Positions 1 through 64,000 of a stretch of DNA of 64,000 nt are shown here, piece after piece. A program made the position numbers and the translations under genes. How positions within the stretch are numbered: position 1 is the stretch's first letter; each line of letters begins with the position of its first letter. This DNA comes from Streptomyces sp. NBC_01235 (lineage in GTDB: Bacteria > Actinomycetota > Actinomycetes > Streptomycetales > Streptomycetaceae). The stretch covers positions 4,154,001 to 4,218,000 of the forward strand of contig NZ_CP108513.1 in the NCBI RefSeq assembly GCF_035989285.1, in the 5' to 3' direction. The notes under the pieces were generated by a model, which had not been told where the DNA came from, did not search any database, and was given only the letters and a program-made list of their open reading frames with translations.

Positions 1-692
1 CGGCTCCGCCGCTGCTGTCCCTGGAGCACATCGACGTCCTGGTCCCGCGCCGGCGCCGGCTGCGCTCGACGGGCTGCGCGCACCTCATCCGCACCCCCGT
101 CCTGCCGGCTCCCGACCAGGCCACGGGAGTCCCGGTGGCGCCGGTGCCGCGCGCGCTGGCCGACGCGGTGGCACAGCTGACGGACGCGGGGGCGGTACGG
201 CGGCTGCTGTCGGAGGCGGTACGCGGCGGCCACTGCGAACCGACGGCGGTCGTAAGGGAGTTGAACGACGCGAAGCTGCTGAGCCGGCCGCACGTGGTGG
301 ACGCGGTGGACTCGCTGCTCGCGGAGGGCCGCGTGATCGCGGAAAACCGCCTGTACACGATGGTGCGCAAGCACGGCCTCCCCGACCCGGTGTGGAACGT
401 GGACCTCCGCCTGCCGGGCGGCCTCCACCTGGGCGGCCTGGACGCGTACTGGCCGGAGCAGGCGGTGGCGGTGGAGCTGGACACGCGGGCGCCGCGGCAG
501 GACGAGGACGCGCTGTGGTCGGAGTACGCGCGCAAGCGCGAGCACCTGGAGCGACTCGGCATCACGGTCGTGTACATCACGCCGAAGAAGCTGAGGGACT
601 CGCCGGAACAGCAGGCCGTGGTGGTCCGCACGGCCCTGATGGCATCGGGCGACAGGGACCCGGCCGCGTATGTCGTGGTGCTGCCCCGGTAG
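1..692 (+). CDS. AbiEi-like / DUF559-fold protein, 5' end outside the window
   Basis: The frame is open from the left edge, so the start codon is not visible; 229 residues remain. The middle part (PRALADAVAQL, then a run of helices with LLSEAVR) resembles AbiEi-type antitoxin-like regulators common in actinobacteria. The last 80 residues (DAYWPEQAVAVELD, then KREHLERLGITVVYIT) fit the DUF559/Vsr-like nuclease fold, with acidic residues on a strand and a later Lys. In this family the fold is often kept without known activity. No toxin partner is visible inside the window; one could lie to the left. The call is fairly safe at the level of fold, but the function is unknown. Confidence 0.6.
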   Translation, partial: APPLLSLEHIDVLVPRRRRLRSTGCAHLIRTPVLPAPDQATGVPVAPVPRALADAVAQLTDAGAVRRLLSEAVRGGHCEPTAVVRELNDAKLLSRPHVVDAVDSLLAEGRVIAENRLYTMVRKHGLPDPVWNVDLRLPGGLHLGGLDAYWPEQAVAVELDTRAPRQDEDALWSEYARKREHLERLGITVVYITPKKLRDSPEQQAVVVRTALMASGDRDPAAYVVVLPR

Positions 693-757
693 TGACGGAT
701 CGGGGCGGGCCCAGGAGGGGAGAGGAGGGGCCGCCGGGGCCGGACCCTGCGGCCCCT

Positions 758-945
758 CCTCATGTCGTCATGGTGTTCCGTGCCGCTGCACGCCCTTCGC
801 AAGGGGCACCCCGTGCCGACCCGGTCGGTGAGTTCGGTGCGCAGTGCGGCGAGTTCGGCCATGCGGGCGTCGATGATCCGGATCTTCTCCTCGAACAGCG
901 CCGAGAGGGCGTCCGCCGTGTCGGGGCCTCGCGCAGTTCCGGGCG
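758..945 (-). pseudogene. C-terminal remnant of a MerR-family regulator
   Basis: In one minus-strand frame about 45 residues read like the dimerisation helix and tail of a MerR regulator: EEKIRIIDARMAELAALRTEL followed shortly by GCPL. No start codon, DNA-binding helix-turn-helix or proper stop goes with it. At its upstream end it runs straight into a fragment of another gene on the opposite strand. The simplest reading is a deletion that removed the start of this regulator and of its divergent neighbour. The match rests on pattern recognition of the helix and the Cys-Pro-Leu ending, not on a search. Confidence 0.45.
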
Positions 946-1379
946 AGCGCCTGGTACGACCTCGTCGTGGCGGCCGGCTTCGCGACGCCGTGGACGTACG
1001 CGCTGGTGCACGACCGGTTGCCGTCGTGGGGCCGGGCGTGGGGGCTGGGGGTTTTCCCCGAAGCCGACCCCGCGCAGGTCCTGTACGCGAACCTGATGGG
1101 GTCGGTGGTCGTCGCCCGGGCCTTCCGCGCGTCGTCCGGCCACTGCCGGTGCACGGGATCTTCGACGGGGGCGCGCGTGCCCCGTTCACGGCGTGGCAGG
1201 CGTACGCACTGGCTCAGGGGGCGCCACGGTTCCTGTGGGTGTCCCTGGGCGTCGAGGCGGCGTTCGGGGTGGTGCAGTTGGTGCAGTTGGTGCAGTTGGT
1301 GCAGTTGGTGCAGTCGGTGCCGTGGGCACGGAGAACCGGCGGAGGCGGGCTCGACCCCGTCAGTCTTCCCCAGAGGTGA
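922..1379 (+). pseudogene. Frameshifted small membrane protein
   Basis: The first part reads WYDLVVAAGFATPWTYALVH and LYANLMGSVVVA in one frame. The continuation, HGIFDGGARAPFTAWQAYALA and FLWVSLGVEAAFGVVQL, lies in another frame. Together they give the four hydrophobic segments of a small integral membrane protein family that I recognise but cannot name. The frame change falls near 1110-1140. No start codon with a ribosome binding site is present, so the gene is also truncated at its 5' end, where it abuts the MerR remnant. The 3' end carries the 9-bp repeat described separately. Confidence 0.45.
1272..1316 (+). repeat. Five tandem copies of GTGCAGTTG
   Basis: Nine-bp units start at 1272, 1281, 1290, 1299 and 1308; only the last has a mismatch (GTGCAGTCG). 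They sit at the end of the frameshifted membrane-protein remnant and encode repeated Val-Gln-Leu there. Such a unit can expand or contract by slippage without a frame change. Confidence 0.9.
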
Positions 1380-2562
1380 CACTCAGGGCGGTGCCCGCGT
1401 AGACGCGGTCGATCAGGGCCGCGTAGGACGCGATCATCCTCGTCCGGCTGAAGCGTTCGCGGCTCGCGGCGAGGGCCGGGGCGAAGGCGGAACGGTTCGC
1501 CACCGCCTCGGTCCAGGCCGCCGCGATCACGTCCGGGTCCGGCGGGGTCACGATGCCGTGGCCCGCGACGATCACCGCGCTGTCGCCGACGTCCGTGGCC
1601 ACCGGGACGGCCCCGCACATCATGCCCTCGACGAGGCACAGGGGGGCCGCCTCGCCCCAGGAGGAGGTGAGCGCAACCACGTCGGCGGCCGCGTAGACCG
1701 CCTCCATGTCGTGGCGTACGCCGAGGAGATGCAGGCCGACGCGGTCCCGCGCGCCGAACGCCGCCGCGATGTCCGCGGCCAGCCCCGGGTTCGCCGCCGT
1801 CATGCCCGCCCCGCACATCAGGACGTGCCCCTCCGGCACGGCGTCCAGCCAGGCCCTGGCCGCCGCCAGGAGCAGGGGGACGTTCTTCATGCCGTCGTAG
1901 CGGGCCGCGAAGACGACAACCGGGGCGGCGGCCGGGATGTCCAGGGACGTGCGGACCGCGAGGCGTCGGGGCGCGTCCGGGCGGAAGCGGATCAGGTCGA
2001 CGCCGTTCGGGATCACGTGGAGCAGGCCGGACGGAACGCCGGCCGCCTCGTACGCGGCCCGGGTCGACTCCGCACAGCACACGGCCGCCGCCACCGTGCC
2101 GTCGGCGATCGCGGCCTTGAGGTCGCCGAGGGCGCGGCCCTGGTTCTCGGGGTCGGAGCGGTGCAGACAGACCACGACCGGGCGGCGCGGCAGGCCCGCC
2201 TGGCGGAGGAGGGCGAGAGGCTGTTCCTTGAGGGAGAGGATGACGTCCGCGTCGGCCGTCGCCCGAGCGGTATCGGCCAGCTCCGGGCCACTGAAGACGG
2301 CCGGATCCGTACCACCGGATCCGAACGTACGACCGAGGGACGTGACGCCCACCTCGGCCGCCGTCAGCTTCCGGTAGCAGGCGTCGTCCTCCATCCGCTG
2401 GCGGGTGGCCTCGCGGTGCACCTCGCCGTGGACACTCAGCACCCGGTGGTGCTGGCCGCCTTCGCGCAGTCCCAGCACCACATCGCTGTGCACGATCCGG
2501 GCCCCTCCGGAGAAGAACCCCTCGTAGACCGAGAGCACCCGCAGTCCGTTTCCCCTGCGCAC
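1360..2562 (-). CDS. Glycosyltransferase family 4-like protein
   Basis: This 400-residue protein has the GT-B layout of family 4 glycosyltransferases, which move a sugar from a nucleotide sugar to an acceptor. The N-terminal half opens with LRVLSVYEGFFSGGAR, the usual acceptor-domain start with a Gly-Gly loop. The C-terminal half has PNGVDLIRFRPDA, then VVFAARYDGMKNVPLLLAAA, then SSWGEAAPLCLVEGMMCGAVPVATD, which carries the E-x7-E-like nucleotide-sugar motif. GTG is the start, preceded by a weak GGGTGA. Acceptor and donor are unknown; no cell-wall or capsule cluster surrounds it. It lies alone between the broken genes and the five-gene block, so it could belong to either. Confidence 0.85.
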   Translation of the reverse strand: MRRGNGLRVLSVYEGFFSGGARIVHSDVVLGLREGGQHHRVLSVHGEVHREATRQRMEDDACYRKLTAAEVGVTSLGRTFGSGGTDPAVFSGPELADTARATADADVILSLKEQPLALLRQAGLPRRPVVVCLHRSDPENQGRALGDLKAAIADGTVAAAVCCAESTRAAYEAAGVPSGLLHVIPNGVDLIRFRPDAPRRLAVRTSLDIPAAAPVVVFAARYDGMKNVPLLLAAARAWLDAVPEGHVLMCGAGMTAANPGLAADIAAAFGARDRVGLHLLGVRHDMEAVYAAADVVALTSSWGEAAPLCLVEGMMCGAVPVATDVGDSAVIVAGHGIVTPPDPDVIAAAWTEAVANRSAFAPALAASRERFSRTRMIASYAALIDRVYAGTALSVTSGED

Positions 2563-2693
2563 ACGATCACCCGCCTTGCACCGATATCAAGCCATCCCCC
2601 GTGAAGTGCGGGTTAGCCGATATGAGGCGGTACGGACGTTTCGTACAGATGAACGCGGCGTCACATGTCCGCGCATGCTGTGTGACACGCAGG

Positions 2694-2924
2694 TCACTCG
2701 TCGGCCGGGGACGGGGCGTCGTCCTCGTTGACGTACAGGTTGCCGTTCTGGACGGAGAAGGAGGTGCCGTGTTCCTTTGCCGTGTTCGTCTGCGTAGGGC
2801 CGGCGGGCTGTGGTTCTCCGGCCGCCTCGACCTTGTTGCCGTTGCCGGCCACGACGACACCGGAGGCGTTGCCGCCGATGTGGACGGTGTTCTTGGTGGG
2901 GTGCTTGGGGTGCTTGCGGGGCAT
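2694..2924 (-). CDS. 76-residue Asn/Gly-rich protein with two tail motifs
   Basis: The ATG at 2924 has AGGAG 8 bases upstream and lies 11 bp after the stop of the STAND NTPase gene, so the two are almost certainly co-transcribed. The protein has no hydrophobic segment. It is essentially two short motifs joined by a Pro-rich linker: NTVHIGGNASGVVVAGNGNK near the N-terminus, which matches the N-terminus of the NTPase, and QTNTAKEHGTSFSVQNG near the C-terminus, which matches the end of the small protein at 7393-7824. It ends in an acidic tail. I recognise no named family. The shared motifs suggest an adaptor or assembly partner that links both halves of the block. Confidence 0.75.
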   Translation of the reverse strand: MPRKHPKHPTKNTVHIGGNASGVVVAGNGNKVEAAGEPQPAGPTQTNTAKEHGTSFSVQNGNLYVNEDDAPSPADE

Positions 2925-2935
2925 GGGCCTGGCTC

Positions 2936-5428
2936 CTAGGACTCGCGGGTGAGCGTGAAGGAAGTGCAGGTGGTGCACGACACCGTGTCGTCGACGCCCG
3001 ACGTCATCTGGGTGGTGACTTCGGCGGTGTCACCGTCCGGGTCGAGGGTGATCGTCATCAGTGCCTCGCCGAGGACGGCCGGATCGCAGCTGTCGTCCGC
3101 TTCGTCGTACAGCGGTTGCGTGCTGGTGTAGGTGTCGCCGCTGCCGGTGAACTCCATGGTCTCGGTGCCGCCGCAGGGTTTCTCGCTCGTCACCGTGTAG
3201 CTGCCGTATCCGGACTCGACGAACTCGAGCGTCCCTCCCTCGCTCGAGGACCAGATCCCCGCGAGGCCGGTCTCCGCGGATTCCGTCACCTCCGGTTCCG
3301 TCTCCTCGAGACCGGTGTCCGACGAGTCGTCCGTGTACGGCGGATCAGTGTTGTACAGGTCCGTGTCGAACAGTGGCGTCTGGACGACCGAGCTTCCCGT
3401 GGTCGGCTCGTTCGCGTTCTGGTTCCGGTTCTGGTCCACGGCCACCGCACCGATGACGATCGCGGCGACCACCGCGATCACCTTGAGGGCCGCGGCCGCC
3501 CCGGCCGTCCCGACGGTTCCCGCCGTCCCCGCCGTCCCTGCCGTCCCTGCCGTCCCTGCCGTCCCCGCGGACGTGGCCCCCGCTGCCGACGAATGGGCGA
3601 CGGCGCCGGTCTCCCCCACGCCGGGCGGCGGCGTCGCGAGCGCGTGGTGGGCGGTCGTCACCGGGTCGGCATGGACCGTGGTCCCGTGCGTGGCCGCACT
3701 GTGCGCGGACGTCGGATCCGGAACCGACCCCGACGAACCCGCGCTGTGGGCGGACGTCGGATCGGCGCCCGGTCCCGATCCAGATCCCGGTCCGGACCCC
3801 GGTCCCGACGAAGCCGCGCTGTGCCCAGCCGACGGGTCCGGAGCCGTCGAGCCGCTCACTCCCTGTCCGGCGCCGCCGTCCGTGTGCGGTGAGCCGAGTG
3901 CTGTTCCGCCGTCGGGAGGCGCGGGCTGGGGCTGGGGCGGCACGTACTGCTGGGCCGCCGTCGCGGCGTTCGCGCCGTGCAGGTCCCCCAGCTGGCGCCA
4001 CAGAACCGCCGCTTCCGCCAGCAGCACTCCCGCCAGGACCCGGTTGCCCGTCAGGAAGTTGCGTACGCCGCGCTCGTGCGTGAAGTACGCCGCCGCCTGG
4101 CGGTCGCCCGCGCGCTGGGCCGCGGGCAGGCCCTGGTCGAGGAGGCGGCCCCAGACGCCGAAGCGGAGGGACCGGGCGAGGGCGGGTGAGGCGGCGCGTA
4201 CGACCTGGACGGCGAGGTCCGGCCGGTCCGCGTGCTCGGCGAGCTCGGCGACCATTTCCAGGGCCTTAGCGTGGTCGGCGACCTGGGCCGGGGTCGTCGT
4301 CGGCCGCGTCATCCACTCGGTGAAGTGCCGGCACAGGCGCTCCACCTCCGCGACGGACGGCTCCAGGCCGGCGCCGACGCGCTCCCGCAGCGCCGGGACG
4401 ACGTCCGTCACGACGCGGTAGCCCCGCTCCGTTTCCTGGGCGAGGCCGAGGCCGGCCAGGTCCGCGCACAGGGCCGTCGGATCCGCGGCCTCGCTCAGGG
4501 CGCCGATGTGCACCGGGTCCAGTTCGGCGTCGCCGAGGGTCGCCAGGAGGCGCAGGGCGCGCGTCGACGGGCCGTCGAGCCGGTCGAAGAGCAGGGGGAG
4601 CAGTTCCGCCACCGCGCCGGGCCGGGGCAGCGCCCCCTCGCCCGACGGGTCCAGGCGGGTGAGCGCCGCCGCGCGCAGCAGGAGCAGCGGCCGGCCGGAC
4701 GCGGTCTCCCACAGGGCCTCGGCGGTGCCCTGCTCGTCCGCCGCCGCCACCGGACGGCCCAGCTCGCGGGCCAGCAACTCCATCGCGGCGGCCCGGTCGA
4801 TCCCCTGGAGCGGCAGCGGTACCCCGTCGCCCAGCAGCGACCGGTCGCGGCCGGCGAAGACGAAGGTCGCGTGCGGGGCCGCGTCCATGAGAGTGCGCAG
4901 CTGCTCCGCGGTGTACTCGGCGTTGTCGACGTACACCGTCATCTCGATGCCGGTCATGAGGCGGCGCAGCTCGGGGCGCGACGGGGCGTAGCCGTGGGCG
5001 TCGTAGCAGGCTTCGAACATGTCCTGGGCGACGTCCTCGGGCTCCCGTCCCGTGGCGTCGAGGAACAGCACTCCGGCCGGTCCCGCGGCGAGGGTGTGGG
5101 CCGCGTGGCGCAGGAGCGCGCTCTTGCCGACTCCGGGCGGCCCCCACAACTGCACCGCCCCGCCGCGGGGGTCGGCCAGGGCTTCGGCAAGTGCCGCGAG
5201 TTCCGTCTCCCGGCCCAGCGGGGTGCCCGGTTTCCGGGGCAGCAGCGTGACCTGGTCGCGGCGTACGGGTTCGGGCCGCTCGCCCTCGAGAAGCACGGTC
5301 AGTGTCGACCCGTACTGCGGGCCGACCACCACGTTGTAATTGCCCGCGATCACGGGCGCGTTGGCGTCCCCGCCGACGTCGGCCCGGTTCACGGTGTTCC
5401 CACCGTCGCCTTCGTCCGTGCTCGCCAT
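2936..5428 (-). CDS. STAND-type NTPase with one membrane segment and an outer Cys-containing domain
   Basis: I chose ATG 5428, preceded by GAGGGCGGG; a GTG at 5482 would add 18 residues without a good ribosome binding site. Of 830 residues, 11-35 hold an Asn/Gly motif (NTVNRADVGGDANAPVIAGN). Next come a Walker A P-loop GPPGVGKS (96-103), a Walker B-like MTVYVDNAE and a sensor-like TFVFAGRDR, as in STAND/AAA_16 ATPases, then a helical region. After a long Pro/Gly/Ser-rich linker and an Ala-Gly-Thr repeat, one transmembrane helix (about 647-663) leads to a 165-residue C-terminal domain with four Cys (PCGG, DDSCD, SCTTC). STAND NTPases usually act as switch and scaffold in signalling or defence. 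Here the ATPase would be cytoplasmic and the Cys domain outside, which is unusual. Confidence 0.8.
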   Translation of the reverse strand: MASTDEGDGGNTVNRADVGGDANAPVIAGNYNVVVGPQYGSTLTVLLEGERPEPVRRDQVTLLPRKPGTPLGRETELAALAEALADPRGGAVQLWGPPGVGKSALLRHAAHTLAAGPAGVLFLDATGREPEDVAQDMFEACYDAHGYAPSRPELRRLMTGIEMTVYVDNAEYTAEQLRTLMDAAPHATFVFAGRDRSLLGDGVPLPLQGIDRAAAMELLARELGRPVAAADEQGTAEALWETASGRPLLLLRAAALTRLDPSGEGALPRPGAVAELLPLLFDRLDGPSTRALRLLATLGDAELDPVHIGALSEAADPTALCADLAGLGLAQETERGYRVVTDVVPALRERVGAGLEPSVAEVERLCRHFTEWMTRPTTTPAQVADHAKALEMVAELAEHADRPDLAVQVVRAASPALARSLRFGVWGRLLDQGLPAAQRAGDRQAAAYFTHERGVRNFLTGNRVLAGVLLAEAAVLWRQLGDLHGANAATAAQQYVPPQPQPAPPDGGTALGSPHTDGGAGQGVSGSTAPDPSAGHSAASSGPGSGPGSGSGPGADPTSAHSAGSSGSVPDPTSAHSAATHGTTVHADPVTTAHHALATPPPGVGETGAVAHSSAAGATSAGTAGTAGTAGTAGTAGTVGTAGAAAALKVIAVVAAIVIGAVAVDQNRNQNANEPTTGSSVVQTPLFDTDLYNTDPPYTDDSSDTGLEETEPEVTESAETGLAGIWSSSEGGTLEFVESGYGSYTVTSEKPCGGTETMEFTGSGDTYTSTQPLYDEADDSCDPAVLGEALMTITLDPDGDTAEVTTQMTSGVDDTVSCTTCTSFTLTRES

Positions 5429-5506
5429 GGCCACCCGCCCTCGTGTTCGTACCCGGTCCGTCCAGGCGGTCACGTTAGCCACGGGCGCTCACGGCACCCC
5501 CGTCAA

Positions 5507-5534
5507 ATTATGGTTTCGTGTCGGGCCCCTCCAA
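5507..5534 (-). promoter_or_regulatory. Candidate promoter of the STAND NTPase gene
   Basis: On the minus strand TTGGAG and CATAAT are separated by 16 bp, a vegetative-type promoter with a near-perfect -10. Transcription would start about 70 bp before the ATG at 5428. An inverted repeat TTCGA-GAAT-TCGAA lies further upstream at 5588-5601, and three copies of CTCACCGATC follow the end of the Crp-like gene. The promoter implies the NTPase can be expressed separately from the upstream regulator gene. Confidence 0.4.
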
Positions 5535-5637
5535 TTTCGCCACCCGCCGCACACAAGTGGACTCAACTCCCTTGAGGCAAACGGAAGTTCGAGAATTCGA
5601 AAGTTCACCGATCACGCTCGCCGCTCACCGATCGCGC

Positions 5638-6366
5638 TCACCGATCGCCGAAGGCGATGTCGCTCAGCCGGGAGAGGCTGTCCACGCGGATGGAGCGGTA
5701 GCCCGTGGTGACCGCTCCCAGGTCCCGGAACCGGCGCAGGGCCTTCTGCACGCTGGGCTCCGACGCGGCTGCCAGACCGGCGAGTTCGGGCTGGGTGATC
5801 GGCCAGCGGATCACGGCGCCCTCGCCGGCCCGCTCCCCGTACGTCATCACGAGATGGTGCAGCACTCGGGCCAGCCGCGTGGCCGCGTCGCAGCCGGTGA
5901 AGTTGACGCGGTGGGTGGTCGCGGAGCGCAGCTTGGCCACGACGGTCCGGTTGACGGCGTGGGAGATCCGGGGCTCGTCCCGGGTGCAGGCGAGGAAGTC
6001 CGCCCGGGTCACGCTCTGCGCGAGGACCGGCCCGCAGGTGGTCACCGTGGCCGAGCGGGGCTGTCCGTCCACCGCGGCGAACTCGCCGACCACGTCCCCG
6101 CCCATCCGGACGGCCAACAGGGCGTCGCGGTCGTCGTCGGCGTGCCCGGTGACCTTGACCAGGCCGTCGAGCAGGATCAGCACGAAGTCCGTCCGGTCCG
6201 CCTCCCGCATGAGCACCTTGTCGGGCGGGTAGCGCACCCGCGTCCCCAGGGCGAGCAGCAGGTCCCGGTCGGCCGGGCCCAGGCCTCCGAGCAGGCTCGA
6301 CGGCGGCCAGTCCCGCACCTCACCCGGCCGCCGCCCGTTCGCCTCGCGGCGCGCGTCGCCGTCCAT
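5638..6366 (-). CDS. Crp/Fnr-family transcription regulator
   Basis: The 242-residue protein has a cyclic-nucleotide-binding beta-barrel in its first half (YPPDKVLMREADRTDFVLIL, then GGDVVGEFAAVDGQPRSATV, the usual phosphate-binding cassette with GE and R-S-A) and a helix-turn-helix near the end (WPITQPELAGLAAASEPSVQ). The binding cassette keeps the Glu, Arg and small residues that contact cyclic nucleotide phosphate in Crp. The ATG is preceded by GAGAGGGG. It is divergent from a cyclase-like gene and upstream, on the same strand, of the STAND NTPase. The obvious inference is that it senses a nucleotide made by, or related to, the neighbouring cyclase-like protein, and binds the 18-bp repeats in the shared promoter region. 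Confidence 0.85.
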   Translation of the reverse strand: MDGDARREANGRRPGEVRDWPPSSLLGGLGPADRDLLLALGTRVRYPPDKVLMREADRTDFVLILLDGLVKVTGHADDDRDALLAVRMGGDVVGEFAAVDGQPRSATVTTCGPVLAQSVTRADFLACTRDEPRISHAVNRTVVAKLRSATTHRVNFTGCDAATRLARVLHHLVMTYGERAGEGAVIRWPITQPELAGLAAASEPSVQKALRRFRDLGAVTTGYRSIRVDSLSRLSDIAFGDR

Positions 6367-6429
6367 GGCCCCACCCCTCTCCCAAGGGATCGATCACACC
6401 ACCCGGACTCAGTGTGCGCCCCGAACCCC

Positions 6430-6483
6430 GGTTTCCTACGCGACCCGGTATTCCTACGAGACCCTGTATTCCTACGAGTTGTT
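6430..6483. promoter_or_regulatory. Three 18-bp direct repeats between the Crp-like and cyclase-like genes
   Basis: The core TTCCTACG recurs at 6433, 6451 and 6469, exactly 18 bp apart, inside three 18-bp units; units 1 and 2 continue similarly (CGACCCG and AGACCCT). They lie about 110 bp before the cyclase-like start and 65 bp before the Crp-like start, the right place for an operator controlling both. The same bases read as FLRDPVFLRDPVFLR in one frame, but the good ribosome binding site at 6592 argues against translation here. Confidence 0.6.
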
Positions 6484-6591
6484 CGTGCCGCACCAGGAGA
6501 ACAGTGGACACCGGGGGACGGGACGGCGCGGGCGCGCACACCCGCGTTCCGCGCCGTGCCGCACCCCGCCGCCGATCCGGAGAAGGGCCGC

Positions 6592-7368
6592 ATGGAAGCA
6601 CAGTGGGAGTACCGGGCCGTACTGGCCGTGGACATCGAGAAGTCGTCGGGGCGGGGGAACGTGGCACTGCTGCGCAACCGCGAGGCGCTGCGGACGCTGC
6701 TCCGCGAGGCGTTCCGTCGCAGCGGCGTCGACTGGGAGCGTTGCGTGCGGGCCGATCTGGGCGACGGTCTGCGCGTGACGGCACCGGCGGGGACGCCGAA
6801 GGCGCGTCTGGTCCACCCCCTCGTCCAGGAGCTCGCCGGCCTGCTGCGCGACCACAACAGCGCCCAGGACGACCGCGCGACCCGGATCCGGGTCCGCGTC
6901 GCGCTCCACGCCGGGGAGGTCTCCCTCTCGCCGGACGGCGAGGTCGCGGGCAGCCCGCTGGAGATCCTGGCTCGCCTGCTCGACGCGCCTGCCGCACGCG
7001 CGGCCCTTGCCCGGGCTCCGCGGACCGTGCCCGTGTCACTGCTGCTGTCGCAGCACGTCCACGACGAGACGGTACGACACGGCTATTCGGGCATCGATCC
7101 GGCCGCCTTCCGCAAGGTCGAGGTCAAGGTGAAGGAGTTCACCGCCGCCGCGTGGCTGCACACCCCCGGCTGGCTGCCGCCGGACGAGGCGGAGAAAGCG
7201 GAGAAAGCGGAGAAGGCGGCGGAGCCGGGGGACGACGTGGCCGCGGCAGGCCGGCGTGACGGGTCGTCTCAGGGCGCCTCGAAGCAGGTCAACAAGGCGT
7301 CGAGGAAGGGTGTCGTCTACGCCGCCCAGAACGGCGACCAGCACATCCGCATCACCGGAAAGCGATGA
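6592..7368 (+). CDS. Class III nucleotidyl cyclase-like protein with a C-terminal tail motif
   Basis: ATG 6592 is preceded by GGAGAAGG. The 258-residue protein shows the class III cyclase landmarks in order: first metal Asp in VLAVDIEKSS (D14), second metal Asp in ADLGDG (D58), the strand RVRVALHAGEV (101-110), and the helix GSPLEILARLL (120-130). In that helix the Arg of the catalytic Asn-x3-Arg pair is kept (R128), but the Asn position is Glu (E124), so the reaction may be altered or lost. A Lys/Glu repeat (EKAEKAEKAAE) leads to a tail KQVNKASRKGVVYAAQNGDQ that resembles those of two small proteins in this block. It is followed after 24 bp by the gene at 7393. Substrate and product are unknown. 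Confidence 0.7.
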   Translation: MEAQWEYRAVLAVDIEKSSGRGNVALLRNREALRTLLREAFRRSGVDWERCVRADLGDGLRVTAPAGTPKARLVHPLVQELAGLLRDHNSAQDDRATRIRVRVALHAGEVSLSPDGEVAGSPLEILARLLDAPAARAALARAPRTVPVSLLLSQHVHDETVRHGYSGIDPAAFRKVEVKVKEFTAAAWLHTPGWLPPDEAEKAEKAEKAAEPGDDVAAAGRRDGSSQGASKQVNKASRKGVVYAAQNGDQHIRITGKR

Positions 7369-7392
7369 GGGAGCGTCCATGGAGGAGTGCCC

Positions 7393-7824
7393 GTGAACGA
7401 CGAACTGGCCGTCCTGGCCCAGGCGGGGGCCGCCGCTCTGGTCACGGCGATGGCGACGGACATGTGGCTGGAGACGAGGGACACGGTCGTCGGCCTGTTC
7501 CGGCGCGCCGACCGCGACGGCGGCCATGACCACGGCGCCGGACTGGAGGGCCGGCTCGACGGCAACGCCGCACTCGTGCAGGACTCCGCCACCCCCGACG
7601 ACGTACGGCGGGCCCTGTTCGGCTACTGGACGCTGGAGTTGGCAGCGCTGCTGCGGCGCGACCCCTCCTGCGGCGAGCCCCTCGCCCGCCTCGCGTCCGG
7701 CGTCGACGCCACCCTGCTGAACGGGCTCCGGGCGAACGCGTCTGGACAGACGAACACGGCCCGGGACTCCGGCACCGTGTTCGCCGTCCAGTACGGGACC
7801 CAGCACGCCGACCGGCGACGGTGA
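7393..7824 (+). CDS. 143-residue helical protein with QTNTA tail motif
   Basis: GTG 7393 is preceded by GGAGGA with a 6-base spacer, which favours it over GTG 7387. It follows the cyclase-like gene by 24 bp and is surely in its operon. The first 115 residues are helical (ELAVLAQAGAAALVTAMATDMW, then DVRRALFGYWTLELAALLRRD). The C-terminus is QTNTARDSGTVFAVQYG, close to the end of the 76-residue protein at 2694-2924 and to the cyclase-like tail. I recognise the general type (small helical proteins beside actinobacterial NTPase conflict genes) but no named family. A role as adaptor or regulator of the cyclase-like protein is inference. Confidence 0.7.
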   Translation: MNDELAVLAQAGAAALVTAMATDMWLETRDTVVGLFRRADRDGGHDHGAGLEGRLDGNAALVQDSATPDDVRRALFGYWTLELAALLRRDPSCGEPLARLASGVDATLLNGLRANASGQTNTARDSGTVFAVQYGTQHADRRR

Positions 7825-8242
7825 CGACGTTCCGTCCGTACGGCGGTCGAGCCGGGCCCAGGCCTTCTTCGGTGGGCGCCGGCCCGGCGCGGGCAGGCGG
7901 CCGAAACGGTGTGCCGCGCGGGCAGATCGCGTCGGTCGGGGGCGCGGTCCGCGCGTCCGCCGGGGACGAAGGCGGACAACCGACACCGGACGGCTCTTCC
8001 TCCAACTCCCCGCCGCCCTCGCCCATCTGACGAATGGTCCGCATCGCGATCGGGCGACGCGCCCTCGGACACCCGATCCGGCGACCGGGAGCACGACGGC
8101 GTGAGGAAGCCCGCCCCCGCGTCCCCGGACCACGGACGAGATCCGTGCCGCCCGGCAGCGGAGCGGAGCGGAAGCGGGCAACCAGAACGCCCGACACCGT
8201 TCGGGGGGTTCGGCTGAGCGTGAGTACTGGCAACAGGACTCA
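7825..8242. other. Stretch without a supported gene
   Basis: About 420 bp between the small helical protein and the Nudix gene. Open frames exist on both strands, but they are Arg/Pro/Ser-rich, lack ribosome binding sites and look like no family. It may be remains of deleted DNA at the edge of the five-gene block. Confidence 0.5.
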
Positions 8243-8263
8243 CTCCCACTCAGTCTGTGGGAG
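8243..8263 (-). terminator. Hairpin after the Nudix gene
   Basis: CTCCCAC and GTGGGAG form a perfect 7-bp stem with a 7-base loop, 10 bp beyond the Nudix stop on the minus strand. There is no strong T run, as is usual in Streptomyces. Confidence 0.5.
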
Positions 8264-8272
8264 CGGTTTGCC

Positions 8273-8737
8273 TCACGCCTCCGGCGGCACGAACACCCGT
8301 CCGTCCACCGGCCGTTCGCGCCACAGTCTCAGCGCCACGTCGACCAGTCGCACCCGGGTGAGGTCCGGGACCGCCTCCAGGTCGTGCCAGGCGGCCAGGT
8401 CGGTGGAGCCGTTCACCTCGTTGCGCAGTTCGCCGCCGACGACCCGGCCCTCGTAGACGATGCGCAGACCGTGGTGGTCCCTGGGACCGCGCAGGCCCCC
8501 GCGGCGGAAGACGCGGCGGGAGGAGTCGACGCCGAGGAGGCCGGTCACCTCGACGCGGTAGCCGGTCTCCTCGTCCAGTTCGCGCACGACGGTGTCGAGG
8601 GGGTCCTCGCCGTGCTCCATGCCGCCGCCGGGCAGCACCCACTCGGGGGTGCCGTCGGGGGCCGGTGAGCGGGCGAGCAGAATTCGGCCGTCGCGGACAC
8701 AGACGGCGTAGGCCGCCACCCTCAACCTCTTGCGCAT
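8273..8737 (-). CDS. Nudix hydrolase
   Basis: A 154-residue protein with a full Nudix box: GGGMEHGEDPLDTVVRELDE continuing into ETGYRV, so all the catalytic Glu and the Gly are present. Nudix enzymes cleave nucleoside diphosphates linked to another group; the substrate cannot be told from the sequence. It starts MRKRLRVAAYAVCVRDGRIL, the usual first strand of the fold. The gene is single, divergent from the large protease, with a weak ribosome binding site before its ATG. Confidence 0.9.
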   Translation of the reverse strand: MRKRLRVAAYAVCVRDGRILLARSPAPDGTPEWVLPGGGMEHGEDPLDTVVRELDEETGYRVEVTGLLGVDSSRRVFRRGGLRGPRDHHGLRIVYEGRVVGGELRNEVNGSTDLAAWHDLEAVPDLTRVRLVDVALRLWRERPVDGRVFVPPEA

Positions 8738-8889
8738 ACAGGGACGCTAGCCGTTCGAGGCGGATCAGGAGGGGCAATATCCCGCACATCGCGCACACAG
8801 TCCGCACGCAGCATCCACACAGGTGGCTCGTAGAGGGTTTTCCCCATACATCCATATCGATTCGGTCAACTCTCCCCAAACAGCAGCCC

Positions 8890-8990
8890 CTTAGGTAAAG
8901 CTTTGCGGTCATCCGGGACCGCGTTCCGGACGACCGTGATCAGGCAGGAACGTCCTGGTCATGTGCTGCTCGTTCCTTTACCTACAAGGG
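8890..8990 (+). promoter_or_regulatory. Nested inverted repeats upstream of the subtilase
   Basis: AGGTAAAG (8893-8900) and CTTTACCT (8976-8983) are perfect inverted copies 75 bp apart. Inside them GGTCATCCGG (8907-8916) and CCGGACGACC (8926-8935) pair at 9 of 10 positions. The outer right arm ends just before the AAGGG ribosome binding site, so a stem would bring the leader start next to the translation start. Whether this acts on the mRNA or is a protein-binding site cannot be told. Confidence 0.4.
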
Positions 8991-8996
8991 ATGCCG

Positions 8997-11900
8997 ATGA
9001 CCCTCACCCCCCAGCGTGAACCGATATCGGGCGCAAGACGCGTGGCCCGCATAGCCGTGGCCGCCGGCCTGGTGGCCGCGCTGTCCGCGGCCGGGCCGAT
9101 ACCCATGGCCCTCGCCGCCGACGCCGGCCAGACCCCGGCCGCGGCCGACCCGGGCGTGAAGTCCGCCCACGACAAGCTCGGTTCCGACGACGCCGGCCTC
9201 CTCGCCGAGGCCAAGGCCGACGGCGACAAGAACGTCACGCTGATGGTCGCGACCGCCCCCGGCCAGACCGAGCAGGTCGCCAAGGAGCTGGACGCGGTCA
9301 AGGGCGGCTCCGTGGGCCAGTCCTACGACAAGGTCGGCTACGTCCGCGCCACCGTCCCGACGGCCAAGGCCGACTCGGCGATCGCCGCCGCGGCCAAGCT
9401 GACCTCGGTGCACGCCATCGACCTGCGGCAGGACATCGCCCTCGACGACCCGACGCCGGACGCGGACACCGCGAAGAGCGCCAAGTCCGCCCCGTCCGCC
9501 ACGAAGACGAAGACCTACGCGGCGCCGGACGAGAACACCCCCGCCAAGAACCCGTACAACCCGTCCTTCGAGACGGGCGCCGTCGACTTCGTGAAGAAGA
9601 ACCCGAAGGCGGACGGCCGCGGTGTCACCATCGGCATCCTCGACTCCGGTGTCGACCTGGCGCACCCCGCGCTGCAGAAGACCACCACCGGCGAGCGCAA
9701 GATCGTCGACTGGGTGACGTCCACCGACCCGATCCTCGACGGCGACGCCTCCTGGCGCCCGATGACGACCTCCGTGTCCGGCCCGAGCTTCACCTTCGGC
9801 GGCCGGGCCTGGACGGCGAAGGCCGGCTCGTACCAGATCAACCTCTTCCGGGAGTCCGCCACCGCGGGCGGTGACGCCAAGGGCGACGTCAACCGCGACG
9901 GCGACACCACCGACACGTGGGGCGTCCTGTACGACGCCGCGGCCGGCACGGTCACCGTCGACGTGAACAACAACGGCGACTTCACCGACGACGCCGCGAT
10001 GAAGCCGTACAAGGACGGCTACCAGATCGGGTACTTCGGCACCGACAACCCGGCGACCGACGTCGCCGAGCGGCAGCCGTTCGTCGTGCAGATCCGCAAG
10101 GACGTGCCGATGGACCCGTTCGGCGGCGACTGGGTCGGCAAGAAGGCCGACTTCGCCAACATCGGTCTCATCGCCAGCGAGCACGGCACGCACGTCGCCG
10201 GCATCACCGCCGCGAACGGACTGTTCGGCGGCAGGATGAACGGCGCCGCGCCCGGCGCGAAGATCGTCTCCGCCCGTGCCTGCATCTTCGGCCCGGGCTG
10301 CACCAACGTCGCCCTCACCGAGGGCATGATCGACCTGGTCGTCAACCGCGGTGTCGACATCGTCAACATGTCGATCGGCGGTCTGCCGGGTCTGAACGAC
10401 GGCAACAACGCGCGAGCCGAGCTGTACACGCGCCTCATCGACACCTACGGCGTCCAGCTCGTGATCTCCGCGGGCAACGAGGGCCCCGGCGCCAACACCA
10501 TCGGCGACCCCGGTCTGGCCGACAAGGTGATCTCGGTCGGCGCGGCCATCTCCAAGGAGACCTGGGCGTCCAACTACGGCTCGCAGGTGACGAAGAAGTA
10601 CGCGCTGCTGCCGTTCTCCTCGCGCGGCCCGCGTGAGGACGGCGGCTTCACGCCGACCCTCGTCGCCCCGGGCGCGGCGATCAACACCACCCAGACCTGG
10701 CTGCCGGGCGCGCCGGTCGCCGAGTCCGGCTACTCGCTGCCGGCCGGCTACTCGATGCTCCAGGGCACCTCGATGGCCTCCCCGCAGGCCGCGGGCGCCT
10801 CGGCGCTGCTGATCTCCGCCGCCAAGCAGCAGAAGGTCGCGCTCACCCCGGCGATCCTGCGCACGGCGCTGACCTCGACCGCCGACCACATCAAGGGTCT
10901 GCAGGCCTACGAGGAGGGCGCGGGCGCGATCAACATCGTGGACGCCTGGAAGTCCATCAGGAAGGGCGCCACCGCCCACGACTACACGGTCAAGGCCCCG
11001 GTCGACACCGCGCTCGACCAGGCGCTGAAGACGCCGGGCTTCGGCACCGGCATCTACGACCGCGAGAGCGGCCTGAAGGCCGGGCAGAAGAAGACGTACG
11101 ACGTCACCCTCACCCGTACGTCCGGCGCCGACAAGGCGATCCGCCACGAGCTGCACCTCGAGAACAACGCGGCCGGCACCTTCAGGATCCTCGGCTCGGA
11201 CGAGGTGAAGCTGCCGCTGAACAAGCCGGTGACGGTCAAGATCCAGGCCCAGCCGAAGGCCGCGGGCATCGCCAGCGCGATCCTGGAGGTCGACGACCCG
11301 AAGACCGAGGGCCTCGACAAGCAGATCCTCAACACGGTCATCGTCTCGACGCCGGTGAAGCACACGTTCCACGTCTCGAACACCGTGCAGCGCAACAGCT
11401 CCCAGTCCTACTTCCTGACCGTGCCCGAGGGCGCCAAGTCCTTCGAGGTCGCGATCGGCGGGCTGAAGGACAAGAGCCAGACCCGGTTCATCTCGATCCA
11501 CCCGTACGGTACGGCGGTCGAGGACAGCTCCACGATCTACTGCTACAGCAACTACCCCAACACCAACGGCTGCCGGCCCGACGCCCGCTCGTACCAGAAC
11601 CCGCAGGCCGGGGTCTGGGAGATCGAGGTCGAGTCGCGCCGCACCTCGCCGCTGCTCGACAACCCGTACACGCTGGACGCCACCGTCTACGGCGCGGTCT
11701 TCGACCCGGAGAACGTGACCGTGCCCGAGGCGAAGGTCGGCACGCCGGCCGCCGTCTCCTGGAAGGTGACGAACAACTTCGCCGCCTTCGACGGCAAGCT
11801 GGCCGGCGGTCCGCTCGGCTCGTCCAAGACGGCCCGCCCGACCATCGCCAACGGCGAGACCCAGACCACCACGGTCGAGGTCCCGGCCGGCGCCAAGTCG

Positions 11901-12320
11901 CTGGACGTCTCCATCGGCAAGGTCTCCGACGCCTCCGCCGACCTGGACCTGACGGTCTTCGACGCCAACGGCACTCAGGTCGGACAGTCCGCCGACGGTG
12001 ACTCGGAGGAGGCCGTCTCCATCCCGTCGCCCGCCGCCGGCACGTACACCATCGAGGTCGCGGGCTACTCGGTCCCGGCCGGCACCACGGCGTACGACTA
12101 CGTGGACGCGTTCCTCTCGTCCACGCTCGGCACCGTCACCGTCGACGAGTCGACGCCGGTGAAGCTGGCCACGGGCGCCTCGGCGGCCGTCTCCGCCACC
12201 GTCACCGCCGCGGCCACCGCGCCGGAGGGTCGGGTCCTGTTCGGCCAGGTCCAGCTGGTGAACGCGCGGGGCACCGTCGCGGGCGCCGGCAACGTGACGA
12301 TCGAGAAGGTCACTCCGTAA
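8997..12320 (+). CDS. Large secreted subtilisin-like (S8) serine protease
   Basis: ATG 8997 has AAGGG 6 bases upstream. The 1107-residue protein starts with a signal peptide (ARRVARIAVAAGLVAALSAA, cleavage after ALA), then a propeptide. The catalytic triad is clear: Asp216 in GILDSGVDL, His396 in EHGTHVAG and Ser592 in QGTSMASP, with the oxyanion Asn in SAGNEGPG. About 170 residues separate Asp and His, a large insertion seen in the long Streptomyces subtilases, probably with a metal-binding loop (DVNRDGDTTD and DVNNNGDFTDD look like Ca2+ loops). The C-terminal 500 residues are beta-sandwich and pre-peptidase-like domains. It acts outside the cell on proteins. Confidence 0.95.
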   Translation: MTLTPQREPISGARRVARIAVAAGLVAALSAAGPIPMALAADAGQTPAAADPGVKSAHDKLGSDDAGLLAEAKADGDKNVTLMVATAPGQTEQVAKELDAVKGGSVGQSYDKVGYVRATVPTAKADSAIAAAAKLTSVHAIDLRQDIALDDPTPDADTAKSAKSAPSATKTKTYAAPDENTPAKNPYNPSFETGAVDFVKKNPKADGRGVTIGILDSGVDLAHPALQKTTTGERKIVDWVTSTDPILDGDASWRPMTTSVSGPSFTFGGRAWTAKAGSYQINLFRESATAGGDAKGDVNRDGDTTDTWGVLYDAAAGTVTVDVNNNGDFTDDAAMKPYKDGYQIGYFGTDNPATDVAERQPFVVQIRKDVPMDPFGGDWVGKKADFANIGLIASEHGTHVAGITAANGLFGGRMNGAAPGAKIVSARACIFGPGCTNVALTEGMIDLVVNRGVDIVNMSIGGLPGLNDGNNARAELYTRLIDTYGVQLVISAGNEGPGANTIGDPGLADKVISVGAAISKETWASNYGSQVTKKYALLPFSSRGPREDGGFTPTLVAPGAAINTTQTWLPGAPVAESGYSLPAGYSMLQGTSMASPQAAGASALLISAAKQQKVALTPAILRTALTSTADHIKGLQAYEEGAGAINIVDAWKSIRKGATAHDYTVKAPVDTALDQALKTPGFGTGIYDRESGLKAGQKKTYDVTLTRTSGADKAIRHELHLENNAAGTFRILGSDEVKLPLNKPVTVKIQAQPKAAGIASAILEVDDPKTEGLDKQILNTVIVSTPVKHTFHVSNTVQRNSSQSYFLTVPEGAKSFEVAIGGLKDKSQTRFISIHPYGTAVEDSSTIYCYSNYPNTNGCRPDARSYQNPQAGVWEIEVESRRTSPLLDNPYTLDATVYGAVFDPENVTVPEAKVGTPAAVSWKVTNNFAAFDGKLAGGPLGSSKTARPTIANGETQTTTVEVPAGAKSLDVSIGKVSDASADLDLTVFDANGTQVGQSADGDSEEAVSIPSPAAGTYTIEVAGYSVPAGTTAYDYVDAFLSSTLGTVTVDESTPVKLATGASAAVSATVTAAATAPEGRVLFGQVQLVNARGTVAGAGNVTIEKVTP

Positions 12321-12340
12321 CACCTTGAGCGGGAGTGCGG

Positions 12341-12368
12341 GGGCGGGCGTCCGGACGGGCGCCCGCCC
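12341..12368. terminator. Bidirectional hairpin between convergent genes
   Basis: GGGCGGGCG (12341-12349) pairs perfectly with CGCCCGCCC (12360-12368) across a 10-base loop. It lies between the end of the subtilase and the end of the convergent sigma/membrane-protein operon, so it can stop transcription from both sides. Confidence 0.75.
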
Positions 12369-12419
12369 CTCGCCCGTTCGCGGCCGGCCCGCCGTCCGGC
12401 CCGCAGTCCGGCCCGCGGC

Positions 12420-15586
<3,167 letters not shown>

Positions 15587-15889
15587 ACGTCCACCCTGAC
15601 GGCAGCCGCCCGACAAGACCGGCGGCTTCCGGACGCCACGCTCGAGAGCGTCCTCTCCGACGGTCCCGGCGGAGGCGGTGCGAGGGGTGACCGCGGGGGT
15701 GGTCGCGGGGGATGTGGAGGCAATGCGTCCACCGTTCGGCTCCGGGGGAACGCTTCGCACAACGTCCCGGGGAACGGACAGCGAGGACGGGCAGCGGGGC
15801 GGACGGCCGCCTGCCCGGAAGGTCGTCGCCTCGGGCAGCCGTCCCGTGGAAGGATGGCGCAACCGACACATATCCGAGGAGATGACCGC

Positions 15890-18484
15890 GTGCCTGGCAC
15901 AAACCTGACTCGCGAAGAGGCGCAGCAGCGGGCGAAGCTGCTCACCGTTGACTCGTACGAGATCGATCTCGACCTCTCCGGCGCGCAGGAAGGCGGTACC
16001 TACCGGTCCGTGACCACGGTGCGCTTCGACGTCGCCGAGAGCGGGACGGAGTCCTTCATCGACCTCGTGGCCCCGACCGTCCACGAGGTGACGCTCAACG
16101 GGGACGCGCTGGATCCGGACGAGGTCTTCAAGGACTCCCGGATCGCGCTCACGGGACTGCTCGAGGGCCGTAACGTCCTTCGTGTCGTCGCCGACTGCGC
16201 CTACACCAACACCGGCGAGGGCCTGCACCGCTTCGTCGACCCGGTCGACGAACAGGCCTACCTGTACACGCAGTTCGAGGTGCCGGACGCCCGCCGCGTG
16301 TTCGCGTCCTTCGAGCAGCCGGACCTCAAGGCGACCTTCCAGTTCACGGTGAAGGCCCCGACCGGCTGGACCGTCATCTCCAACTCCCCGACGCCGGAGC
16401 CCAAGGACGACGTCTGGGTGTTCGAGCCGACCCCGCGGATCTCCACCTACATCACCGCGCTCGTCGTCGGCCCGTACCACTCCGTCCACAGCGTGTACGA
16501 GAAGGACGGGCAGTCGGTGCCCCTCGGCATCTACTGCCGGCCCTCCCTCGCCGAGTTCCTCGACTCGGACGCGATCTTCGAGGTCACGCGGCAGGGCTTC
16601 GACTGGTTCCAGGAGAAGTTCGACTACGCGTACCCGTTCAAGAAGTACGACCAGCTGTTCGTGCCGGAGTTCAACGCGGGCGCGATGGAGAACGCGGGTG
16701 CCGTCACCATCCGGGACCAGTACGTGTTCCGGTCGAAGGTCACAGACGCCGCCTACGAGGTGCGGGCCGCCACGATCCTGCACGAGCTGGCCCACATGTG
16801 GTTCGGCGACCTGGTCACCATGGAGTGGTGGAACGACCTGTGGCTGAACGAGTCGTTCGCCACCTACGCCGAGGCCGCCTGCCAGGCCTACTCCCCGCAG
16901 TCGCGCTGGCCGCACTCGTGGACCACGTTCGCCAACTCCATGAAGACGTGGGCGTACCGGCAGGACCAGCTGCCCTCCACGCACCCGATCATGGCCGAGA
17001 TCCGTGACCTGGACGACGTCCTGGTCAACTTCGACGGCATCACCTACGCCAAGGGCGCGTCCGTCCTGAAGCAGCTCGTCGCGTACGTCGGGATGGACGA
17101 GTTCTTCAAGGGCGTCCAGGCGTACTTCAAGCGTCACGCCTTCGGCAACACCCGCCTCTCCGACCTCCTCGGCGCGCTGGAGGAGACCTCCGGGCGTGAC
17201 CTGAAGGCCTGGTCGAAGCTGTGGCTGGAGACGGCCGGCATCAACGTCCTGCGCCCGGAGATCGAGACCGACGCCGACGGCGTCATCACGTCCTTCGCCA
17301 TCCGCCAGGAGGCCCCGGCGCTCCCCGCGGGCGCGAAGGGCGAGCCGACGCTGCGCCCGCACCGCATCGCGGTCGGCCTGTACGACCTCGACGACGACAG
17401 CGGCAAGCTGGTGCGTGGCGTGGGAGCCCCCCCGGCCGAAGGCTGGGGGAGGATCGAGCTGGACGTCGACGGCGAGCTGACGGCCGTCCCGCAGCTGGTC
17501 GGCAAGCGCCGGCCGGACGTGGTCCTGCTCAACGACGACGACCTGTCGTACGCCAAGGTCCGCCTGGACGAGCAGTCCCTCGCGTTCGTCACCGAGCACC
17601 TCGGCGACTTCGAGTCGTCCCTGCCGCGCGCCCTGTGCTGGGCGTCGGCCTGGGACATGACCCGGGACGCCGAGCTGCCCGCCCGCGACTACCTGTCCCT
17701 GGTGCTGTCCGGCATCGGCAAGGAGTCCGACATCGGCGTGGTGCAGTCGCTGCACCGCCAGGTCAAGCTCGCCATCGACCTGTACGCCGACCCGAGCGCC
17801 CGCGAGGCCCTGCTGACCCGCTGGACGGACGCCACGCTGGCCCACCTGCGGTCCGCGGAGGCGGGCAGCGACCACCAGCTGGCGTGGGCGCGGGCGTTCG
17901 CGGCCACGGCCCGCACGCCGGAGCAGCTGGACCTCCTGGAGGCCCTGCTGGACGGCACGCAGACGGTCGAGGGCCTGGCCGTCGACACCGAGCTGCGCTG
18001 GGCGTTCGTGGAGCGTCTCGCGGCGGTCGGCCGGTTCGACGAGACGGAGATCGCCGGGGAGTACGAGCGGGACAGGACGGCCGCCGGTGAGCGGCACGCG
18101 GCGACCGCCCGGGCCGCCCGGCCGACCCCGGAGGCCAAGGCGGAGGCGTGGGCGTCGGTCGTCGAGTCCGACAAGCTGCCGAACGCCGTGCAGGAGGCCG
18201 TCATCGGCGGCTTCGTCCAGACCGACCAGCGTGAGCTGCTCGCGCCCTACACGGACACGTACTTCGAGGTCGTCAAGGGCATCTGGGACACCCGTTCGCA
18301 CGAGATCGCCCAGCAGGTCGCGATCGGCCTCTACCCGACGGTCCAGGTCTCCCAGGAGACCCTGGACAAGACGGACGCCTGGCTGGCCTCGGCCGAGCCG
18401 AACGCGGCCCTGCGCCGCCTCGTCTCCGAGTCCCGCTCGGGCGTGGAGCGCGCGCTGCGGGCCCAGGCGGCGGACGCTCAGTAG
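15890..18484 (+). CDS. pepN: Aminopeptidase N (M1 family)
   Basis: GTG 15890 has AGGAGA 7 bases upstream. The 864-residue zinc metallopeptidase removes N-terminal residues from peptides in the cytoplasm. It shows the exopeptidase motif GAMENAG, the zinc site HELAHMWFGD with the third ligand Glu in NESFATY, and the all-helical C-terminal domain of M1 enzymes. Near residue 515 the sequence APPAEGWGR is encoded by a copy of a GC-rich palindromic element (see 17421-17452) that was apparently inserted in frame between domains. Confidence 0.96.
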   Translation: MPGTNLTREEAQQRAKLLTVDSYEIDLDLSGAQEGGTYRSVTTVRFDVAESGTESFIDLVAPTVHEVTLNGDALDPDEVFKDSRIALTGLLEGRNVLRVVADCAYTNTGEGLHRFVDPVDEQAYLYTQFEVPDARRVFASFEQPDLKATFQFTVKAPTGWTVISNSPTPEPKDDVWVFEPTPRISTYITALVVGPYHSVHSVYEKDGQSVPLGIYCRPSLAEFLDSDAIFEVTRQGFDWFQEKFDYAYPFKKYDQLFVPEFNAGAMENAGAVTIRDQYVFRSKVTDAAYEVRAATILHELAHMWFGDLVTMEWWNDLWLNESFATYAEAACQAYSPQSRWPHSWTTFANSMKTWAYRQDQLPSTHPIMAEIRDLDDVLVNFDGITYAKGASVLKQLVAYVGMDEFFKGVQAYFKRHAFGNTRLSDLLGALEETSGRDLKAWSKLWLETAGINVLRPEIETDADGVITSFAIRQEAPALPAGAKGEPTLRPHRIAVGLYDLDDDSGKLVRGVGAPPAEGWGRIELDVDGELTAVPQLVGKRRPDVVLLNDDDLSYAKVRLDEQSLAFVTEHLGDFESSLPRALCWASAWDMTRDAELPARDYLSLVLSGIGKESDIGVVQSLHRQVKLAIDLYADPSAREALLTRWTDATLAHLRSAEAGSDHQLAWARAFAATARTPEQLDLLEALLDGTQTVEGLAVDTELRWAFVERLAAVGRFDETEIAGEYERDRTAAGERHAATARAARPTPEAKAEAWASVVESDKLPNAVQEAVIGGFVQTDQRELLAPYTDTYFEVVKGIWDTRSHEIAQQVAIGLYPTVQVSQETLDKTDAWLASAEPNAALRRLVSESRSGVERALRAQAADAQ
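17421..17452 (+). repeat. GC-rich palindromic element inside pepN
   Basis: Contains CCCCCCCGGCCGAAGG followed by CTGGGGGAGG. This is the same sequence, on the other strand, as the element at 53089-53127, and is related to the shorter versions at 41540 and 45718. Here it is translated as part of pepN without breaking the frame. Confidence 0.7.
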
Positions 18485-19437
18485 TTCAGGCGGTCCGAGT
18501 ACTCGGACCGGTTCGCGTGGTTCGCAGGAACAGGCGTCGTACGCGTACGACGGTGAGGGCGTCCGGTGTCGTGCCGGGCGCCCTTGCCCGTTCCCCCGCG
18601 CTGTCCCGCCACCGTCGCGCCGAACGCCAGCGCCATGCCCGTCAGCTGCACCGGCGTCAGGGCCTGGCCCAGGGCGGCCCAGCCGACGACGGCCGCGGTC
18701 AGCGGGGAGAGCGGGCCGAGGAAGGTGACCTGGGTCGCGCTGAGGCGGCCGATGCCGCGGAACCACAGCCAGTACGAGACGGCCGTGTTCGCCAGGGCGA
18801 GGTAGAGATAGCCGCCGACCGCACGGCCGTCCAGGGCGGGCGGAGCGCCCTCGACGAGGAAGGCGAGCGGGGCGATGAGCAGGCCGCCCGCGGTGAGCTG
18901 CCAGCCGGTGAGGACGAGCGGGCCGACGCCGTCCGGGCGGCCCCATTTCTTGGTGAGGACCGTGCCGGCCGACATCGAGGCGGTGGAGGCGAGCGCGGCC
19001 AGGACACCGACGGGATCGAGCGCTCCGGCCGCCTTCAGCACGACGAGGCTGACGCCGGACGCGGCCACGACCCCGGTGAGCAGGGTCCGGGGGGTCGGTC
19101 GCTGCCCCAGCAGGAGCGCCGAGAGCCCCACGACGAAGAGCGGTCCGACAGAGCCGACGACCGCGGCCATACCGCCGGGCAGCCGGTAGGCGGAGAGGAA
19201 GAGGAGCGGGAAGAAGGCGCCGATGTTCAGCGCGCCGAGCACCGCGGCCTTCCCCCACCAGATGCCGCGCGGCAGCACCCGGCCGAGCCCGAGCAGCAGC
19301 AGCCCGGCGGGCAGGGCCCGCATCAGGCCGGTGAACAGGGGGCGGTCGGCGGGGAGGAACTCGGTGGTGACGGCGTAGGTGGTGCCCCAGGAGACCGGGG
19401 CGAGAGCGGTGAGCAGGACGGTGGCGGGCCGCTTCAT
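18478..19437 (-). CDS. EamA/DMT-family exporter
   Basis: A 319-residue integral membrane protein with about ten hydrophobic segments in two halves, each an EamA repeat (SWGTTYAVTTEFLPADRPLF, then ALANTAVSYWLWFRGIGRLSA). Such proteins export metabolites, drugs or amino acids. ATG 19437 is preceded by GAAGGGACC. It is divergent from a MarR regulator, with a strong palindrome between them, so the regulator probably represses it. Its last 7 bp overlap the end of pepN. The C-terminus is a hydrophilic Arg/His-rich tail. Confidence 0.88.
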   Translation of the reverse strand: MKRPATVLLTALAPVSWGTTYAVTTEFLPADRPLFTGLMRALPAGLLLLGLGRVLPRGIWWGKAAVLGALNIGAFFPLLFLSAYRLPGGMAAVVGSVGPLFVVGLSALLLGQRPTPRTLLTGVVAASGVSLVVLKAAGALDPVGVLAALASTASMSAGTVLTKKWGRPDGVGPLVLTGWQLTAGGLLIAPLAFLVEGAPPALDGRAVGGYLYLALANTAVSYWLWFRGIGRLSATQVTFLGPLSPLTAAVVGWAALGQALTPVQLTGMALAFGATVAGQRGGTGKGARHDTGRPHRRTRTTPVPANHANRSEYSDRLNY

Positions 19438-19521
19438 GACCGGTCCCTTCGTCGAGGAGGCGCGGGGCGTGGCGGGCGTGTGGGATGTGTGGAGCGAGGC
19501 CGCCTCGGGGAAGCTCGGCCT

Positions 19522-19547
19522 TAAGTAGCTTAGCTTCAAGCTACTTA
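19522..19547. promoter_or_regulatory. MarR operator palindrome
   Basis: TAAGTAGCTT and AAGCTACTTA are perfect 10-bp inverted copies with a 6-bp spacer, in an unusually AT-rich patch between the exporter and the MarR gene. Size and symmetry fit a MarR dimer site, and the position fits control of both genes. Confidence 0.75.
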
Positions 19548-19598
19548 TCGTCAAGCCACTTTCTTGCGGCCGACCGACCCCCGTCGGATACTCCCCCC

Positions 19599-20165
19599 AT
19601 GAACACGAGCCCCCAGCAGCCCACGTCCGGGCCCACTTCCGGGCCCACGTCCGGGCCCAGGCCCGCCAAGGACCCCGTCGACGCGATCGTCGAGCAGTGG
19701 GCCGCGGTGCGGCCCGACCTCGACACCCGGGCGATGGAGGTGTTCGGCCGCGTCTACCGGCTCTCGCGCGCGATGGGCGACCGGGTGGAGAAGGCGTACG
19801 CGGCGCTCGGCATCGGACGCGGCGAGTTCGACGTACTGGCCACCCTGCGCCGCTCCGGCGAGCCGTACACCCTCTCGCCCCGCCAGCTGTCGTCGACGCT
19901 GATGCTCACCACCGGCGGCATGACCGGCCGCCTCGACAAGCTGGAGCGGGCCGCACTGCTGCGCCGCTCCCCCGACCCGCACGACCGCCGGGGCCTACAG
20001 GTCACGCTGACCGAGAAGGGGCTGGAGCTGGTCGACCGGGCGGTCGGCACGGGCCTCGCCGTCCAGACGGAGGCCCTGTCCGCCGCCCTGAACCCCGAAC
20101 AGGCCGACCAACTGACCGACCTTCTAAGGAAGTTGCTGTCGGCAACGGAGGCGCCCGGCAGCTGA
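19599..20165 (+). CDS. MarR-family regulator
   Basis: A 188-residue winged-helix regulator. After a Pro/Ser/Gly-rich repeat (TSGPTSGPTSGP) come the MarR helices: GIGRGEFDVLATLRR, the recognition helix LSPRQLSSTLMLTTGGMTGRLD, and the wing LLRRSPDPHDRRGLQVTLTEKG, which matches the family closely. MarR proteins usually repress a divergent exporter and release on binding a small phenolic or drug-like ligand. The start is ATG 19599, with only a poor ribosome binding site. Confidence 0.93.
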   Translation: MNTSPQQPTSGPTSGPTSGPRPAKDPVDAIVEQWAAVRPDLDTRAMEVFGRVYRLSRAMGDRVEKAYAALGIGRGEFDVLATLRRSGEPYTLSPRQLSSTLMLTTGGMTGRLDKLERAALLRRSPDPHDRRGLQVTLTEKGLELVDRAVGTGLAVQTEALSAALNPEQADQLTDLLRKLLSATEAPGS

Positions 20166-20177
20166 CCGCGGAGTCGG

Positions 20178-22343
20178 TCAGCCGTCTTCGGGCGGCCAGG
20201 GGAACCCGAGTTGCTCGGCGCGCTCGCGGCTGCCGCCGCAGAACCGGGCGTAGGTCTTCGGGTCCTCCTCGGCCAGTCGGCGCAGGGCTGCGGCGGCCTG
20301 CGCCTCGGGCGGTGTGCCGTCGTCCGGGACGATCCAGCGGAACTGGAGCGGGTCGCCGTCCGCTTCCCCCGTCCCGAGTCCCGGCGCGTACCAGAAGATC
20401 ACCACAGCGGTGTCCGGATCCGCGAAGCCACTGCCGGTCCAGCCTCGGCGCGCGTCCCACCGGCCGAGCAGCTCCGGACGTTCGACCAGCCCCGCCTTGA
20501 TCAGACGGGCCACGGTGCGGGCCCGCCAGGACCAGTCGTCGTCGGTTTCCGCCCGGGCGATCTCCGCGTCGTAGGCGGTGGCGTCGAACCGTTGCGCGGG
20601 CAGCTCGGGCGCGGGCCCTCGGGTCCCCGGCAGGGCGGGCCGCCGCCAGTCCTCCCACACGACCTGGTCGCCGTCGCGGCGGATGGTGACGTACAGCGCG
20701 CCGCAGCACCCCTCGGCGCACCAGGCCTCCGCGAGTTGCACCCGGCGGGGCTCGGGACCGGCCCGGAGCAGGCCGTCGTCGAGGAGGTGCTCGGGGCTGT
20801 GCGCGGGACCGTGCGGGAAGACGGCCGGGACGAGGGGACGCCCGTCGAGGAGGATGCGGGTCTCGACGGGTTCCCGGTCCACGGGGTCGCCGGCCACGAT
20901 CTCGATGCGCAGCCTGCCGCCGTTCGGCGCCGGGCGGGTGAACGGCCGCCGCCCGGTACGCCGGATCCAGCCGGCCCACAGCCGTCGGGCGACGGCGTCC
21001 CCGCCACCGCCCACCCCGACCGCGCCCACCCCGGCCGCGGCCTCAACAGTCGTGCCCTCAACGGCCGCGGCCACCCCAGCCGTGGCCGCCTCGGCCATGT
21101 CGACCCCGGCCGTCGCCGCCTCGGCCGCGCCCATCCCCGCCGTGGCCTCAACGGGCGTGCCCTCAACGGCCGCGGCCACCCCAGTCGTCGCCCCAGCCAT
21201 GCCCTCCCCAGCCATGCCCACCCCGGCCATGTCGACCCCGGCCGTGGCCGCCTCAGCCGTGGCCTCCGCCTCGAGGTCGGCCGGACGGGTCCAGGAGGGA
21301 TCCGCCAGCAGTCGGCCGAGGGAGGCGAGGAGTGCCTCGCGGTGGCCTGAGCCGGTGGGCCAGTCCAGCAGCACTCCCGTTCCGCTGCTCAGGCCGAGGG
21401 CGAGCGAGAGAAGCATGGCGTGGTGTTCGAGGGTCGGCGGCAGGAGACCGGCCCGGCCGACGACGGTTTCGTACACGCCGGGCGCGTCGCGGTAGGCGAG
21501 GAGTCCGGTCGGGTCGTCGCGGGTGGACGCCATCCGGACGAGGAGGCGGCCCGCCCGGGCGAGCAGGGCCGGGTCGGTGGGGTGCTCGGCGAGCAGGTCG
21601 GGCAGCCGGGCAGCCTCCGCGATGCGGCGGGCGATCGCGGTCCCGAGGAGGCGGGGGTCGGCGGGGAACGCGAGCAGCTCCCTGCGGACGGCCTGCCCGT
21701 CCCCGGCCGCCAGGGCACGGACGAGCGGCCGCAGTTCGGCGCGGCGGACGGAGACGACGAGCCAGACGACGGCGGCGGACCGGCGGTCGAGGACGTCGAG
21801 GGCCTGGACGGCTGGGCCGGTGAGCGAGCGGAGCAGGCCGAGGGTGGAGAGGTACGGGACGTCCTCGGGCTCGCCGAGGCGGGTGAGGAGGGCGAGGCCC
21901 GCGGTGACGGCGGGCACGGTGGTGCCGGTCCGGGTCAGCCGTCTGGCCAGGGTGCGGGCGGTGGCGTGCTGATCGGTCGGCAGCGGCAGGTCGGCGACGG
22001 CGGACTGGATCAGGTGCCTGTGCCAGCCCCGCACGCCGAGTTCGGCGAAACGGCGGTGCAGGGTGGCCGGGTCGTCCGGCAAGGGGTGCAAGGCCTGCGC
22101 GACGGCGGCCGCCGCTTCCTTGCGGGACAGCGAGATCTCGTTCTTGTTCGCGTTCTTGTTCGCGTTCTTGTTCGCGTTCGTGTTCTTGTTCTCGCCGGAT
22201 GCGGCCGGCGGGCCGGGGAGGTCGAAGCCGCGGCCGGGCGGGAGCCCGTCCGGAGACGCCTGTAGCAGGCGCAGGACGTGGTCGTACAGGCCGGGCGGGC
22301 GGGGGAGCGCGGCGCGCGCGGCGCGCTCTTCCTGGGCGCTCAC
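20178..22343 (-). CDS. Repeat-expanded protein of unknown function
   Basis: A 721-residue protein without signal peptide or membrane segments. Residues 50-70 are an Asn-Lys repeat (NKNANKNANKN) from 12-bp DNA units. A helical region follows, with ALHPLPDDPATLHRRFAELG and several LRALAAG-like helices that look like HEAT or TPR solenoid turns. About residues 355-450 are Ala/Gly/Val/Met repeats (EAATAGVDMAGVGMAGEGMA and variants). The C-terminal 270 residues are a compact domain with CAEGCCGALYVTIRRDGDQV and an aromatic ending. I recognise no family. It ends 12 bp from the convergent MarR gene. The two repeat regions look like recent slippage expansions in linkers. Confidence 0.8.
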   Translation of the reverse strand: MSAQEERAARAALPRPPGLYDHVLRLLQASPDGLPPGRGFDLPGPPAASGENKNTNANKNANKNANKNEISLSRKEAAAAVAQALHPLPDDPATLHRRFAELGVRGWHRHLIQSAVADLPLPTDQHATARTLARRLTRTGTTVPAVTAGLALLTRLGEPEDVPYLSTLGLLRSLTGPAVQALDVLDRRSAAVVWLVVSVRRAELRPLVRALAAGDGQAVRRELLAFPADPRLLGTAIARRIAEAARLPDLLAEHPTDPALLARAGRLLVRMASTRDDPTGLLAYRDAPGVYETVVGRAGLLPPTLEHHAMLLSLALGLSSGTGVLLDWPTGSGHREALLASLGRLLADPSWTRPADLEAEATAEAATAGVDMAGVGMAGEGMAGATTGVAAAVEGTPVEATAGMGAAEAATAGVDMAEAATAGVAAAVEGTTVEAAAGVGAVGVGGGGDAVARRLWAGWIRRTGRRPFTRPAPNGGRLRIEIVAGDPVDREPVETRILLDGRPLVPAVFPHGPAHSPEHLLDDGLLRAGPEPRRVQLAEAWCAEGCCGALYVTIRRDGDQVVWEDWRRPALPGTRGPAPELPAQRFDATAYDAEIARAETDDDWSWRARTVARLIKAGLVERPELLGRWDARRGWTGSGFADPDTAVVIFWYAPGLGTGEADGDPLQFRWIVPDDGTPPEAQAAAALRRLAEEDPKTYARFCGGSRERAEQLGFPWPPEDG
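21006..21275. repeat. Degenerate minisatellite encoding Ala/Gly/Val/Met repeats
   Basis: Blocks such as GTGGCCGCCTC, CCGGCCATGTCGACCCC and CTCAACGGCCGCGGCCACC recur several times in changing order within 270 bp, all in frame with the surrounding gene. A second, shorter repeat of GTTCTTGTTCGC lies at about 22140-22190 in the same gene. Confidence 0.75.
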
Positions 22344-22451
22344 CGAGCGGTGGGGAACTCGATTCCGTGAATCATGCGCAGCAGCCTGTCAGCCGGGCTC
22401 GCCGCCTGTCGACGGAATTACCGGCGCCGCACCTGCCCGGCCATGGCCCCG

Positions 22452-23942
22452 TCAGCCGACGTGCGCCGAGAGGGCGGCCTCGACAGCGGCCGGGTCGGCG
22501 GTGTCGGACGCCCAGGCCACGTACCCGTCGGGGCGGACCAGGAGTGCCGTACGGCGGCCGCTCGCCCAGTGCGCCGCGACGAGCCGGTCCTCGCGGGCGG
22601 CGGCGCCCTGCCCGTCGTACGCGTCCGGGGTGATCAGGACGAAGCGGCCGCCGCGCAGGGCCTCGTAGAGGCGGGTGCCGTCGGCCAGGGCCACGTCGGG
22701 GACGCGGGTGCCGGTGAGGCGGTGGGCGCCACGGGGGGCGGGGTAGCGGTAGCCGATGCCGGTGATCTGGCCGACCGCCTTGCGGCGGGCGGGGGCGGCG
22801 GTGTCGAGGAAGGTGGTGAGGGCGGCGCGCAGGGCCAGGGTCCAGGGGCGCTTGGCCATGGCGAGGCGGACGATGCCGCCGCTGCTGCGCAGGACCGACC
22901 TGCCGACCGGATGGCGTTCGGCCTGGTAGGTGTCGAGGAGGTCGGCGGTCGCGTGGCCGCGGACCACCTGGGCGAGCTTCCAGCTCAGGTTGGCCGCGTC
23001 CTGCAGGCCGGTGTTCATGCCCTGGCCGCCGGCCGGGGTGTGCACGTGCGCGGCGTCACCGGCCAGGAAGACGCGGCCGACGCGGTAGGCGGGCGCCTGG
23101 CGTTCGTCGCTGTGGAAGCGGGACATCCAGCGGGCGTCGTGCATCCCGAAGTCGCGGCCGAGGGCGAGCCGGGTGATCTCCTTGACCTCGTCGAGGTCGA
23201 GGGGCTCGCTGTCGGGCACGTCGCGGGCGCGGTTCCAGCCGATCAGGCGGTAGTAGCCGTCGCCGAAGGGCGCGAGGAAGGCGAAGGCGTCGCCGACGGC
23301 GTTGACGGTGAGCAGCGTCTCGGGCTCCTCGGCGAGTCTGACGTCGGCGAGGACGACGGAGCGGATGACGGAGTGGCCGGGAAAGGGCAGGCCGATCGCG
23401 TTCCGCACGGCGCTGCGCATGCCGTCGGTGCCGACGACGTACTCGGCGCGCAGGTCTTCGGTGACACCGGCGGGGGTGCGGACCTCGACCGTCACGCCGT
23501 CCGCGTCCTGGCTCAGACCGGTCACCTCCGTCTCGTACCGGAACTCCACGCCCGCCTCGACCGCGCGCCGCTCCAGCGCCTTCTCCACCTCGTACTGCGG
23601 GATGACGAGGAGGTGGTTGAAGCGGGTGGGGAGGGTGTCGAGGGCGATGGTGAGGCGGCCGAAGAGGCGGAGGCGGTCGAGGGGGCGGCCGGCCTTCTCG
23701 ATCTCGTCGGCGAGGCCGCGGGCGTCGAGCTGTTCGAGGGTGCGGGCGTGCAGGACGAAGGCGCGGGAGAGGTTGCTGATCCTGTGGGAGCGCTTTTCGA
23801 GGAGGGTGACGGGGACGCCGGCGGTGGCGAGGTCACCGGCCAGGAGAAGGCCGGTGGGGCCGGAGCCTACGACGATCACGGGGCGCGGGGTGGTGCCCCC
23901 AGTTGTGCCAGTGGTGCCAGTGGTGCCAGTGGTGCCGTTCAT
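22452..23942 (-). CDS. FAD-dependent aromatic monooxygenase (PheA/TfdB type)
   Basis: ATG 23942 has AGGAGG 5 bases upstream. The 496-residue protein has the FAD ADP-binding loop VVGSGPTGLLLAGDLA, the NADPH/FAD DG motif region (EYVVGTDGMRSAVR) and the flavin-binding FLAGDAAHVHTPAGGQGMN followed by DAANLSWKLA. These enzymes hydroxylate aromatic or polyketide substrates with O2 and NAD(P)H. The N-terminus is a Gly-Thr repeat (MNGTTGTTGTTGTTGG) from 9-bp DNA units. It is divergent from a TetR regulator, with a nine-unit 14-bp repeat array between them. No biosynthetic cluster adjoins, so detoxification or resistance is more likely than antibiotic biosynthesis. Confidence 0.92.
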   Translation of the reverse strand: MNGTTGTTGTTGTTGGTTPRPVIVVGSGPTGLLLAGDLATAGVPVTLLEKRSHRISNLSRAFVLHARTLEQLDARGLADEIEKAGRPLDRLRLFGRLTIALDTLPTRFNHLLVIPQYEVEKALERRAVEAGVEFRYETEVTGLSQDADGVTVEVRTPAGVTEDLRAEYVVGTDGMRSAVRNAIGLPFPGHSVIRSVVLADVRLAEEPETLLTVNAVGDAFAFLAPFGDGYYRLIGWNRARDVPDSEPLDLDEVKEITRLALGRDFGMHDARWMSRFHSDERQAPAYRVGRVFLAGDAAHVHTPAGGQGMNTGLQDAANLSWKLAQVVRGHATADLLDTYQAERHPVGRSVLRSSGGIVRLAMAKRPWTLALRAALTTFLDTAAPARRKAVGQITGIGYRYPAPRGAHRLTGTRVPDVALADGTRLYEALRGGRFVLITPDAYDGQGAAAREDRLVAAHWASGRRTALLVRPDGYVAWASDTADPAAVEAALSAHVG

Positions 23943-23960
23943 GGTGACCTCCTGGTGCCA

Positions 23961-24086
23961 GCGATCGTTGGTGAACGCCCGTTGGCCAACATCTGTTGGC
24001 CAACGCTTGTTGGCAAACATAGAACCGCCGCCAGAAGAATGTCAACGCTTGTTGGCCCACGAGTGTTGGCCTACGCTCGTTGACAT
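23961..24086. promoter_or_regulatory. Array of nine 14-bp operator-like repeats
   Basis: The whole 126-bp gap divides into nine 14-bp units. Seven match ACGCTTGTTGGCCA well (starting 23961, 23975, 23989, 24003, 24045, 24059, 24073); the two central ones (24017, 24031) are degenerate. Where units are perfect, GTTGGCCAAC is itself a palindrome. The last unit includes the AT of the TetR ATG and there is no ribosome binding site, so the TetR mRNA is probably leaderless. Binding by the TetR protein would block both promoters. Confidence 0.75.
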
Positions 24087-24696
24087 GCCAGACAGCAAGC
24101 CCCCCACCGCAGCCACCGCGCCTCGCAGCTCCGGCGCCCCCGCTCCCCGCCGCTCCGACGCCACCCGCACCGCCATCCTCGACGCCGCGCGCGAACGCTT
24201 CGCCGCCGACGGCTACGAGCGGGCGACCATCCGTGCCATCGCCCGGGACGCGAGCATCGACCCCTCGATGGTGATGCGGTACTACGGCAGCAAGGAGGGC
24301 CTCTTCGCGGCGGCCGTCGCCGTCGACCTGAAGCTGCCCGATCTCGCCGCACTGCCCCGCGACGCGGTCGGCTGGGCCCTCGTGACCCACTTTCTCGCCA
24401 TGTGGGAGGAGAACGAGGTGCTCACCGCGCTGCTCCGGGTCGGCGTGACCAACCAGGCCGGGGCCGAACGGATGCAGGGCATCTTCCGCGACCAGCTTCT
24501 CCCGGTGGCACGCGCGGTCTGCCCCGACCCCGAGCAGTTCCCGGCCCGGGCGGCACTGTGCGCGACCCAACTGCTCGGGCTCGCGCTCACCCGCTACGTC
24601 CTGCGCTTCCCGCCGGTCGTGGCGCTGCACCGCGAGGAGGCGGTGGCCTGGCTCGCGCCCACGGTGCAGCGGTACCTGACGGCCCCGCACCCGTAA
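24085..24696 (+). CDS. TetR-family regulator, probably leaderless
   Basis: A 203-residue protein with the TetR DNA-binding domain near the N-terminus: RTAILDAARERFAADGYERA, then IRAIARDASIDPSMVMRYYG, continuing with SKEGLFAAAV. The C-terminal ligand domain is of the TetR_C type seen in many Streptomyces regulators (AALCATQLLGLALTRYVLR). ATG 24085 has no purine-rich sequence upstream, only repeats, so translation from a leaderless transcript is likely. It probably represses the divergent monooxygenase and itself. Its last codons lie inside a 33-bp tandem duplication. Confidence 0.93.
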   Translation: MPDSKPPTAATAPRSSGAPAPRRSDATRTAILDAARERFAADGYERATIRAIARDASIDPSMVMRYYGSKEGLFAAAVAVDLKLPDLAALPRDAVGWALVTHFLAMWEENEVLTALLRVGVTNQAGAERMQGIFRDQLLPVARAVCPDPEQFPARAALCATQLLGLALTRYVLRFPPVVALHREEAVAWLAPTVQRYLTAPHP

Positions 24697-24746
24697 CCCG
24701 AGCCACCCTCCCCGGCCCCGCACCCGTAACCCGAGCCACCCTCCCC
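24681..24746 (+). repeat. 33-bp tandem duplication across the TetR stop codon
   Basis: Two identical 33-bp units (24681-24713 and 24714-24746), each beginning GGCCCCGCACCCGTAACCC. The first contains the last codons and the TAA stop of the TetR gene; the second repeats them downstream, where they are not used. An exact duplication of this kind is recent. Confidence 0.85.
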
Positions 24747-24979
24747 GGCCCACGACCCCGACCCCGACCCCGACCCGGGCCCGGGCCCGGGCCCTGACCC
24801 TGGCCCTGGCCCCGGGAACGCGTCGAGGGCGCCGTCCTCACCCCCGTACGGCGTGCGCGTACGTGTCGTGAGGCCGGCGCCCTCGGGGAGCGTGCGGCGG
24901 ATACCTATACCCGGACTTGGAGCCGGCCCGGAACCAACACCCGGGCCCAGACCTGCCAGACCTGGGCCGGACGTAGAAC
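24747..24979. other. Intergenic region with low-complexity and self-complementary DNA
   Basis: No gene. It begins with repeated GACCCC and a self-complementary run of alternating CCC and GGG blocks (24774-24794) that could form a strong hairpin and act as a terminator for the TetR gene. After that are several short stems but nothing I can name. Confidence 0.5.
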
Positions 24980-25255
24980 TCAGGCCTTGGCCTGCGCCTT
25001 GCCCGTGATGTTGGAGCTGGTGGAGTCGTCCCGGTCCTTCGACCGGTCGAGGACCCACACCAGCCCGGCGATCAGCGCGAAGATCGCGACGGGGGCCAGG
25101 ACGTAGAGGCCCAGCGTCTCGACGACGCTCAGACCCGGGCCGGGGTCGTCACCGTCGTCGCGGGTCAGCGCGAGGGCGGGGGACGACATGAGCAGCATCA
25201 TCAGCGTCGTACCGGCGGCCAGGGCGCCGGCGCGCAGGGCGTTCTTCTTGTCCAC
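24980..25255 (-). CDS. Small exported or membrane protein
   Basis: A 91-residue protein from GTG 25255. It has a signal-like N-terminus (KKNALRAGALAAGTTLMMLL, ending SSPALA), a short acidic stretch (TRDDGDDPG), a transmembrane helix (LYVLAPVAIFALIAGLVWVL) and a polar tail. This fits a type I membrane protein with a very short outer part. The frame continues upstream without a stop to about 25645, but the ribosome binding site is weak in both places and the upstream extension looks like compositional noise. No family recognised. Confidence 0.6.
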   Translation of the reverse strand: MDKKNALRAGALAAGTTLMMLLMSSPALALTRDDGDDPGPGLSVVETLGLYVLAPVAIFALIAGLVWVLDRSKDRDDSTSSNITGKAQAKA

Positions 25256-25550
25256 GGTGCCCAAGTTAGCGAACGGTGTCGGAGGGCGCGCGCCCGGGGT
25301 GCCGAATAAGGCCCTTTGAGGTGTGGGGCCGGAAGCACGCGCCCTCGCCTGGTTGATCAATTCCAGGGGGCTCGTGTCCGTCCCAGTGTCCGTCCCCGGC
25401 TCGCCGAGGTCCGGTTCTGCGAGATCGACGAGACGGAGCGCGTGCGGCGGCTCGAGGCCCGCCACGAGGAGTTCGGCGGCCGCGGCCACTGCGGACGCCG
25501 CGTCTGGCGCCACTGGCCCAACCGGACCGGGCATGAGGGGGGATGCACGG
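25256..25550. other. Stretch without a supported gene
   Basis: 295 bp. One plus-strand frame reads RLAEVRFCEIDETERVRRLE, which looks protein-like, but it has no start signal and runs into nonsense. It may be a gene fragment. The promoter of the small membrane protein should lie here. Confidence 0.35.
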
Positions 25551-26411
25551 TCACTGGTTCTGCCGTGCGTCGAAGTGGGCCGTGGCCAGAACGGAGCCGT
25601 CCGCGGCCAGCAGCCGGGCACCCGACACCGTGTCCGGGTCGACACGCGTGGGGGCTCCCCAGTAACCCCGGCCGGCGTCGTCGAGGGAGAACTCCCCGAT
25701 GCGGACCGACGTGCCGTCCGTACGCTCCAGTCGGCAGCTGACCTTTCCGGCCTCCGGGTATCCGTCGCGGGGGCCCGCGGCCTCGGACCCGTTTCCGGCC
25801 TGGAAGTCGACTGCGGAACCGTCTCCGGTCTGGAAATCGGCTCCGGAACCGTCTGCGGCCTGGAAGTCGGCTGCGGAACCGTCTGCGGCCTGGTGGTCGG
25901 CTCCGGAACCGTCCCGGCCGAGGTCGACCGACATGTAGACCCAGCCCGGAGATCCGGTATAGGCGAAGATCCGGCCCACCGGGCGGTGGTCGGGGGCGAG
26001 CAGAGACGCTGCGAGCAGGCCGTGCTCCGAGCCGGGGGGCTGCGAACTCCGCGAGGGGGGAGCCGGCGCTCCCTCGATGGCCGTACCGACGGCCCAGCCG
26101 CCGAAGCCGAACCCGAGGGCGATCGCGGCGGCGGCCGCGACCGCCACGCCGGCCCGAGGTCGCCGCCGTCGCGTCGACGGGTTCAGGCCCAGCCGTTCCG
26201 TCACCCGTGTCTCGAAGCCGGCGGGCGGCTCGCTGCCCGGAAGGAGAGAGAGCAGTCCGTCTCCGACGAGCGTCAGCTGCTCGACGTGCTCCCGGCAGGT
26301 GGGGCAGCGGTCCAGGTGGGCGATGGCCTCGGCGCGCTCCTGACCGGGGAGGATACCCAGCGCCAGCTCGTCGGCGACGGCCCTCAGCCACTCGCAGTCC
26401 CTGTCAGTCAT
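25551..26411 (-). CDS. Zinc-finger anti-sigma factor with a repeated outer domain
   Basis: A 286-residue protein. The N-terminal anti-sigma domain has AHLDRCPTCREHV, the HxxxCxxC zinc motif. One transmembrane helix follows (AGVAVAAAAAIALGFGFGGWAVG), then an extracytoplasmic domain of the kind in anti-sigma-K/RskA-like proteins, which normally binds and silences its ECF sigma until a signal triggers proteolysis. The outer domain contains four ten-residue repeats of the form DGSxADFQAA. Its ATG overlaps the sigma gene by 8 bp (ATGACTGA), so expression is coupled. Confidence 0.88.
   Translation of the reverse strand: MTDRDCEWLRAVADELALGILPGQERAEAIAHLDRCPTCREHVEQLTLVGDGLLSLLPGSEPPAGFETRVTERLGLNPSTRRRRPRAGVAVAAAAAIALGFGFGGWAVGTAIEGAPAPPSRSSQPPGSEHGLLAASLLAPDHRPVGRIFAYTGSPGWVYMSVDLGRDGSGADHQAADGSAADFQAADGSGADFQTGDGSAVDFQAGNGSEAAGPRDGYPEAGKVSCRLERTDGTSVRIGEFSLDDAGRGYWGAPTRVDPDTVSGARLLAADGSVLATAHFDARQNQ
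25795..25914 (-). repeat. Four 30-bp tandem repeats inside the anti-sigma gene
   Basis: Units at 25795, 25825, 25855 and 25885, exactly 30 bp each, differ at a few positions (for example GGAAGTCGAC against GGAAATCGGC). They encode a ten-residue acidic repeat in the outer domain. The length keeps the frame, so copy number can vary between strains without loss of the protein. Confidence 0.9.
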
Positions 26412-27042
26412 GATCGGCTCGCTCGGGTCCCAGAACCGTCCGCAGTTTCCCCATCGCCGTCCTGATCCGTGTCTTCGCCGTGCCCAGGGGGATCCCTTCG
26501 AACTCGGAGATCTGCCGTGCGGTCATCCCGTAGATCCCGGCCATGACCACGGCACGCGCCTGCTGGCGCGGCAGGCCCGCCACCGCGGCCCGTATGCGGG
26601 ATGCCGCCTCGTCGGCCAGTGCCCACTGCTCGGGCGTCCGGGTCACGATGCCGAGCAGAGCGTCGAGGTCCTCGGGGGAGACCGGGGTCGCCTTGCGCGC
26701 GCGGACGGCGTCGATCGCCAGGTTGTGCGTGATGGTCCCCAGCCAGGTCTTCACCGATCCACGCCGGGAGTCGTAGACCTGCGCATGACGCCAAGCCCTT
26801 TCGAAGGCCTGCTGGGCGATGTCCTCGGCGAGCTGGGGGTCGTCGACGACAGCGACGGCGATGCCGAAGACCATGCGCTGGAACCGGCGGACGAACGCGA
26901 GGGCGGCCTCCGGGGCGCCGGTCGCCATTCCCGCCAGCAGCGCCTCGTCCGAGAGCCGCCCGAGTGGTAGGCCCAATCTCCGCATACCAGTGGATACGGC
27001 GAACCTCCCCGAACGGATTCCCCCGGTTCCACGCGGGACCAC
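26404..27042 (-). CDS. ECF sigma factor (SigK/RskA-like pair)
   Basis: A 212-residue sigma factor if it starts at GTG 27042, which has CGGGAGAA upstream; ATG 26985 is an alternative without a ribosome binding site. Region 2 is visible in FVRRFQRMVFGIAVAVVDDP, then LAEDIAQQAFERAWRHAQVY, then SVKTWLGTITHNLAIDAVR. Region 4 is in LPRQQARAVVMAGIYGMTAR, then GIPLGTAKTRIRTAMGKLR. It is co-translated with the zinc anti-sigma and divergent from a cupredoxin lipoprotein and a membrane protein, which are its likely targets. Confidence 0.92.
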   Translation of the reverse strand: MVPRGTGGIRSGRFAVSTGMRRLGLPLGRLSDEALLAGMATGAPEAALAFVRRFQRMVFGIAVAVVDDPQLAEDIAQQAFERAWRHAQVYDSRRGSVKTWLGTITHNLAIDAVRARKATPVSPEDLDALLGIVTRTPEQWALADEAASRIRAAVAGLPRQQARAVVMAGIYGMTARQISEFEGIPLGTAKTRIRTAMGKLRTVLGPERADHD

Positions 27043-27072
27043 AGCCCCATTCTCCCGCTTGTTCCCATTTGC

Positions 27073-27102
27073 CGGAAATCCCCTGGTTCGTTCCGCCCGT
27101 AT
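27073..27102 (+). promoter_or_regulatory. Candidate ECF promoter of the cupredoxin operon
   Basis: GGAAAT and CGTATC are separated by 18 bp, about 40 bp before the ATG at 27140. The elements look like ECF -35 and -10 boxes, though the spacer is 1-2 bp longer than usual. The adjacent sigma factor is the obvious candidate. Confidence 0.35.
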
Positions 27103-27139
27103 CTCTGGTCAGGAACGATTTCTCACGGAGGGCCGAGAC

Positions 27140-27619
27140 ATGGCGACGACACTCATGACGTTCGTGCGCAGGAACGTCGGGCCCGGGCTGGCCGCCGGGG
27201 CACTGGCGGGCATCCTCGTGGCGTGCGGAGGCGGGAACGGCAGCGGTGGTGGCTCGTCACCGTCGACCCCGGAACAGAGTGGCAAGCCGGGAACCACCCA
27301 GGTGGACGTGAAGCTGGTCGACTTCAAGATGGAGCTGTCCAAGAGCACCTTGAAGGCGGGTGCCCACACGTTCGTCGTCAAGAACGACGGCCATCACGAC
27401 CACGCCATGGAGATCGAGGGTCCCGGAACGGAACAGAAGACGCGGACGCTGGCACCCGGAGAGTCGGCGAACCTCACCGTCTCGCTGAAGGACGGCAAGT
27501 ACCAGGTCTACTGTCCCGTCGACGGCCACAAGGACCTGGGCATGAAGACCGAGCTCACCGTGGGCGGCACCGCCTCGACGGGCAACGGAACCAACACGAC
27601 CGACGGCAATGGCTACTGA
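27140..27619 (+). CDS. Cupredoxin-like copper-binding lipoprotein
   Basis: ATG 27140 has GGAGGG upstream. The 159-residue protein starts with a lipoprotein signal ending ILVAC, so it is anchored on the outer face of the membrane. After a Gly/Ser linker a cupredoxin domain follows, with the type 1 copper ligands visible: His in GHHDHAM, then Cys, His and Met in YCPVDGHKDLGM. It probably carries electrons or binds copper outside the cell. It overlaps the next gene by 11 bp and is divergent from an ECF sigma/anti-sigma pair. Confidence 0.9.
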   Translation: MATTLMTFVRRNVGPGLAAGALAGILVACGGGNGSGGGSSPSTPEQSGKPGTTQVDVKLVDFKMELSKSTLKAGAHTFVVKNDGHHDHAMEIEGPGTEQKTRTLAPGESANLTVSLKDGKYQVYCPVDGHKDLGMKTELTVGGTASTGNGTNTTDGNGY

Positions 27620-28004
27620 CCGCACGGTCGCGCTCATCGCCCTCCGGCTGGCCGCGGCGGGAACGGCCGTGGCCATGGGCGTGATCCATCTCCGCCTCTG
27701 GTACGACGGCTACCGACATCTGGACACGATCGGCACGCTGTTCCTGCTCAACGCGATCGGGGCCGGGCTGCTCGCGCTGTCGCTGCTGATCACACCCACC
27801 CGCCTCCTGCCCGTCCTCGCGACGCTGGGAAGTCTCTTCACGGCCGGCACACTGGTGGCCCTGATCGTCAGCCTCACCTCCGGTCTCTTCGGGTTCCAGG
27901 AGACCCTCGACGCGAACCTGGTCAAGCCGACCCTCGCCGTCGAAGCCGCAGGGTGCGTTCTGTTGGTGGCGCTGGCCCTGCTGAGCAGACGCGGCCGGAC
28001 ATGA
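27609..28004 (+). CDS. Four-helix integral membrane protein
   Basis: A 131-residue protein with four transmembrane segments (LIALRLAAAGTAVAMGVIHL; IGTLFLLNAIGAGLLALSLL; VLATLGSLFTAGTLVALIVS; AVEAAGCVLLVALALL). Its ATG lies inside the end of the cupredoxin gene, so the two are translationally coupled and probably work together at the membrane. The His in VIHL and the DG in WYDGYRH are the only polar residues near the first helix. I recognise the type but have no function for it. Confidence 0.82.
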   Translation: MATDRTVALIALRLAAAGTAVAMGVIHLRLWYDGYRHLDTIGTLFLLNAIGAGLLALSLLITPTRLLPVLATLGSLFTAGTLVALIVSLTSGLFGFQETLDANLVKPTLAVEAAGCVLLVALALLSRRGRT

Positions 28005-28040
28005 CCGACGGGTTTCCGGCCGCCCGGCCGCGGCCGTCCT

Positions 28041-30146
28041 CTAGACGGCACCCGACGCGCTGTTCCGCTCCCGCAGGACGTCGATCAGCGCCCACAGTCT
28101 CGGCGAGGCCGCGAGCTGCTCCAGCGTCACCGGGCGGCCCTCCGCGTCCGCGATCGGCAGGCGCCAGTTCGGATACTGGTCCCAGGTGCCGGGGAGGTTC
28201 TGCGGGCGGCGGTCGCCGACGCCGTCCGGGAGCCAGACGCCGATCATGCGGGCGGGGGTGCGCAGCAGGAAGCGGTGGACGGCCTGGACCTCGGCCTCCT
28301 GAGAGGAGCGGTCGCTGCCACCGCCGGTGCCGGCCAGCAGTCCGAGGCGGGTGAGCAGGGCCAGCCACTCCGCCGTGTCGTTGGCCGCCTCCGCGCGCTC
28401 CTCCTCCACGGGCCGGGTCAACAGGCCCAGCCGGTCACGGAGTTCGACGTGTTCGCCGGTGAGGCGGGCGGCGGTGGACGGCAGGTCGTGGGTGGTGGCG
28501 GTGGCCAGGCAGTCTGCGCGCCAGCGGTCGGGGGGCAGGGGGCGTCCGTCGCCGTCCCAGTCCCGCTCGAACCACAGGACGGACGTGCCGAGCACCCCGC
28601 GTTCGCGCAGCGCCTCCCGCACACCCGGCTCGACGGTGCCGAGGTCCTCGCCGATCACCAGCGAACCGGCCCTCGACGCCTCCAGCACCAGGACGGCGAG
28701 CATGGCCTCGGCGTCGTAACGGACGTATGTGCCCTCCGTGGGCAGCTCGCCCTGCGGGACCCACCAGAGGCGGAACAGGCCCATGACGTGGTCGATGCGC
28801 AGGGCGCCGGCGTAGCGGAAGAGGGCCCTCAGCAGCCGCCGGTAGGGGGCGTAGCCGGAGGCGGCCAGCCGGTCCGGGCGCCAGGGCGGCAGGCCCCAGT
28901 CCTGGCCTCGGGCGTTGAAGGCGTCCGGCGGGGCGCCGACCGACATCCCGGCGGCGAAGTACTCCTGCTGCGCCCACGCGTCGGCGCCCTCGGGGTGCAC
29001 GCCGACCGCCAGGTCGTGGACGATCCCCACGGGCATGCCCGCCTCGCGCGCGGCGCGCTGGGCGGCGGTGAGCTGGGTGTCGGTGAGCCAGGCGAGGCGG
29101 GAGTGGAAGTCGACGCGGTCCGTCAACTCCCCGCGGGCGCGGGTGGTTTCGGCGGAGCGTGGGTCGCGCAGCGCGGACGGCCACCGCTGCCACTGCGATC
29201 CGTGCACCTCGGCGAGCGCGCACCAGGTGGCGTGGTCCTCCAGGGCCTGGCCCTGCTCGGCGAGGAAGTCGCAGTAGGCGGCGCGCCGGCCGGGCCCGAG
29301 CGGAACGCGGGCGACCAGTTCCAGTGCCTCCCGCTTGAGCTCCCACACGGCGTCCCGGTCGATCAGCTCCCCCTTCTCCAGGACCGCTTCACGCAGCCGT
29401 CCCGCGCGCTCCGACAGGGAGCGCAGACGGCCGTCCCGGCCCTGGACGACGTAGGCGTACTCGGGAACGTCCTCGACGCGCAGGTGCACGGGGTCGGGGA
29501 AGCGGCGCGAGGAGGGCCGGTACGGGGAAGGGTCGGTCGGGGCGCCGGGCACGGCCGCGTGCAACGGGTTGACCTGCACGAACCCGGCGCCGAGCGCCCG
29601 TCCGGCCCAGGCGGTCAGCTCGCCGAGGTCACCGAGGTCGCCCATGCCCCAGGAGCGACCGGAGAGGAGGGAGTACAGCTGGACGAGGAGTCCGTAGGAG
29701 TGTCCCGTGGGCGTGGGCAGGCGGGGCGGGGCGACGACGAGGTGGCTGCGACCGGTCCGCCCGTCGGGGGCGGTAGCCGTCAACTGGTGCACCCCGAGCG
29801 GAAGTTGCTCGACGTCGGCGGGATCGACGGGATCGCGGACGTCCCCCTGCTCGGTCTCGACGCACAGCCGGCTGCCCTCGGGGAGGGCGGCGAGCGCCTC
29901 GGCCCGGCTGCCGCTCCAGCACACCACCGTCGGCGGCAACAGCCGCTCGCGCAGTTCGCGTTCCCGTGCGGCGAGCGCGGCGCGGACGGCCTGCGGGGTG
30001 CCCGCGTCGACGCCGAGCGCGGCCAGGGCGCGGGTGACGGCGGCGGCCGAGGCCGTGACCGTACGGTCCGGGGAGGGCTGGTAGGAGGTGCCGACGCCGT
30101 GCAGCGCGGCGAGCCGGGCGAGCTCCTCTCCGGGTGGCACGCTCAT
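28041..30146 (-). CDS. malQ: 4-alpha-glucanotransferase (amylomaltase)
   Basis: A 701-residue GH77 enzyme that transfers maltosyl and longer glucan chains, for maltodextrin and glycogen metabolism. Start ATG 30146 has GAGG at a good distance and lies 3 bp after the stop of a small upstream gene. Landmarks: WGMGDLGDLGEL, VNPLHA, PSSRRFPDP, the catalytic Asp in GIVHDLAVGV, IDHVMGLFRLWWVP, the acid/base region IGEDLGTVEPGV and TTHDLPS. The long N-terminal domain is the form usual in actinobacteria. It converges on the small membrane protein at 28004. Confidence 0.95.
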   Translation of the reverse strand: MSVPPGEELARLAALHGVGTSYQPSPDRTVTASAAAVTRALAALGVDAGTPQAVRAALAARERELRERLLPPTVVCWSGSRAEALAALPEGSRLCVETEQGDVRDPVDPADVEQLPLGVHQLTATAPDGRTGRSHLVVAPPRLPTPTGHSYGLLVQLYSLLSGRSWGMGDLGDLGELTAWAGRALGAGFVQVNPLHAAVPGAPTDPSPYRPSSRRFPDPVHLRVEDVPEYAYVVQGRDGRLRSLSERAGRLREAVLEKGELIDRDAVWELKREALELVARVPLGPGRRAAYCDFLAEQGQALEDHATWCALAEVHGSQWQRWPSALRDPRSAETTRARGELTDRVDFHSRLAWLTDTQLTAAQRAAREAGMPVGIVHDLAVGVHPEGADAWAQQEYFAAGMSVGAPPDAFNARGQDWGLPPWRPDRLAASGYAPYRRLLRALFRYAGALRIDHVMGLFRLWWVPQGELPTEGTYVRYDAEAMLAVLVLEASRAGSLVIGEDLGTVEPGVREALRERGVLGTSVLWFERDWDGDGRPLPPDRWRADCLATATTHDLPSTAARLTGEHVELRDRLGLLTRPVEEERAEAANDTAEWLALLTRLGLLAGTGGGSDRSSQEAEVQAVHRFLLRTPARMIGVWLPDGVGDRRPQNLPGTWDQYPNWRLPIADAEGRPVTLEQLAASPRLWALIDVLRERNSASGAV

Positions 30147-30148
30147 CT

Positions 30149-30355
30149 CTACGGCCTCGTGGAGCCGGAGTCCGCGGCGGCGAGCGGCGGCTCGCTGGTC
30201 AGGGGCTCGGCGTCGGGCAGCGGGGGTTCGCTGGTCAGGGGGGCCTCGGCGCAGGTTCCTTCGGCGCTGAACGCGCACAGGTGGGGATCTTCGAGCTCGA
30301 CGGGGGCATGGGCGGAGGGGTCCGCCAGGCGTTTGGAGTGGGCCGGTGCGATCAC
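30149..30355 (-). CDS. 68-residue protein directly upstream of malQ
   Basis: GTG 30355 has a perfect AAGGAGG with a 5-base spacer, and the stop lies 2 bp before malQ, so this is a real translated gene in the malQ operon. The sequence begins MIAPAHSKRLADP, has two Cys (LCAFSAEGTC) and ends in a duplicated LTSEPPL. No membrane segment or signal. It may set malQ translation by coupling, or be a partner of the enzyme. No family recognised. Confidence 0.75.
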   Translation of the reverse strand: MIAPAHSKRLADPSAHAPVELEDPHLCAFSAEGTCAEAPLTSEPPLPDAEPLTSEPPLAAADSGSTRP

Positions 30356-30474
30356 GGGGGCCTCCTTGTGGGTTACGGCGTCGGTTACCGCAGGCCTACC
30401 CAGCGAACGCGACGACAGACGTCCGGCAGACGTCTTCACCGCATTACACGCTGCCACATCCTCGCGGGACCCGC

Positions 30475-31254
30475 TCAGAGCCGGCAGACCAGCAGCCCGG
30501 CCAGGCTGTGCACCCGGAAGACGCCGTTGTCGTCGATGTCACACCGTACGAGCCGTTCGGCACGCCGAACGGTCTCGGCGAAGGAAGCGCCCGCCTGCCC
30601 GGCCCACGCCTCGTGCGACGCCAGGTGGGCCACCACCGGCGCCGGGTCGGTCACCTCGACGACACCGGGCAGCTCACGCACCCGGACGTCGCCGAACGTC
30701 GCGCCCAGCAGCTCCGGCGCCGCCTCCAGCGGGAACCGGGCGGTCGGGGACAGCTTGGCGTGGCCGTCACCGGCCGCCCGTCGCCACAGCTGGTCCAGCT
30801 CCCGCTTGTCGGTGCCGCTGTTGGTCGAGACCACCAGGACGCCGCCGGGCTTCAGCACCCGGGCCAGTTCCCGGATCGCCGCCGGGATGTCGGGTACGTG
30901 GTAGAGCATGTGCAGCGCCAGGACGGCGTCCGCGGCGTCGTCGGCGAAGGGCAACGCCTGCGCGTCGGCCACGACGACCGGTCCGGGAAGGCCCGCGAGG
31001 ATCCCGGCCGAGAGATCGGCGCCGACGACCTCCAGGTCGGGCCGGTCCTTCCGCAGGCGCCGCACGTACTGCCCGTAGGCACAGCCGACGTCGAGCACCC
31101 GCCCGGTGACGTCCGCGAGCTCGGCGGCCACCAGGCCCGGCAGGTCGTACCGCGGCCGCTGCCACTGGTAGAGCGACTGCCGGGCGGTCAGGTGCCGGGC
31201 GTCCCCGTAGGCACGGGTGACCAACAACTCCGGGTCCGTCACGCCCTCAGACAC
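30475..31254 (-). CDS. SAM-dependent class I methyltransferase
   Basis: A 259-residue protein with the SAM-binding motif I RVLDVGCAYGQYVRRL, acidic motif II VVGADLS, motif III ADAQALPFADDAADAVLALH and the post-motif LKPGGVLVVSTN. The layout is that of ubiE/COQ5-like small-molecule methyltransferases. GTG 31254 has GGACGGAG upstream. The start overlaps the end of the broken DUF397 gene. The substrate is unknown. Confidence 0.9.
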   Translation of the reverse strand: MSEGVTDPELLVTRAYGDARHLTARQSLYQWQRPRYDLPGLVAAELADVTGRVLDVGCAYGQYVRRLRKDRPDLEVVGADLSAGILAGLPGPVVVADAQALPFADDAADAVLALHMLYHVPDIPAAIRELARVLKPGGVLVVSTNSGTDKRELDQLWRRAAGDGHAKLSPTARFPLEAAPELLGATFGDVRVRELPGVVEVTDPAPVVAHLASHEAWAGQAGASFAETVRRAERLVRCDIDDNGVFRVHSLAGLLVCRL

Positions 31255-31414
31255 GCGGTGAACTCCGTCCAGTCGGTCGGGTGAGGCGGGGTGTGGGGCC
31301 GTCGGGCGTTCTGAAATCGCGTACGGCGACGGTGGTGGGGTTGTTGCGGGCGACTTCGGCGCACTCGCCGGAGACGTCGCTGTAGCCGGACTCCTCGAAC
31401 AGGAGATCGGGCAC
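31239..31414 (-). pseudogene. Frameshifted DUF397 gene
   Basis: From GTG 31414 (with GAGGAAAA upstream) the frame reads VPDLLFEESGYSDVSGECAE and VAVRDFRTPDGP, the DUF397 pattern. It then leaves the family. The proper ending, DWTEFTACLRA, lies in the neighbouring frame and stops at 31239. A 1-bp change near 31285 separates the halves. DUF397 proteins normally pair with XRE/DUF5753 regulators. Confidence 0.7.
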
Positions 31415-31532
31415 GGTCAGTTTTCCTCGCGCATGCTGCCGGTTTGATCCCGACCCGGTGCTCGATCTCATCGGGGTCCTTCCAGACTGCCTTCAGCAAC
31501 AGCCAGAGCTCGCCTGTATTCGGAGGTCTGGA
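31415..31532 (-). pseudogene. Fragment of an XRE/DUF5753 regulator
   Basis: Just upstream of the DUF397 remnant one frame reads LLLKAVWKDPDEIEHRVGIK. This resembles the middle of DUF5753, the ligand domain of XRE regulators that precede DUF397 genes. The helix-turn-helix part and the rest of the domain are missing. The identification rests mainly on context. Confidence 0.35.
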
Positions 31533-31600
31533 CACAGTCCCGCACCCCTACGGTCGGTGGCCGGCCGCCCACACAGCGCAGCCGTTCGGAGTGCACCAGC

Positions 31601-31900
31601 ATGCCCGACGCCCTCCTCGAAGAAGACCTGGTCGACTACCCCCTGCCCCGCAACATCACCCTCGCCCGTCGCCGTGCCGCCCGACCGGCCGGCCCTCGAC
31701 CGGGGTTCCACTCCCGCGCCGGGGACGTCGGCGTCGTCACGTCGGAGCCGGTCACCAACGCCCCTGCAGGACAGGCCCCGGGAGGCGGCCCGCGCCGAGA
31801 CCGAACGGCTCGCCAACGAGATCGCCGTACCGTTCCCGCGCCCCAGTCGTCCCGAAGGGCCCCGTGGCCGTGCCGTCCTGCGCGTGGCGCCACGGGGCAT
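31601..31900 (+). pseudogene. Remnant of an ATP-binding (HATPase) regulator
   Basis: Divergent from the previous fragments. YPLPRNITLARRRAARPA and VVTSEPVTNAP resemble the first strand and the SELVTNA helix of RsbW-like ATPases, which are commonly divergent from XRE-DUF397 pairs in Streptomyces. Downstream the sequence changes frame and has no ATP lid. Together with its neighbours it looks like a collapsed copy of that three-gene set. Confidence 0.35.
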
Positions 31901-31917
31901 GCAAAAGCCCGGATCGT

Positions 31918-32454
31918 CTAGGCGGAGATGCCGTCGATCCGGGCCAGGGCGTCGTCCGCGCCGTACGGCTGCAAGTACGGCAGCCAGCGCGGATCCCTAT
32001 GGCCCGTGCCGATGATGCGCCAGGCGAGGCCGGAGGGAGGGGCGGGTTTGTGGCGCAGCCGCCAGCCGATCTCGACGAGGTGCCGGTCGGCCTTGACGTG
32101 GTTGCAGCGACGGCAGGACGCCACGACGTTGTCCCACACGTGTTTGCCCCCGCGGCTGCGCGGGACGACGTGGTCGACGCTGGTTGCGACGCCACCGCAG
32201 TACATGCACCGGCCCCCGTCCCGGGCGAACAGCGCCCGACGGGTGAGAGGAACGGGCCCCCGATAGGGAACCCGGACGAATCGCTTGAGCCGGACCACGC
32301 TGGGTGCGGGGACTGTGACGGTTGCGCTGTGCATGAAGGCGCCGGATTCCTCCAGGGAGACTGCCTTGTTCTCCAGGACGAGGACGAGCGCGCGGCGGAG
32401 CGGTACGACGCCGAGCGGCTCGTACGACGCGTTGAGGACCAGGACATGCGGCAC
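31918..32454 (-). CDS. HNH endonuclease
   Basis: GTG 32454 has AAGGAGG with a 6-base spacer. The 178-residue protein begins PHVLVLNASYEPLGVVPLRR, typical of this widespread actinobacterial family. The HNH domain lies in RDGGRCMYCGGVATSVDHVV, then DNVVASCRRCNHVKADR, with two CxxC zinc pairs and the DH catalytic pair. The target is unknown; it is a stand-alone chromosomal gene, not part of a mobile element. The 324 bp upstream (32455-32778) hold only promoters and a short GGTGG/CCACC stem at 32527-32541. Confidence 0.92.
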   Translation of the reverse strand: MPHVLVLNASYEPLGVVPLRRALVLVLENKAVSLEESGAFMHSATVTVPAPSVVRLKRFVRVPYRGPVPLTRRALFARDGGRCMYCGGVATSVDHVVPRSRGGKHVWDNVVASCRRCNHVKADRHLVEIGWRLRHKPAPPSGLAWRIIGTGHRDPRWLPYLQPYGADDALARIDGISA

Positions 32455-32778
32455 GGATGCCTCCTTGGGCGTCGGCGGCGCGTGGCTCGCGCCGGGACGA
32501 ACTGCAGTCAGTCTCTCCTCTTGCCTGGTGGACGCGCCACCATGTCCCGGTAACGGGCTGGGAGTGTTTTCGACCACACCCTGTTTTCTCCCCCGGATCA
32601 TGGCCGGTTCAAGCGCAGGTGAGGACCGTCTCTCCTTCACCTATCTCGCCGAACCACTCACAATGCCCCGTTAGTGTGGTGGTTCTGCCTTTCCGATGAC
32701 CTTTCCGTGACCTTGCAGTGCGTGTCGCCCCTGACCGCCGCACCGGATGGAGCAGTGCAGCACCTGGAGGTACCTGCC

Positions 32779-33885
32779 GTGTCTTTGCCCGCCGTCCTAC
32801 TGGCCGCCGACGCGTCGCCGTCGCCGACTCCCTCGGAGTCGCCGACCGCGGTGACGGTCCCGTCCCTCCAGGACGCCCAGGAGAGCGCGACGAACGCGGC
32901 CAGCTGGGTCGAGCAGAACTGGTCGACGTGGCTGGCGATCGGGCTCAGGGTCCTGCTGATCCTGGTGATCGCGGTGGTGCTGAGAGTGGTGGTGCAGCGG
33001 GCGATCACCAAGCTGATCGACCGGATGAACCGCACCGTCGCATCCGTCGACGGCACGGCGCTGGGCGGGCTACTGGTCAACAACGAGCGGCGCCGTCAGC
33101 GCTCGCAGGCGATCGGCTCGGTGCTGCGTTCGGTGGCGAGTTTCCTGATCCTGGGCACGGCCGCGCTGATGGTGCTGGCCACCTTCGAGATCAACCTGGC
33201 CCCGCTGCTGGCCTCGGCCGGTGTCGCGGGCGTGGCGATCGGTTTCGGCGCCCGCAACCTGGTCACGGACTTCCTCTCCGGTGTCTTCATGATCCTGGAG
33301 GACCAGTACGGCGTCGGCGACCAGATCGACGCGGGCGTGGCCACCGGCGAGGTCATAGAGGTCGGCCTGCGGGTGACCAAGCTGCGCGGCGCCAACGGTG
33401 AGATCTGGTACGTCCGCAACGGCGAGGTCAAGCGGATCGGCAACCTCTCGCAGGGCTGGGCGACGGCCGGCGTCGACGTGACCGTCAAGGCGTCCGAGGA
33501 CCTCGACCTGGTCAAGGCCACGCTGGACGAGGTCGCCGAGAAGATGAGCAAGGAAGAGCCCTGGAACGAGCTCCTGTGGAGCCCGATCGAGGTCCTCGGC
33601 CTGGACAGCGTCCTGCTGGACTCGATGGTCGTCCGCGTCTCCGCGAAGACGATGCCCGGCAAGTCCCTCTCGGTCGAACGCGAGCTGCGCTGGCGCGTCA
33701 AACGCGCCTTCGACGCGGCCGACATCCGCATCGTGGGCGGCGCGACCGCCCCCGCCATGGAGGACCCGGCCGACCCGGCGGCCGCGGTCGCGGCGCCGTC
33801 CGTGTTCTCCAACGCGGACTCGCCGCAGCACGCGGCGGCGACACCGATCACTCCGCAGCGGGCGACGACGCCTCCGGCGAAGTAG
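32779..33885 (+). CDS. Small-conductance mechanosensitive channel (MscS family)
   Basis: GTG 32779 has GGAGG 8 bases upstream. Of 368 residues, an outer N-terminal part is followed by three transmembrane helices (LAIGLRVLLILVIAVVLRVV, SVASFLILGTAALMVLATFE, and the pore helix LLASAGVAGVAIGFGARNLV), then the cytoplasmic beta and vestibule domains (VFMILEDQYGVGDQI, EIWYVRNGEVKRIGNLSQ). The pore helix has the MscS Gly/Ala packing. The channel opens on membrane tension to release solutes in hypo-osmotic shock. A Pro/Ala-rich tail ends the protein. Confidence 0.94.
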   Translation: MSLPAVLLAADASPSPTPSESPTAVTVPSLQDAQESATNAASWVEQNWSTWLAIGLRVLLILVIAVVLRVVVQRAITKLIDRMNRTVASVDGTALGGLLVNNERRRQRSQAIGSVLRSVASFLILGTAALMVLATFEINLAPLLASAGVAGVAIGFGARNLVTDFLSGVFMILEDQYGVGDQIDAGVATGEVIEVGLRVTKLRGANGEIWYVRNGEVKRIGNLSQGWATAGVDVTVKASEDLDLVKATLDEVAEKMSKEEPWNELLWSPIEVLGLDSVLLDSMVVRVSAKTMPGKSLSVERELRWRVKRAFDAADIRIVGGATAPAMEDPADPAAAVAAPSVFSNADSPQHAAATPITPQRATTPPAK

Positions 33886-33989
33886 GCAAGCCGAGTAACC
33901 GGCCGAGTAACGCGTACGGCCGGTACGCGGAAGGCGGCATCCGGGCAGGCTCCGGGTGCCGCCTTCCGGCGTTTCCGGGGCCCGGTGTG

Positions 33990-34592
33990 TCACATCACGC
34001 CCCGACCGTCCGCACCACCTGGCAGGCGGCGATGAAGGCGCTCCCCCTGCGCAGTCCGGCCGCCCCCCCTGTGTCCGTCCCCGGCACGGACCTCCACCCG
34101 GGTCTCCCCGGACGCCTCGTCGCGGGACAGCATCCCCGGCACCCTGCCCTTGCCGCGGAGCGGCCGCCAGAGGAACGCGATATCGCCGTCCGGCGCCTCG
34201 ACGACGTCCGACGCCCGCTCGGCCGCCCGCAGCGCGTCCCGGATCCGGGACAGGTCGCCCGGGACGGTCACCACCTGCGTCTCCTCCAGAGCCTTCAGCG
34301 TGACCGGGAGGCCCGTGCCGCGCGCCCTGCGGGCCAGGGCGAGACACGCCACGACGGCCCACACCAGGCAGATGACCGCCCAGGCCGACGGGATACCGAG
34401 GCAGCTGCGCACGTTGTCCCACCCGAGGCCCTCGTCCCACAGCTGCATCAGCAGCTGGATCAGCATCAGGGGCAGGCAATTCGCCAGCGCAGTCCGCCAG
34501 CAGGCGAGCACGAGTCTTCGATCCACGGACGTATCCAAGACCAGCAGCCTGTGACGGCCTGCACCGCCCCCTGCCCCTCCCTTCCCCTCCAC
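33990..34592 (-). CDS. Membrane protein with a probable C-terminal frameshift
   Basis: From GTG 34592 the frame gives 200 residues: two hydrophobic segments (LANCLPLMLIQLLMQLW, AWAVICLVWAVVACLALA), then a cytoplasmic part (LKALEETQVVTVPGDLSRIR, DIAFLWRPLRGKGRVPG) that looks like a PH-like or ligand domain. After a run of seven C (34063-34069) the sequence becomes Arg/Gly-rich noise, while the neighbouring frame continues sensibly as GLRRGSAFIAACQVVRTVGA and stops at 33995. So either the gene has lost a base in frame or the base count in the run is wrong. No family recognised. Confidence 0.55.
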   Translation of the reverse strand: MEGKGGAGGGAGRHRLLVLDTSVDRRLVLACWRTALANCLPLMLIQLLMQLWDEGLGWDNVRSCLGIPSAWAVICLVWAVVACLALARRARGTGLPVTLKALEETQVVTVPGDLSRIRDALRAAERASDVVEAPDGDIAFLWRPLRGKGRVPGMLSRDEASGETRVEVRAGDGHRGGGRTAQGERLHRRLPGGADGRGVM

Positions 34593-34610
34593 CTCCCTCC
34601 ACCTTGCCCC

Positions 34611-34639
34611 TTGACGTCCCCTTCGTGACGGGCTTACGT
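34611..34639 (+). promoter_or_regulatory. Candidate csnR promoter
   Basis: TTGACG and TTACGT with a 17-bp spacer; the -35 is near consensus and the -10 is weak. Predicted initiation, around 34646, is just upstream of the operator palindrome. Confidence 0.45.
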
Positions 34640-34653
34640 TCCCTTCCAGCCGA

Positions 34654-34668
34654 TAGGAAACTTTCCTA
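34654..34668. promoter_or_regulatory. CsnR operator palindrome
   Basis: TAGGAAACTTTCCTA is a perfect palindrome with one central base. From memory it is close to the GGAAA-N-TTTCC operator described for the chitosanase repressor CsnR in Streptomyces. It sits between promoter and csnR, so bound repressor would block transcription of csnR and of the operon behind it. Confidence 0.8.
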
Positions 34669-34741
34669 ACAGTGGCCGGAAGTGGACTTGTGTCCCGTGC
34701 CGCTGAAAAGCTGAGCAGTTCAGAAAGGCAGGTGTCGAACC

Positions 34742-35953
34742 ATGGCAGGAACCGCCGGTACGCCGGGCACCCCTCGCGTCCTGCGCGCCATGAACGACCG
34801 CGCCGCCCTCGACCTCCTGCTGGCGCACGGCCCCCTGTCCCGCACCCGCATCGGCAAGCTCACCGGCCTGTCCAAGCCCACCGCCTCACAGCTCCTGGCC
34901 CGCCTGGAGGCGGCCGGGCTGGTCCTGGCCACCGGCACCACCGAGGGGCGCCCCGGCCCCAACGCCCAGCTGTACGAGGTCAATCCGGCCGCCGCGTACG
35001 CCGCCGGGCTCGATGTCACCCCCGAACGCGTCCTCGCCGCCGTCGCCGACGTCACCGGCCGGACCGTGGGCACGTACGAGGTGCCCACGCCCGGCAGGAA
35101 GACCGCCGGGGCCGTCGTACGGCAGGTCACCGATGCCCTCGACGGCGCGGTGAAGGCCGCGAGCCTCACCCGGGACGACGTGCGGCGGCTCGTCGTCGCC
35201 ACCCCCGGCGCCTTCGACCCCACCACCGGTCGCCTGCGCTACGCCTCCCACCTGCCCGGCTGGCACTCCCCGACGCTGCTCGACGACCTCGCCGCAGCCC
35301 TGCCGATGCCGGTGGAGTACGAGAACGACGTCAACCTCGCCGCCGTCGCCGAACAACGGCTCGGCGCGGCCCGCGGCCACGAGGACTTCGTCCTCCTGTG
35401 GAACGAGGGCGGTCTCGGCGCCGCCCTCGTCCTCGGCGGCCGACTGCACCGCGGCTGGACCGGCGGCGCGGGAGAGGTGGGTTTCCTGCCCGTCCCGGGC
35501 GCACCCCTGGTCCGGCAGGTCGCCAAAGCCAACAGTGGCGGCTTCCAGGAACTGGCGGGCTCACAGGCCATCCCCCAGCTGGCCCGGGAGCTCGGCATGA
35601 CCGGCATCCCGTCCGGACCGTACGCCGAGGTCGCCGCCGCGCTCGTCCAGCGGGCCGCGGCCGAGGACACGGTCCTGAACCGGCTGCTGCTCCAGACGTA
35701 CGCGACCCGGCTCGCGACCGGTCTCGCCTCGCTCGTCTCCGTGCTCGACCCCGAACTCGTCGTCCTCAGCGGCGCCAGCCTGACGGCCGGCGGCGAGGTG
35801 CTGCGCGCCCTCGTCCAGGCCGAACTGGAGGAACTGGCCGCCTCCCGACCGAAGCTGGTCGTGGGCGACGTCACCGAACGGCCCGTGCTGCGCGGCGCGC
35901 TGGAGAGCGCGCTGGCGGCCACCCGCGACGAGGTCTTCGACACCTCGCGCTAG
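34742..35953 (+). CDS. csnR: ROK-family repressor of chitosan utilisation
   Basis: A 403-residue protein. The N-terminal winged helix is in LLLAHGPLSRTRIGKLTGLS, then KPTASQLLARLEAAGLV. The ROK domain follows (VVATPGAFDPTTGRLRYASH, ENDVNLAAVAEQRLGAA, WTGGAGEVGF). The usual zinc-binding Cys cluster of ROK kinases is absent, as in many ROK regulators. It heads the operon of an oligosaccharide ABC transporter, a GH4 glycosidase and a sugar kinase, the order I remember for csnR-csnEFGHK of S. coelicolor/S. lividans. It probably releases its operators on binding an oligosaccharide of glucosamine. Confidence 0.88.
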   Translation: MAGTAGTPGTPRVLRAMNDRAALDLLLAHGPLSRTRIGKLTGLSKPTASQLLARLEAAGLVLATGTTEGRPGPNAQLYEVNPAAAYAAGLDVTPERVLAAVADVTGRTVGTYEVPTPGRKTAGAVVRQVTDALDGAVKAASLTRDDVRRLVVATPGAFDPTTGRLRYASHLPGWHSPTLLDDLAAALPMPVEYENDVNLAAVAEQRLGAARGHEDFVLLWNEGGLGAALVLGGRLHRGWTGGAGEVGFLPVPGAPLVRQVAKANSGGFQELAGSQAIPQLARELGMTGIPSGPYAEVAAALVQRAAAEDTVLNRLLLQTYATRLATGLASLVSVLDPELVVLSGASLTAGGEVLRALVQAELEELAASRPKLVVGDVTERPVLRGALESALAATRDEVFDTSR

Positions 35954-36042
35954 CAGCACCCCCGCAACTCCCCTTCACCACACTCTGTCCCTCACCTCAC
36001 CTCACCCTGCCCTGTCCTGCCCTGTCCCTGGAAGGCTCCGCC

Positions 36043-37395
36043 ATGCCCACACGCATACCCGAAGTCGCCCGAAAGGCGGCTTTTGCCCTGACTGCCTCAA
36101 CGGCCCTGCTCCTGTCCACCACCGCCTGTACCGGCCAGGCCTCGTCCTCCGGCGCGAGCGACGACGCGTCCAAGGAACAGACCATCACCTTCTGGCACGC
36201 CTGGAGCGCGCCGAACGAGGTGAAGGCCGTGCAGGCGCTGGTCGCCGGCTTCGAGAAGGCGCACCCCAACATCCACGTCAAGGTCGTCGGCAACATGACC
36301 GACGACAAGATCAACCAGGCGCTGCGGGCGGGCGGCAGCACGGCGCCCGACGTGATCTCGTCGTTCACCACCAACAACGTCGGCAAGTTCTGCTCCTCCG
36401 GCGCGCTGGTCAACCTCAACCCGCTCTTCAAGAAGTCGGACATCGACCCGAACACCACCTTCCCGAAGGCGATGAACCAGTACACCGAGTACGACCTCGA
36501 CCGCTGCGCCGTGCCGCTGCTGGGCGACGCCTACGGCCTCTACTACAACAAGACCGCGTTCGAGAAGGCCGGCATCAGCACCCCGCCGAAGACCTGGTCC
36601 GAGTTCGAGGCCGACGCCAAGAAGCTGACGATCCCCCAGGGCGACACGTACAAGCAGCTCGGTTTCATGCCGGACTACCACGGCTGGGAGACGACGACCG
36701 AGCACTACATGGGCCAGTTCTCGCCGACCTACTTCGACAAGTCCGGCAAGTCGACGATCGCCACCGACCCGGCCGTCGCGGACGCCTTCACGCTCCAGAA
36801 GAAGCTCGTCGACGAGCTCGGCGGCTTCCAGAAGCTGGAGAAGTTCCGGGCCGGTCTCGGCGACGAGTGGGGCGTCAAGCACCCCTTCCACACCGGCCAG
36901 GTGGCCATGCAGCTGGACGGCGAGTGGCGCCTCGGGATGGCCCTGGACGCCAAACCCGACTTCGAGATCGGTGTCGCCCCGCTGCCCGTGCCGGACGACC
37001 AGGCCGACCAGTACGGCAAGGGCTACATCACCGGCACCATCGCCGGTATCGCCGCCACCAGCAAGAAGCAGAACGCGGCCTGGGAACTGGTGAAGTACAT
37101 GACCACCGACACGGACGCGGTGGTCGCCTTCTCCAACGCCATCCACAACGTGCCGTCCACGCTGGCCGCCCTGAAGTCCCCGGCCCTGAAGTACGACCCG
37201 CGCTTCAAGACCTTCCTCGACATCGCCGCGAACCCGAACTCGACCACCTCCCCGGCCTCGGTCAACGGCGGCGTCTACCTCACCACCATCCAGCAGCTCG
37301 GCTACGACTACGAGAGCGGCAAGCTCACCGACCTGCAGGCGGGCCTGAAGAAGGCGGCCGCGCAGATCGACACGGACATCGCGCAGGCGAAGTAG
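36043..37395 (+). CDS. csnE: Sugar-binding lipoprotein of the chitosan-oligosaccharide ABC transporter
   Basis: A 450-residue extracellular solute-binding protein (family 1). It has a lipoprotein signal with LSTTAC, so it is tethered outside the membrane, then TITFWHAWSAPNEVKAV and many aromatic residues of a sugar cleft (DYHGWETTTEHY). ATG 36043 has GGAAGG upstream. It delivers oligosaccharide to the two permeases encoded next. The 89 bp before it hold C/T-rich repeats and no second operator. Confidence 0.9.
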   Translation: MPTRIPEVARKAAFALTASTALLLSTTACTGQASSSGASDDASKEQTITFWHAWSAPNEVKAVQALVAGFEKAHPNIHVKVVGNMTDDKINQALRAGGSTAPDVISSFTTNNVGKFCSSGALVNLNPLFKKSDIDPNTTFPKAMNQYTEYDLDRCAVPLLGDAYGLYYNKTAFEKAGISTPPKTWSEFEADAKKLTIPQGDTYKQLGFMPDYHGWETTTEHYMGQFSPTYFDKSGKSTIATDPAVADAFTLQKKLVDELGGFQKLEKFRAGLGDEWGVKHPFHTGQVAMQLDGEWRLGMALDAKPDFEIGVAPLPVPDDQADQYGKGYITGTIAGIAATSKKQNAAWELVKYMTTDTDAVVAFSNAIHNVPSTLAALKSPALKYDPRFKTFLDIAANPNSTTSPASVNGGVYLTTIQQLGYDYESGKLTDLQAGLKKAAAQIDTDIAQAK

Positions 37396-37397
37396 TC

Positions 37398-38366
37398 ATG
37401 AGCGCACCCACGTTGAGGGCGAAGCGCCGGCCGTCCGGCCTCGCTGCCAAGCAGCGGAAACAGGCACTGCGCACGCTCGCCTTCCTCTCGCCCTGGCTGA
37501 TCGGCTTCACGGTCTTCTTCGCGTACCCGATGATCTCGACGGTCTACTTCTCGTTCATGCACTACGACGGCTTCAGACCGCCGACGTGGAGCGGCACGAA
37601 GAACTGGACGTACGTCTTCGAGCACTACCCGTTCTTCTGGCCGGCCCTGCGCAACACCCTCTGGCTGGTCGTGATCATGGTGACGCTACGGGTCCTGTTC
37701 GGGCTCGGGATCGGCATGCTCATCACGAAGATCAAGACGGGCACGGGTGTCTTCCGGACCCTCTTCTACCTGCCCTACCTCGCCCCGCCGGTGGCCGCGA
37801 CCATGGCGTTCGCGTTCCTCCTCAACCCCGGTACGGGCCCGGTCAACTCGATCCTGGAGAAGATCGGCATCCCGGCCCCGGGCTGGTTCAACGACCCGGA
37901 CTGGTCCAAGCCGGCCCTGACGCTGATGTTCCTGTGGGGCGTCGGCGACCTGATGGTCATCTTCATGGCCGCGCTGCTCGACGTACCGAAGGAGCAGTAC
38001 GAGGCGGCGGAACTGGACGGCGCGTCCGCGTGGCAGCGGTTCCGGTTCGTCACGCTTCCCAACATCTCGCCGATCATCATGTTCGCTGTCGTCACCGGCG
38101 TGATCGCGGCGATGCAGTGCTACACACAGCCACTCGTCGCCGGAAAGGTCGCCTCGGGCGTGATCCAGGGCGCGGGCACCATGTTCGAGCCCGGTTATCC
38201 CGAGCACTCCACGCTCACCCTCCCCCAACTCGTCTACAACCTCGGCTTCCAGCGCTTCGACTACGGCTCGGCCTGTGTCGTCGCCCTGGTCCTGTTCGCC
38301 CTGTCGATGGCGTTCACCGCGCTGTTGATGCGGCGCCGGGGCGGTCTCATCCAGGCAGGTGACTGA
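37398..38366 (+). CDS. csnF: Sugar ABC transporter permease 1
   Basis: A 322-residue MalF-type permease with six transmembrane segments and the ATPase-docking EAA loop in QYEAAELDGASAWQRFRFVT followed by LPNI. It starts 2 bp after csnE. No ATPase gene is present in the operon; in Streptomyces the shared ATPase MsiK serves such transporters, which fits here. Confidence 0.92.
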   Translation: MSAPTLRAKRRPSGLAAKQRKQALRTLAFLSPWLIGFTVFFAYPMISTVYFSFMHYDGFRPPTWSGTKNWTYVFEHYPFFWPALRNTLWLVVIMVTLRVLFGLGIGMLITKIKTGTGVFRTLFYLPYLAPPVAATMAFAFLLNPGTGPVNSILEKIGIPAPGWFNDPDWSKPALTLMFLWGVGDLMVIFMAALLDVPKEQYEAAELDGASAWQRFRFVTLPNISPIIMFAVVTGVIAAMQCYTQPLVAGKVASGVIQGAGTMFEPGYPEHSTLTLPQLVYNLGFQRFDYGSACVVALVLFALSMAFTALLMRRRGGLIQAGD

Positions 38367-38367
38367 C

Positions 38368-39297
38368 ATGGCCCAGGACACCGCCCAGGGCACGGCCCGG
38401 GGTACGGCCCAAGTGCTGCAACGGCCGGGGGAGTCGAAGGCACCGTCCTCGCCCGCCGAGCGCACCGCCCGCCGCAAGGCGCTCCTCGAGTGGATCGCGG
38501 TCCACTCGCTCGGAGTCGCGGCCGCCCTCTTCTTCACGCTCCCCTTCGTGTTCGTGTTCCTGACCTCCCTGATGAGCGACTCGCAGGCGCTCAGCCGGGA
38601 CCTGATCCCGCACACCTGGGAGTGGGCCAACTACCGGAAGGTCTTCGACACCCCCGGCTTCCTCACCTGGTGGAGGAACACGCTGATCTACGCCGGACTG
38701 GGAACAGTCCTCACAGTCGTGTCCTCCGTCCCCGTGGCGTACGCGCTGGCCAAGTTCCGCTTCCGGGGCCGCAATCTGGCGCTGATGCTGGTGATCTCGA
38801 TGATGATGCTGCCTCCGCAGGTGGTCGTCATCCCGATGTACCTGTTCTGGGCGAAGCAACTGGACCTGTCGGGCACCCTGTGGCCGATGATCATCCCGCT
38901 GGCGTTCGGCGACGCGTTCTCCATCTTCCTGCTGCGCCAGTTCCTGATGACCATCCCCAACGAGTACGTGGACGCGGCGAAGGTGGACGGCTGCGGCGAC
39001 CTGCGCACCCTGCTGAAGATCGTCCTGCCGATGGCGAAGCCCGGTATCGCCGCCGTCGCCCTCTTCCAGTTCTTCGCCGCCTGGAACGACTACTTCGGCC
39101 CCCAGATCTACGCCTCCGAGAACCCGGGCGCGTGGACCCTCTCCTACGCCCTGGAGTCCTTCAAGGGCGCGCACCACACCGACTGGAACCTCACCATGGC
39201 GGCCACCGTGCTGGTCATGGCCCCCGTGATCCTCGTGTTCTTCTTCGCGCAGAAGGCGTTCGTCGAAGGTGTCACCCTCACCGGAGTGAAGGGTTAA
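38368..39297 (+). CDS. csnG: Sugar ABC transporter permease 2
   Basis: A 309-residue MalG-type permease with six transmembrane segments and the docking loop EYVDAAKVDGCGDLRTLLKI followed by VLPM. ATG 38368, one base after the csnF stop, has CAGGCAGGTGAC upstream; GTG 38359 would overlap csnF by 8 bp. The N-terminal 30 residues are a Gln/Thr/Ala-rich repeat (QDTAQGTARGTAQ). It forms the channel with CsnF. Confidence 0.92.
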   Translation: MAQDTAQGTARGTAQVLQRPGESKAPSSPAERTARRKALLEWIAVHSLGVAAALFFTLPFVFVFLTSLMSDSQALSRDLIPHTWEWANYRKVFDTPGFLTWWRNTLIYAGLGTVLTVVSSVPVAYALAKFRFRGRNLALMLVISMMMLPPQVVVIPMYLFWAKQLDLSGTLWPMIIPLAFGDAFSIFLLRQFLMTIPNEYVDAAKVDGCGDLRTLLKIVLPMAKPGIAAVALFQFFAAWNDYFGPQIYASENPGAWTLSYALESFKGAHHTDWNLTMAATVLVMAPVILVFFFAQKAFVEGVTLTGVKG

Positions 39298-39303
39298 CAA
39301 GGC

Positions 39304-40569
39304 ATGAAACTCACCGTGGTCGGCGGCGGCTCGACCTACACCCCCGAACTGATCGACGGCTTCGCGCGCCTACGGGACACCCTCCCCGTCGAGGAGCTGG
39401 TCCTCGTCGACCCGGCGGCCGAACGCCTGGAGCTGGTGGGCGGGTTGGCCCGCCGCATCCTTGCCCGCCAGGACCACCCCGGCCGGATCGTCACCACCTC
39501 CGACCTGGACGCGGCCGTCGAGGGCGCCGACGCCGTGCTGCTCCAACTCCGCGTCGGCGGCCAGGCGGCACGCGAGCAGGACGAGACCTGGCCCCTGGAG
39601 TGCGGCTGCGTCGGACAGGAGACGACCGGCGCGGGCGGCCTGGCGAAGGCGCTGCGCACGGTCCCGGTGGTCCTGGACATCGCCGAACGGGTCCGCCGCA
39701 CCAACCCGCACGCCTGGATCATCGACTTCACCAACCCGGTCGGCATCGTCACCCGGGCCCTGCTGGGGGCCGGCCACAAGGCGGTCGGCCTGTGCAACGT
39801 GGCGATCGGCCTCCAGCGCAAGTTCGCGGCCCTCCTCGACGTCACCCCGGCCGACCTCCACCTGGACCACGTGGGGCTCAACCACCTCACCTGGGAGACG
39901 GGGGTGCGCCTGGACGGCCCCGAGGGCGAGGACGTCCTGCCGCGCCTGCTCACCACCCACGCCGACACGATCGCCGCCGACCTGCGGCTGCCCCGCGAGC
40001 TCCTGGACCGTCTGGGCGTCGTCCCGTCCTACTACCTGCGCTACTACTACGCGCACGACGAGGTCGTACGGGAACTGCGCACCAAGCCGTCCAGGGCCGC
40101 GGAAGTGGCGTCGATGGAACGCGAGTTGCTGGCGCTGTACGCCGACCCGGCCCTGGACGAGAAACCGGCGCTGCTGGCGAAACGCGGCGGCGCGTACTAC
40201 TCGGAGGCGGCGGTGGACCTGGCGGCGGCCCTGCTCACCGGCTCCGGCAGCCCGTACCAGGTGGTGAACACCCACAACAACGGCACGCTCCCCTTCCTCC
40301 CGGACGACGCGGTGATCGAGGTCCAGGCGGCGGTGGGGCCCAAGGGCCCGGCCCCGCTCCCCGTGGCGCCGGTGGACCCCTTGTACGCGGGCCTGATGGC
40401 GAACGTGACGGCCTACGAGGACCTGGCCCTGGAAGCGGCCCTGCACGGCGGCCGCCACCGCGTCTTCAAGGCCCTCCTCGCCCACCCGCTGATCGGCCAG
40501 TACGAGTACGCCGAGCAACTGACCGACCGACTGATCACACACAACCGGGAGCACCTCGCGTGGGCCTGA
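39304..40569 (+). CDS. csnH: GH4-family glycosidase (6-phospho-beta-glucosidase type)
   Basis: A 421-residue GH4 enzyme. The N-terminal Rossmann motif VVGGGSTYTPELIDGFA binds NAD+, which these enzymes use in an oxidation-elimination mechanism. IDFTNPVGIVTRAL and the metal-binding Cys and His in CNVAIG and VGLNHLTW are present. In this operon it would hydrolyse imported glucosamine oligosaccharides in the cytoplasm, with phosphate added by the next gene's kinase. It starts 6 bp after csnG, and its end overlaps csnK by 10 bp. Confidence 0.92.
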   Translation: MKLTVVGGGSTYTPELIDGFARLRDTLPVEELVLVDPAAERLELVGGLARRILARQDHPGRIVTTSDLDAAVEGADAVLLQLRVGGQAAREQDETWPLECGCVGQETTGAGGLAKALRTVPVVLDIAERVRRTNPHAWIIDFTNPVGIVTRALLGAGHKAVGLCNVAIGLQRKFAALLDVTPADLHLDHVGLNHLTWETGVRLDGPEGEDVLPRLLTTHADTIAADLRLPRELLDRLGVVPSYYLRYYYAHDEVVRELRTKPSRAAEVASMERELLALYADPALDEKPALLAKRGGAYYSEAAVDLAAALLTGSGSPYQVVNTHNNGTLPFLPDDAVIEVQAAVGPKGPAPLPVAPVDPLYAGLMANVTAYEDLALEAALHGGRHRVFKALLAHPLIGQYEYAEQLTDRLITHNREHLAWA

Positions 40570-41567
40570 CGGCAAGTGTGCTCGCCATCGACGCGGGCAA
40601 CAGCAAGACCGACGTCGCGGTCGTGGCATCCGACGGGGAGGTCCTCGCCACGGCCCGCGGCGGCGGCTTCCGCCCGCCCGCGGTGGGCGTGGAGGCGGCG
40701 GTGGACGCCCTGGCCGACACCGTCACGCGCGCGTACCGGGCGGCCGGCGTCACGACGGCGACCCACGTCTCCGCCTGCCTGGCCAACGCCGACCTGCCGG
40801 TCGAGGAGGACCAGTTGGCGGCGGCCCTGCACGCGCGCGCGTGGGGCGCGTCCGTGGACGTCCGCAACGACACGTTCGCGATCCTGCGGGCGGGCGTGGC
40901 CGACCCCCGGGGCGTGGCCGTCGTCTGCGGCGCCGGCATCAACTGCGTGGGCATGCGCCCCGACGGCCGCACGGCCCGCTTCCCGGCCCTGGGCCGTCTC
41001 TCCGGCGACTGGGGCGGCGGCTGGGGCCTGGCCGAGGAGGCCGTCTGGCACGCGGCGCGGGCGGAGGACGGCAGAGGCGGCCCCACGGCCCTGGCGAGCA
41101 CGCTCCCGGCCCACTTCGGCCTCCCGACCATGTACGCCCTGATCGAGTCCCTCCATCTGGAGCACATCCCCCCGTCCCGCCGCCACGAACTGACGCCGGT
41201 CCTCTTCTCGACGGCGACGGACGGAGACGGGGTGGCGCGTGCGATCGTCGACCGCCTGGCGGAAGAGGTCGTGACCATGGCGGCGGTGGCGCTGACGCGC
41301 CTGGAGCTGCTGGAGGAGGAAACACCGGTACTCCTGGGGGGAGGCGTCCTGACGGCGGGCCACGAACAGCTGGACGACCGCGTGAGAGAACTACTGGCGG
41401 CAAGGGCGCCGAAGGCGGTGGCGAGGGTGGTGCGCGCACGGCCGGTGCTGGGGGCGGCGCTGTTGGGCCTCGACCGACTGGGGGCGGGGGCGGAGGTGCA
41501 GGGGTCGGTGCGGGCCCACTTCGAGCAGTCCGGCCCGTCCGGGGGTCCCCCCTCCGGGGGAGTTTGA
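40560..41567 (+). CDS. csnK: Sugar kinase of the BadF/BadG (N-acetylglucosamine kinase-like) family
   Basis: GTG 40560 lies inside the end of csnH and has GGGAG 8 bases upstream. The 335-residue ASKHA-fold kinase shows the phosphate-1 loop LAIDAGNSKTDVAVV, the connecting DVRNDTFAILRAG and the phosphate-2 loop VVCGAGINCVGM, then GRLSGDWGGGWGLAEEA. It probably phosphorylates glucosamine or its oligosaccharides. The last ten residues (SGPSGGPPSGGV) are encoded by a copy of the GC-rich palindromic element, which therefore supplies the natural end of the protein. Confidence 0.9.
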   Translation: MGLTASVLAIDAGNSKTDVAVVASDGEVLATARGGGFRPPAVGVEAAVDALADTVTRAYRAAGVTTATHVSACLANADLPVEEDQLAAALHARAWGASVDVRNDTFAILRAGVADPRGVAVVCGAGINCVGMRPDGRTARFPALGRLSGDWGGGWGLAEEAVWHAARAEDGRGGPTALASTLPAHFGLPTMYALIESLHLEHIPPSRRHELTPVLFSTATDGDGVARAIVDRLAEEVVTMAAVALTRLELLEEETPVLLGGGVLTAGHEQLDDRVRELLAARAPKAVARVVRARPVLGAALLGLDRLGAGAEVQGSVRAHFEQSGPSGGPPSGGV

Positions 41568-41588
41568 GGACGAGGCCCGTTCAGGGCC
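41540..41588 (+). repeat. Palindromic element at the end of csnK, with a following hairpin
   Basis: Short form of the GC-rich element (GGGGGTCCCCCC then TCCGGGGGAG) overlapping the csnK stop. It is followed by GGCCC-GTTCA-GGGCC (41574-41588). Together they could fold as the operon terminator. Between here and the next gene (41757) I see no gene, only a second G-rich stem near 41610. Confidence 0.6.
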
Positions 41589-41756
41589 GAAGCGGGGGTC
41601 CGGGGGCGGCTGCCCCAGGGAACCGAACGTGAGCGCACGACGTATTCATGAACAGGGGTGACTGCGATCTGATCAAGATCCAGTGAAGGCCGGTGCGCAC
41701 GACACCTCCCGCCAGCGATACTTACCGGCGGAGATGACCATGGGGGAGGTCAAGCA

Positions 41757-43130
41757 GTGGCAAACCTGGCAAGCCCGCCGACCAGCACGGCGCCACCGCC
41801 GACACGCCGTACGGCATTCGCCGAGGGCGTGGACAAGGCGCGCGCGGCGGCGACCACGGAGCCGGGCCGACTCCGCATCATCGGCGCCCTCCTCGCGCTC
41901 CTCGTCCTGGCCTTCGGCGCCGTGACGGCCTGGCAGACGACCGAGCGCGAGGCCGCCGCCGACGACGTGCTGCACAAGAGCCAGCCGCTCAGCACGGCCG
42001 CCGCCGACATCTACCGCTCCCTCGCCGACGCCAACACGGCCGCCTCCAGCGGATTCCTGGCGGGCGGCCAGGAGACGGCGGCCTCCCGGCAGCGCTACGA
42101 GGACGACATCGACACGGCCGCCGCCAAACTCGTCACCGCGGCCAACAACGCCGACCCCGGCTCCCCCTCCACGGCGGCGATCACCAAGCTGAACAAGCTG
42201 CTGCCCGAGTACAAGGGCCTGGTCGAACGCGCGCGGACGTACAACCGGCAGGGCTTCCCGGTCGGCGGCGCCTATCTGCGGTACGCGAACCAGAAGATGC
42301 AGGAGGAGATGCTCCCGGCGGCCGAGGATCTCTACAAGAAGGAGAACCAGCGCCTCCAGGACGACTACGGCGACGCCACCCCCTACCCGTGGGCGGCGAT
42401 CGCGCTGGGCGTCCTCGCGCTGGCCGGCCTCGCCTGGGCGCAGCACCGCAACTACCGCCGTACGAACCGGGTCCTGAACCACGGTCTGGTCGCCGCGTCG
42501 GCGGCCACCACCGTCGTCCTGCTCTGGCTGGTCGTCGGCCACAGCGTGGCCCGCGCGGGGCTCAACGACTCCTACGACAACGGCGTCCGCTCGCTGAACG
42601 TCCTGCACGACGCCCGGATCGCCTCCCTCAAGGCGCGCGGCAACGAGAACCTGACGCTGGTGGCGCGCGGCGCCGAGACGGTGAAGGTGACGGCCGACGG
42701 CAAGGACGTCACCCTCGACAAGTACGACCACGACTTCACCACCGACATGACCACCCTCGGCAAGGGCCTCACCCTGGCGGCTGAGCTCGCCGACGACCAG
42801 TCGGGCGAGAAGCCGGTCGCGTCGGCCGAGAGCAACATGGCGGAGTGGAAGAAGCGCCACACCGAGGCCCGCGCGCAGGACGACAACGGCAACTACGAGC
42901 AGGCACTGGCCCTGGTCATCGGCGGCAAGGACGCGACCGGTGCGTGCTTCGACAGCGTCGACGAGAACCTCGCGGGCGCGCTCGCGCACGAGCAGGCCGA
43001 GTTCAAGCAGGCGGCCGGGGACGGGCTGGACGCGATGACCGGCCTGGCGGTCGGCGCCGCCGTGCTCGCCGTGCTGGGCGCCGCGGGCGCGGTCCTCGGC
43101 ATCGGCCGCAGGCTGTCGGAGTACCGGTGA
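41757..43130 (+). CDS. glnX: GlnX-like membrane transducer
   Basis: GTG 41757 has GGGGGAGG 7 bases upstream. The 457-residue protein has an inner N-terminus, a transmembrane helix (RIIGALLALLVLAFGAVTAW), a helical sensor-like outer region of 150 residues, two helices in the middle (PWAAIALGVLALAGLAWAQ; VAASAATTVVLLWLVVGHSV), a second outer region and a last helix (GLAVGAAVLAVLGAAGAVLG). The gene order with GlnH and PknG matches the mycobacterial glnX-glnH-pknG set, in which GlnX passes the amino-acid signal from GlnH to the kinase. The name rests on context and topology. Confidence 0.72.
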   Translation: MANLASPPTSTAPPPTRRTAFAEGVDKARAAATTEPGRLRIIGALLALLVLAFGAVTAWQTTEREAAADDVLHKSQPLSTAAADIYRSLADANTAASSGFLAGGQETAASRQRYEDDIDTAAAKLVTAANNADPGSPSTAAITKLNKLLPEYKGLVERARTYNRQGFPVGGAYLRYANQKMQEEMLPAAEDLYKKENQRLQDDYGDATPYPWAAIALGVLALAGLAWAQHRNYRRTNRVLNHGLVAASAATTVVLLWLVVGHSVARAGLNDSYDNGVRSLNVLHDARIASLKARGNENLTLVARGAETVKVTADGKDVTLDKYDHDFTTDMTTLGKGLTLAAELADDQSGEKPVASAESNMAEWKKRHTEARAQDDNGNYEQALALVIGGKDATGACFDSVDENLAGALAHEQAEFKQAAGDGLDAMTGLAVGAAVLAVLGAAGAVLGIGRRLSEYR

Positions 43131-43144
43131 AAGGGGGCGTGACG

Positions 43145-44173
43145 ATGCGCGCGCAACGTGTGCGGGCCGGCCTGAAGGGCTGGGGCGGGGTAGGTGCGAT
43201 GGCGGTCGTCTGCGCCCTCGCGCTGGCCTTCGTCCTGCTGCTGCCGTGGGCGCAGTCCCACGGCGACGGAAGCACGGGGCAGGCCGGCCAGGCCGTCGCC
43301 CAGGGCAGCCCGGTGGCCGACGCCACCTGCACGGCCCCGGAGAAGCAGACGCCGGCGCCGTCGAGCGCGGACGGCCCGACGATCGCCGCGATCAAGGCCC
43401 GGCAGGGCGAGAAGCGCAAGCTGATCGTCGGCGTCGACCAGAACAGCTACCGCTGGGGCTACCGCGACCCCAACAACACCGGCGCGGAGCTGGAGGGCTT
43501 CGACATCGACCTGGTGCACCGGATCGCCCAGGACATCCTCGGCGACCCGGACGCGGTCCAGTTCAAGGCCATCCCGACCAACCAGCGCGTCCCGGCCATC
43601 CAGGAGGGCCGGGTCGACATGGTGGTGCGCACGATGACGATCTCCTGCAGCCGCCTCGCCGATGTCGCTTTCTCCGCGCCGTACTTCAAGACGGGCCAGC
43701 AGGTCCTCGCCCCCAAGTCCTCGACGATCACCGGCTACAACGACTCGCTGGCGAAGAAGAAGGTCTGCACGGCGACCGGTTCGACGGCCAACACCAAGCT
43801 CAGCGACGACAAGAAGGCCGACCGGCTGCCCGCCACCGTCGACATCGCCACCACCGTCCCCAACCAGCTCGACTGCCTGGTCCGGTTGCAGCTCGGCGAG
43901 GTCGACGCGGTGGTCACCGACGGCGCGCTGGCGGCCAGTCAGGCGGCCCAGGACCCCACGGTCGAGCTCAAGGGCGCCCCGTTCACGGCCGAGTACTACG
44001 GAGTGGCGATGAAGAAGGACGCGAGCGATCTGGTACGCCGGGTCAACCAGATCCTGGTGGAGTACCGCGCGAGCGGCTGGCAGGCCTCGTACGACAAGTG
44101 GCTGTCGGCGACACTGGGCAGTGACGCGGCGACGTCGAAGCCGCCCGCGCCGCAGTACCTGCGCACGAGTTGA
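43145..44173 (+). CDS. glnH: GlnH-like amino-acid-binding protein
   Basis: ATG 43145 has AAGGGGG 7 bases upstream; the GTG at 43127 overlapping the previous stop is less likely. A membrane anchor or uncleaved signal (MAVVCALALAFVLLLPWAQS) is followed by a family 3 solute-binding domain: LIVGVDQNSYRWGYRDP, LEGFDIDLVHRIAQDILG, NQRVPAIQEGRVDMVVRTMT, then SAPYFKTGQQVLA. These bind polar amino acids; the mycobacterial relative binds Asp/Glu and signals to PknG. There is no transporter gene beside it, which supports a sensing role. Confidence 0.82.
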   Translation: MRAQRVRAGLKGWGGVGAMAVVCALALAFVLLLPWAQSHGDGSTGQAGQAVAQGSPVADATCTAPEKQTPAPSSADGPTIAAIKARQGEKRKLIVGVDQNSYRWGYRDPNNTGAELEGFDIDLVHRIAQDILGDPDAVQFKAIPTNQRVPAIQEGRVDMVVRTMTISCSRLADVAFSAPYFKTGQQVLAPKSSTITGYNDSLAKKKVCTATGSTANTKLSDDKKADRLPATVDIATTVPNQLDCLVRLQLGEVDAVVTDGALAASQAAQDPTVELKGAPFTAEYYGVAMKKDASDLVRRVNQILVEYRASGWQASYDKWLSATLGSDAATSKPPAPQYLRTS

Positions 44174-44245
44174 CGGGCGCCGAGGAACATCGGGCGGGCG
44201 GCAGCGGACCAGGCGAAGAACCGACAAGGCAGCGAGAGGTGATCG

Positions 44246-45607
44246 ATGGGCGTCACGGGACCCCCCGGGCCGGTGATGGACCGGGACGAGGTCGACCGTG
44301 CGCTGGCGCGGCTCGGCGCGGAGCACGAGGCGATCGAGACCTCGCTTCTCGCCCTGCAGGACCACGCGGGCCGCAGGCTGCTGGAGGGCGCCGAGCTCAC
44401 CGGTGTCACCAAGGAGCGCTGGGCGTCCGCGGAGGCGTCGATCACGCTGCTGTGGGCGTACTTCGACGCGTACACGGACGCGCTGCGTGGCGCCCGCGAG
44501 ATCCGTTCGCGCCGCCGCTGGTCCAGCCGTGAGGACCTGGTGGAGCTGACGGAGCTGCTGCGCGGAGAGTCCGTCACGGTCGCCGGATCGATCGCGGGAT
44601 CGGTCGCCGGTTCCTTCGCCGGATCGGCCACCGCCACGGCCAACGCGCCCACGCTGCACGGCACGGGCAAGCTCAGCCAGAGCTTCTCCCTCACGACCCT
44701 CGTCGACCGCATGAACGAGCTGTACGCGTCGTCGCTGGACATGGTCGTCGCCGCCGACGCGGTGTGGTCGGCGCTGCCCGCCCGGATAGATTTACTGGCC
44801 GCGGAGCTCCAGCGCACCCGCCGGCTCGCGCACTCCGTCGGCGTCCGCCCGGGCGAGCACCCCGCGGGCGACGACCTGGAACGCATCACCCGCACGCTGA
44901 CCTCCCTGCGCGAGCAGGTGGTGTCGGACCCGCTCGCGTACTGGGTGCGCGCGCAGGGCAGTTCGGCGCCGGGCGGCGGCCGTCCCGACACCACGGTGTA
45001 CGACCGTGAGGCGCGCGCCCTGGAGGACGTACGCCGGGAGATCGACGCCGTACTGACGGTCCGCCAGGACGCGGAGCAGCGGCTGGTGAAGCTGCGGGAC
45101 ATCCTCAGCCGCGCCGACCGCACGCTCGCCGAGGCGCGCATCGCGCGCGGTGAGGTGCTCGCGAAGATCGCCGCGACCGAGGTGCCGGTGGTCAGCGGAC
45201 CGCCGACCGTGCTCCAGGAGCAGCTCGCGACGGCCGCCGAGTACCGTCGGCACGCCCAGTGGCACCGCCTGTCCCCGCTCCTGGAGTCCCTGGAGCAGAA
45301 GGCGGAGGACGAACTGCTGCGCGCCCGCGAGTCGTTGACCGCGGTCACCCAGCCACTGGCGGTCCGCGCGGAGCTGCGCGGGCGCCTCGACGCGTACAAG
45401 GCGAAGGTCGCCCGGCACGGGCTCGCCGAGGACCCGTTCCTCATCGAGCGCTACGACGCGGCGCGCCGCATGCTGTGGAGCGCGCCCTGCGATCTGCGCG
45501 TCGCCGAACAGGCCGTGCTGCGCTACCAGCAGGCGGCCGCCGAACAGCTCGCGGCGCCTCGCGCGGCGGATCAGGGCGGACCTCAGGACCGTAGGGGGGA
45601 GCAGTAG
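44246..45607 (+). CDS. Helical/coiled-coil protein of the PknG cluster, with a TTA codon
   Basis: ATG 44246 has GAGAGGTG upstream. The 453-residue protein is almost all helix, with heptad-like stretches (EQRLVKLRDILSRADRTLAE; EYRRHAQWHRLSPLLESLEQ). One Gly/Ser/Ala repeat (GSIAGSVAGSFAGSATAT) separates an N-terminal helical bundle from the rest. No membrane segment. Codon 183, TTA at 44792-44794, is the rare leucine codon read by the bldA tRNA, so the protein is only made well when bldA is expressed, i.e. in late growth and development. It lies 2 bp before the kinase gene. A scaffold linking the membrane proteins to the kinase is a guess. Confidence 0.7.
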   Translation: MGVTGPPGPVMDRDEVDRALARLGAEHEAIETSLLALQDHAGRRLLEGAELTGVTKERWASAEASITLLWAYFDAYTDALRGAREIRSRRRWSSREDLVELTELLRGESVTVAGSIAGSVAGSFAGSATATANAPTLHGTGKLSQSFSLTTLVDRMNELYASSLDMVVAADAVWSALPARIDLLAAELQRTRRLAHSVGVRPGEHPAGDDLERITRTLTSLREQVVSDPLAYWVRAQGSSAPGGGRPDTTVYDREARALEDVRREIDAVLTVRQDAEQRLVKLRDILSRADRTLAEARIARGEVLAKIAATEVPVVSGPPTVLQEQLATAAEYRRHAQWHRLSPLLESLEQKAEDELLRARESLTAVTQPLAVRAELRGRLDAYKAKVARHGLAEDPFLIERYDAARRMLWSAPCDLRVAEQAVLRYQQAAAEQLAAPRAADQGGPQDRRGEQ

Positions 45608-45609
45608 CC

Positions 45610-48312
45610 ATGAGTCAGGCAGGGCAGTCGTGTCAGCGGCCGGGCTGCGAGGGGTCGTACGAGGACGTGGGCGGCGGTGAGCTGTACTGCGACACCTGCG
45701 GTCTGGCGCCGGTCGTCTCGTCTGGGGGTCCCCCCTCTGGGGGAGGCATGGTCGCCTCACCGCCGACCGGGGTGACGGCGGGCGGCAAGGACTCGTCGGG
45801 CAGCACCGGTTCGCGTTCCAGCTCGCGCAGCGCCCGCAGCTCTCGTACGTCGTCCCAGTCGGCGAAGTCGCGCCGCTCGGTGTCCGGGCGGCTGTCGCGC
45901 TCGCTCTCGGGCAAGTCGACGGGCCGCTCGGTGTCGGTGCGCTCCTCCGGCTCGTCGGCCGGTTCCTCCGGGCGGGCCCGGCTCGGCGTCGGCCTGGTCT
46001 CGGTGCCGCAGGTGCCGCGTCCCGACCCGCGCGCGATGGTCCTCGACAACCCCGAGGTGCCCGAGCGCAAGCGGTTCTGCTCGCGCTCCGACTGCGGGGC
46101 GCCGGTGGGCCGCGCGCGCGGCGAGCGGGAGGGCCGTACGGAGGGCTTCTGCACCAAGTGCGGCCACCCGTACTCCTTCGTCCCGAAGCTGAAGGCCGGC
46201 GACGTCGTGCACGGCCAGTACGAGGTCGCGGGCTGTCTGGCGCACGGCGGCCTCGGCTGGATCTACCTCGCCGTGGACCGCGCGGTGTCCGACCGGTGGG
46301 TGGTCCTGAAGGGCCTGCTGGACACGGGTGACCAGGACGCGATGGCCGCCGCGATCTCCGAGCGGCGCTTCCTCGCCGAGATCGAGCACGCCAACATCGT
46401 GCGGATCTACAACTTCGTGGAGCACCTCGACCAGCGCACCGGCTCGCTCGACGGCTACATCGTCATGGAGTACGTCGGCGGCAAGTCCCTGAAGGAGATC
46501 GCCAACGCCCGCCGCACGGCCGAGGGCAAGCGGGACCCGCTGCCGGTCGAGCAGGCGTGCGCGTACGGCATCGAGGCCCTGGAGGCGCTCGGCCACCTGC
46601 ACAGCCGCAACCTGCTGTACTGCGACTTCAAGGTCGACAACGCGATCCAGACCGAGGACCAGCTCAAGCTGATCGACATGGGCGCGGTCCGGCGCGCGGA
46701 CGACGACGAGTCGGCCATCTACGGCACGGTCGGCTACCAGGGCCCGGAGGTCGCGGAGGTCGGCCCGTCGGTCGCCTCCGACCTGTACACGGTGGGCCGT
46801 ACGCTCGCCGTCCTGACCTTCGACTTCCAGGGCTACACGACCGTCTTCGTCGACTCCCTGCCCGACCCCGACAACATCGAGGTCTTCCGCCAGTACGAGT
46901 CGTTCTACCGGTTCCTCGTCCGCGCCACCGACCCCGACCCGGCCCGCCGGTTCGCCTCCGCGCAGGAAATGGCGGAGCAGCTGACGGGCGTCCTGCGCGA
47001 GGTCGTCTCGCTGCAGAGCGGCCGGGCACGGCCCGCGCTGTCGACCCTGTTCGGCCCCGAGATCAAGGTCACGGACACCGAGCTGTTCCCGAAGCTGGAC
47101 GGGGAGGTGTCGCGGCTGGGGGCCCGGGTCGCGGTCAAGTCCCGAAGTTTGTTCGGGAGTTCGGGGACCACGGCGGCTCTCGGCGGCGGGACGGGCGGTG
47201 CGCTCGCGCCGTCCGGCGGCACCGCACCCGCCCTGTCCGCCGCCCCCGGCGCCGCTCCCGCGCTCGCCTTCGCGGGCGCCCCCGGCGGCGCGCTGCCGGT
47301 GGCCGGTTCCGGTGGCGGTGGCGGTGGCGTCGCCGCGTCGTCCGGCGGCGGGTCCGCCACCGTCCCGGGCGGCCTGGTGAAGACCGTTCCCGCGCCCGCC
47401 ACGGCCCTCGCGCTGCCCGTCCCGCACGTCGACCCCTCCGACCCCAACGCGGGCTTCCTCGCAGGCCTGTTGACCTCCGCGCCGGGCGAGCTGATCACAG
47501 CGCTCGCCGCCGCGCCGGCGCCCTCGGTCGAGACCCGGCTGCGGCAGATCCGCGCCTGGCTGGAGAACGGCGACCACCAGGCCGCCCCCATGTCCCTCCA
47601 GAAGCTGGAGGGCGAACGGCCCGACGACTGGCGGGTGGTCTGGTACCGAGGTGTGGCCTCGCTGGTCACCGGCGACCACGAGGGCGCCGCGCTCGCCTTC
47701 GACGCGATCTACGACGCCTTCCCGGGCGAACCCGCGCCCAAGCTGGCGCTCGGCCTGTGCGCGGAGGTGCTGGGGCAGCTCGACAACGCCGCCGAGTACT
47801 ACCGCCTGGTGTGGTCGACCGACCCCAGCTATGTGAGCTCCGCTTTCGGCCTGGCCCGCGTGCAGATCGCGGCCGGGGACCGCAAGGGTGCCGTACGGAC
47901 GCTGGAGTCGGTGCCGGAGTCCTCCATCCACTACACGGCGGCCCGGGTGGCGGCCGTGCGCGCCCGGCTCCGGCAGCGGACGGCCCTCGCCTCCGACGTA
48001 CCCTTCCTGGAGGACCTCACCGCCGCCGCGGCCCAGGTCGAGGCGCTGGAGGCGTACGGTCTGGATCCGACGCGCCGCGAGCAGTTGTCCGCGGAAGTCT
48101 TCGGCTGTGCCCTTGACTGGATACTCTCCGGTGGCCGGGGCGCGGGACCGGACGCCCGGCGGGTGCTGCTCGGCAGCGAACTGGACGAGCGGGGGCTGCG
48201 CTTCGGCCTGGAGCGCTCGTACCGCACGCTGGCCCGGCTGGCGACCGGCGGTGAGGAGAGGATCGACCTGGTGGAACGTGCCAATCGTTACCGCCCCCGG
48301 ACGTGGGTGTAG
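45610..48312 (+). CDS. pknG: PknG-like serine/threonine protein kinase
   Basis: A 900-residue cytoplasmic protein. Zinc ribbons: CxxxxC/CxxC at residues 8-30 and a rubredoxin-like pair at 157-185 (CSRSDCG, CTKCGHPY). A Ser/Arg-rich linker lies between them. Kinase domain about 200-470: Lys234 (VVLKGLLD), catalytic loop YCDFKVDNAIQ (Asp339, Lys341), and DMG (356-358) in place of DFG. This degenerate loop is typical of PknG, not of the Pkn receptor kinases. The C-terminal third is TPR-like helices after a Gly/Ala/Pro linker. In mycobacteria PknG controls glutamate metabolism by phosphorylating the FHA protein GarA. Here phosphatase, VWA and FHA genes follow on the same strand. Confidence 0.9.
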   Translation: MSQAGQSCQRPGCEGSYEDVGGGELYCDTCGLAPVVSSGGPPSGGGMVASPPTGVTAGGKDSSGSTGSRSSSRSARSSRTSSQSAKSRRSVSGRLSRSLSGKSTGRSVSVRSSGSSAGSSGRARLGVGLVSVPQVPRPDPRAMVLDNPEVPERKRFCSRSDCGAPVGRARGEREGRTEGFCTKCGHPYSFVPKLKAGDVVHGQYEVAGCLAHGGLGWIYLAVDRAVSDRWVVLKGLLDTGDQDAMAAAISERRFLAEIEHANIVRIYNFVEHLDQRTGSLDGYIVMEYVGGKSLKEIANARRTAEGKRDPLPVEQACAYGIEALEALGHLHSRNLLYCDFKVDNAIQTEDQLKLIDMGAVRRADDDESAIYGTVGYQGPEVAEVGPSVASDLYTVGRTLAVLTFDFQGYTTVFVDSLPDPDNIEVFRQYESFYRFLVRATDPDPARRFASAQEMAEQLTGVLREVVSLQSGRARPALSTLFGPEIKVTDTELFPKLDGEVSRLGARVAVKSRSLFGSSGTTAALGGGTGGALAPSGGTAPALSAAPGAAPALAFAGAPGGALPVAGSGGGGGGVAASSGGGSATVPGGLVKTVPAPATALALPVPHVDPSDPNAGFLAGLLTSAPGELITALAAAPAPSVETRLRQIRAWLENGDHQAAPMSLQKLEGERPDDWRVVWYRGVASLVTGDHEGAALAFDAIYDAFPGEPAPKLALGLCAEVLGQLDNAAEYYRLVWSTDPSYVSSAFGLARVQIAAGDRKGAVRTLESVPESSIHYTAARVAAVRARLRQRTALASDVPFLEDLTAAAAQVEALEAYGLDPTRREQLSAEVFGCALDWILSGGRGAGPDARRVLLGSELDERGLRFGLERSYRTLARLATGGEERIDLVERANRYRPRTWV
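45718..45748 (+). repeat. Palindromic element inside the pknG-like gene
   Basis: TCTGGGGGTCCCCCCTCTG and then GGGGAGG, the short form of the element at 41540, in frame within the linker after the first zinc ribbon (residues SGGPPSGGG). Confidence 0.7.
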
Positions 48313-48315
48313 TTG

Positions 48316-49587
48316 ATGTCGCAGATGCCCCGGCAGGCCGCCCTGCCGACGTGTCCGAGCTGTGCGGAGCCGCTCGACGCGGGTGACCGTTTCTGCGGTG
48401 CGTGCGGATACGACCTGTCCGCCGTACCGCCCGGCCCGGACGACCACCCGACCCTCACGATGAACGGCTCGGCCCAGCCGTCCCCTCCGGAGGGGACCCC
48501 GGTGAGCGGTACCGCCGTGCCGGGCGCCGGTGTGAGCGGAACGACCGTGTCGGGCGCCGGTGTGAGCGGTGTCTCCGGTGTCCGGTTCGACCGGCCCTCG
48601 GAGCCGGACGAGTACGCGCTCCAGGCGCCGGACCCCCGGGTGGCGGCCGAGGCCGCCGTGGTGGCCGAGCCGGCCAAGGTGTGCGTGGCCTGCCGCGCGG
48701 GCCGGGTCGACGACGACGGGTACTGCGAGAACTGCGGGCACGCCCAGCCCCGCGAACGCGACCACATGGAACTGGAGTCGGGCCCGCTGGCCGCCGTCAG
48801 CGACCGCGGGCTGCGTCACCACCGCAACGAGGACTCCTTCGGCCTCGGCCGCACCGCCCTGCCCGACGGCTCCCCCGCGCTCGTGGCGATCGTCTGTGAC
48901 GGCGTGTCCTCCGCGACCCGCCCCGACGACGCCTCCCTCGCCGCGTCGAAGGCGGCCAGCGAGTCGCTGCTGGCGGCCCTGCCGCAGGGCACGCATCCCC
49001 AGCAGGCCATGCACGAGGCGATCGTCGCCGCCTCGTACGCGGTCAACGCGCTGGCCGACGAGCCGGCCACGGCCCGCGAGCACGCCCCGCACCAGAACGC
49101 TCCCGCCTGCACCCTGGTCGGGTCGATCGTCACGCCCGGGCTGCTGGTCGTCGGCTGGGTCGGCGACAGCCGCGCCTACTGGGTCCCGGCGGACCGCAGT
49201 TCACCCCCGGCCCGGCTCACCGAGGACGACTCGTGGGCCGCGCAGATGGTCGCCGCGGGCCTGATGAGCGAGGCGGAGGCGTACGCCGACGAGCGCGCCC
49301 ACGCGATCACCGGCTGGCTCGGCGCCGACGCCTACGAACTGGAGCCGCACACCGCTTCCTTCAAGCCGGACCGGCCGGGTGTGGTCGTGGTGTGCACGGA
49401 CGGCCTGTGGAACTACGCCGAGGCGGCGGAGGAGATGGCCGAGGTCGTCCCGCCGGACGCCTCCGTACGCCCTCTGCACAGCGCGCGCGTCCTGGTCGGC
49501 CACGCCCTGGACGGCGGGGGCCACGACAACGTAACAGTGGCCGTCGTGCCGTTCCCCGCCCCCGCGCAGGGGGCAGGATCGGCCTGA
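48316..49587 (+). CDS. PP2C-type protein phosphatase with zinc ribbons
   Basis: ATG 48316 lies 3 bp after the kinase stop, so the kinase and phosphatase genes are coupled. The 423-residue protein has two CxxC ribbons (CPSCAEPLD...CGACGYD; CVACRAG...CENCGH), then a PP2C domain with RHHRNEDSFG, the metal-binding VCDGVSS, GDSRAYW, CTDGLWNY and GGHDNVTVAVV. All the metal Asp residues are present. It should reverse the kinase's phosphorylations. Confidence 0.92.
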   Translation: MSQMPRQAALPTCPSCAEPLDAGDRFCGACGYDLSAVPPGPDDHPTLTMNGSAQPSPPEGTPVSGTAVPGAGVSGTTVSGAGVSGVSGVRFDRPSEPDEYALQAPDPRVAAEAAVVAEPAKVCVACRAGRVDDDGYCENCGHAQPRERDHMELESGPLAAVSDRGLRHHRNEDSFGLGRTALPDGSPALVAIVCDGVSSATRPDDASLAASKAASESLLAALPQGTHPQQAMHEAIVAASYAVNALADEPATAREHAPHQNAPACTLVGSIVTPGLLVVGWVGDSRAYWVPADRSSPPARLTEDDSWAAQMVAAGLMSEAEAYADERAHAITGWLGADAYELEPHTASFKPDRPGVVVVCTDGLWNYAEAAEEMAEVVPPDASVRPLHSARVLVGHALDGGGHDNVTVAVVPFPAPAQGAGSA

Positions 49588-49658
49588 GGGCCGCAAACCG
49601 GAAACACGGGGAAACACAGGCAACTCGGGAAAACACGGGAAGCACGGGGAAGCACGCG

Positions 49659-49684
49659 TACGGACCGGTGGGGACCGGTCCGTA
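49659..49684. promoter_or_regulatory. 11-bp inverted repeat before the VWA gene
   Basis: TACGGACCGGT and ACCGGTCCGTA are perfect inverted copies around GGGG, 50 bp before the VWA start. No T run follows. It could be a terminator for the phosphatase gene or an operator for the VWA-FHA pair. Just upstream (49600-49655) GGAAACACGG-like units are repeated imperfectly. Confidence 0.55.
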
Positions 49685-49735
49685 TCCAGACATCGCTCCA
49701 CGAGCGTGGGGTTTTCGAGGGGGATCTGAGTAGGC

Positions 49736-51082
49736 ATGGCCAATTTCTCGAAGTCGAACGTGCCGCAGTTCTCGGTGGACGTCTATCAGAACGAGTACCT
49801 GCCGGAGGGCGGGCGCGAGGTCAACGCGATCATCACGGTGACCGCCACTGGCGGCGGCACGGTGGGCAGCGCGGTCGCCGCGCCGCACCTCTACTCGGCG
49901 GGCCAGAACCCGTCCGCCGCCGTGGCGATCATGGTGGACTGTTCCGGCTCGATGGACTACCCGCCGACCAAGATGCGCAACGCCCGCGACGCCACCGCCG
50001 CCGCCATCGACACCCTCCGCGACGGGGTGCACTTCGCGGTGATCGGCGGCACGCACGTCGCCAAGGAGGTCTACCCGGGCGGGGGCCGGCTGGCGGTCGC
50101 CGACGCGACCACCCGCGAGCAGGCCAAGCAGGCGCTGCGCCGGCTGAGCGCGGGCGGCGGCACGGCGATCGGCACCTGGCTGCGCCTGGCCGACCGTCTG
50201 CTGTCCACCGCCGACGTCGCCATCCGGCACGGCATCCTGCTCACCGACGGCCGCAACGAGCACGAGGCACCGCAGGACCTCAAGGCCGCTCTCGACGACT
50301 GCGCCGGACGTTTCACCTGTGACGCCCGCGGCGTGGGCACCGACTGGGAAGTGAAAGAAGTCACAGGGATCGCCTCCGCCCTGCTCGGCACCGCCGACAT
50401 CGTCGCCGACCCGGCCGGCCTCGCCGCCGACTTCACGCAGATGATGGAGACGGCGATGGGCAAGGAGGTCGCCGACGTCGCCCTGCGGCTGTGGACCCCG
50501 GTCGGCACCGCCATCAAGTTCGTCAAGCAGGTCGCGCCGACGGTCGAGGAACTGACCGGACGCCGTACGGAGGCGGGCCCGCGCGCGGGCGACTACCCCA
50601 CCGGTTCCTGGGGCGACGAGTCCCGCGACTACCACGTGTGCGTCGAGGTCCCGACCGCGAACATCGGCCAGGAGATGCTGGCCGCGCGGGTGTCCTTGGT
50701 GATCCCGCAGCCGGACGGCGCGGTGCAGAACCTGGGCGCGCAGGGTCTCGTACGGGCCGTGTGGACCGACGACATGGCCGCCTCCACGTCGATCAACCCT
50801 CAGGTCGCGCACTACACCGGCCAGGCCGAACTGGCACAGGTCATCCAACAAGGGTTGGATCTGCGCAAAGCGGGAGATATGGATGGAGCAACGGCCAAAC
50901 TGGGCCGCGCCGTCCAGCTCGCGAGCGTCTCGGGGAACGCGGATACTGCGAAACTGCTTGCGAAGGTGGTGGACGTGGTCGACGCGACGACAGGTACTGT
51001 GCGACTGAAGGCGAAGGTCGCGGACGCCGACGAGATGACGCTCGAGACCCGGTCCACAAAGACTGTTCGTGTAAAGAAGTGA
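49736..51082 (+). CDS. VWA-domain protein of the PknG cluster
   Basis: A 448-residue protein starting MANFSKSNVPQFSVDVYQNE. The von Willebrand A domain has a complete MIDAS: VAIMVDCSGSM (DxSxS), TAIG for the Thr, and LLTDGRNEH for the Asp. After it a beta domain (DYHVCVEVPTANIG) and a helical C-terminus follow. No signal or membrane segment. Such cytoplasmic proteins bind partners through a metal ion and resemble the VWA proteins of tellurite-resistance-like and kinase-phosphatase clusters. It probably assembles the phosphorylated complex with the FHA protein. Confidence 0.88.
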   Translation: MANFSKSNVPQFSVDVYQNEYLPEGGREVNAIITVTATGGGTVGSAVAAPHLYSAGQNPSAAVAIMVDCSGSMDYPPTKMRNARDATAAAIDTLRDGVHFAVIGGTHVAKEVYPGGGRLAVADATTREQAKQALRRLSAGGGTAIGTWLRLADRLLSTADVAIRHGILLTDGRNEHEAPQDLKAALDDCAGRFTCDARGVGTDWEVKEVTGIASALLGTADIVADPAGLAADFTQMMETAMGKEVADVALRLWTPVGTAIKFVKQVAPTVEELTGRRTEAGPRAGDYPTGSWGDESRDYHVCVEVPTANIGQEMLAARVSLVIPQPDGAVQNLGAQGLVRAVWTDDMAASTSINPQVAHYTGQAELAQVIQQGLDLRKAGDMDGATAKLGRAVQLASVSGNADTAKLLAKVVDVVDATTGTVRLKAKVADADEMTLETRSTKTVRVKK

Positions 51083-51129
51083 CCTGAAAGAGCTTTTGGG
51101 ACACGAAGGAGAGAGGGGGACGCGCCGAC

Positions 51130-52914
51130 ATGCCGACCTGCCCGAACGGACACCAGTCGGGTTCCGACGACTGGTGCGAGGTCTGCGGTCACCGCATGGC
51201 CGGTGCCGTACCCCCGCCCCCTCCCCCGCCACCCCCGGCCCCCGGCGGCGGCTACGGCTTCCCGCCGCCCCCGCAGGGCCCCGGCCAGGCCGGCGGACGG
51301 CACCTGTCCTCCGTACCGGATCACGAGCCCGAGCTCTGCCCGCAGTGCCGTACGCCCCGTGAGGGCGGTGCGCCGTTCTGCGAGGAGTGCCGATGGAACT
51401 TCCTGACCAACACGGCGACCTCGTACACCCCGGCCGCGCCGCGCCCGCCGGCGCCCGGCCCCGGCGCGGGGCAGGGTTTCGGGCCCGGGCCCGGAGGGCC
51501 GGGTCCTGGTGGCGGCGGTCCTGACGCGCGCTTCCAGCCGCCGCCTCCGTCGTACGGGGGCAGCGACTCGTTCGAGTACCAGAGCTCCCGCCCGTCGCAG
51601 GTGAACCGTCCCGCCGAACCGATCCCGTCGGGCCCGCCGTTCGGCGGCGACCCGTCGGGACGGCCCGGGGGTCCTGGCGGCCAGGGCGGTCCTGGTGGCC
51701 AGGGTAGGCACGGTGGCCCCTCGGGTACTGTCGGCGGTCCCCCGCCGGGCGCCTACGGGCGCGATCCTTCCGGTCCCTCCGGCCCCTCCGGTCCGGGTGG
51801 CGACCTCTTCGGGCAGCCGTCCGCTCCCGGTGGGCGTCCCCCCGGCCCGCCCGGGGATCCCTTCGGACGTGAGCCTTCCGGTCCGCCCGCGGACCCCTAC
51901 CGGCGTGAGCAGACCGGGCAGTCCTCCGGCCCCTTCGGACGTGAGCCTTCCGGTCCGTCCGGCGACCCCTTCGGACGCGAGCCCTCCGGCCCCGGTGGCC
52001 GTCCCCCCGGTCCGCCCGGCCCCGGTCCGTCGGGTCCCGGCGGCCCGGGTGGTCCGTCCGGCTTCGGCGGCGACCCTTCGCGGCCGGTTCCGCCGCCGCC
52101 CGGGCCCACGCCCGCGGCCGGCCCCGGCTTCCCGGGTCAGGGAGGCTTCGGCGGCCCTGGTGGCCCCGGAGGCCCTGGCGGCCACGGGGGGCAGGGTGGT
52201 CCCGGAGGCCCCGGGGGTCAGGGGCGTCCCGGAGGTCAGGGCGGTCCTGGGGCTCCGCAGGCCTTCCAGCCGTCCGGTCCGTCGGCCCCGTCCGGCTTCC
52301 CGCAGGAGACGGGCCGTCCGCAGCCGGGCGGCCAGCCCTTCGGTGGCGGTGACGACGACTGGGTGATCTCCCCGCCGTCGAACACGGGCCCCGGCCAGGG
52401 AGATCCCAGGAGCCCCGGTGCGGGCCAGGGCGGCGGTGGCTACGGCTACCCGCAGCCCGGCGCCACTCAGGCACCGCCCCCGTCCGGCCCGGCGTTCCCG
52501 CAGCAGCCGGCGACGTGGACGGCGACCATCGGTCCGGACCGCGCGTACTTCATGGCGATGATGCACCGCTCGGGCCCCGAGGCCGCGGGCCTGAACCTGC
52601 CCGCGTACTCGCCCGAGCAGCAGCGCACGCTCACCGGCAACCAGATCACCATCGGCCGCCGCCGCCACTCCACCGGCGAGACCCCCGACATAGACCTGTC
52701 GGTGCCGCCGGAGGACCCGGGCGTCTCGCACCAGCACGCGGTGCTGGTCCAGCAGCCGGACGGCAGCTGGGCGGTCGTCGACCAGAACTCGACGAACGGC
52801 ACGACGGTCAACGGCTCGGAAGAACCGATCCAGCCGTTCGTCCCGATACCGCTCCAGGACGGCGACCAGGTGCATGTGGGTGCCTGGACGACGATCACGA
52901 TCCGCCGCGGCTGA
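51130..52914 (+). CDS. FHA-domain protein with zinc ribbons and a long Pro/Gly linker
   Basis: ATG 51130 follows AAGGAGAGAGGGGG. Of 594 residues, the N-terminal 90 carry two ribbons (CPNGHQSGSDDWCEVCG; CPQCRTPREGGAPFCEEC), about 380 are Pro/Gly/Gln/Arg-rich and probably disordered, and the C-terminal 100 form an FHA domain (QITIGRRRHS, DPGVSHQHAVLV, DQNSTNGTTVNG, DGDQVHVGAW) with the Gly-Arg, Ser-His and Asn-Gly residues that bind phosphothreonine. It is the candidate counterpart of GarA, the PknG substrate. No N-terminal GarA-like Thr motif is visible, so the analogy is by context only. Confidence 0.9.
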   Translation: MPTCPNGHQSGSDDWCEVCGHRMAGAVPPPPPPPPPAPGGGYGFPPPPQGPGQAGGRHLSSVPDHEPELCPQCRTPREGGAPFCEECRWNFLTNTATSYTPAAPRPPAPGPGAGQGFGPGPGGPGPGGGGPDARFQPPPPSYGGSDSFEYQSSRPSQVNRPAEPIPSGPPFGGDPSGRPGGPGGQGGPGGQGRHGGPSGTVGGPPPGAYGRDPSGPSGPSGPGGDLFGQPSAPGGRPPGPPGDPFGREPSGPPADPYRREQTGQSSGPFGREPSGPSGDPFGREPSGPGGRPPGPPGPGPSGPGGPGGPSGFGGDPSRPVPPPPGPTPAAGPGFPGQGGFGGPGGPGGPGGHGGQGGPGGPGGQGRPGGQGGPGAPQAFQPSGPSAPSGFPQETGRPQPGGQPFGGGDDDWVISPPSNTGPGQGDPRSPGAGQGGGGYGYPQPGATQAPPPSGPAFPQQPATWTATIGPDRAYFMAMMHRSGPEAAGLNLPAYSPEQQRTLTGNQITIGRRRHSTGETPDIDLSVPPEDPGVSHQHAVLVQQPDGSWAVVDQNSTNGTTVNGSEEPIQPFVPIPLQDGDQVHVGAWTTITIRRG

Positions 52915-52989
52915 GCGGCTGCACGACCGAGCGGCCGGGCACGGGGGCTGGTGCCATGACAGGCGACGTTGGCCCCGTCGCGACGCCCG

Positions 52990-53130
52990 GCACGCTCCCC
53001 CACGGCCGCAAAGGCGTGGGAGGTGCCCCCACTCGCCGCACCGGCCGAAGACCCAGGTACAGGTACGTCCAGTACGAGGGCCTTCGGCCGGCACTCCCCC
53101 AGCCTTCGGCCGGGGGACCCCCAGAGCACG
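52990..53130. repeat. Cluster of palindromic elements in an intergenic region
   Basis: Two copies: a divergent one near 52996-53033 (CTCCCCCACGGCCGC, then GGCGTGGGAGG, then TGCCCCCAC) and a full one at 53089-53127 (CTCCCCCAGCCTTCGGCC, then GGGGGACCCCCAG). Each can fold on itself. They lie between convergent genes and could terminate transcription in both directions. No gene seen from 52915 to 53175. Confidence 0.65.
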
Positions 53131-53175
53131 CACCGGACGCCGCTCCTTCACGGGCAAACGCTGCCTGCCACGGCA

Positions 53176-54195
53176 CTAGACCTCGACGAGGCCGGGTTCC
53201 GAGGAATCCGGCAGGGGCCACGCGTACGGCCCCTCCGGTTCGTCCAGCCACGCCCACGCGTGCTCGGCGCCGACCGTGATGCCGAAGCGCTCCCGTTCGG
53301 GCATGCCCTCGCGCTCCCACAGGGCGCACGCCTCCTGGGGGTCGAGGGTGCCCCGGGTCAGGGCCAGCAGGAAGCGGAACAGCTCGCTCTCCCGCGCCCG
53401 GCGCGGTACCCCGGCGAGCGCCACGTGCTCCGGCTCGGGCCGGTCCGACCCGCGCAACGGCACGAAGTACGCCGCGGTGTGCAGGAAGCGGCCCTCGGCG
53501 TGTCCGGCGTCCCTGACGGTCAGCGCGATCAGCCCGGTGGCCAGCGGCGCCAGGATCAGGGCACCGGGGGCGCACTGGGCGAGCCAGGCGCGCGGGATCG
53601 ACGTCAGCGTGCAGGTCGCGATGATCCGGTCGAAGGGGGCGTGCTCGGGAACCCCGCGCGCCCCGTCCCCGGTGACGACGGTCGGCCGGTACCCGGTGGC
53701 GGCGAGGTGCCGGCGGGCCGACTCGGTGATCTCCGGGTCGAGATCGACGGTGGTGACGTTCTCCTCACCGAGTCGGTACGACAGCAGGGCCGCGTTGTAT
53801 CCGGTCCCCGCGCCGATCTCCAGGACGTTGTCGCCGTCCTCGACCCGCAGCTCGGCCAGCATCTGCGCCATCAACGAGGGCTGGCTGCTGGAGGAGAGCA
53901 GCACACCGTCGCGCAGCCGGGTGGCCAGCGGAACGTCCTCGTACGCGCCGCGCACCCAGCGTTCCCGGGTGCGCGGGTCGGGGCTCTCGCCCCAACGCCG
54001 CTCGTAGCCACCGCCGACGACACGGCCGACGGCGTAGTAGTACGGCACGAACAGGTGACGCGGGACCGTCGCGAAGGCCGCCCGCCACCCCGGGTCGGCC
54101 GCGAAGGCTCCGCTCGCCTCGATCTCACGGACCAGCTCGGCCCGCGCCGAGGCGGCGAGGTCTTCCAGATTCCTGTCCACAGCGTGGGCGCCCAT
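53176..54195 (-). CDS. Protein-L-isoaspartate O-methyltransferase-like protein
   Basis: A 339-residue protein from ATG 54195. The methyltransferase half has the PCMT pattern: FATVPRHLFVPYYYAV, QPSLMAQMLAELRVEDGDNV, LEIGAGTGYNAALLS (SAM site), VTTVDLDPEITESARRHLAA and FDRIIATCTLTSIP. In the last, the usual Ala-Pro after Val-Thr-Ala is replaced. The C-terminal 130 residues are an extra domain seen in the longer actinobacterial members, some of which act on peptides in RiPP pathways. No precursor peptide is visible nearby, so repair of damaged proteins is the default reading. Confidence 0.82.
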   Translation of the reverse strand: MGAHAVDRNLEDLAASARAELVREIEASGAFAADPGWRAAFATVPRHLFVPYYYAVGRVVGGGYERRWGESPDPRTRERWVRGAYEDVPLATRLRDGVLLSSSSQPSLMAQMLAELRVEDGDNVLEIGAGTGYNAALLSYRLGEENVTTVDLDPEITESARRHLAATGYRPTVVTGDGARGVPEHAPFDRIIATCTLTSIPRAWLAQCAPGALILAPLATGLIALTVRDAGHAEGRFLHTAAYFVPLRGSDRPEPEHVALAGVPRRARESELFRFLLALTRGTLDPQEACALWEREGMPERERFGITVGAEHAWAWLDEPEGPYAWPLPDSSEPGLVEV

Positions 54196-54277
54196 GCCTC
54201 CACTGTGCGGCGGAACCCGTCCCGAGGCGAACGTGGTGGTCCTAGGCCCCAAGTCCTCCGTCTCCCCGTCTGAGACC

Positions 54278-54691
54278 ATGGGAGACGTGAAAGAGATTCG
54301 GCGCGGCACGCTTCAGGAGCAGACCTTCTACGAGCAGGTCGGTGGGGAGGAGACCTTCCGCCGGCTGGTCCACCGTTTCTACGAGGGAGTCGCCGAGGAC
54401 CCGATCCTGCGCCCCATGTACCCGGAGGAGGACCTGGGTCCGGCCGAGGAGCGTTTCGCGCTGTTCCTCATGCAGTACTGGGGCGGTCCGACGACGTACA
54501 GCGAGAACCGCGGCCACCCGCGGCTGCGCATGCGGCACGCCCCGTTCGTCGTGGACCGGGCCGCGCACGACGCCTGGCTGAAGCACATGCGGGACGCGGT
54601 CGACGAGCTCGGTCTGTCCGAGGAGCACGAGCAGACGCTGTGGAACTACCTGACGTACGCGGCCGCGTCGATGGTGAACACCCCGGAGTAG
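54278..54691 (+). CDS. Truncated haemoglobin (group II, trHbO type)
   Basis: A 137-residue globin with the short fold: FYEQVGGEETFRRLVHRFYE (helices A/B, Tyr at B10), then DLGPAEERFALFLMQYWGGP, then HPRLRMRHAPFVVD with the proximal His, and HDAWLKHMRDAV with the Trp at G8 that marks group II. It binds haem and O2 and is linked to oxidative or nitrosative stress. ATG 54278 was chosen because the upstream sequence in frame is not globin-like; the ribosome binding site is weak. Confidence 0.93.
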   Translation: MGDVKEIRRGTLQEQTFYEQVGGEETFRRLVHRFYEGVAEDPILRPMYPEEDLGPAEERFALFLMQYWGGPTTYSENRGHPRLRMRHAPFVVDRAAHDAWLKHMRDAVDELGLSEEHEQTLWNYLTYAAASMVNTPE

Positions 54692-54733
54692 GCCCTGAGA
54701 GGGGCATGAAGCGTGTGGGGGGCGTGAGGGGCG

Positions 54734-55414
54734 TCAGCGGACGCTGACGTCGAGCATCCCGAGCTGTCCCGCGCGCCGTACGGCGATCGACCCGTACGGG
54801 GTGCGCAGCCGCAGCCACCCGCCGAGCGAGAGCAGCGCGAGGTCCCCCGAGCCCGCCGAGGGCCGCAGGAAACCGAGCGACTGAGCCGCGTGCACGGCCC
54901 GCACGGGAAGGCCGGTGTCCCCGGCCGTCCGGGACCAGATCTCCCGCCCGATCCGGTCGAGTTCGGCGCGCGTGCGCAGCTCGTCCGCCAACTCCTCGGT
55001 ACGGGACCGGAACTCGGCGACGGCCGCACCGACCATCGCCCGCAGCGCGTCCGGAGCGGGCAGCCCCGGCTCGGGCCGCCACCCACCGCGCGGCGGCAGC
55101 ACACCGGCCCACGGCGGCCCGGTGACGGCCGCGGGGACGACGGCCGTGGCGGCACTCTCGTCGACGGACTCCAGCAGCTCACCGGCCGACACCGTCACGT
55201 CCAGCGTGACGTCGAGGCCGTTCTCGTACGGCTTGGCCAGCCGGACCGCGCGGATCGCGAGCACCTCGAAGGACGGCGGGCGCCCGAAGACGGCGAGCGC
55301 GGTGCCGGCCGCCTGGAGGCGCACCGCTGCTCCACGGTCGTAGTGGAGCAGCCGGGAGAGGAAGGCCGCGAGGTCCGCCGCCTCCCCCTCGTCGGCGAGG
55401 TGGAGCACCGTCAT
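54734..55414 (-). CDS. Conserved actinobacterial protein of unknown function
   Basis: A 226-residue soluble protein whose ATG overlaps the thioesterase stop by 4 bp (ATGA), so the two are translated together. It has two beta-rich parts (VRLQAAGTALAVFGRPPSFE; DLALLSLGGWLRLRTPYGSI) around a helical centre (ALRAMVGAAVAEFRSRTEEL). Its conserved linkage to the thioesterase is the only clue to its role. No family named. Confidence 0.8.
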   Translation of the reverse strand: MTVLHLADEGEAADLAAFLSRLLHYDRGAAVRLQAAGTALAVFGRPPSFEVLAIRAVRLAKPYENGLDVTLDVTVSAGELLESVDESAATAVVPAAVTGPPWAGVLPPRGGWRPEPGLPAPDALRAMVGAAVAEFRSRTEELADELRTRAELDRIGREIWSRTAGDTGLPVRAVHAAQSLGFLRPSAGSGDLALLSLGGWLRLRTPYGSIAVRRAGQLGMLDVSVR

Positions 55415-55821
55415 GCGGCGACGGCCTCCTTGTTGTCGTCCCGGTACTCGGCGAGGAACTCCCGCTCCTCGGCGGTGAGCCGACGCGGGCGCTGCGTCTC
55501 GAAGTCGAACGGCACGATCACCGTCGAGGCCCGGACGTAGACCTGGTCGCCGTCCTTCACCTCGTAGGTGATGGTGAAGGACGCCGCCCTTATCTCCGTG
55601 ATCCACAGCTCGATGTCCACGGGCGTGTGCCGGTGGACGAGCTGCCGCTTGTAGTCGATCTCGTGGCGCGCCACCACGGACCCCTGCTTGAAGTCCTTCT
55701 CCGGACGGAACAGGAAGTCGATACGGGCTTCCTCCAGGTACCGGAGGAAGACCACGTTGTTGACGTGGCCGTACGCGTCCATGTCCGCCCAGCGCAGCGG
55801 GCAGCGGTAGATGTGGCGCAA
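55411..55821 (-). CDS. Acyl-CoA thioesterase (4HBT hot-dog family)
   Basis: A 136-residue single hot-dog domain with the active-site stretch RWADMDAYGHVNNVVFLRYL, where Asp is the usual catalytic residue. It hydrolyses acyl-CoA thioesters. It lies 7 bp from the end of ettA on the same strand and overlaps the next gene, so it may belong to the ettA operon. Confidence 0.92.
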   Translation of the reverse strand: MRHIYRCPLRWADMDAYGHVNNVVFLRYLEEARIDFLFRPEKDFKQGSVVARHEIDYKRQLVHRHTPVDIELWITEIRAASFTITYEVKDGDQVYVRASTVIVPFDFETQRPRRLTAEEREFLAEYRDDNKEAVAA

Positions 55822-55827
55822 GATCGA

Positions 55828-57492
<1,665 letters not shown>

Positions 57493-57791
57493 GAGAAACC
57501 GTCCGGCAGCTTGAATTCAGGCAGTGGGCAGATACACCCCATCTTGCCTGAGGTCCACCCCTGGGTGGTAACCCATTCGGTCGGGGGGACGTGAGCTGGG
57601 GGTTCGTTGTTGACGGTGGCGGCTCGCATGTCGGTGCCGGTCGCCGTCGAGTGACCTCGGTCACCCTCGCACGGCCCAGAGACGGCCCGGCATCGATCGG
57701 TACGGGACCTGTCGCTCGGTCGAGAACGGGCCCGCCGTCACCGATCGGGGTCGACCAGGACACATCGGCGACACCCCCGCCCTCCGTCGGG
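57493..57791. other. Intergenic region upstream of ettA
   Basis: 299 bp without a gene. CCACCC-CT-GGGTGG (57555-57568) is a perfect short palindrome about 65 bp before the ettA start and could be an operator. The part near 57792 should hold the terminator of the surface-protein gene; I see no strong hairpin there. Confidence 0.45.
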
Positions 57792-59210
57792 TCAGTCCTG
57801 TGCCCCGTTCTCCTTTCGGCCCACGAGGAGCAGGGCCGCTCCGCCGATGACCACCAGGCCGATGGCCGTGCCCGCGATGAGGGGGGTGGCGCTGGTGCCG
57901 CCTGTCGCGGCGAGGTTGGTGTCGTCCGCGGTGGACGTGCCGCCCACCGTCGCCGGGCTCGGTTCGCTGAGGGTCTGGGTGGTCAGGCCGGCGGTCTCGT
58001 CGGCCTGGGTCCTGCAGTCCAGGACGCCGGTGAAGCGGTACTCGACGCCCTGCGGGCCGTTGATCGTGAAGTCGTAGGCCTGGTCCTCCTGCAGCGGGAC
58101 CGTCACCGTCTGGGACGCGCCGGCCGGGATGGTGTGCCGGGTGCCCATCAGCTCGAAGGTGAAGGCCTCGTCGCCCTGGTTGGCGGCGGTGATGTCCACG
58201 CCGCTCCCGGCGCAGTTCTTCGCCGCGGACAGTGCCGGTACGGCGCCCTGCTTCGCCCAGGTCGCACTCGCCGTCGCCGACACCGTCGACTCGCTGGAGC
58301 CTGCCAGGATCTGGGTCTGGCTGCGGCTCTCGGAGGTGAAGGCGCGGCCGACGGGGACGGTGGTCGAGGCCTGGACGGTCAGCTCGGCCGAGCCGGCGGC
58401 CGCGGCGGCGGGCACGTCGAAGAACAACTGGCTGCCGTCCGTCACGGACGTGACCACCTTGCCGTCCTTGCCGACGATCCGCACCCCGCTGGTGGCGGTG
58501 TCCAGCGGTGGTGTCACCGTCACGTCGCTCGCGTTCGTGTGCACCGTCACCGGGCCGAGCAGCTCGCCGGGATGGCCGGAGACGGCGGGAGCGTCGACGG
58601 TGAGTGACGCCGTGGGCTCGGCGACGACGCGGGCGGCCTTCTGGAGGTAGTCCGCGAGCCGCTCGGCCTGCGGGTCGCCGGCGTCGACGTCCGCGCCGTC
58701 CGAATAGCGCCAGATGGCCACCTGGGTGCCGGCGGCCGCGTCCTGTTCGGTGAGACCGCCGTCGATGCCGGCCTTGTCCGCGAGCGAGGCGAGGTCGTTG
58801 ACCTGGGGGTAGGAGTTCTGGAGGATCCAACGGATGCGGCCCGCGTCCTGGTTGGCGCCCAGCGAGGTGCCGCTCCAGGGCGTCTCGTGGTACTTGGCGT
58901 CCCTCTGCGTGGGGTTGTAGAGGTCGACGCAGTAGGTCTGCAGGGTGCCGCCGCCCTCGACGGACATCTCGAACAGGCCGGCCGAGACCTCCTGGTCCCC
59001 GCTGTCCGCGTGGATCACGGCGGTGCCGTAGGTCTTGAGGCCGCCTATGGTCGCGGTGGCTCCGCCCTGACTCTGCGTCATCCCGGTGGCGACGGCCGTG
59101 CCCGCACCGGCGATCACGCCGACGGCGACAACACCGGACACCAACGTCGCCGCGGCGAGGCGGACCACCCCTCGCCCGCGCGCGAACGGCGCGGAGAACG
59201 AAGAAATCAC
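57792..59210 (-). CDS. Thioester-domain surface protein with an LAATG sorting signal
   Basis: GTG 59210 has AAGGGG 6 bases upstream. The 472-residue protein has a signal peptide (RLAAATLVSGVVAVGVIAGA) and then a thioester domain: Cys94 in TYCVDLYNP and Gln163 in GTQVAIWRYSDG, the pair that forms an internal Cys-Gln thioester in Gram-positive adhesins. Ig-like beta domains with two further Cys follow. The end is NLAATGG, a hydrophobic helix and a GRKENG tail: a sorting signal of the LAxTG type used by class E sortases. It is therefore linked to the cell wall and can form covalent bonds to partners. Confidence 0.9.
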   Translation of the reverse strand: MISSFSAPFARGRGVVRLAAATLVSGVVAVGVIAGAGTAVATGMTQSQGGATATIGGLKTYGTAVIHADSGDQEVSAGLFEMSVEGGGTLQTYCVDLYNPTQRDAKYHETPWSGTSLGANQDAGRIRWILQNSYPQVNDLASLADKAGIDGGLTEQDAAAGTQVAIWRYSDGADVDAGDPQAERLADYLQKAARVVAEPTASLTVDAPAVSGHPGELLGPVTVHTNASDVTVTPPLDTATSGVRIVGKDGKVVTSVTDGSQLFFDVPAAAAAGSAELTVQASTTVPVGRAFTSESRSQTQILAGSSESTVSATASATWAKQGAVPALSAAKNCAGSGVDITAANQGDEAFTFELMGTRHTIPAGASQTVTVPLQEDQAYDFTINGPQGVEYRFTGVLDCRTQADETAGLTTQTLSEPSPATVGGTSTADDTNLAATGGTSATPLIAGTAIGLVVIGGAALLLVGRKENGAQD

Positions 59211-59335
59211 GCAATTCCCCTTCGAGCAGGACACGTTGATGTGTGGGGTACGGTCCCACCAGCAGAATCAGAAGCCCCGTGAGCCACGTCCGGCATCCTA
59301 GAGACGCCGCGCACCACGCCTGCGGGTCATCTCAT

Positions 59336-59350
59336 CGGATCGCCGATCCG
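59336..59350. promoter_or_regulatory. Palindrome upstream of the surface-protein gene
   Basis: CGGATCG-C-CGATCCG, perfect 7-bp arms around one base, about 125 bp before the GTG at 59210. Operator-like; no regulator gene adjoins. Confidence 0.4.
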
Positions 59351-59398
59351 ACTCGTAATCGTTATCCCCAAGATCGTCTACCGGATGTCCGCGAGCCC

Positions 59399-59449
59399 GG
59401 CTTATCGACAAATCCACTTGGTCCTTCGGAGTGCATCCGTCGATAAGCC
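59399..59449. terminator. Long inverted repeat after ssb
   Basis: GGCTTATCGAC and GTCGATAAGCC are perfect 11-bp inverted copies with a 29-base loop, about 60 bp after the ssb stop. AT-rich arms are unusual in this DNA. It is the likely ssb terminator, or a binding site for a dimeric protein. Confidence 0.5.
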
Positions 59450-59508
59450 ACAGTTCGGTCAGTCGCGGGCCGGAGTGATCGCTGACACTCCGTCACCACC
59501 CGGTCTGC

Positions 59509-60063
59509 TCACGTCACCCCCACAGGCTCGCGTCGCCGCGGGACGTCCGGCTTCTGCGACGACTCAGGATCCGATCCCGACCCCGACCCAGGCCCCGACC
59601 CCGATTTCGACCCCGACCCCGATCCCGAGGCTGTCGAAGTCACGTCCGGTGTCTCCCAGTTGGGTTCGGGCTGCGCCGGTGCGCCGGCCGCCGTCGGATC
59701 GGGGCGGCCCGAGCGCCGGAAGGCGGACGTGCCCCGCGCGATGTCGTGGCCGATCGCCACGGCGTCGATGTCCGCCGACGTCCAGCCCTGCTGCCCCTCG
59801 CGCTGCTCCGTGCGCACCTTCAGCCTGCCCTGCACGATCACCGGGTCACCGACGTTCAGCGAGGCCATCGTGTTCGTGGCCAGCTGCCGGTTGGCCCACA
59901 CCGTGAAGAAGTTGGTGTGCCCGTCGGTCCAGGCGCTCTTCTCGCGGTCCCAGTAGCGCGAGGTGACCGCCAGCCGGAACCTCGCCGACGCGCCCGCCGC
60001 CAGGTCCCGGTAGACCGGCCGCGTCGCCACGTTGCCCACCGCGCAGACCATCGTCTCGTTCAC
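59509..60063 (-). CDS. ssbB: Single-stranded DNA-binding protein (SsbB type)
   Basis: GTG 60063 has GGGAGGG with a 5-base spacer. The 184-residue protein has the OB fold of Ssb: MVCAVGNVATRPVYRDLAAG, RFRLAVTSRYWDREK, TNFFTVWANRQLATNTMASL, VGDPVIVQGRLKVR. The tail is a Gly/Ser repeat (SGSGSGSKSGSGPGSGSGS) and ends RREPVGVT; the acidic DDDxPF tip that recruits partners in the main Ssb is missing. This fits the second Streptomyces Ssb, linked to chromosome segregation in sporulation. It lies upstream of the dynamin pair on the same strand. Confidence 0.88.
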   Translation of the reverse strand: MNETMVCAVGNVATRPVYRDLAAGASARFRLAVTSRYWDREKSAWTDGHTNFFTVWANRQLATNTMASLNVGDPVIVQGRLKVRTEQREGQQGWTSADIDAVAIGHDIARGTSAFRRSGRPDPTAAGAPAQPEPNWETPDVTSTASGSGSGSKSGSGPGSGSGSDPESSQKPDVPRRREPVGVT

Positions 60064-60265
60064 TCGAACCCTCCCTCGCCGGACGGTCGCCGCCCGGATA
60101 CGCGTACGGGCCCGTCCCGTACGGCTGCGTCCGCCGCGACGGTCACGGTCGCGTTCACCGCGCACCGCCACCGCCGCTCGCGGCGACCGCGCCCGTCAGG
60201 ATCGCCGTGATCGTCGCGAGCGCCGCGAAAACAGACTGCCTCCGTCGGGCCGGGCCCGCCGAGCG

Positions 60266-60344
60266 CTGTGGATCACCGTCCGCCTGTGGAAAACTCCAGC
60301 ACCCGGACGGGTGACCCCCCCGTCCCGCCACCTGTGGATCACCC
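60266..60344. promoter_or_regulatory. Three DnaA-box-like sites
   Basis: CTGTGGATCACC at 60266 and 60332 and CTGTGGAAAACT at 60284. The reverse complements (TGATCCACA, TTTTCCACA) differ at one position from the Streptomyces DnaA box TTGTCCACA type. They lie in the 300-bp gap between dynB and ssb. Control of ssb by DnaA is possible; a replication origin is not supported. Confidence 0.35.
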
Positions 60345-60364
60345 CTCCCTCCACACCTCCTCGC

Positions 60365-62431
60365 TCACCGCGCCCCTGCCCCCGTGACCTGCCCGTACTG
60401 CTCCCGGACCTCCCGGTACCGCAGCAGCTCCGCGGCCACGGGATCCAGTACGCGTGCCCGGCCGCACCCGGCCGCCGCCTCGCGCAGCCGGCGCTCGGCG
60501 TCCTGCCCGTACCGCCGGGCCGGTCCCCGGGCCGCCATCCGGCAGCTCCACTCGACGAGCGGGCCGCCGATGATGCCGGCCACCATCAGCAGCACCGGAA
60601 CGCCGAGGTTCGGCGCCATGAACCCGACGATCTGGCCGACCAGCCACAGCCCCCCGACCACCTGGAGCAGGGTCATGGACGCCTGCGCCAGGACGGCCAC
60701 CGGCCACCAGCCCGGCCGCGGCGGCCGCCCCGGCGGCAATCCGGCCCGCGCCGCCAGCTCGTCCAGCGCCTCGGGCAGCCCCTGCGCCCCGCGTACGGCC
60801 GCCTCCCGCACGGCCTGCGCCCACGGCGCGGGCAGCCCCGCCGAGGCCCGCTCGGACACCGTGCGTACCGCCTGTTCGACGCGCTGCCGTGCCGTGGCCT
60901 CCTCGTCGGCCTGGGCGCGGACCGGCAGACGTCCGGTGGGAGGGTCGCGCCGGTCGTGGTGCCAGCGCCACAGCCGCAGCCACGGCGTCCCGCACGCGCG
61001 GCCCGCGTTGCGCAGCCAGGCCCGTTCGGCGGCCTCGCCCGCCGCGGTGGCGCCGACGGCGTCCGCGAGGCGGTCGGCGAACGCGTCCCGTGCCTCCTCG
61101 CTGAGCCCGCTGCGCCGCCCGGTGGCGTAGACGGACCGCAACCGCCACGCGGCGGCGTCCACATCGGCCGAAATTCGCCGTGCCGCGGCGCCCCGCTCCG
61201 CGACGAACTGGCCGAGCAGCTCGCGCAGTTCCCCGACGCCGTCCCCGGTGAGCGCGGACAGGGCGAGCACGGTCGCGCCCGGTTCGCCGTACTCGCCGAG
61301 GGCGACGCCGTCCTCGTCGAGCAGCCGCCGCAGGTCGTCGAGGACCAGCTCGGCGGCCTCGCCGGGCAGCCGGTCGATCTGGTTGAGGACGACGAACATG
61401 ACCTCCGCGTGCCCTGCCATGGGCCGCAGATAGCGCTCATGGAGGACGGCGTCCGCGTACTTCTCCGGGTCGACGACCCAGATGACAGCGTCGACGAGCC
61501 CCAGCACGCGGTCGACCTGCTCGCGGTGCTGCACGGCCGCCGAGTCGTGGTCGGGCAGGTCGATCAGCACGAGCCCGCGCAACTGCGCCTCCGCGTCCGC
61601 GCTCTGCACCGGCCTTCTGCGCAGCCGCCCCGGAATGCCGAGCCGGTCGATGAGGGTCGCCGCGCCGTCGCTCCAACTGCACGCGATGGGGGCGGCGGTG
61701 GTCGGACGGCGTACGCCCGTCTCCGAGATGGTCACCCCGGCGAGGGCGTTGAACAGCTGTGACTTGCCGCTCCCGGTGGCGCCCGCGAGGGCGACGACGG
61801 TGTGCTGCCCGGAGAGCCTGCGCCGGGCCGCCGCCTCGTCGAGGACCCGGCCGGCCTCGGCCAGCGTCCTGCTGTCGAGCCGGGTACGGGAGAGCCCCAC
61901 GAGCTCGCGCAGCGCGTCGAGCCGGGACCGCAGGGGGCCGTCGTACGCGAGCGGGGTCGAGGGCAGGGCGCTGCCGCCGCCACTGCCACTACCCGCGCCC
62001 CCGTTGCCGATCCTGCTCTCCATGGCGGCGGCCTGCCCGGCGACGGAGGACTCGCTCACCCGGCGGGCGATGAGCCCGTCGTCCCAGGCTCCGACTGAGT
62101 CGGTACGCGAGTCCGCGCGGGAGTCCGTAGGCGAGTCCGTGCGGGAGTCCGTGGGCGAGTCCGTGCGGGAAGGGGCGTCCTTGCCTGCGTCGGGTAGCGC
62201 CGGTTCCCCCGCTGCCGGAGTCTCCGCCTCTCCCGGACTGCTGTTCTCCTCCTGCTCCCTCTGTTCCTGTTGTTGCTGCTGTTGCTGCTGTTGCTGCTGT
62301 TTCGATTGCTCCTGCTGCTCCTGTTGGTCCTGTTGGTCCTGGTGCACCTGTTGGTCCTGATGCTCTGGCTGCTCCGGCTGTTGCTGCTGGTCCCTGTTGC
62401 CCGTGTGGTCCTGGTCAGTGACGGCGGTCAC
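60365..62431 (-). CDS. dynB: Dynamin-like GTPase, second of a pair
   Basis: A 688-residue GTPase. The N-terminal 150 residues are low complexity: a poly-Gln tract (mostly Gln, about residues 15-62) and a repeat of TDSPTDSR. GTPase motifs: GATGSGKS (P-loop), Thr in RRPTTAAPIACS, DLPDHDS, NQID. The C-terminal part is helical, with two transmembrane helices (VLAQASMTLLQVVGGLWLVG; LGVPVLLMVAGIIGGPLVEW). The layout matches DynB of the Streptomyces pair DynA/DynB, which stabilises FtsZ rings in sporulation septa; the order ssb-dynB-dynA fits. GTG 62431 lies 3 bp after the dynA stop and has AAGGAGAGG. Confidence 0.78.
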   Translation of the reverse strand: MTAVTDQDHTGNRDQQQQPEQPEHQDQQVHQDQQDQQEQQEQSKQQQQQQQQQQQEQREQEENSSPGEAETPAAGEPALPDAGKDAPSRTDSPTDSRTDSPTDSRADSRTDSVGAWDDGLIARRVSESSVAGQAAAMESRIGNGGAGSGSGGGSALPSTPLAYDGPLRSRLDALRELVGLSRTRLDSRTLAEAGRVLDEAAARRRLSGQHTVVALAGATGSGKSQLFNALAGVTISETGVRRPTTAAPIACSWSDGAATLIDRLGIPGRLRRRPVQSADAEAQLRGLVLIDLPDHDSAAVQHREQVDRVLGLVDAVIWVVDPEKYADAVLHERYLRPMAGHAEVMFVVLNQIDRLPGEAAELVLDDLRRLLDEDGVALGEYGEPGATVLALSALTGDGVGELRELLGQFVAERGAAARRISADVDAAAWRLRSVYATGRRSGLSEEARDAFADRLADAVGATAAGEAAERAWLRNAGRACGTPWLRLWRWHHDRRDPPTGRLPVRAQADEEATARQRVEQAVRTVSERASAGLPAPWAQAVREAAVRGAQGLPEALDELAARAGLPPGRPPRPGWWPVAVLAQASMTLLQVVGGLWLVGQIVGFMAPNLGVPVLLMVAGIIGGPLVEWSCRMAARGPARRYGQDAERRLREAAAGCGRARVLDPVAAELLRYREVREQYGQVTGAGAR

Positions 62432-62434
62432 CGG

Positions 62435-64000
62435 TCACCTCTCCTTCTGCAGTACGGACAGCGCGGCGATGAGTTCGGCCTGCGGTTCGGGGTGGACTTC
62501 GAGTCCGCCGAGAGGGGCGAGGCGGCGCTCGCGTTCGGCGTGCATCACGCGGTCGAGGTGCTCGGTGAGCAGCCGTCCGGCCCGGTCGCGCAGCCGCAGC
62601 GCCCCGTGGGCACCGATCCGCTCGGCGAGTCCCTCGCCCGCCGAACGCGCCCTGCGGCCGCCCAGCAGGGCGGTGGCGACGAGGGCGGCGACCGACTCCG
62701 GATCGGGCGCGACACCGCGTTCCAGGCCGCGCACCTCGTCCTCGGCGTACTCCTCCAGCTCGCGCCGCCACCGTCGTACGGCGAGGCCGATCCGGTCTTC
62801 GGCGCTCTCCGGCATGGTGTCCCGGTCGGTCAGCTCGGGGGCGCTCGCCGCCGGTTCACGCCGCCAGGCCTCGTCGACGCGCTCGTCGGCGGCGGCGACG
62901 GCGCACAGCAGGAGCGCGCCGAGGCTCTCCACAAGGGCGTCGAGGAGTTCACCGGCGGTGCAGTCCAGCGGGAAGGCCCGCCAGCGCTTGAGCGCGTCGC
63001 CTGCGAGCACGGCGCCGCTCTGCAGACGGCCCCGCACACGCGTGTACTCGCTGTCGTACGCCCCGTCGACGGCCGAGGTGAGCCGTAGCGCGGCCGCGTG
63101 CTGCGCGGCGGTGGCGCCGGCCAGCTCGGGCAGCCGGGCCTTGAGCGAGTCGAGGACTCCGTGTGCCGTGCGGGCCAGCGCGTAGCGGCGGGAGTTGGGA
63201 TCCTGGACGTGGTGGACGAGCCAGGTCCGCAGCGGCGCCACGGCCGTGGCCGGGAGCAGCCCGCCGCCCCAGGCGGACTCGGGCAGCTCGGGCACCGTGA
63301 AGCGCGGTACGTCGCCCAGCCCGGCCTTGGTGAGCAGGGCGCCGTACTGCCGGGACACCTCGCCGACGACCTGGTGGGGCACCCGGTCGAGGACGGTCAC
63401 GAGCATGACGTCGTACTCCTTGGCGGTGCGGAGCAGATGCCAGGGCACTGCGTCGGCGTAGCGGGCGGCCGTCGTGACCATCACCCAGATGTCGGCGGCG
63501 CAGACCAGCTCGGCGGCCAGGACGCGGTTGTCGGCGACCAGGGAGTCGATGTCGGGCGCGTCGAGGAGGGCGAGACCCGGAGGAAGGGTGTCGGCGGTCT
63601 CGATGCGCAGCACGCGTCTGTCGTCCTCGCCGGGGAGCAACAGGTCGTCCGCCGACTCCCGATGGGGCGCCCACGCGCGCGTGAGGCCGGGCAGCACCCG
63701 CATGCCGCTGAACCAGTGATGGTCCTCCGGGTGGCACACGAGCACCGGGGTCCGTGTCGTCGGCCGCAACACGCCCGCCTCGCTGACGCGCCGTCCCACC
63801 AGGGAGTTGACGAGCGTCGACTTGCCGGCGCCGGTGGAGCCGCCCACGACGGCCAGCAGCGGCGCTTCGGGCTGCCTGAGCCGGGGCACGAGATAGTCGT
63901 CGAGTTGGGCGAGCAGTTCGTCGCGGTTGGCACGCGCGCGTGGGGCCCCCGCAAGGGGCAGCGGGAAGCGTGCGGCGGCGACACGGTCGCGCAGGGCGGA
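62435..64000 (-). CDS. dynA: Dynamin-like GTPase, first of a pair, start beyond the right edge
   Basis: The frame is open to the window edge, so the N-terminus is missing; 521 residues are seen. GTPase motifs: [17 protein letters not shown], Thr in [18 protein letters not shown], and VTVLDRVP at the G4 position. The rest is helical stalk-like ([20 protein letters not shown]). It is coupled to dynB (3 bp apart). The two resemble each other in the GTPase part but have diverged, as in the heteromeric DynA/DynB complex. Which of the two is A and which B is from memory of the gene order. Confidence 0.75.

Follow-up and report, generated by a model that had tools for sequence, protein, structure and literature searches.

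A block of five genes at positions 2694..7824 of the window, meaning the whole 64,000-nt stretch of Streptomyces DNA analysed, raised the question of what a Crp-type regulator, a cyclase-like protein, a membrane NTPase and two small proteins do together. The original prediction was a nucleotide second-messenger circuit with the membrane NTPase as its effector. All five ORFs were confirmed in the ORF list and by gene calling over the window. The minus strand encoded a 76-aa protein, here called the adaptor (2694..2924), an 830-aa membrane NTPase (2936..5428, with an alternative GTG start at 5482), and a 242-aa Crp/Fnr-type regulator (5638..6366). Beyond a shared divergent promoter region (6367..6591), the plus strand encoded a 258-aa class III cyclase-fold protein (6592..7368) and a 145-aa protein (7387..7824). 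This arrangement was found as predicted, except that the last protein, although present, had been assigned 143 residues, a difference of start choice.

The block had also been described as flanked by broken genes. This was incorrect, as the glycosyltransferase gene on the 5' side and the NUDIX gene on the 3' side were both full-length, and the other 5' neighbour, a 352-aa gene, merely had its start outside the window. Insertion with broken flanks was therefore rejected, the flanking genes being full-length or only starting before the window. The 352-aa gene and the 872-aa gene preceding it also had relatives, recognised by eye, ahead of the block at locus L034. The proposal of an accessory insertion thus lost its flank argument but kept a second one: within the genus, a close cyclase orthologue was present in 9 of 295 genomes, own genome included, and this patchy presence is compatible with, and suggests, an accessory locus. 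The layout recurred in the eight other genomes with this orthologue, G037 alone being without the 145-aa gene. In a class-wide sample, 7 of 246 genomes matched at E<=1e-25, own included, with the others at 3.6e-31 or weaker.

We further asked if the five genes formed a unit. Related loci came from ten named genera of actinobacteria, plus two metagenome bins, and 47 of the 62 held all five genes, as expected for the predicted unit. Relatives scattered among unrelated neighbours had been named as the finding that would speak against it; the orthologous family was not scattered and its co-occurrence was kept, with distant cyclase relatives occurring in other settings among the matches listed. L148, apparently from the same record as L038, kept the cyclase without the 145-aa gene. 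By threshold, Crp was not found at 4 of the 62 loci (L124, L140 at a contig end, L145, and L153), so it may not be obligatory for the block.

Two distinct short motifs linked the proteins. Motif A lay at the N-terminus of the NTPase (residues 11-36; 5321..5398, minus strand), and motif B ended both the cyclase-fold protein (residues 232-254; 7285..7353, plus strand) and the 145-aa protein (residues 121-140; 7747..7806, plus strand). The adaptor held both, A (residues 12-34; 2823..2891) followed by B (residues 45-66; 2727..2792), on the minus strand. Tail motifs had been predicted for the small proteins and were present, but their division into two types had been missed. Those of the adaptor were placed by alignment. 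Each pair was then scored in the 47 complete loci against 500 composition-preserving shuffles. Adaptor A with the NTPase head was reached by 0/500 shuffles in 37 loci, adaptor B with the cyclase tail in 33, and adaptor B with the 145-aa tail in 46, whereas the four crossed A/B pairs reached this level in 0, 0, 0, and 1 loci. At <=5/500 shuffles, the matched pairs rose to 39, 44, and 46 loci and the crossed pairs to 1, 0, 2, and 3. Scored directly with the cyclase tail, the NTPase head outdid every one of its 500 shuffles at one of the 47 loci. Ten loci were not at 0/500 in the A test, and eight failed it at >5/500. All eight were kept as failures; six of them had been wrongly cut (L112, L129, L149, L151, L152, and L154), and L119 and L162 were correctly cut and still failed.

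Motif profiles built from unrelated loci (15 tails for B, 6 heads for A) were searched against 11,604 ORFs. At E<=0.1, the B profile matched 34 adaptors, 21 cyclases, 42 members of the 145-aa family, and 6 others, these six being at divergent loci with B-type motifs by eye. The A profile at E<=0.1 matched 38 NTPases, 18 adaptors, and no others, with 3 others at E<=1. Four unrelated two-gene loci also showed an NTPase paired with the adjacent gene product through motif A (0, 1, 0, and 1 of 1000 shuffles). Judged by sequence, A-A and B-B pairing appears specific, and crossed motifs are predicted not to pair. A profile search for the adaptor returned 238 clusters; among the 120 listed, A preceded B in all 120, none had a precomputed Pfam domain, and the source names, where one was given, were almost all "hypothetical protein". 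PDB sequence searches with the adaptor, the cyclase, and the 145-aa protein gave nothing useful.

Natural variants of the block indicated how the parts depend on each other. Where the receptor gene was replaced, the A half of the adaptor was altered to match and the B half was unchanged. In L130, the new receptor was a 588-aa membrane protein, with which the A half scored 107, against 44 for the best other receptor, and in L140 and L142 the adaptor paired with a NACHT-type protein (0/1000 shuffles each). The L142-type adaptor had only 4 database matches, itself included. When receptors were cross-scored among 36 of the 47 loci together with L130, L140, and L142, the own receptor ranked alone in first place in only 5 of the 39 loci scored. 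Elsewhere the adaptor was bypassed. In L141, L145, and L153, neither the adaptor nor the 145-aa gene was found, and motif A was located at the N-terminus of the cyclase (0/1000 shuffles each). Among 120 listed cyclases, 110 carried B at the C-terminus, 4 carried A at the N-terminus, and none carried both. Fusions were also present: in L144 a single reading frame covered both the cyclase and the 145-aa domain, and one cyclase had an adaptor-like head.

The NTPase matched AAA_16 in Pfam with 36 bits (cut-off 32.6; 5048..5221, containing the P-loop), and the STAND-specific model nSTAND_NTPase5 reached 21.3 bits, below its cut-off of 34. AAA_16 and one helix predicted from hydropathy (residues 646-664; 3437..3493) support a membrane NTPase, putatively of the STAND class. 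From AAA_16 and the layout we assigned it to the NLR type; its short motif is N-terminal. Following the helix were 166 residues (2939..3436) ending in CxxC..TR, an end shared by 22 of 54 full-length NTPases, the other ends being different. This C-terminal part is probably an extracytoplasmic sensor. Since motif pairing runs through the adaptor, the NTPase would stand upstream of the cyclase and the 145-aa protein, as a putative receptor instead of an effector.

No Pfam match to a cyclase was obtained for the cyclase-like protein, and its predicted fold, that of a class III nucleotidyl cyclase, bore out the earlier call. D14 and D58, which by alignment to the class III pattern we take to be the two metal Asp, were kept in 51/51 orthologues, as was R128. 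Class III cyclases canonically carry a transition-state Asn and work as dimers. Here Glu (E124) stood at the Asn position in 48/51 orthologues, and the protein may accordingly be inactive or have a changed activity; the same position in 32 distant relatives was N in 18, V in 10, E in 2, and D in 2. Dimers are described for the related-fold enzyme PycC in the sections of PMC11224242 consulted.

The 145-aa protein was modelled by AlphaFold as five helices and a disordered tail, and comparison of this model with the families represented in the PDB gave no fold match at E<=0.001. Of 20 loci fetched for its relatives, a neighbouring gene of 451-1276 aa adjoined in 13 of the 17 where one was called. 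These large neighbours looked NLR-like by eye; two were run against Pfam and gave TPR matches, with NTPase matches below cut-off. In these unrelated B-tailed loci, the tail scored above shuffles with the head of the neighbour in 1 of 13 (L090 only). We regard the 145-aa protein as a candidate effector that resembles BELL proteins only in its setting.

The regulator was supported by cNMP_binding (53.9 bits, cut-off 27.5) and HTH_Crp_2 (43.5 bits, cut-off 27). The phosphate cassette was largely kept, its Arg being present in 58 of 59 Crp rows and the remaining row a gap. Reading nucleotide specificity from one Crp residue was dropped, because the window has T at this residue and its nearest relative, L111, has N, as does a mycobacterial Crp chain at the aligned position. 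In the promoter region, the 2.9 copies of an 18-bp unit at 6427-6478 are suggestive only. Operator evidence was patchy: CGTA-N4-TACG occurred in 9 of 56 promoter regions and was absent from the window's own, and the classic TGTGA-N6-TCACA site was found in 0 of 56. An Rfam search gave no useful match. Together, the cyclase fold, the metal Asp pair, and the Crp cassette make the predicted nucleotide second-messenger link plausible, but its direction was not upheld.

We consider it likely that the block forms a chain running from a receptor through a relay, the two-motif adaptor, to the cyclase and a 145-aa effector. The C-terminal part of the receptor would sense a signal outside the membrane, upon which the cytoplasmic NTPase domains would cluster. 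Once clustered, the A heads could nucleate an assembly in which the A motifs of adaptor molecules join them in an ordered and probably amyloid-like form. This would concentrate the B motifs of these adaptors, which would recruit or template the B tails of the cyclase and the 145-aa protein. Being brought together may switch the cyclase on, and its cyclic nucleotide product may be bound by the divergently encoded Crp, resetting transcription, perhaps at its own promoter region too. The 145-aa protein would be a membrane-acting or cell-death-type effector, and the adaptor would let one effector set plug into different receptors. More tentatively, and at slightly short of an even chance, we propose an orthogonal two-motif prion-like relay in Actinobacteria, in which a receptor-A assembly is converted into an effector-B assembly, receptors are exchangeable, and a transmembrane, outward-facing NLR-like receptor would have a cyclic-nucleotide and transcription output, not only cell death.

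Other explanations were weighed against this chain. Chance likeness of Gly/Asn/Val-rich low-complexity tails without a joint function is hardly credible; the motifs are short and compositionally simple, but matched pairs scored above composition-preserving shuffles and crossed pairs did not, the independent profiles gave no clearly unrelated matches at E<=0.1, and receptor swaps were accompanied by matched changes. Specific contact need not mean amyloid. The same wiring through ordinary homotypic contacts, such as short beta-strands that pair or a small beta-solenoid, with the adaptor as a simple scaffold, appears unlikely, although the pairing data fit any specific homotypic contact, Pfam gave no RHIM match in nine adaptors, and the resemblance to BELL/NLR pairs is mostly one of layout (1/13 by score). 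Motif A nevertheless looks, by eye, like the RHIM core. The combination of an N-terminal NTPase motif with a C-terminal small-protein motif is moreover the setting of amyloid BASS/BELL pairs, as described in part of PMC7889193.

Regarding the output, the cyclase could be catalytically dead, acting as a nucleotide-binding or dimerising scaffold, with Crp answering another nucleotide and the 145-aa protein as sole effector. The Glu in 48/51 orthologues, the absence of a detected Crp in L145 and L153, and the report by Kaur et al. 2020 (PMC7159879) of inactive cyclase domains in conflict systems point in this direction, yet the metal Asp pair and R128 are invariant, L141, L145, and L153 keep a directly A-tagged cyclase with no 145-aa gene found, and L148 keeps the cyclase without a 145-aa gene. 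On balance we judge a dead cyclase rather unlikely. The original prediction, that the cyclase product acts through Crp on the NTPase as effector, is improbable. Crp could control the NTPase and adaptor, because all three genes are on one strand, but motif pairing through the adaptor places the NTPase head upstream, nothing was seen for nucleotide gating, and the receptor is the exchanged part with a C-terminal end that varies between loci, as for a sensor.

In the best reading, the chain works like NLR-amyloid signalosomes with two differences: a two-motif adaptor is inserted, and there is an enzyme for a second messenger, which Crp probably reads. Bacterial NLR–BELL signalosomes with BASS motifs have been described (Dyrka et al. 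2020, via parts of PMC7889193 and PMC8086366). In the block as in these, an NLR-like NTPase has a short motif at its N-terminus, and a small helical protein has one at its C-terminus. Here, however, the receptor and effector motifs are unlike each other and are bridged by a third, two-motif protein, there is a second client in the form of a class III cyclase, and the receptor has a membrane helix; with a direct tail-head match in 1 of 13 loci of 145-aa relatives (L090), the kinship is not close. Animal RHIM adaptors (TRIF, ZBP1, and RIPK1/RIPK3) are analogous in relaying signals by short homotypic motifs via an adaptor, but use one motif type together with other domains, whereas the block has two different motifs in a 76-aa protein.

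Pycsar combines the class III cyclase PycC with a cNMP-binding TM or TIR effector (PMC11224242, in part). The single-domain cyclase fold and a neighbouring cNMP-binding protein are alike, but the partner here is a DNA-binding regulator with HTH_Crp_2, accompanied by a receptor and an adaptor. Plain Pycsar was rejected on the nature of this partner, which is not a TM or TIR effector. PADLOC matches were set aside; that of the regulator covers the cNMP-binding part and the others were weak. Kaur et al. 2020 (PMC7159879, in part) described cNMP cyclase domains, STAND NTPases, and linked CRP-like regulators in conflict systems of multicellular bacteria. The MoxR-vWA systems share these components with the block, but Pfam found no MoxR or vWA among the window's five proteins. 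By eye, vWA- and PP2C-like genes adjoin the block in L039, L040, and L149. The words "amyloid" and "RHIM" were absent from the main text of PMC7159879. Literature searches showed no adaptor of this two-motif kind and no cyclase tailed in this way, and neither did the portions consulted of PMC12261475, PMC8086366, PMC7889193, PMC7159879, PMC8195603, PMC7885112, and PMC11224242.

The conserved set supplies ready-made natural controls in its matched receptor swaps, adaptor bypass, and fusions, which open both the order of the chain and its specificity to direct tests, with cyclic nucleotide and a Crp target as suggested measurable outputs. It would also provide a proposed function for a widespread adaptor family. 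If the relay is true, short homotypic motifs would be chainable by an adaptor, rewiring receptors to effectors.

Among 295 genomes from the genus, some relative of the class III cyclase-fold protein turned up in 171 (E≤1e-5), and a close orthologue (E<1e-48) in only nine, its own genome counted, the next best match being at 3e-28. The layout of the block (2694..7824; a 76-aa adaptor, NTPase, Crp/Fnr regulator, cyclase, and 145-aa protein) was also seen in the eight other genomes with a close orthologue, G037 alone being without the 145-aa gene. Scanning named genomes with a profile of the orthologues gave 62 loci from Streptomyces, Kitasatospora, Streptacidiphilus, Actinacidiphila, Wenjunlia, Nocardia, Kutzneria, Catenulispora, Actinomadura, Streptomonospora, and two metagenome bins. 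By our own thresholds, all five genes were present in 47, with the adaptor in 52, the NTPase in 58 (including L124, a fragment only), the regulator in 58, and the 145-aa protein in 54; in several of the 15 incomplete loci (L113, L114, L118, L140, L144) the contig ended inside or beside the block. The original prediction that the five genes form one unit was borne out by these full sets and by the layout shared with the eight genomes.

The surroundings of the block varied. In the window a glycosyltransferase gene (1360-2562) lies between a 352-aa gene and the block, whereas in L034 a 363-aa relative of the 352-aa gene is directly beside the adaptor (by eye). Just before the glycosyltransferase gene end, TGGTGCAGT is repeated 5.7 times (1270-1320) inside a stretch without a clear gene (693-1359). 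Elsewhere PP2C-like, kinase-like, and vWA-like genes adjoin the block (by eye; L039:9152-12168, L040:4777-7735, L149:9307-12593), together making up a set of the TerY-P type known from conflict systems.

Two short motifs connect the proteins. Motif A stands at the NTPase start (NTVNRADVGGDANAPVIAGNYNVVVG), motif B in the tails of the cyclase (NKASRKGVVYAAQNGDQHI) and the 145-aa protein (NTARDSGTVFAVQYGTQH), and the adaptor consists of A (NTVHIGGNASGVVVAGNGNKVEA), a short linker, and B (QTNTAKEHGTSFSVQNGNLYV). This order was kept in nine aligned adaptors and in 120/120 database clusters listed (the best 120 of 238), the latter partly built in by a search profile covering both halves. Local alignment scores were compared with 500 shuffles in all 47 five-gene loci. 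Adaptor A against the NTPase head gave a median of 63 (25.6 shuffled), with no shuffle as high in 37 loci; adaptor B gave 45 against the cyclase tail (18.4 shuffled; 33 loci) and 57 against the 145-aa tail (19.2 shuffled; 46 loci), and the two tails matched each other beyond all shuffles in 36. The crossed pairs of A with either tail and of B with the NTPase head exceeded all shuffles in none of the 47 loci, and the NTPase head with the cyclase tail in one.

Profiles drawn solely from other loci agreed with these results when run against 11,604 open frames taken from the 62 loci. The B profile, from 15 tails of 145-aa-like proteins (L075-L092), had as its matches at E≤0.1 34 adaptors, 21 cyclases, 42 members of the 145-aa family, and six others, by eye adaptor-, partner-, or 145-aa-like proteins of divergent loci. 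At the same cut-off the A profile, from six heads of two-gene loci, matched 38 NTPases and 18 adaptors exclusively, E≤1 adding one cyclase and three others. Across 39 loci, adaptors scored higher with their own receptors (mean 64.2) than in permuted pairs (47.3, sd 1.84; 0/5000). Since many A motifs are alike, the own receptor was the single best partner in only 5/39.

Where the receptor was exchanged, the adaptor was altered with it. At L130, in Nocardia, the search gave no orthologue of the NTPase. A protein of 588 aa, for which membrane helices were predicted and Pfam showed nothing above cut-off, ends in NNGIQNFNSTVSGPQAAGQNATAAHQV..., and the first half of the adaptor is NYGIQNFNSQISGPQAAGPNATAAYSV. 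The two scored 107, versus 44 for the best other receptor, and the second adaptor half was still B. L143, the neighbouring row in the cyclase tree (support 84/88), has the standard gene set. At L140 and L142, both from Catenulispora, a NACHT protein (L142: 38 bits, cut-off 26.7) takes the receptor's place, and its head pairs with an altered adaptor half (0/1000 shuffles each). Weaker cases were L149 and L151, with own scores of 56 and 64 versus 49 and 42 for the best unrelated receptor.

The adaptor was also bypassed. At L141, L145, and L153 neither adaptor nor 145-aa gene was found; their cyclases have no B at the end (by eye) and start with an A matching their own NTPase (scores 50, 73, and 70; 0/1000 shuffles each), and may have a single origin. 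For the L141 cyclase 120 relatives were listed; profiles placed B only at the C-terminus in 110 of them, A only at the N-terminus in four (two being the L141 and L145 proteins), neither in six, and both in none. By eye, four of the six (P0167, P0204, P0212, P0237) have an A-like tail, P0230 a B-like tail overlooked by the profile, and P0222 a different tail; the A-headed P0137 starts with an adaptor-like A plus a B-like stretch. At L144 a single open frame matches the cyclase (5.8e-94) and 145-aa (8.1e-32) profiles with one B tail at its end, and at L137 (Kutzneria) the tail of the cyclase and the head of the next protein form a direct pair (score 65; 0/1000 shuffles). At L124 the cyclase and 145-aa genes are kept and the adaptor is reduced to its B half (L124:7529-7729); no Crp gene was found there, and of the NTPase only a fragment. 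Many of the listed distant cyclase relatives (L041, L042-L072) have a large gene and a Crp gene as neighbours and carry different Gly-rich tails (e.g. GVSGGHVSGDVIMG), possibly further pairing codes.

Both motifs occur outside the block. At L100:6938-10041, L102:6764-9429, L104:7799-10384, and L105:5926-8924, an A-headed NTPase without this cyclase sits next to a further A-headed protein, 137-153 aa long, whose start motif matches (0, 1, 0, and 1 of 1000 shuffles as high). B-tailed 145-aa relatives adjoin large genes in 13/17 loci, a layout like that described for BELL/BASS in PMC7889193. The B tail matched the neighbour's head in only one of these 13, L090 (score 61; 0/1000 shuffles); in the other twelve, 41 to 949 of 1000 shuffles scored as high. 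The tie to known signalosomes is therefore weaker for B than for A, and by alignment B was shown as a putative pairing code outside this system at L090 and L137 only. NLR-like genes beside B-tailed 145-aa-like genes (L075-L088, L091, L092) have a common head motif, GFGYGxIGADxHVF, with no match by score to the adjoining B tail. The domain family of the window's 145-aa protein (7387-7824) had matches in 132/295 genomes of the genus (E≤0.001), many of which were confined to roughly residues 2-106, and the tails varied. In the own genome a second 145-aa-like gene with a B-type tail adjoins a gene for a 955-aa TPR protein (L088, G000:C1:9808000-9823000), making cross-talk with the window system conceivable.

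Cyclase residues D14, D58, and R128 were present in 51/51 orthologues; the usual Asn is Glu in 48/51, so that cyclase activity is only putative. The phosphate-binding cassette of the regulator was kept, with Glu and Arg in 58/59 rows (a gap in the remaining one) and Ser in 38. The shared promoter in the window holds 18-bp repeats, and in some loci dyads recur, CGTA-N4-TACG being found in 9/56 promoter regions (shuffled mean 0.1; 0 in cyclase coding controls); these elements are only suggestive of a regulator site. A membrane helix was predicted behind the NTPase core in 53/54 full-length NTPases. Their C-termini fall into at least two kinds, as would be expected if this part were an outward-facing sensor whose ligands change.

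We found no printed account of the block in the literature searched. The comparison strongly supports a joint function of the five genes, with the adaptor as the bridge. By analogy, amyloid-type templating is likely, and it is plausible that the cyclase is active and supplies the Crp regulator. The block would work like an NLR-amyloid signalosome. However, one defining feature of two-gene NLR signalosomes is the same motif on receptor and effector, whereas a direct comparison in the block found no such identity; since its receptor and effector motifs differ, the block represents a variant distinct from the two-gene kind.
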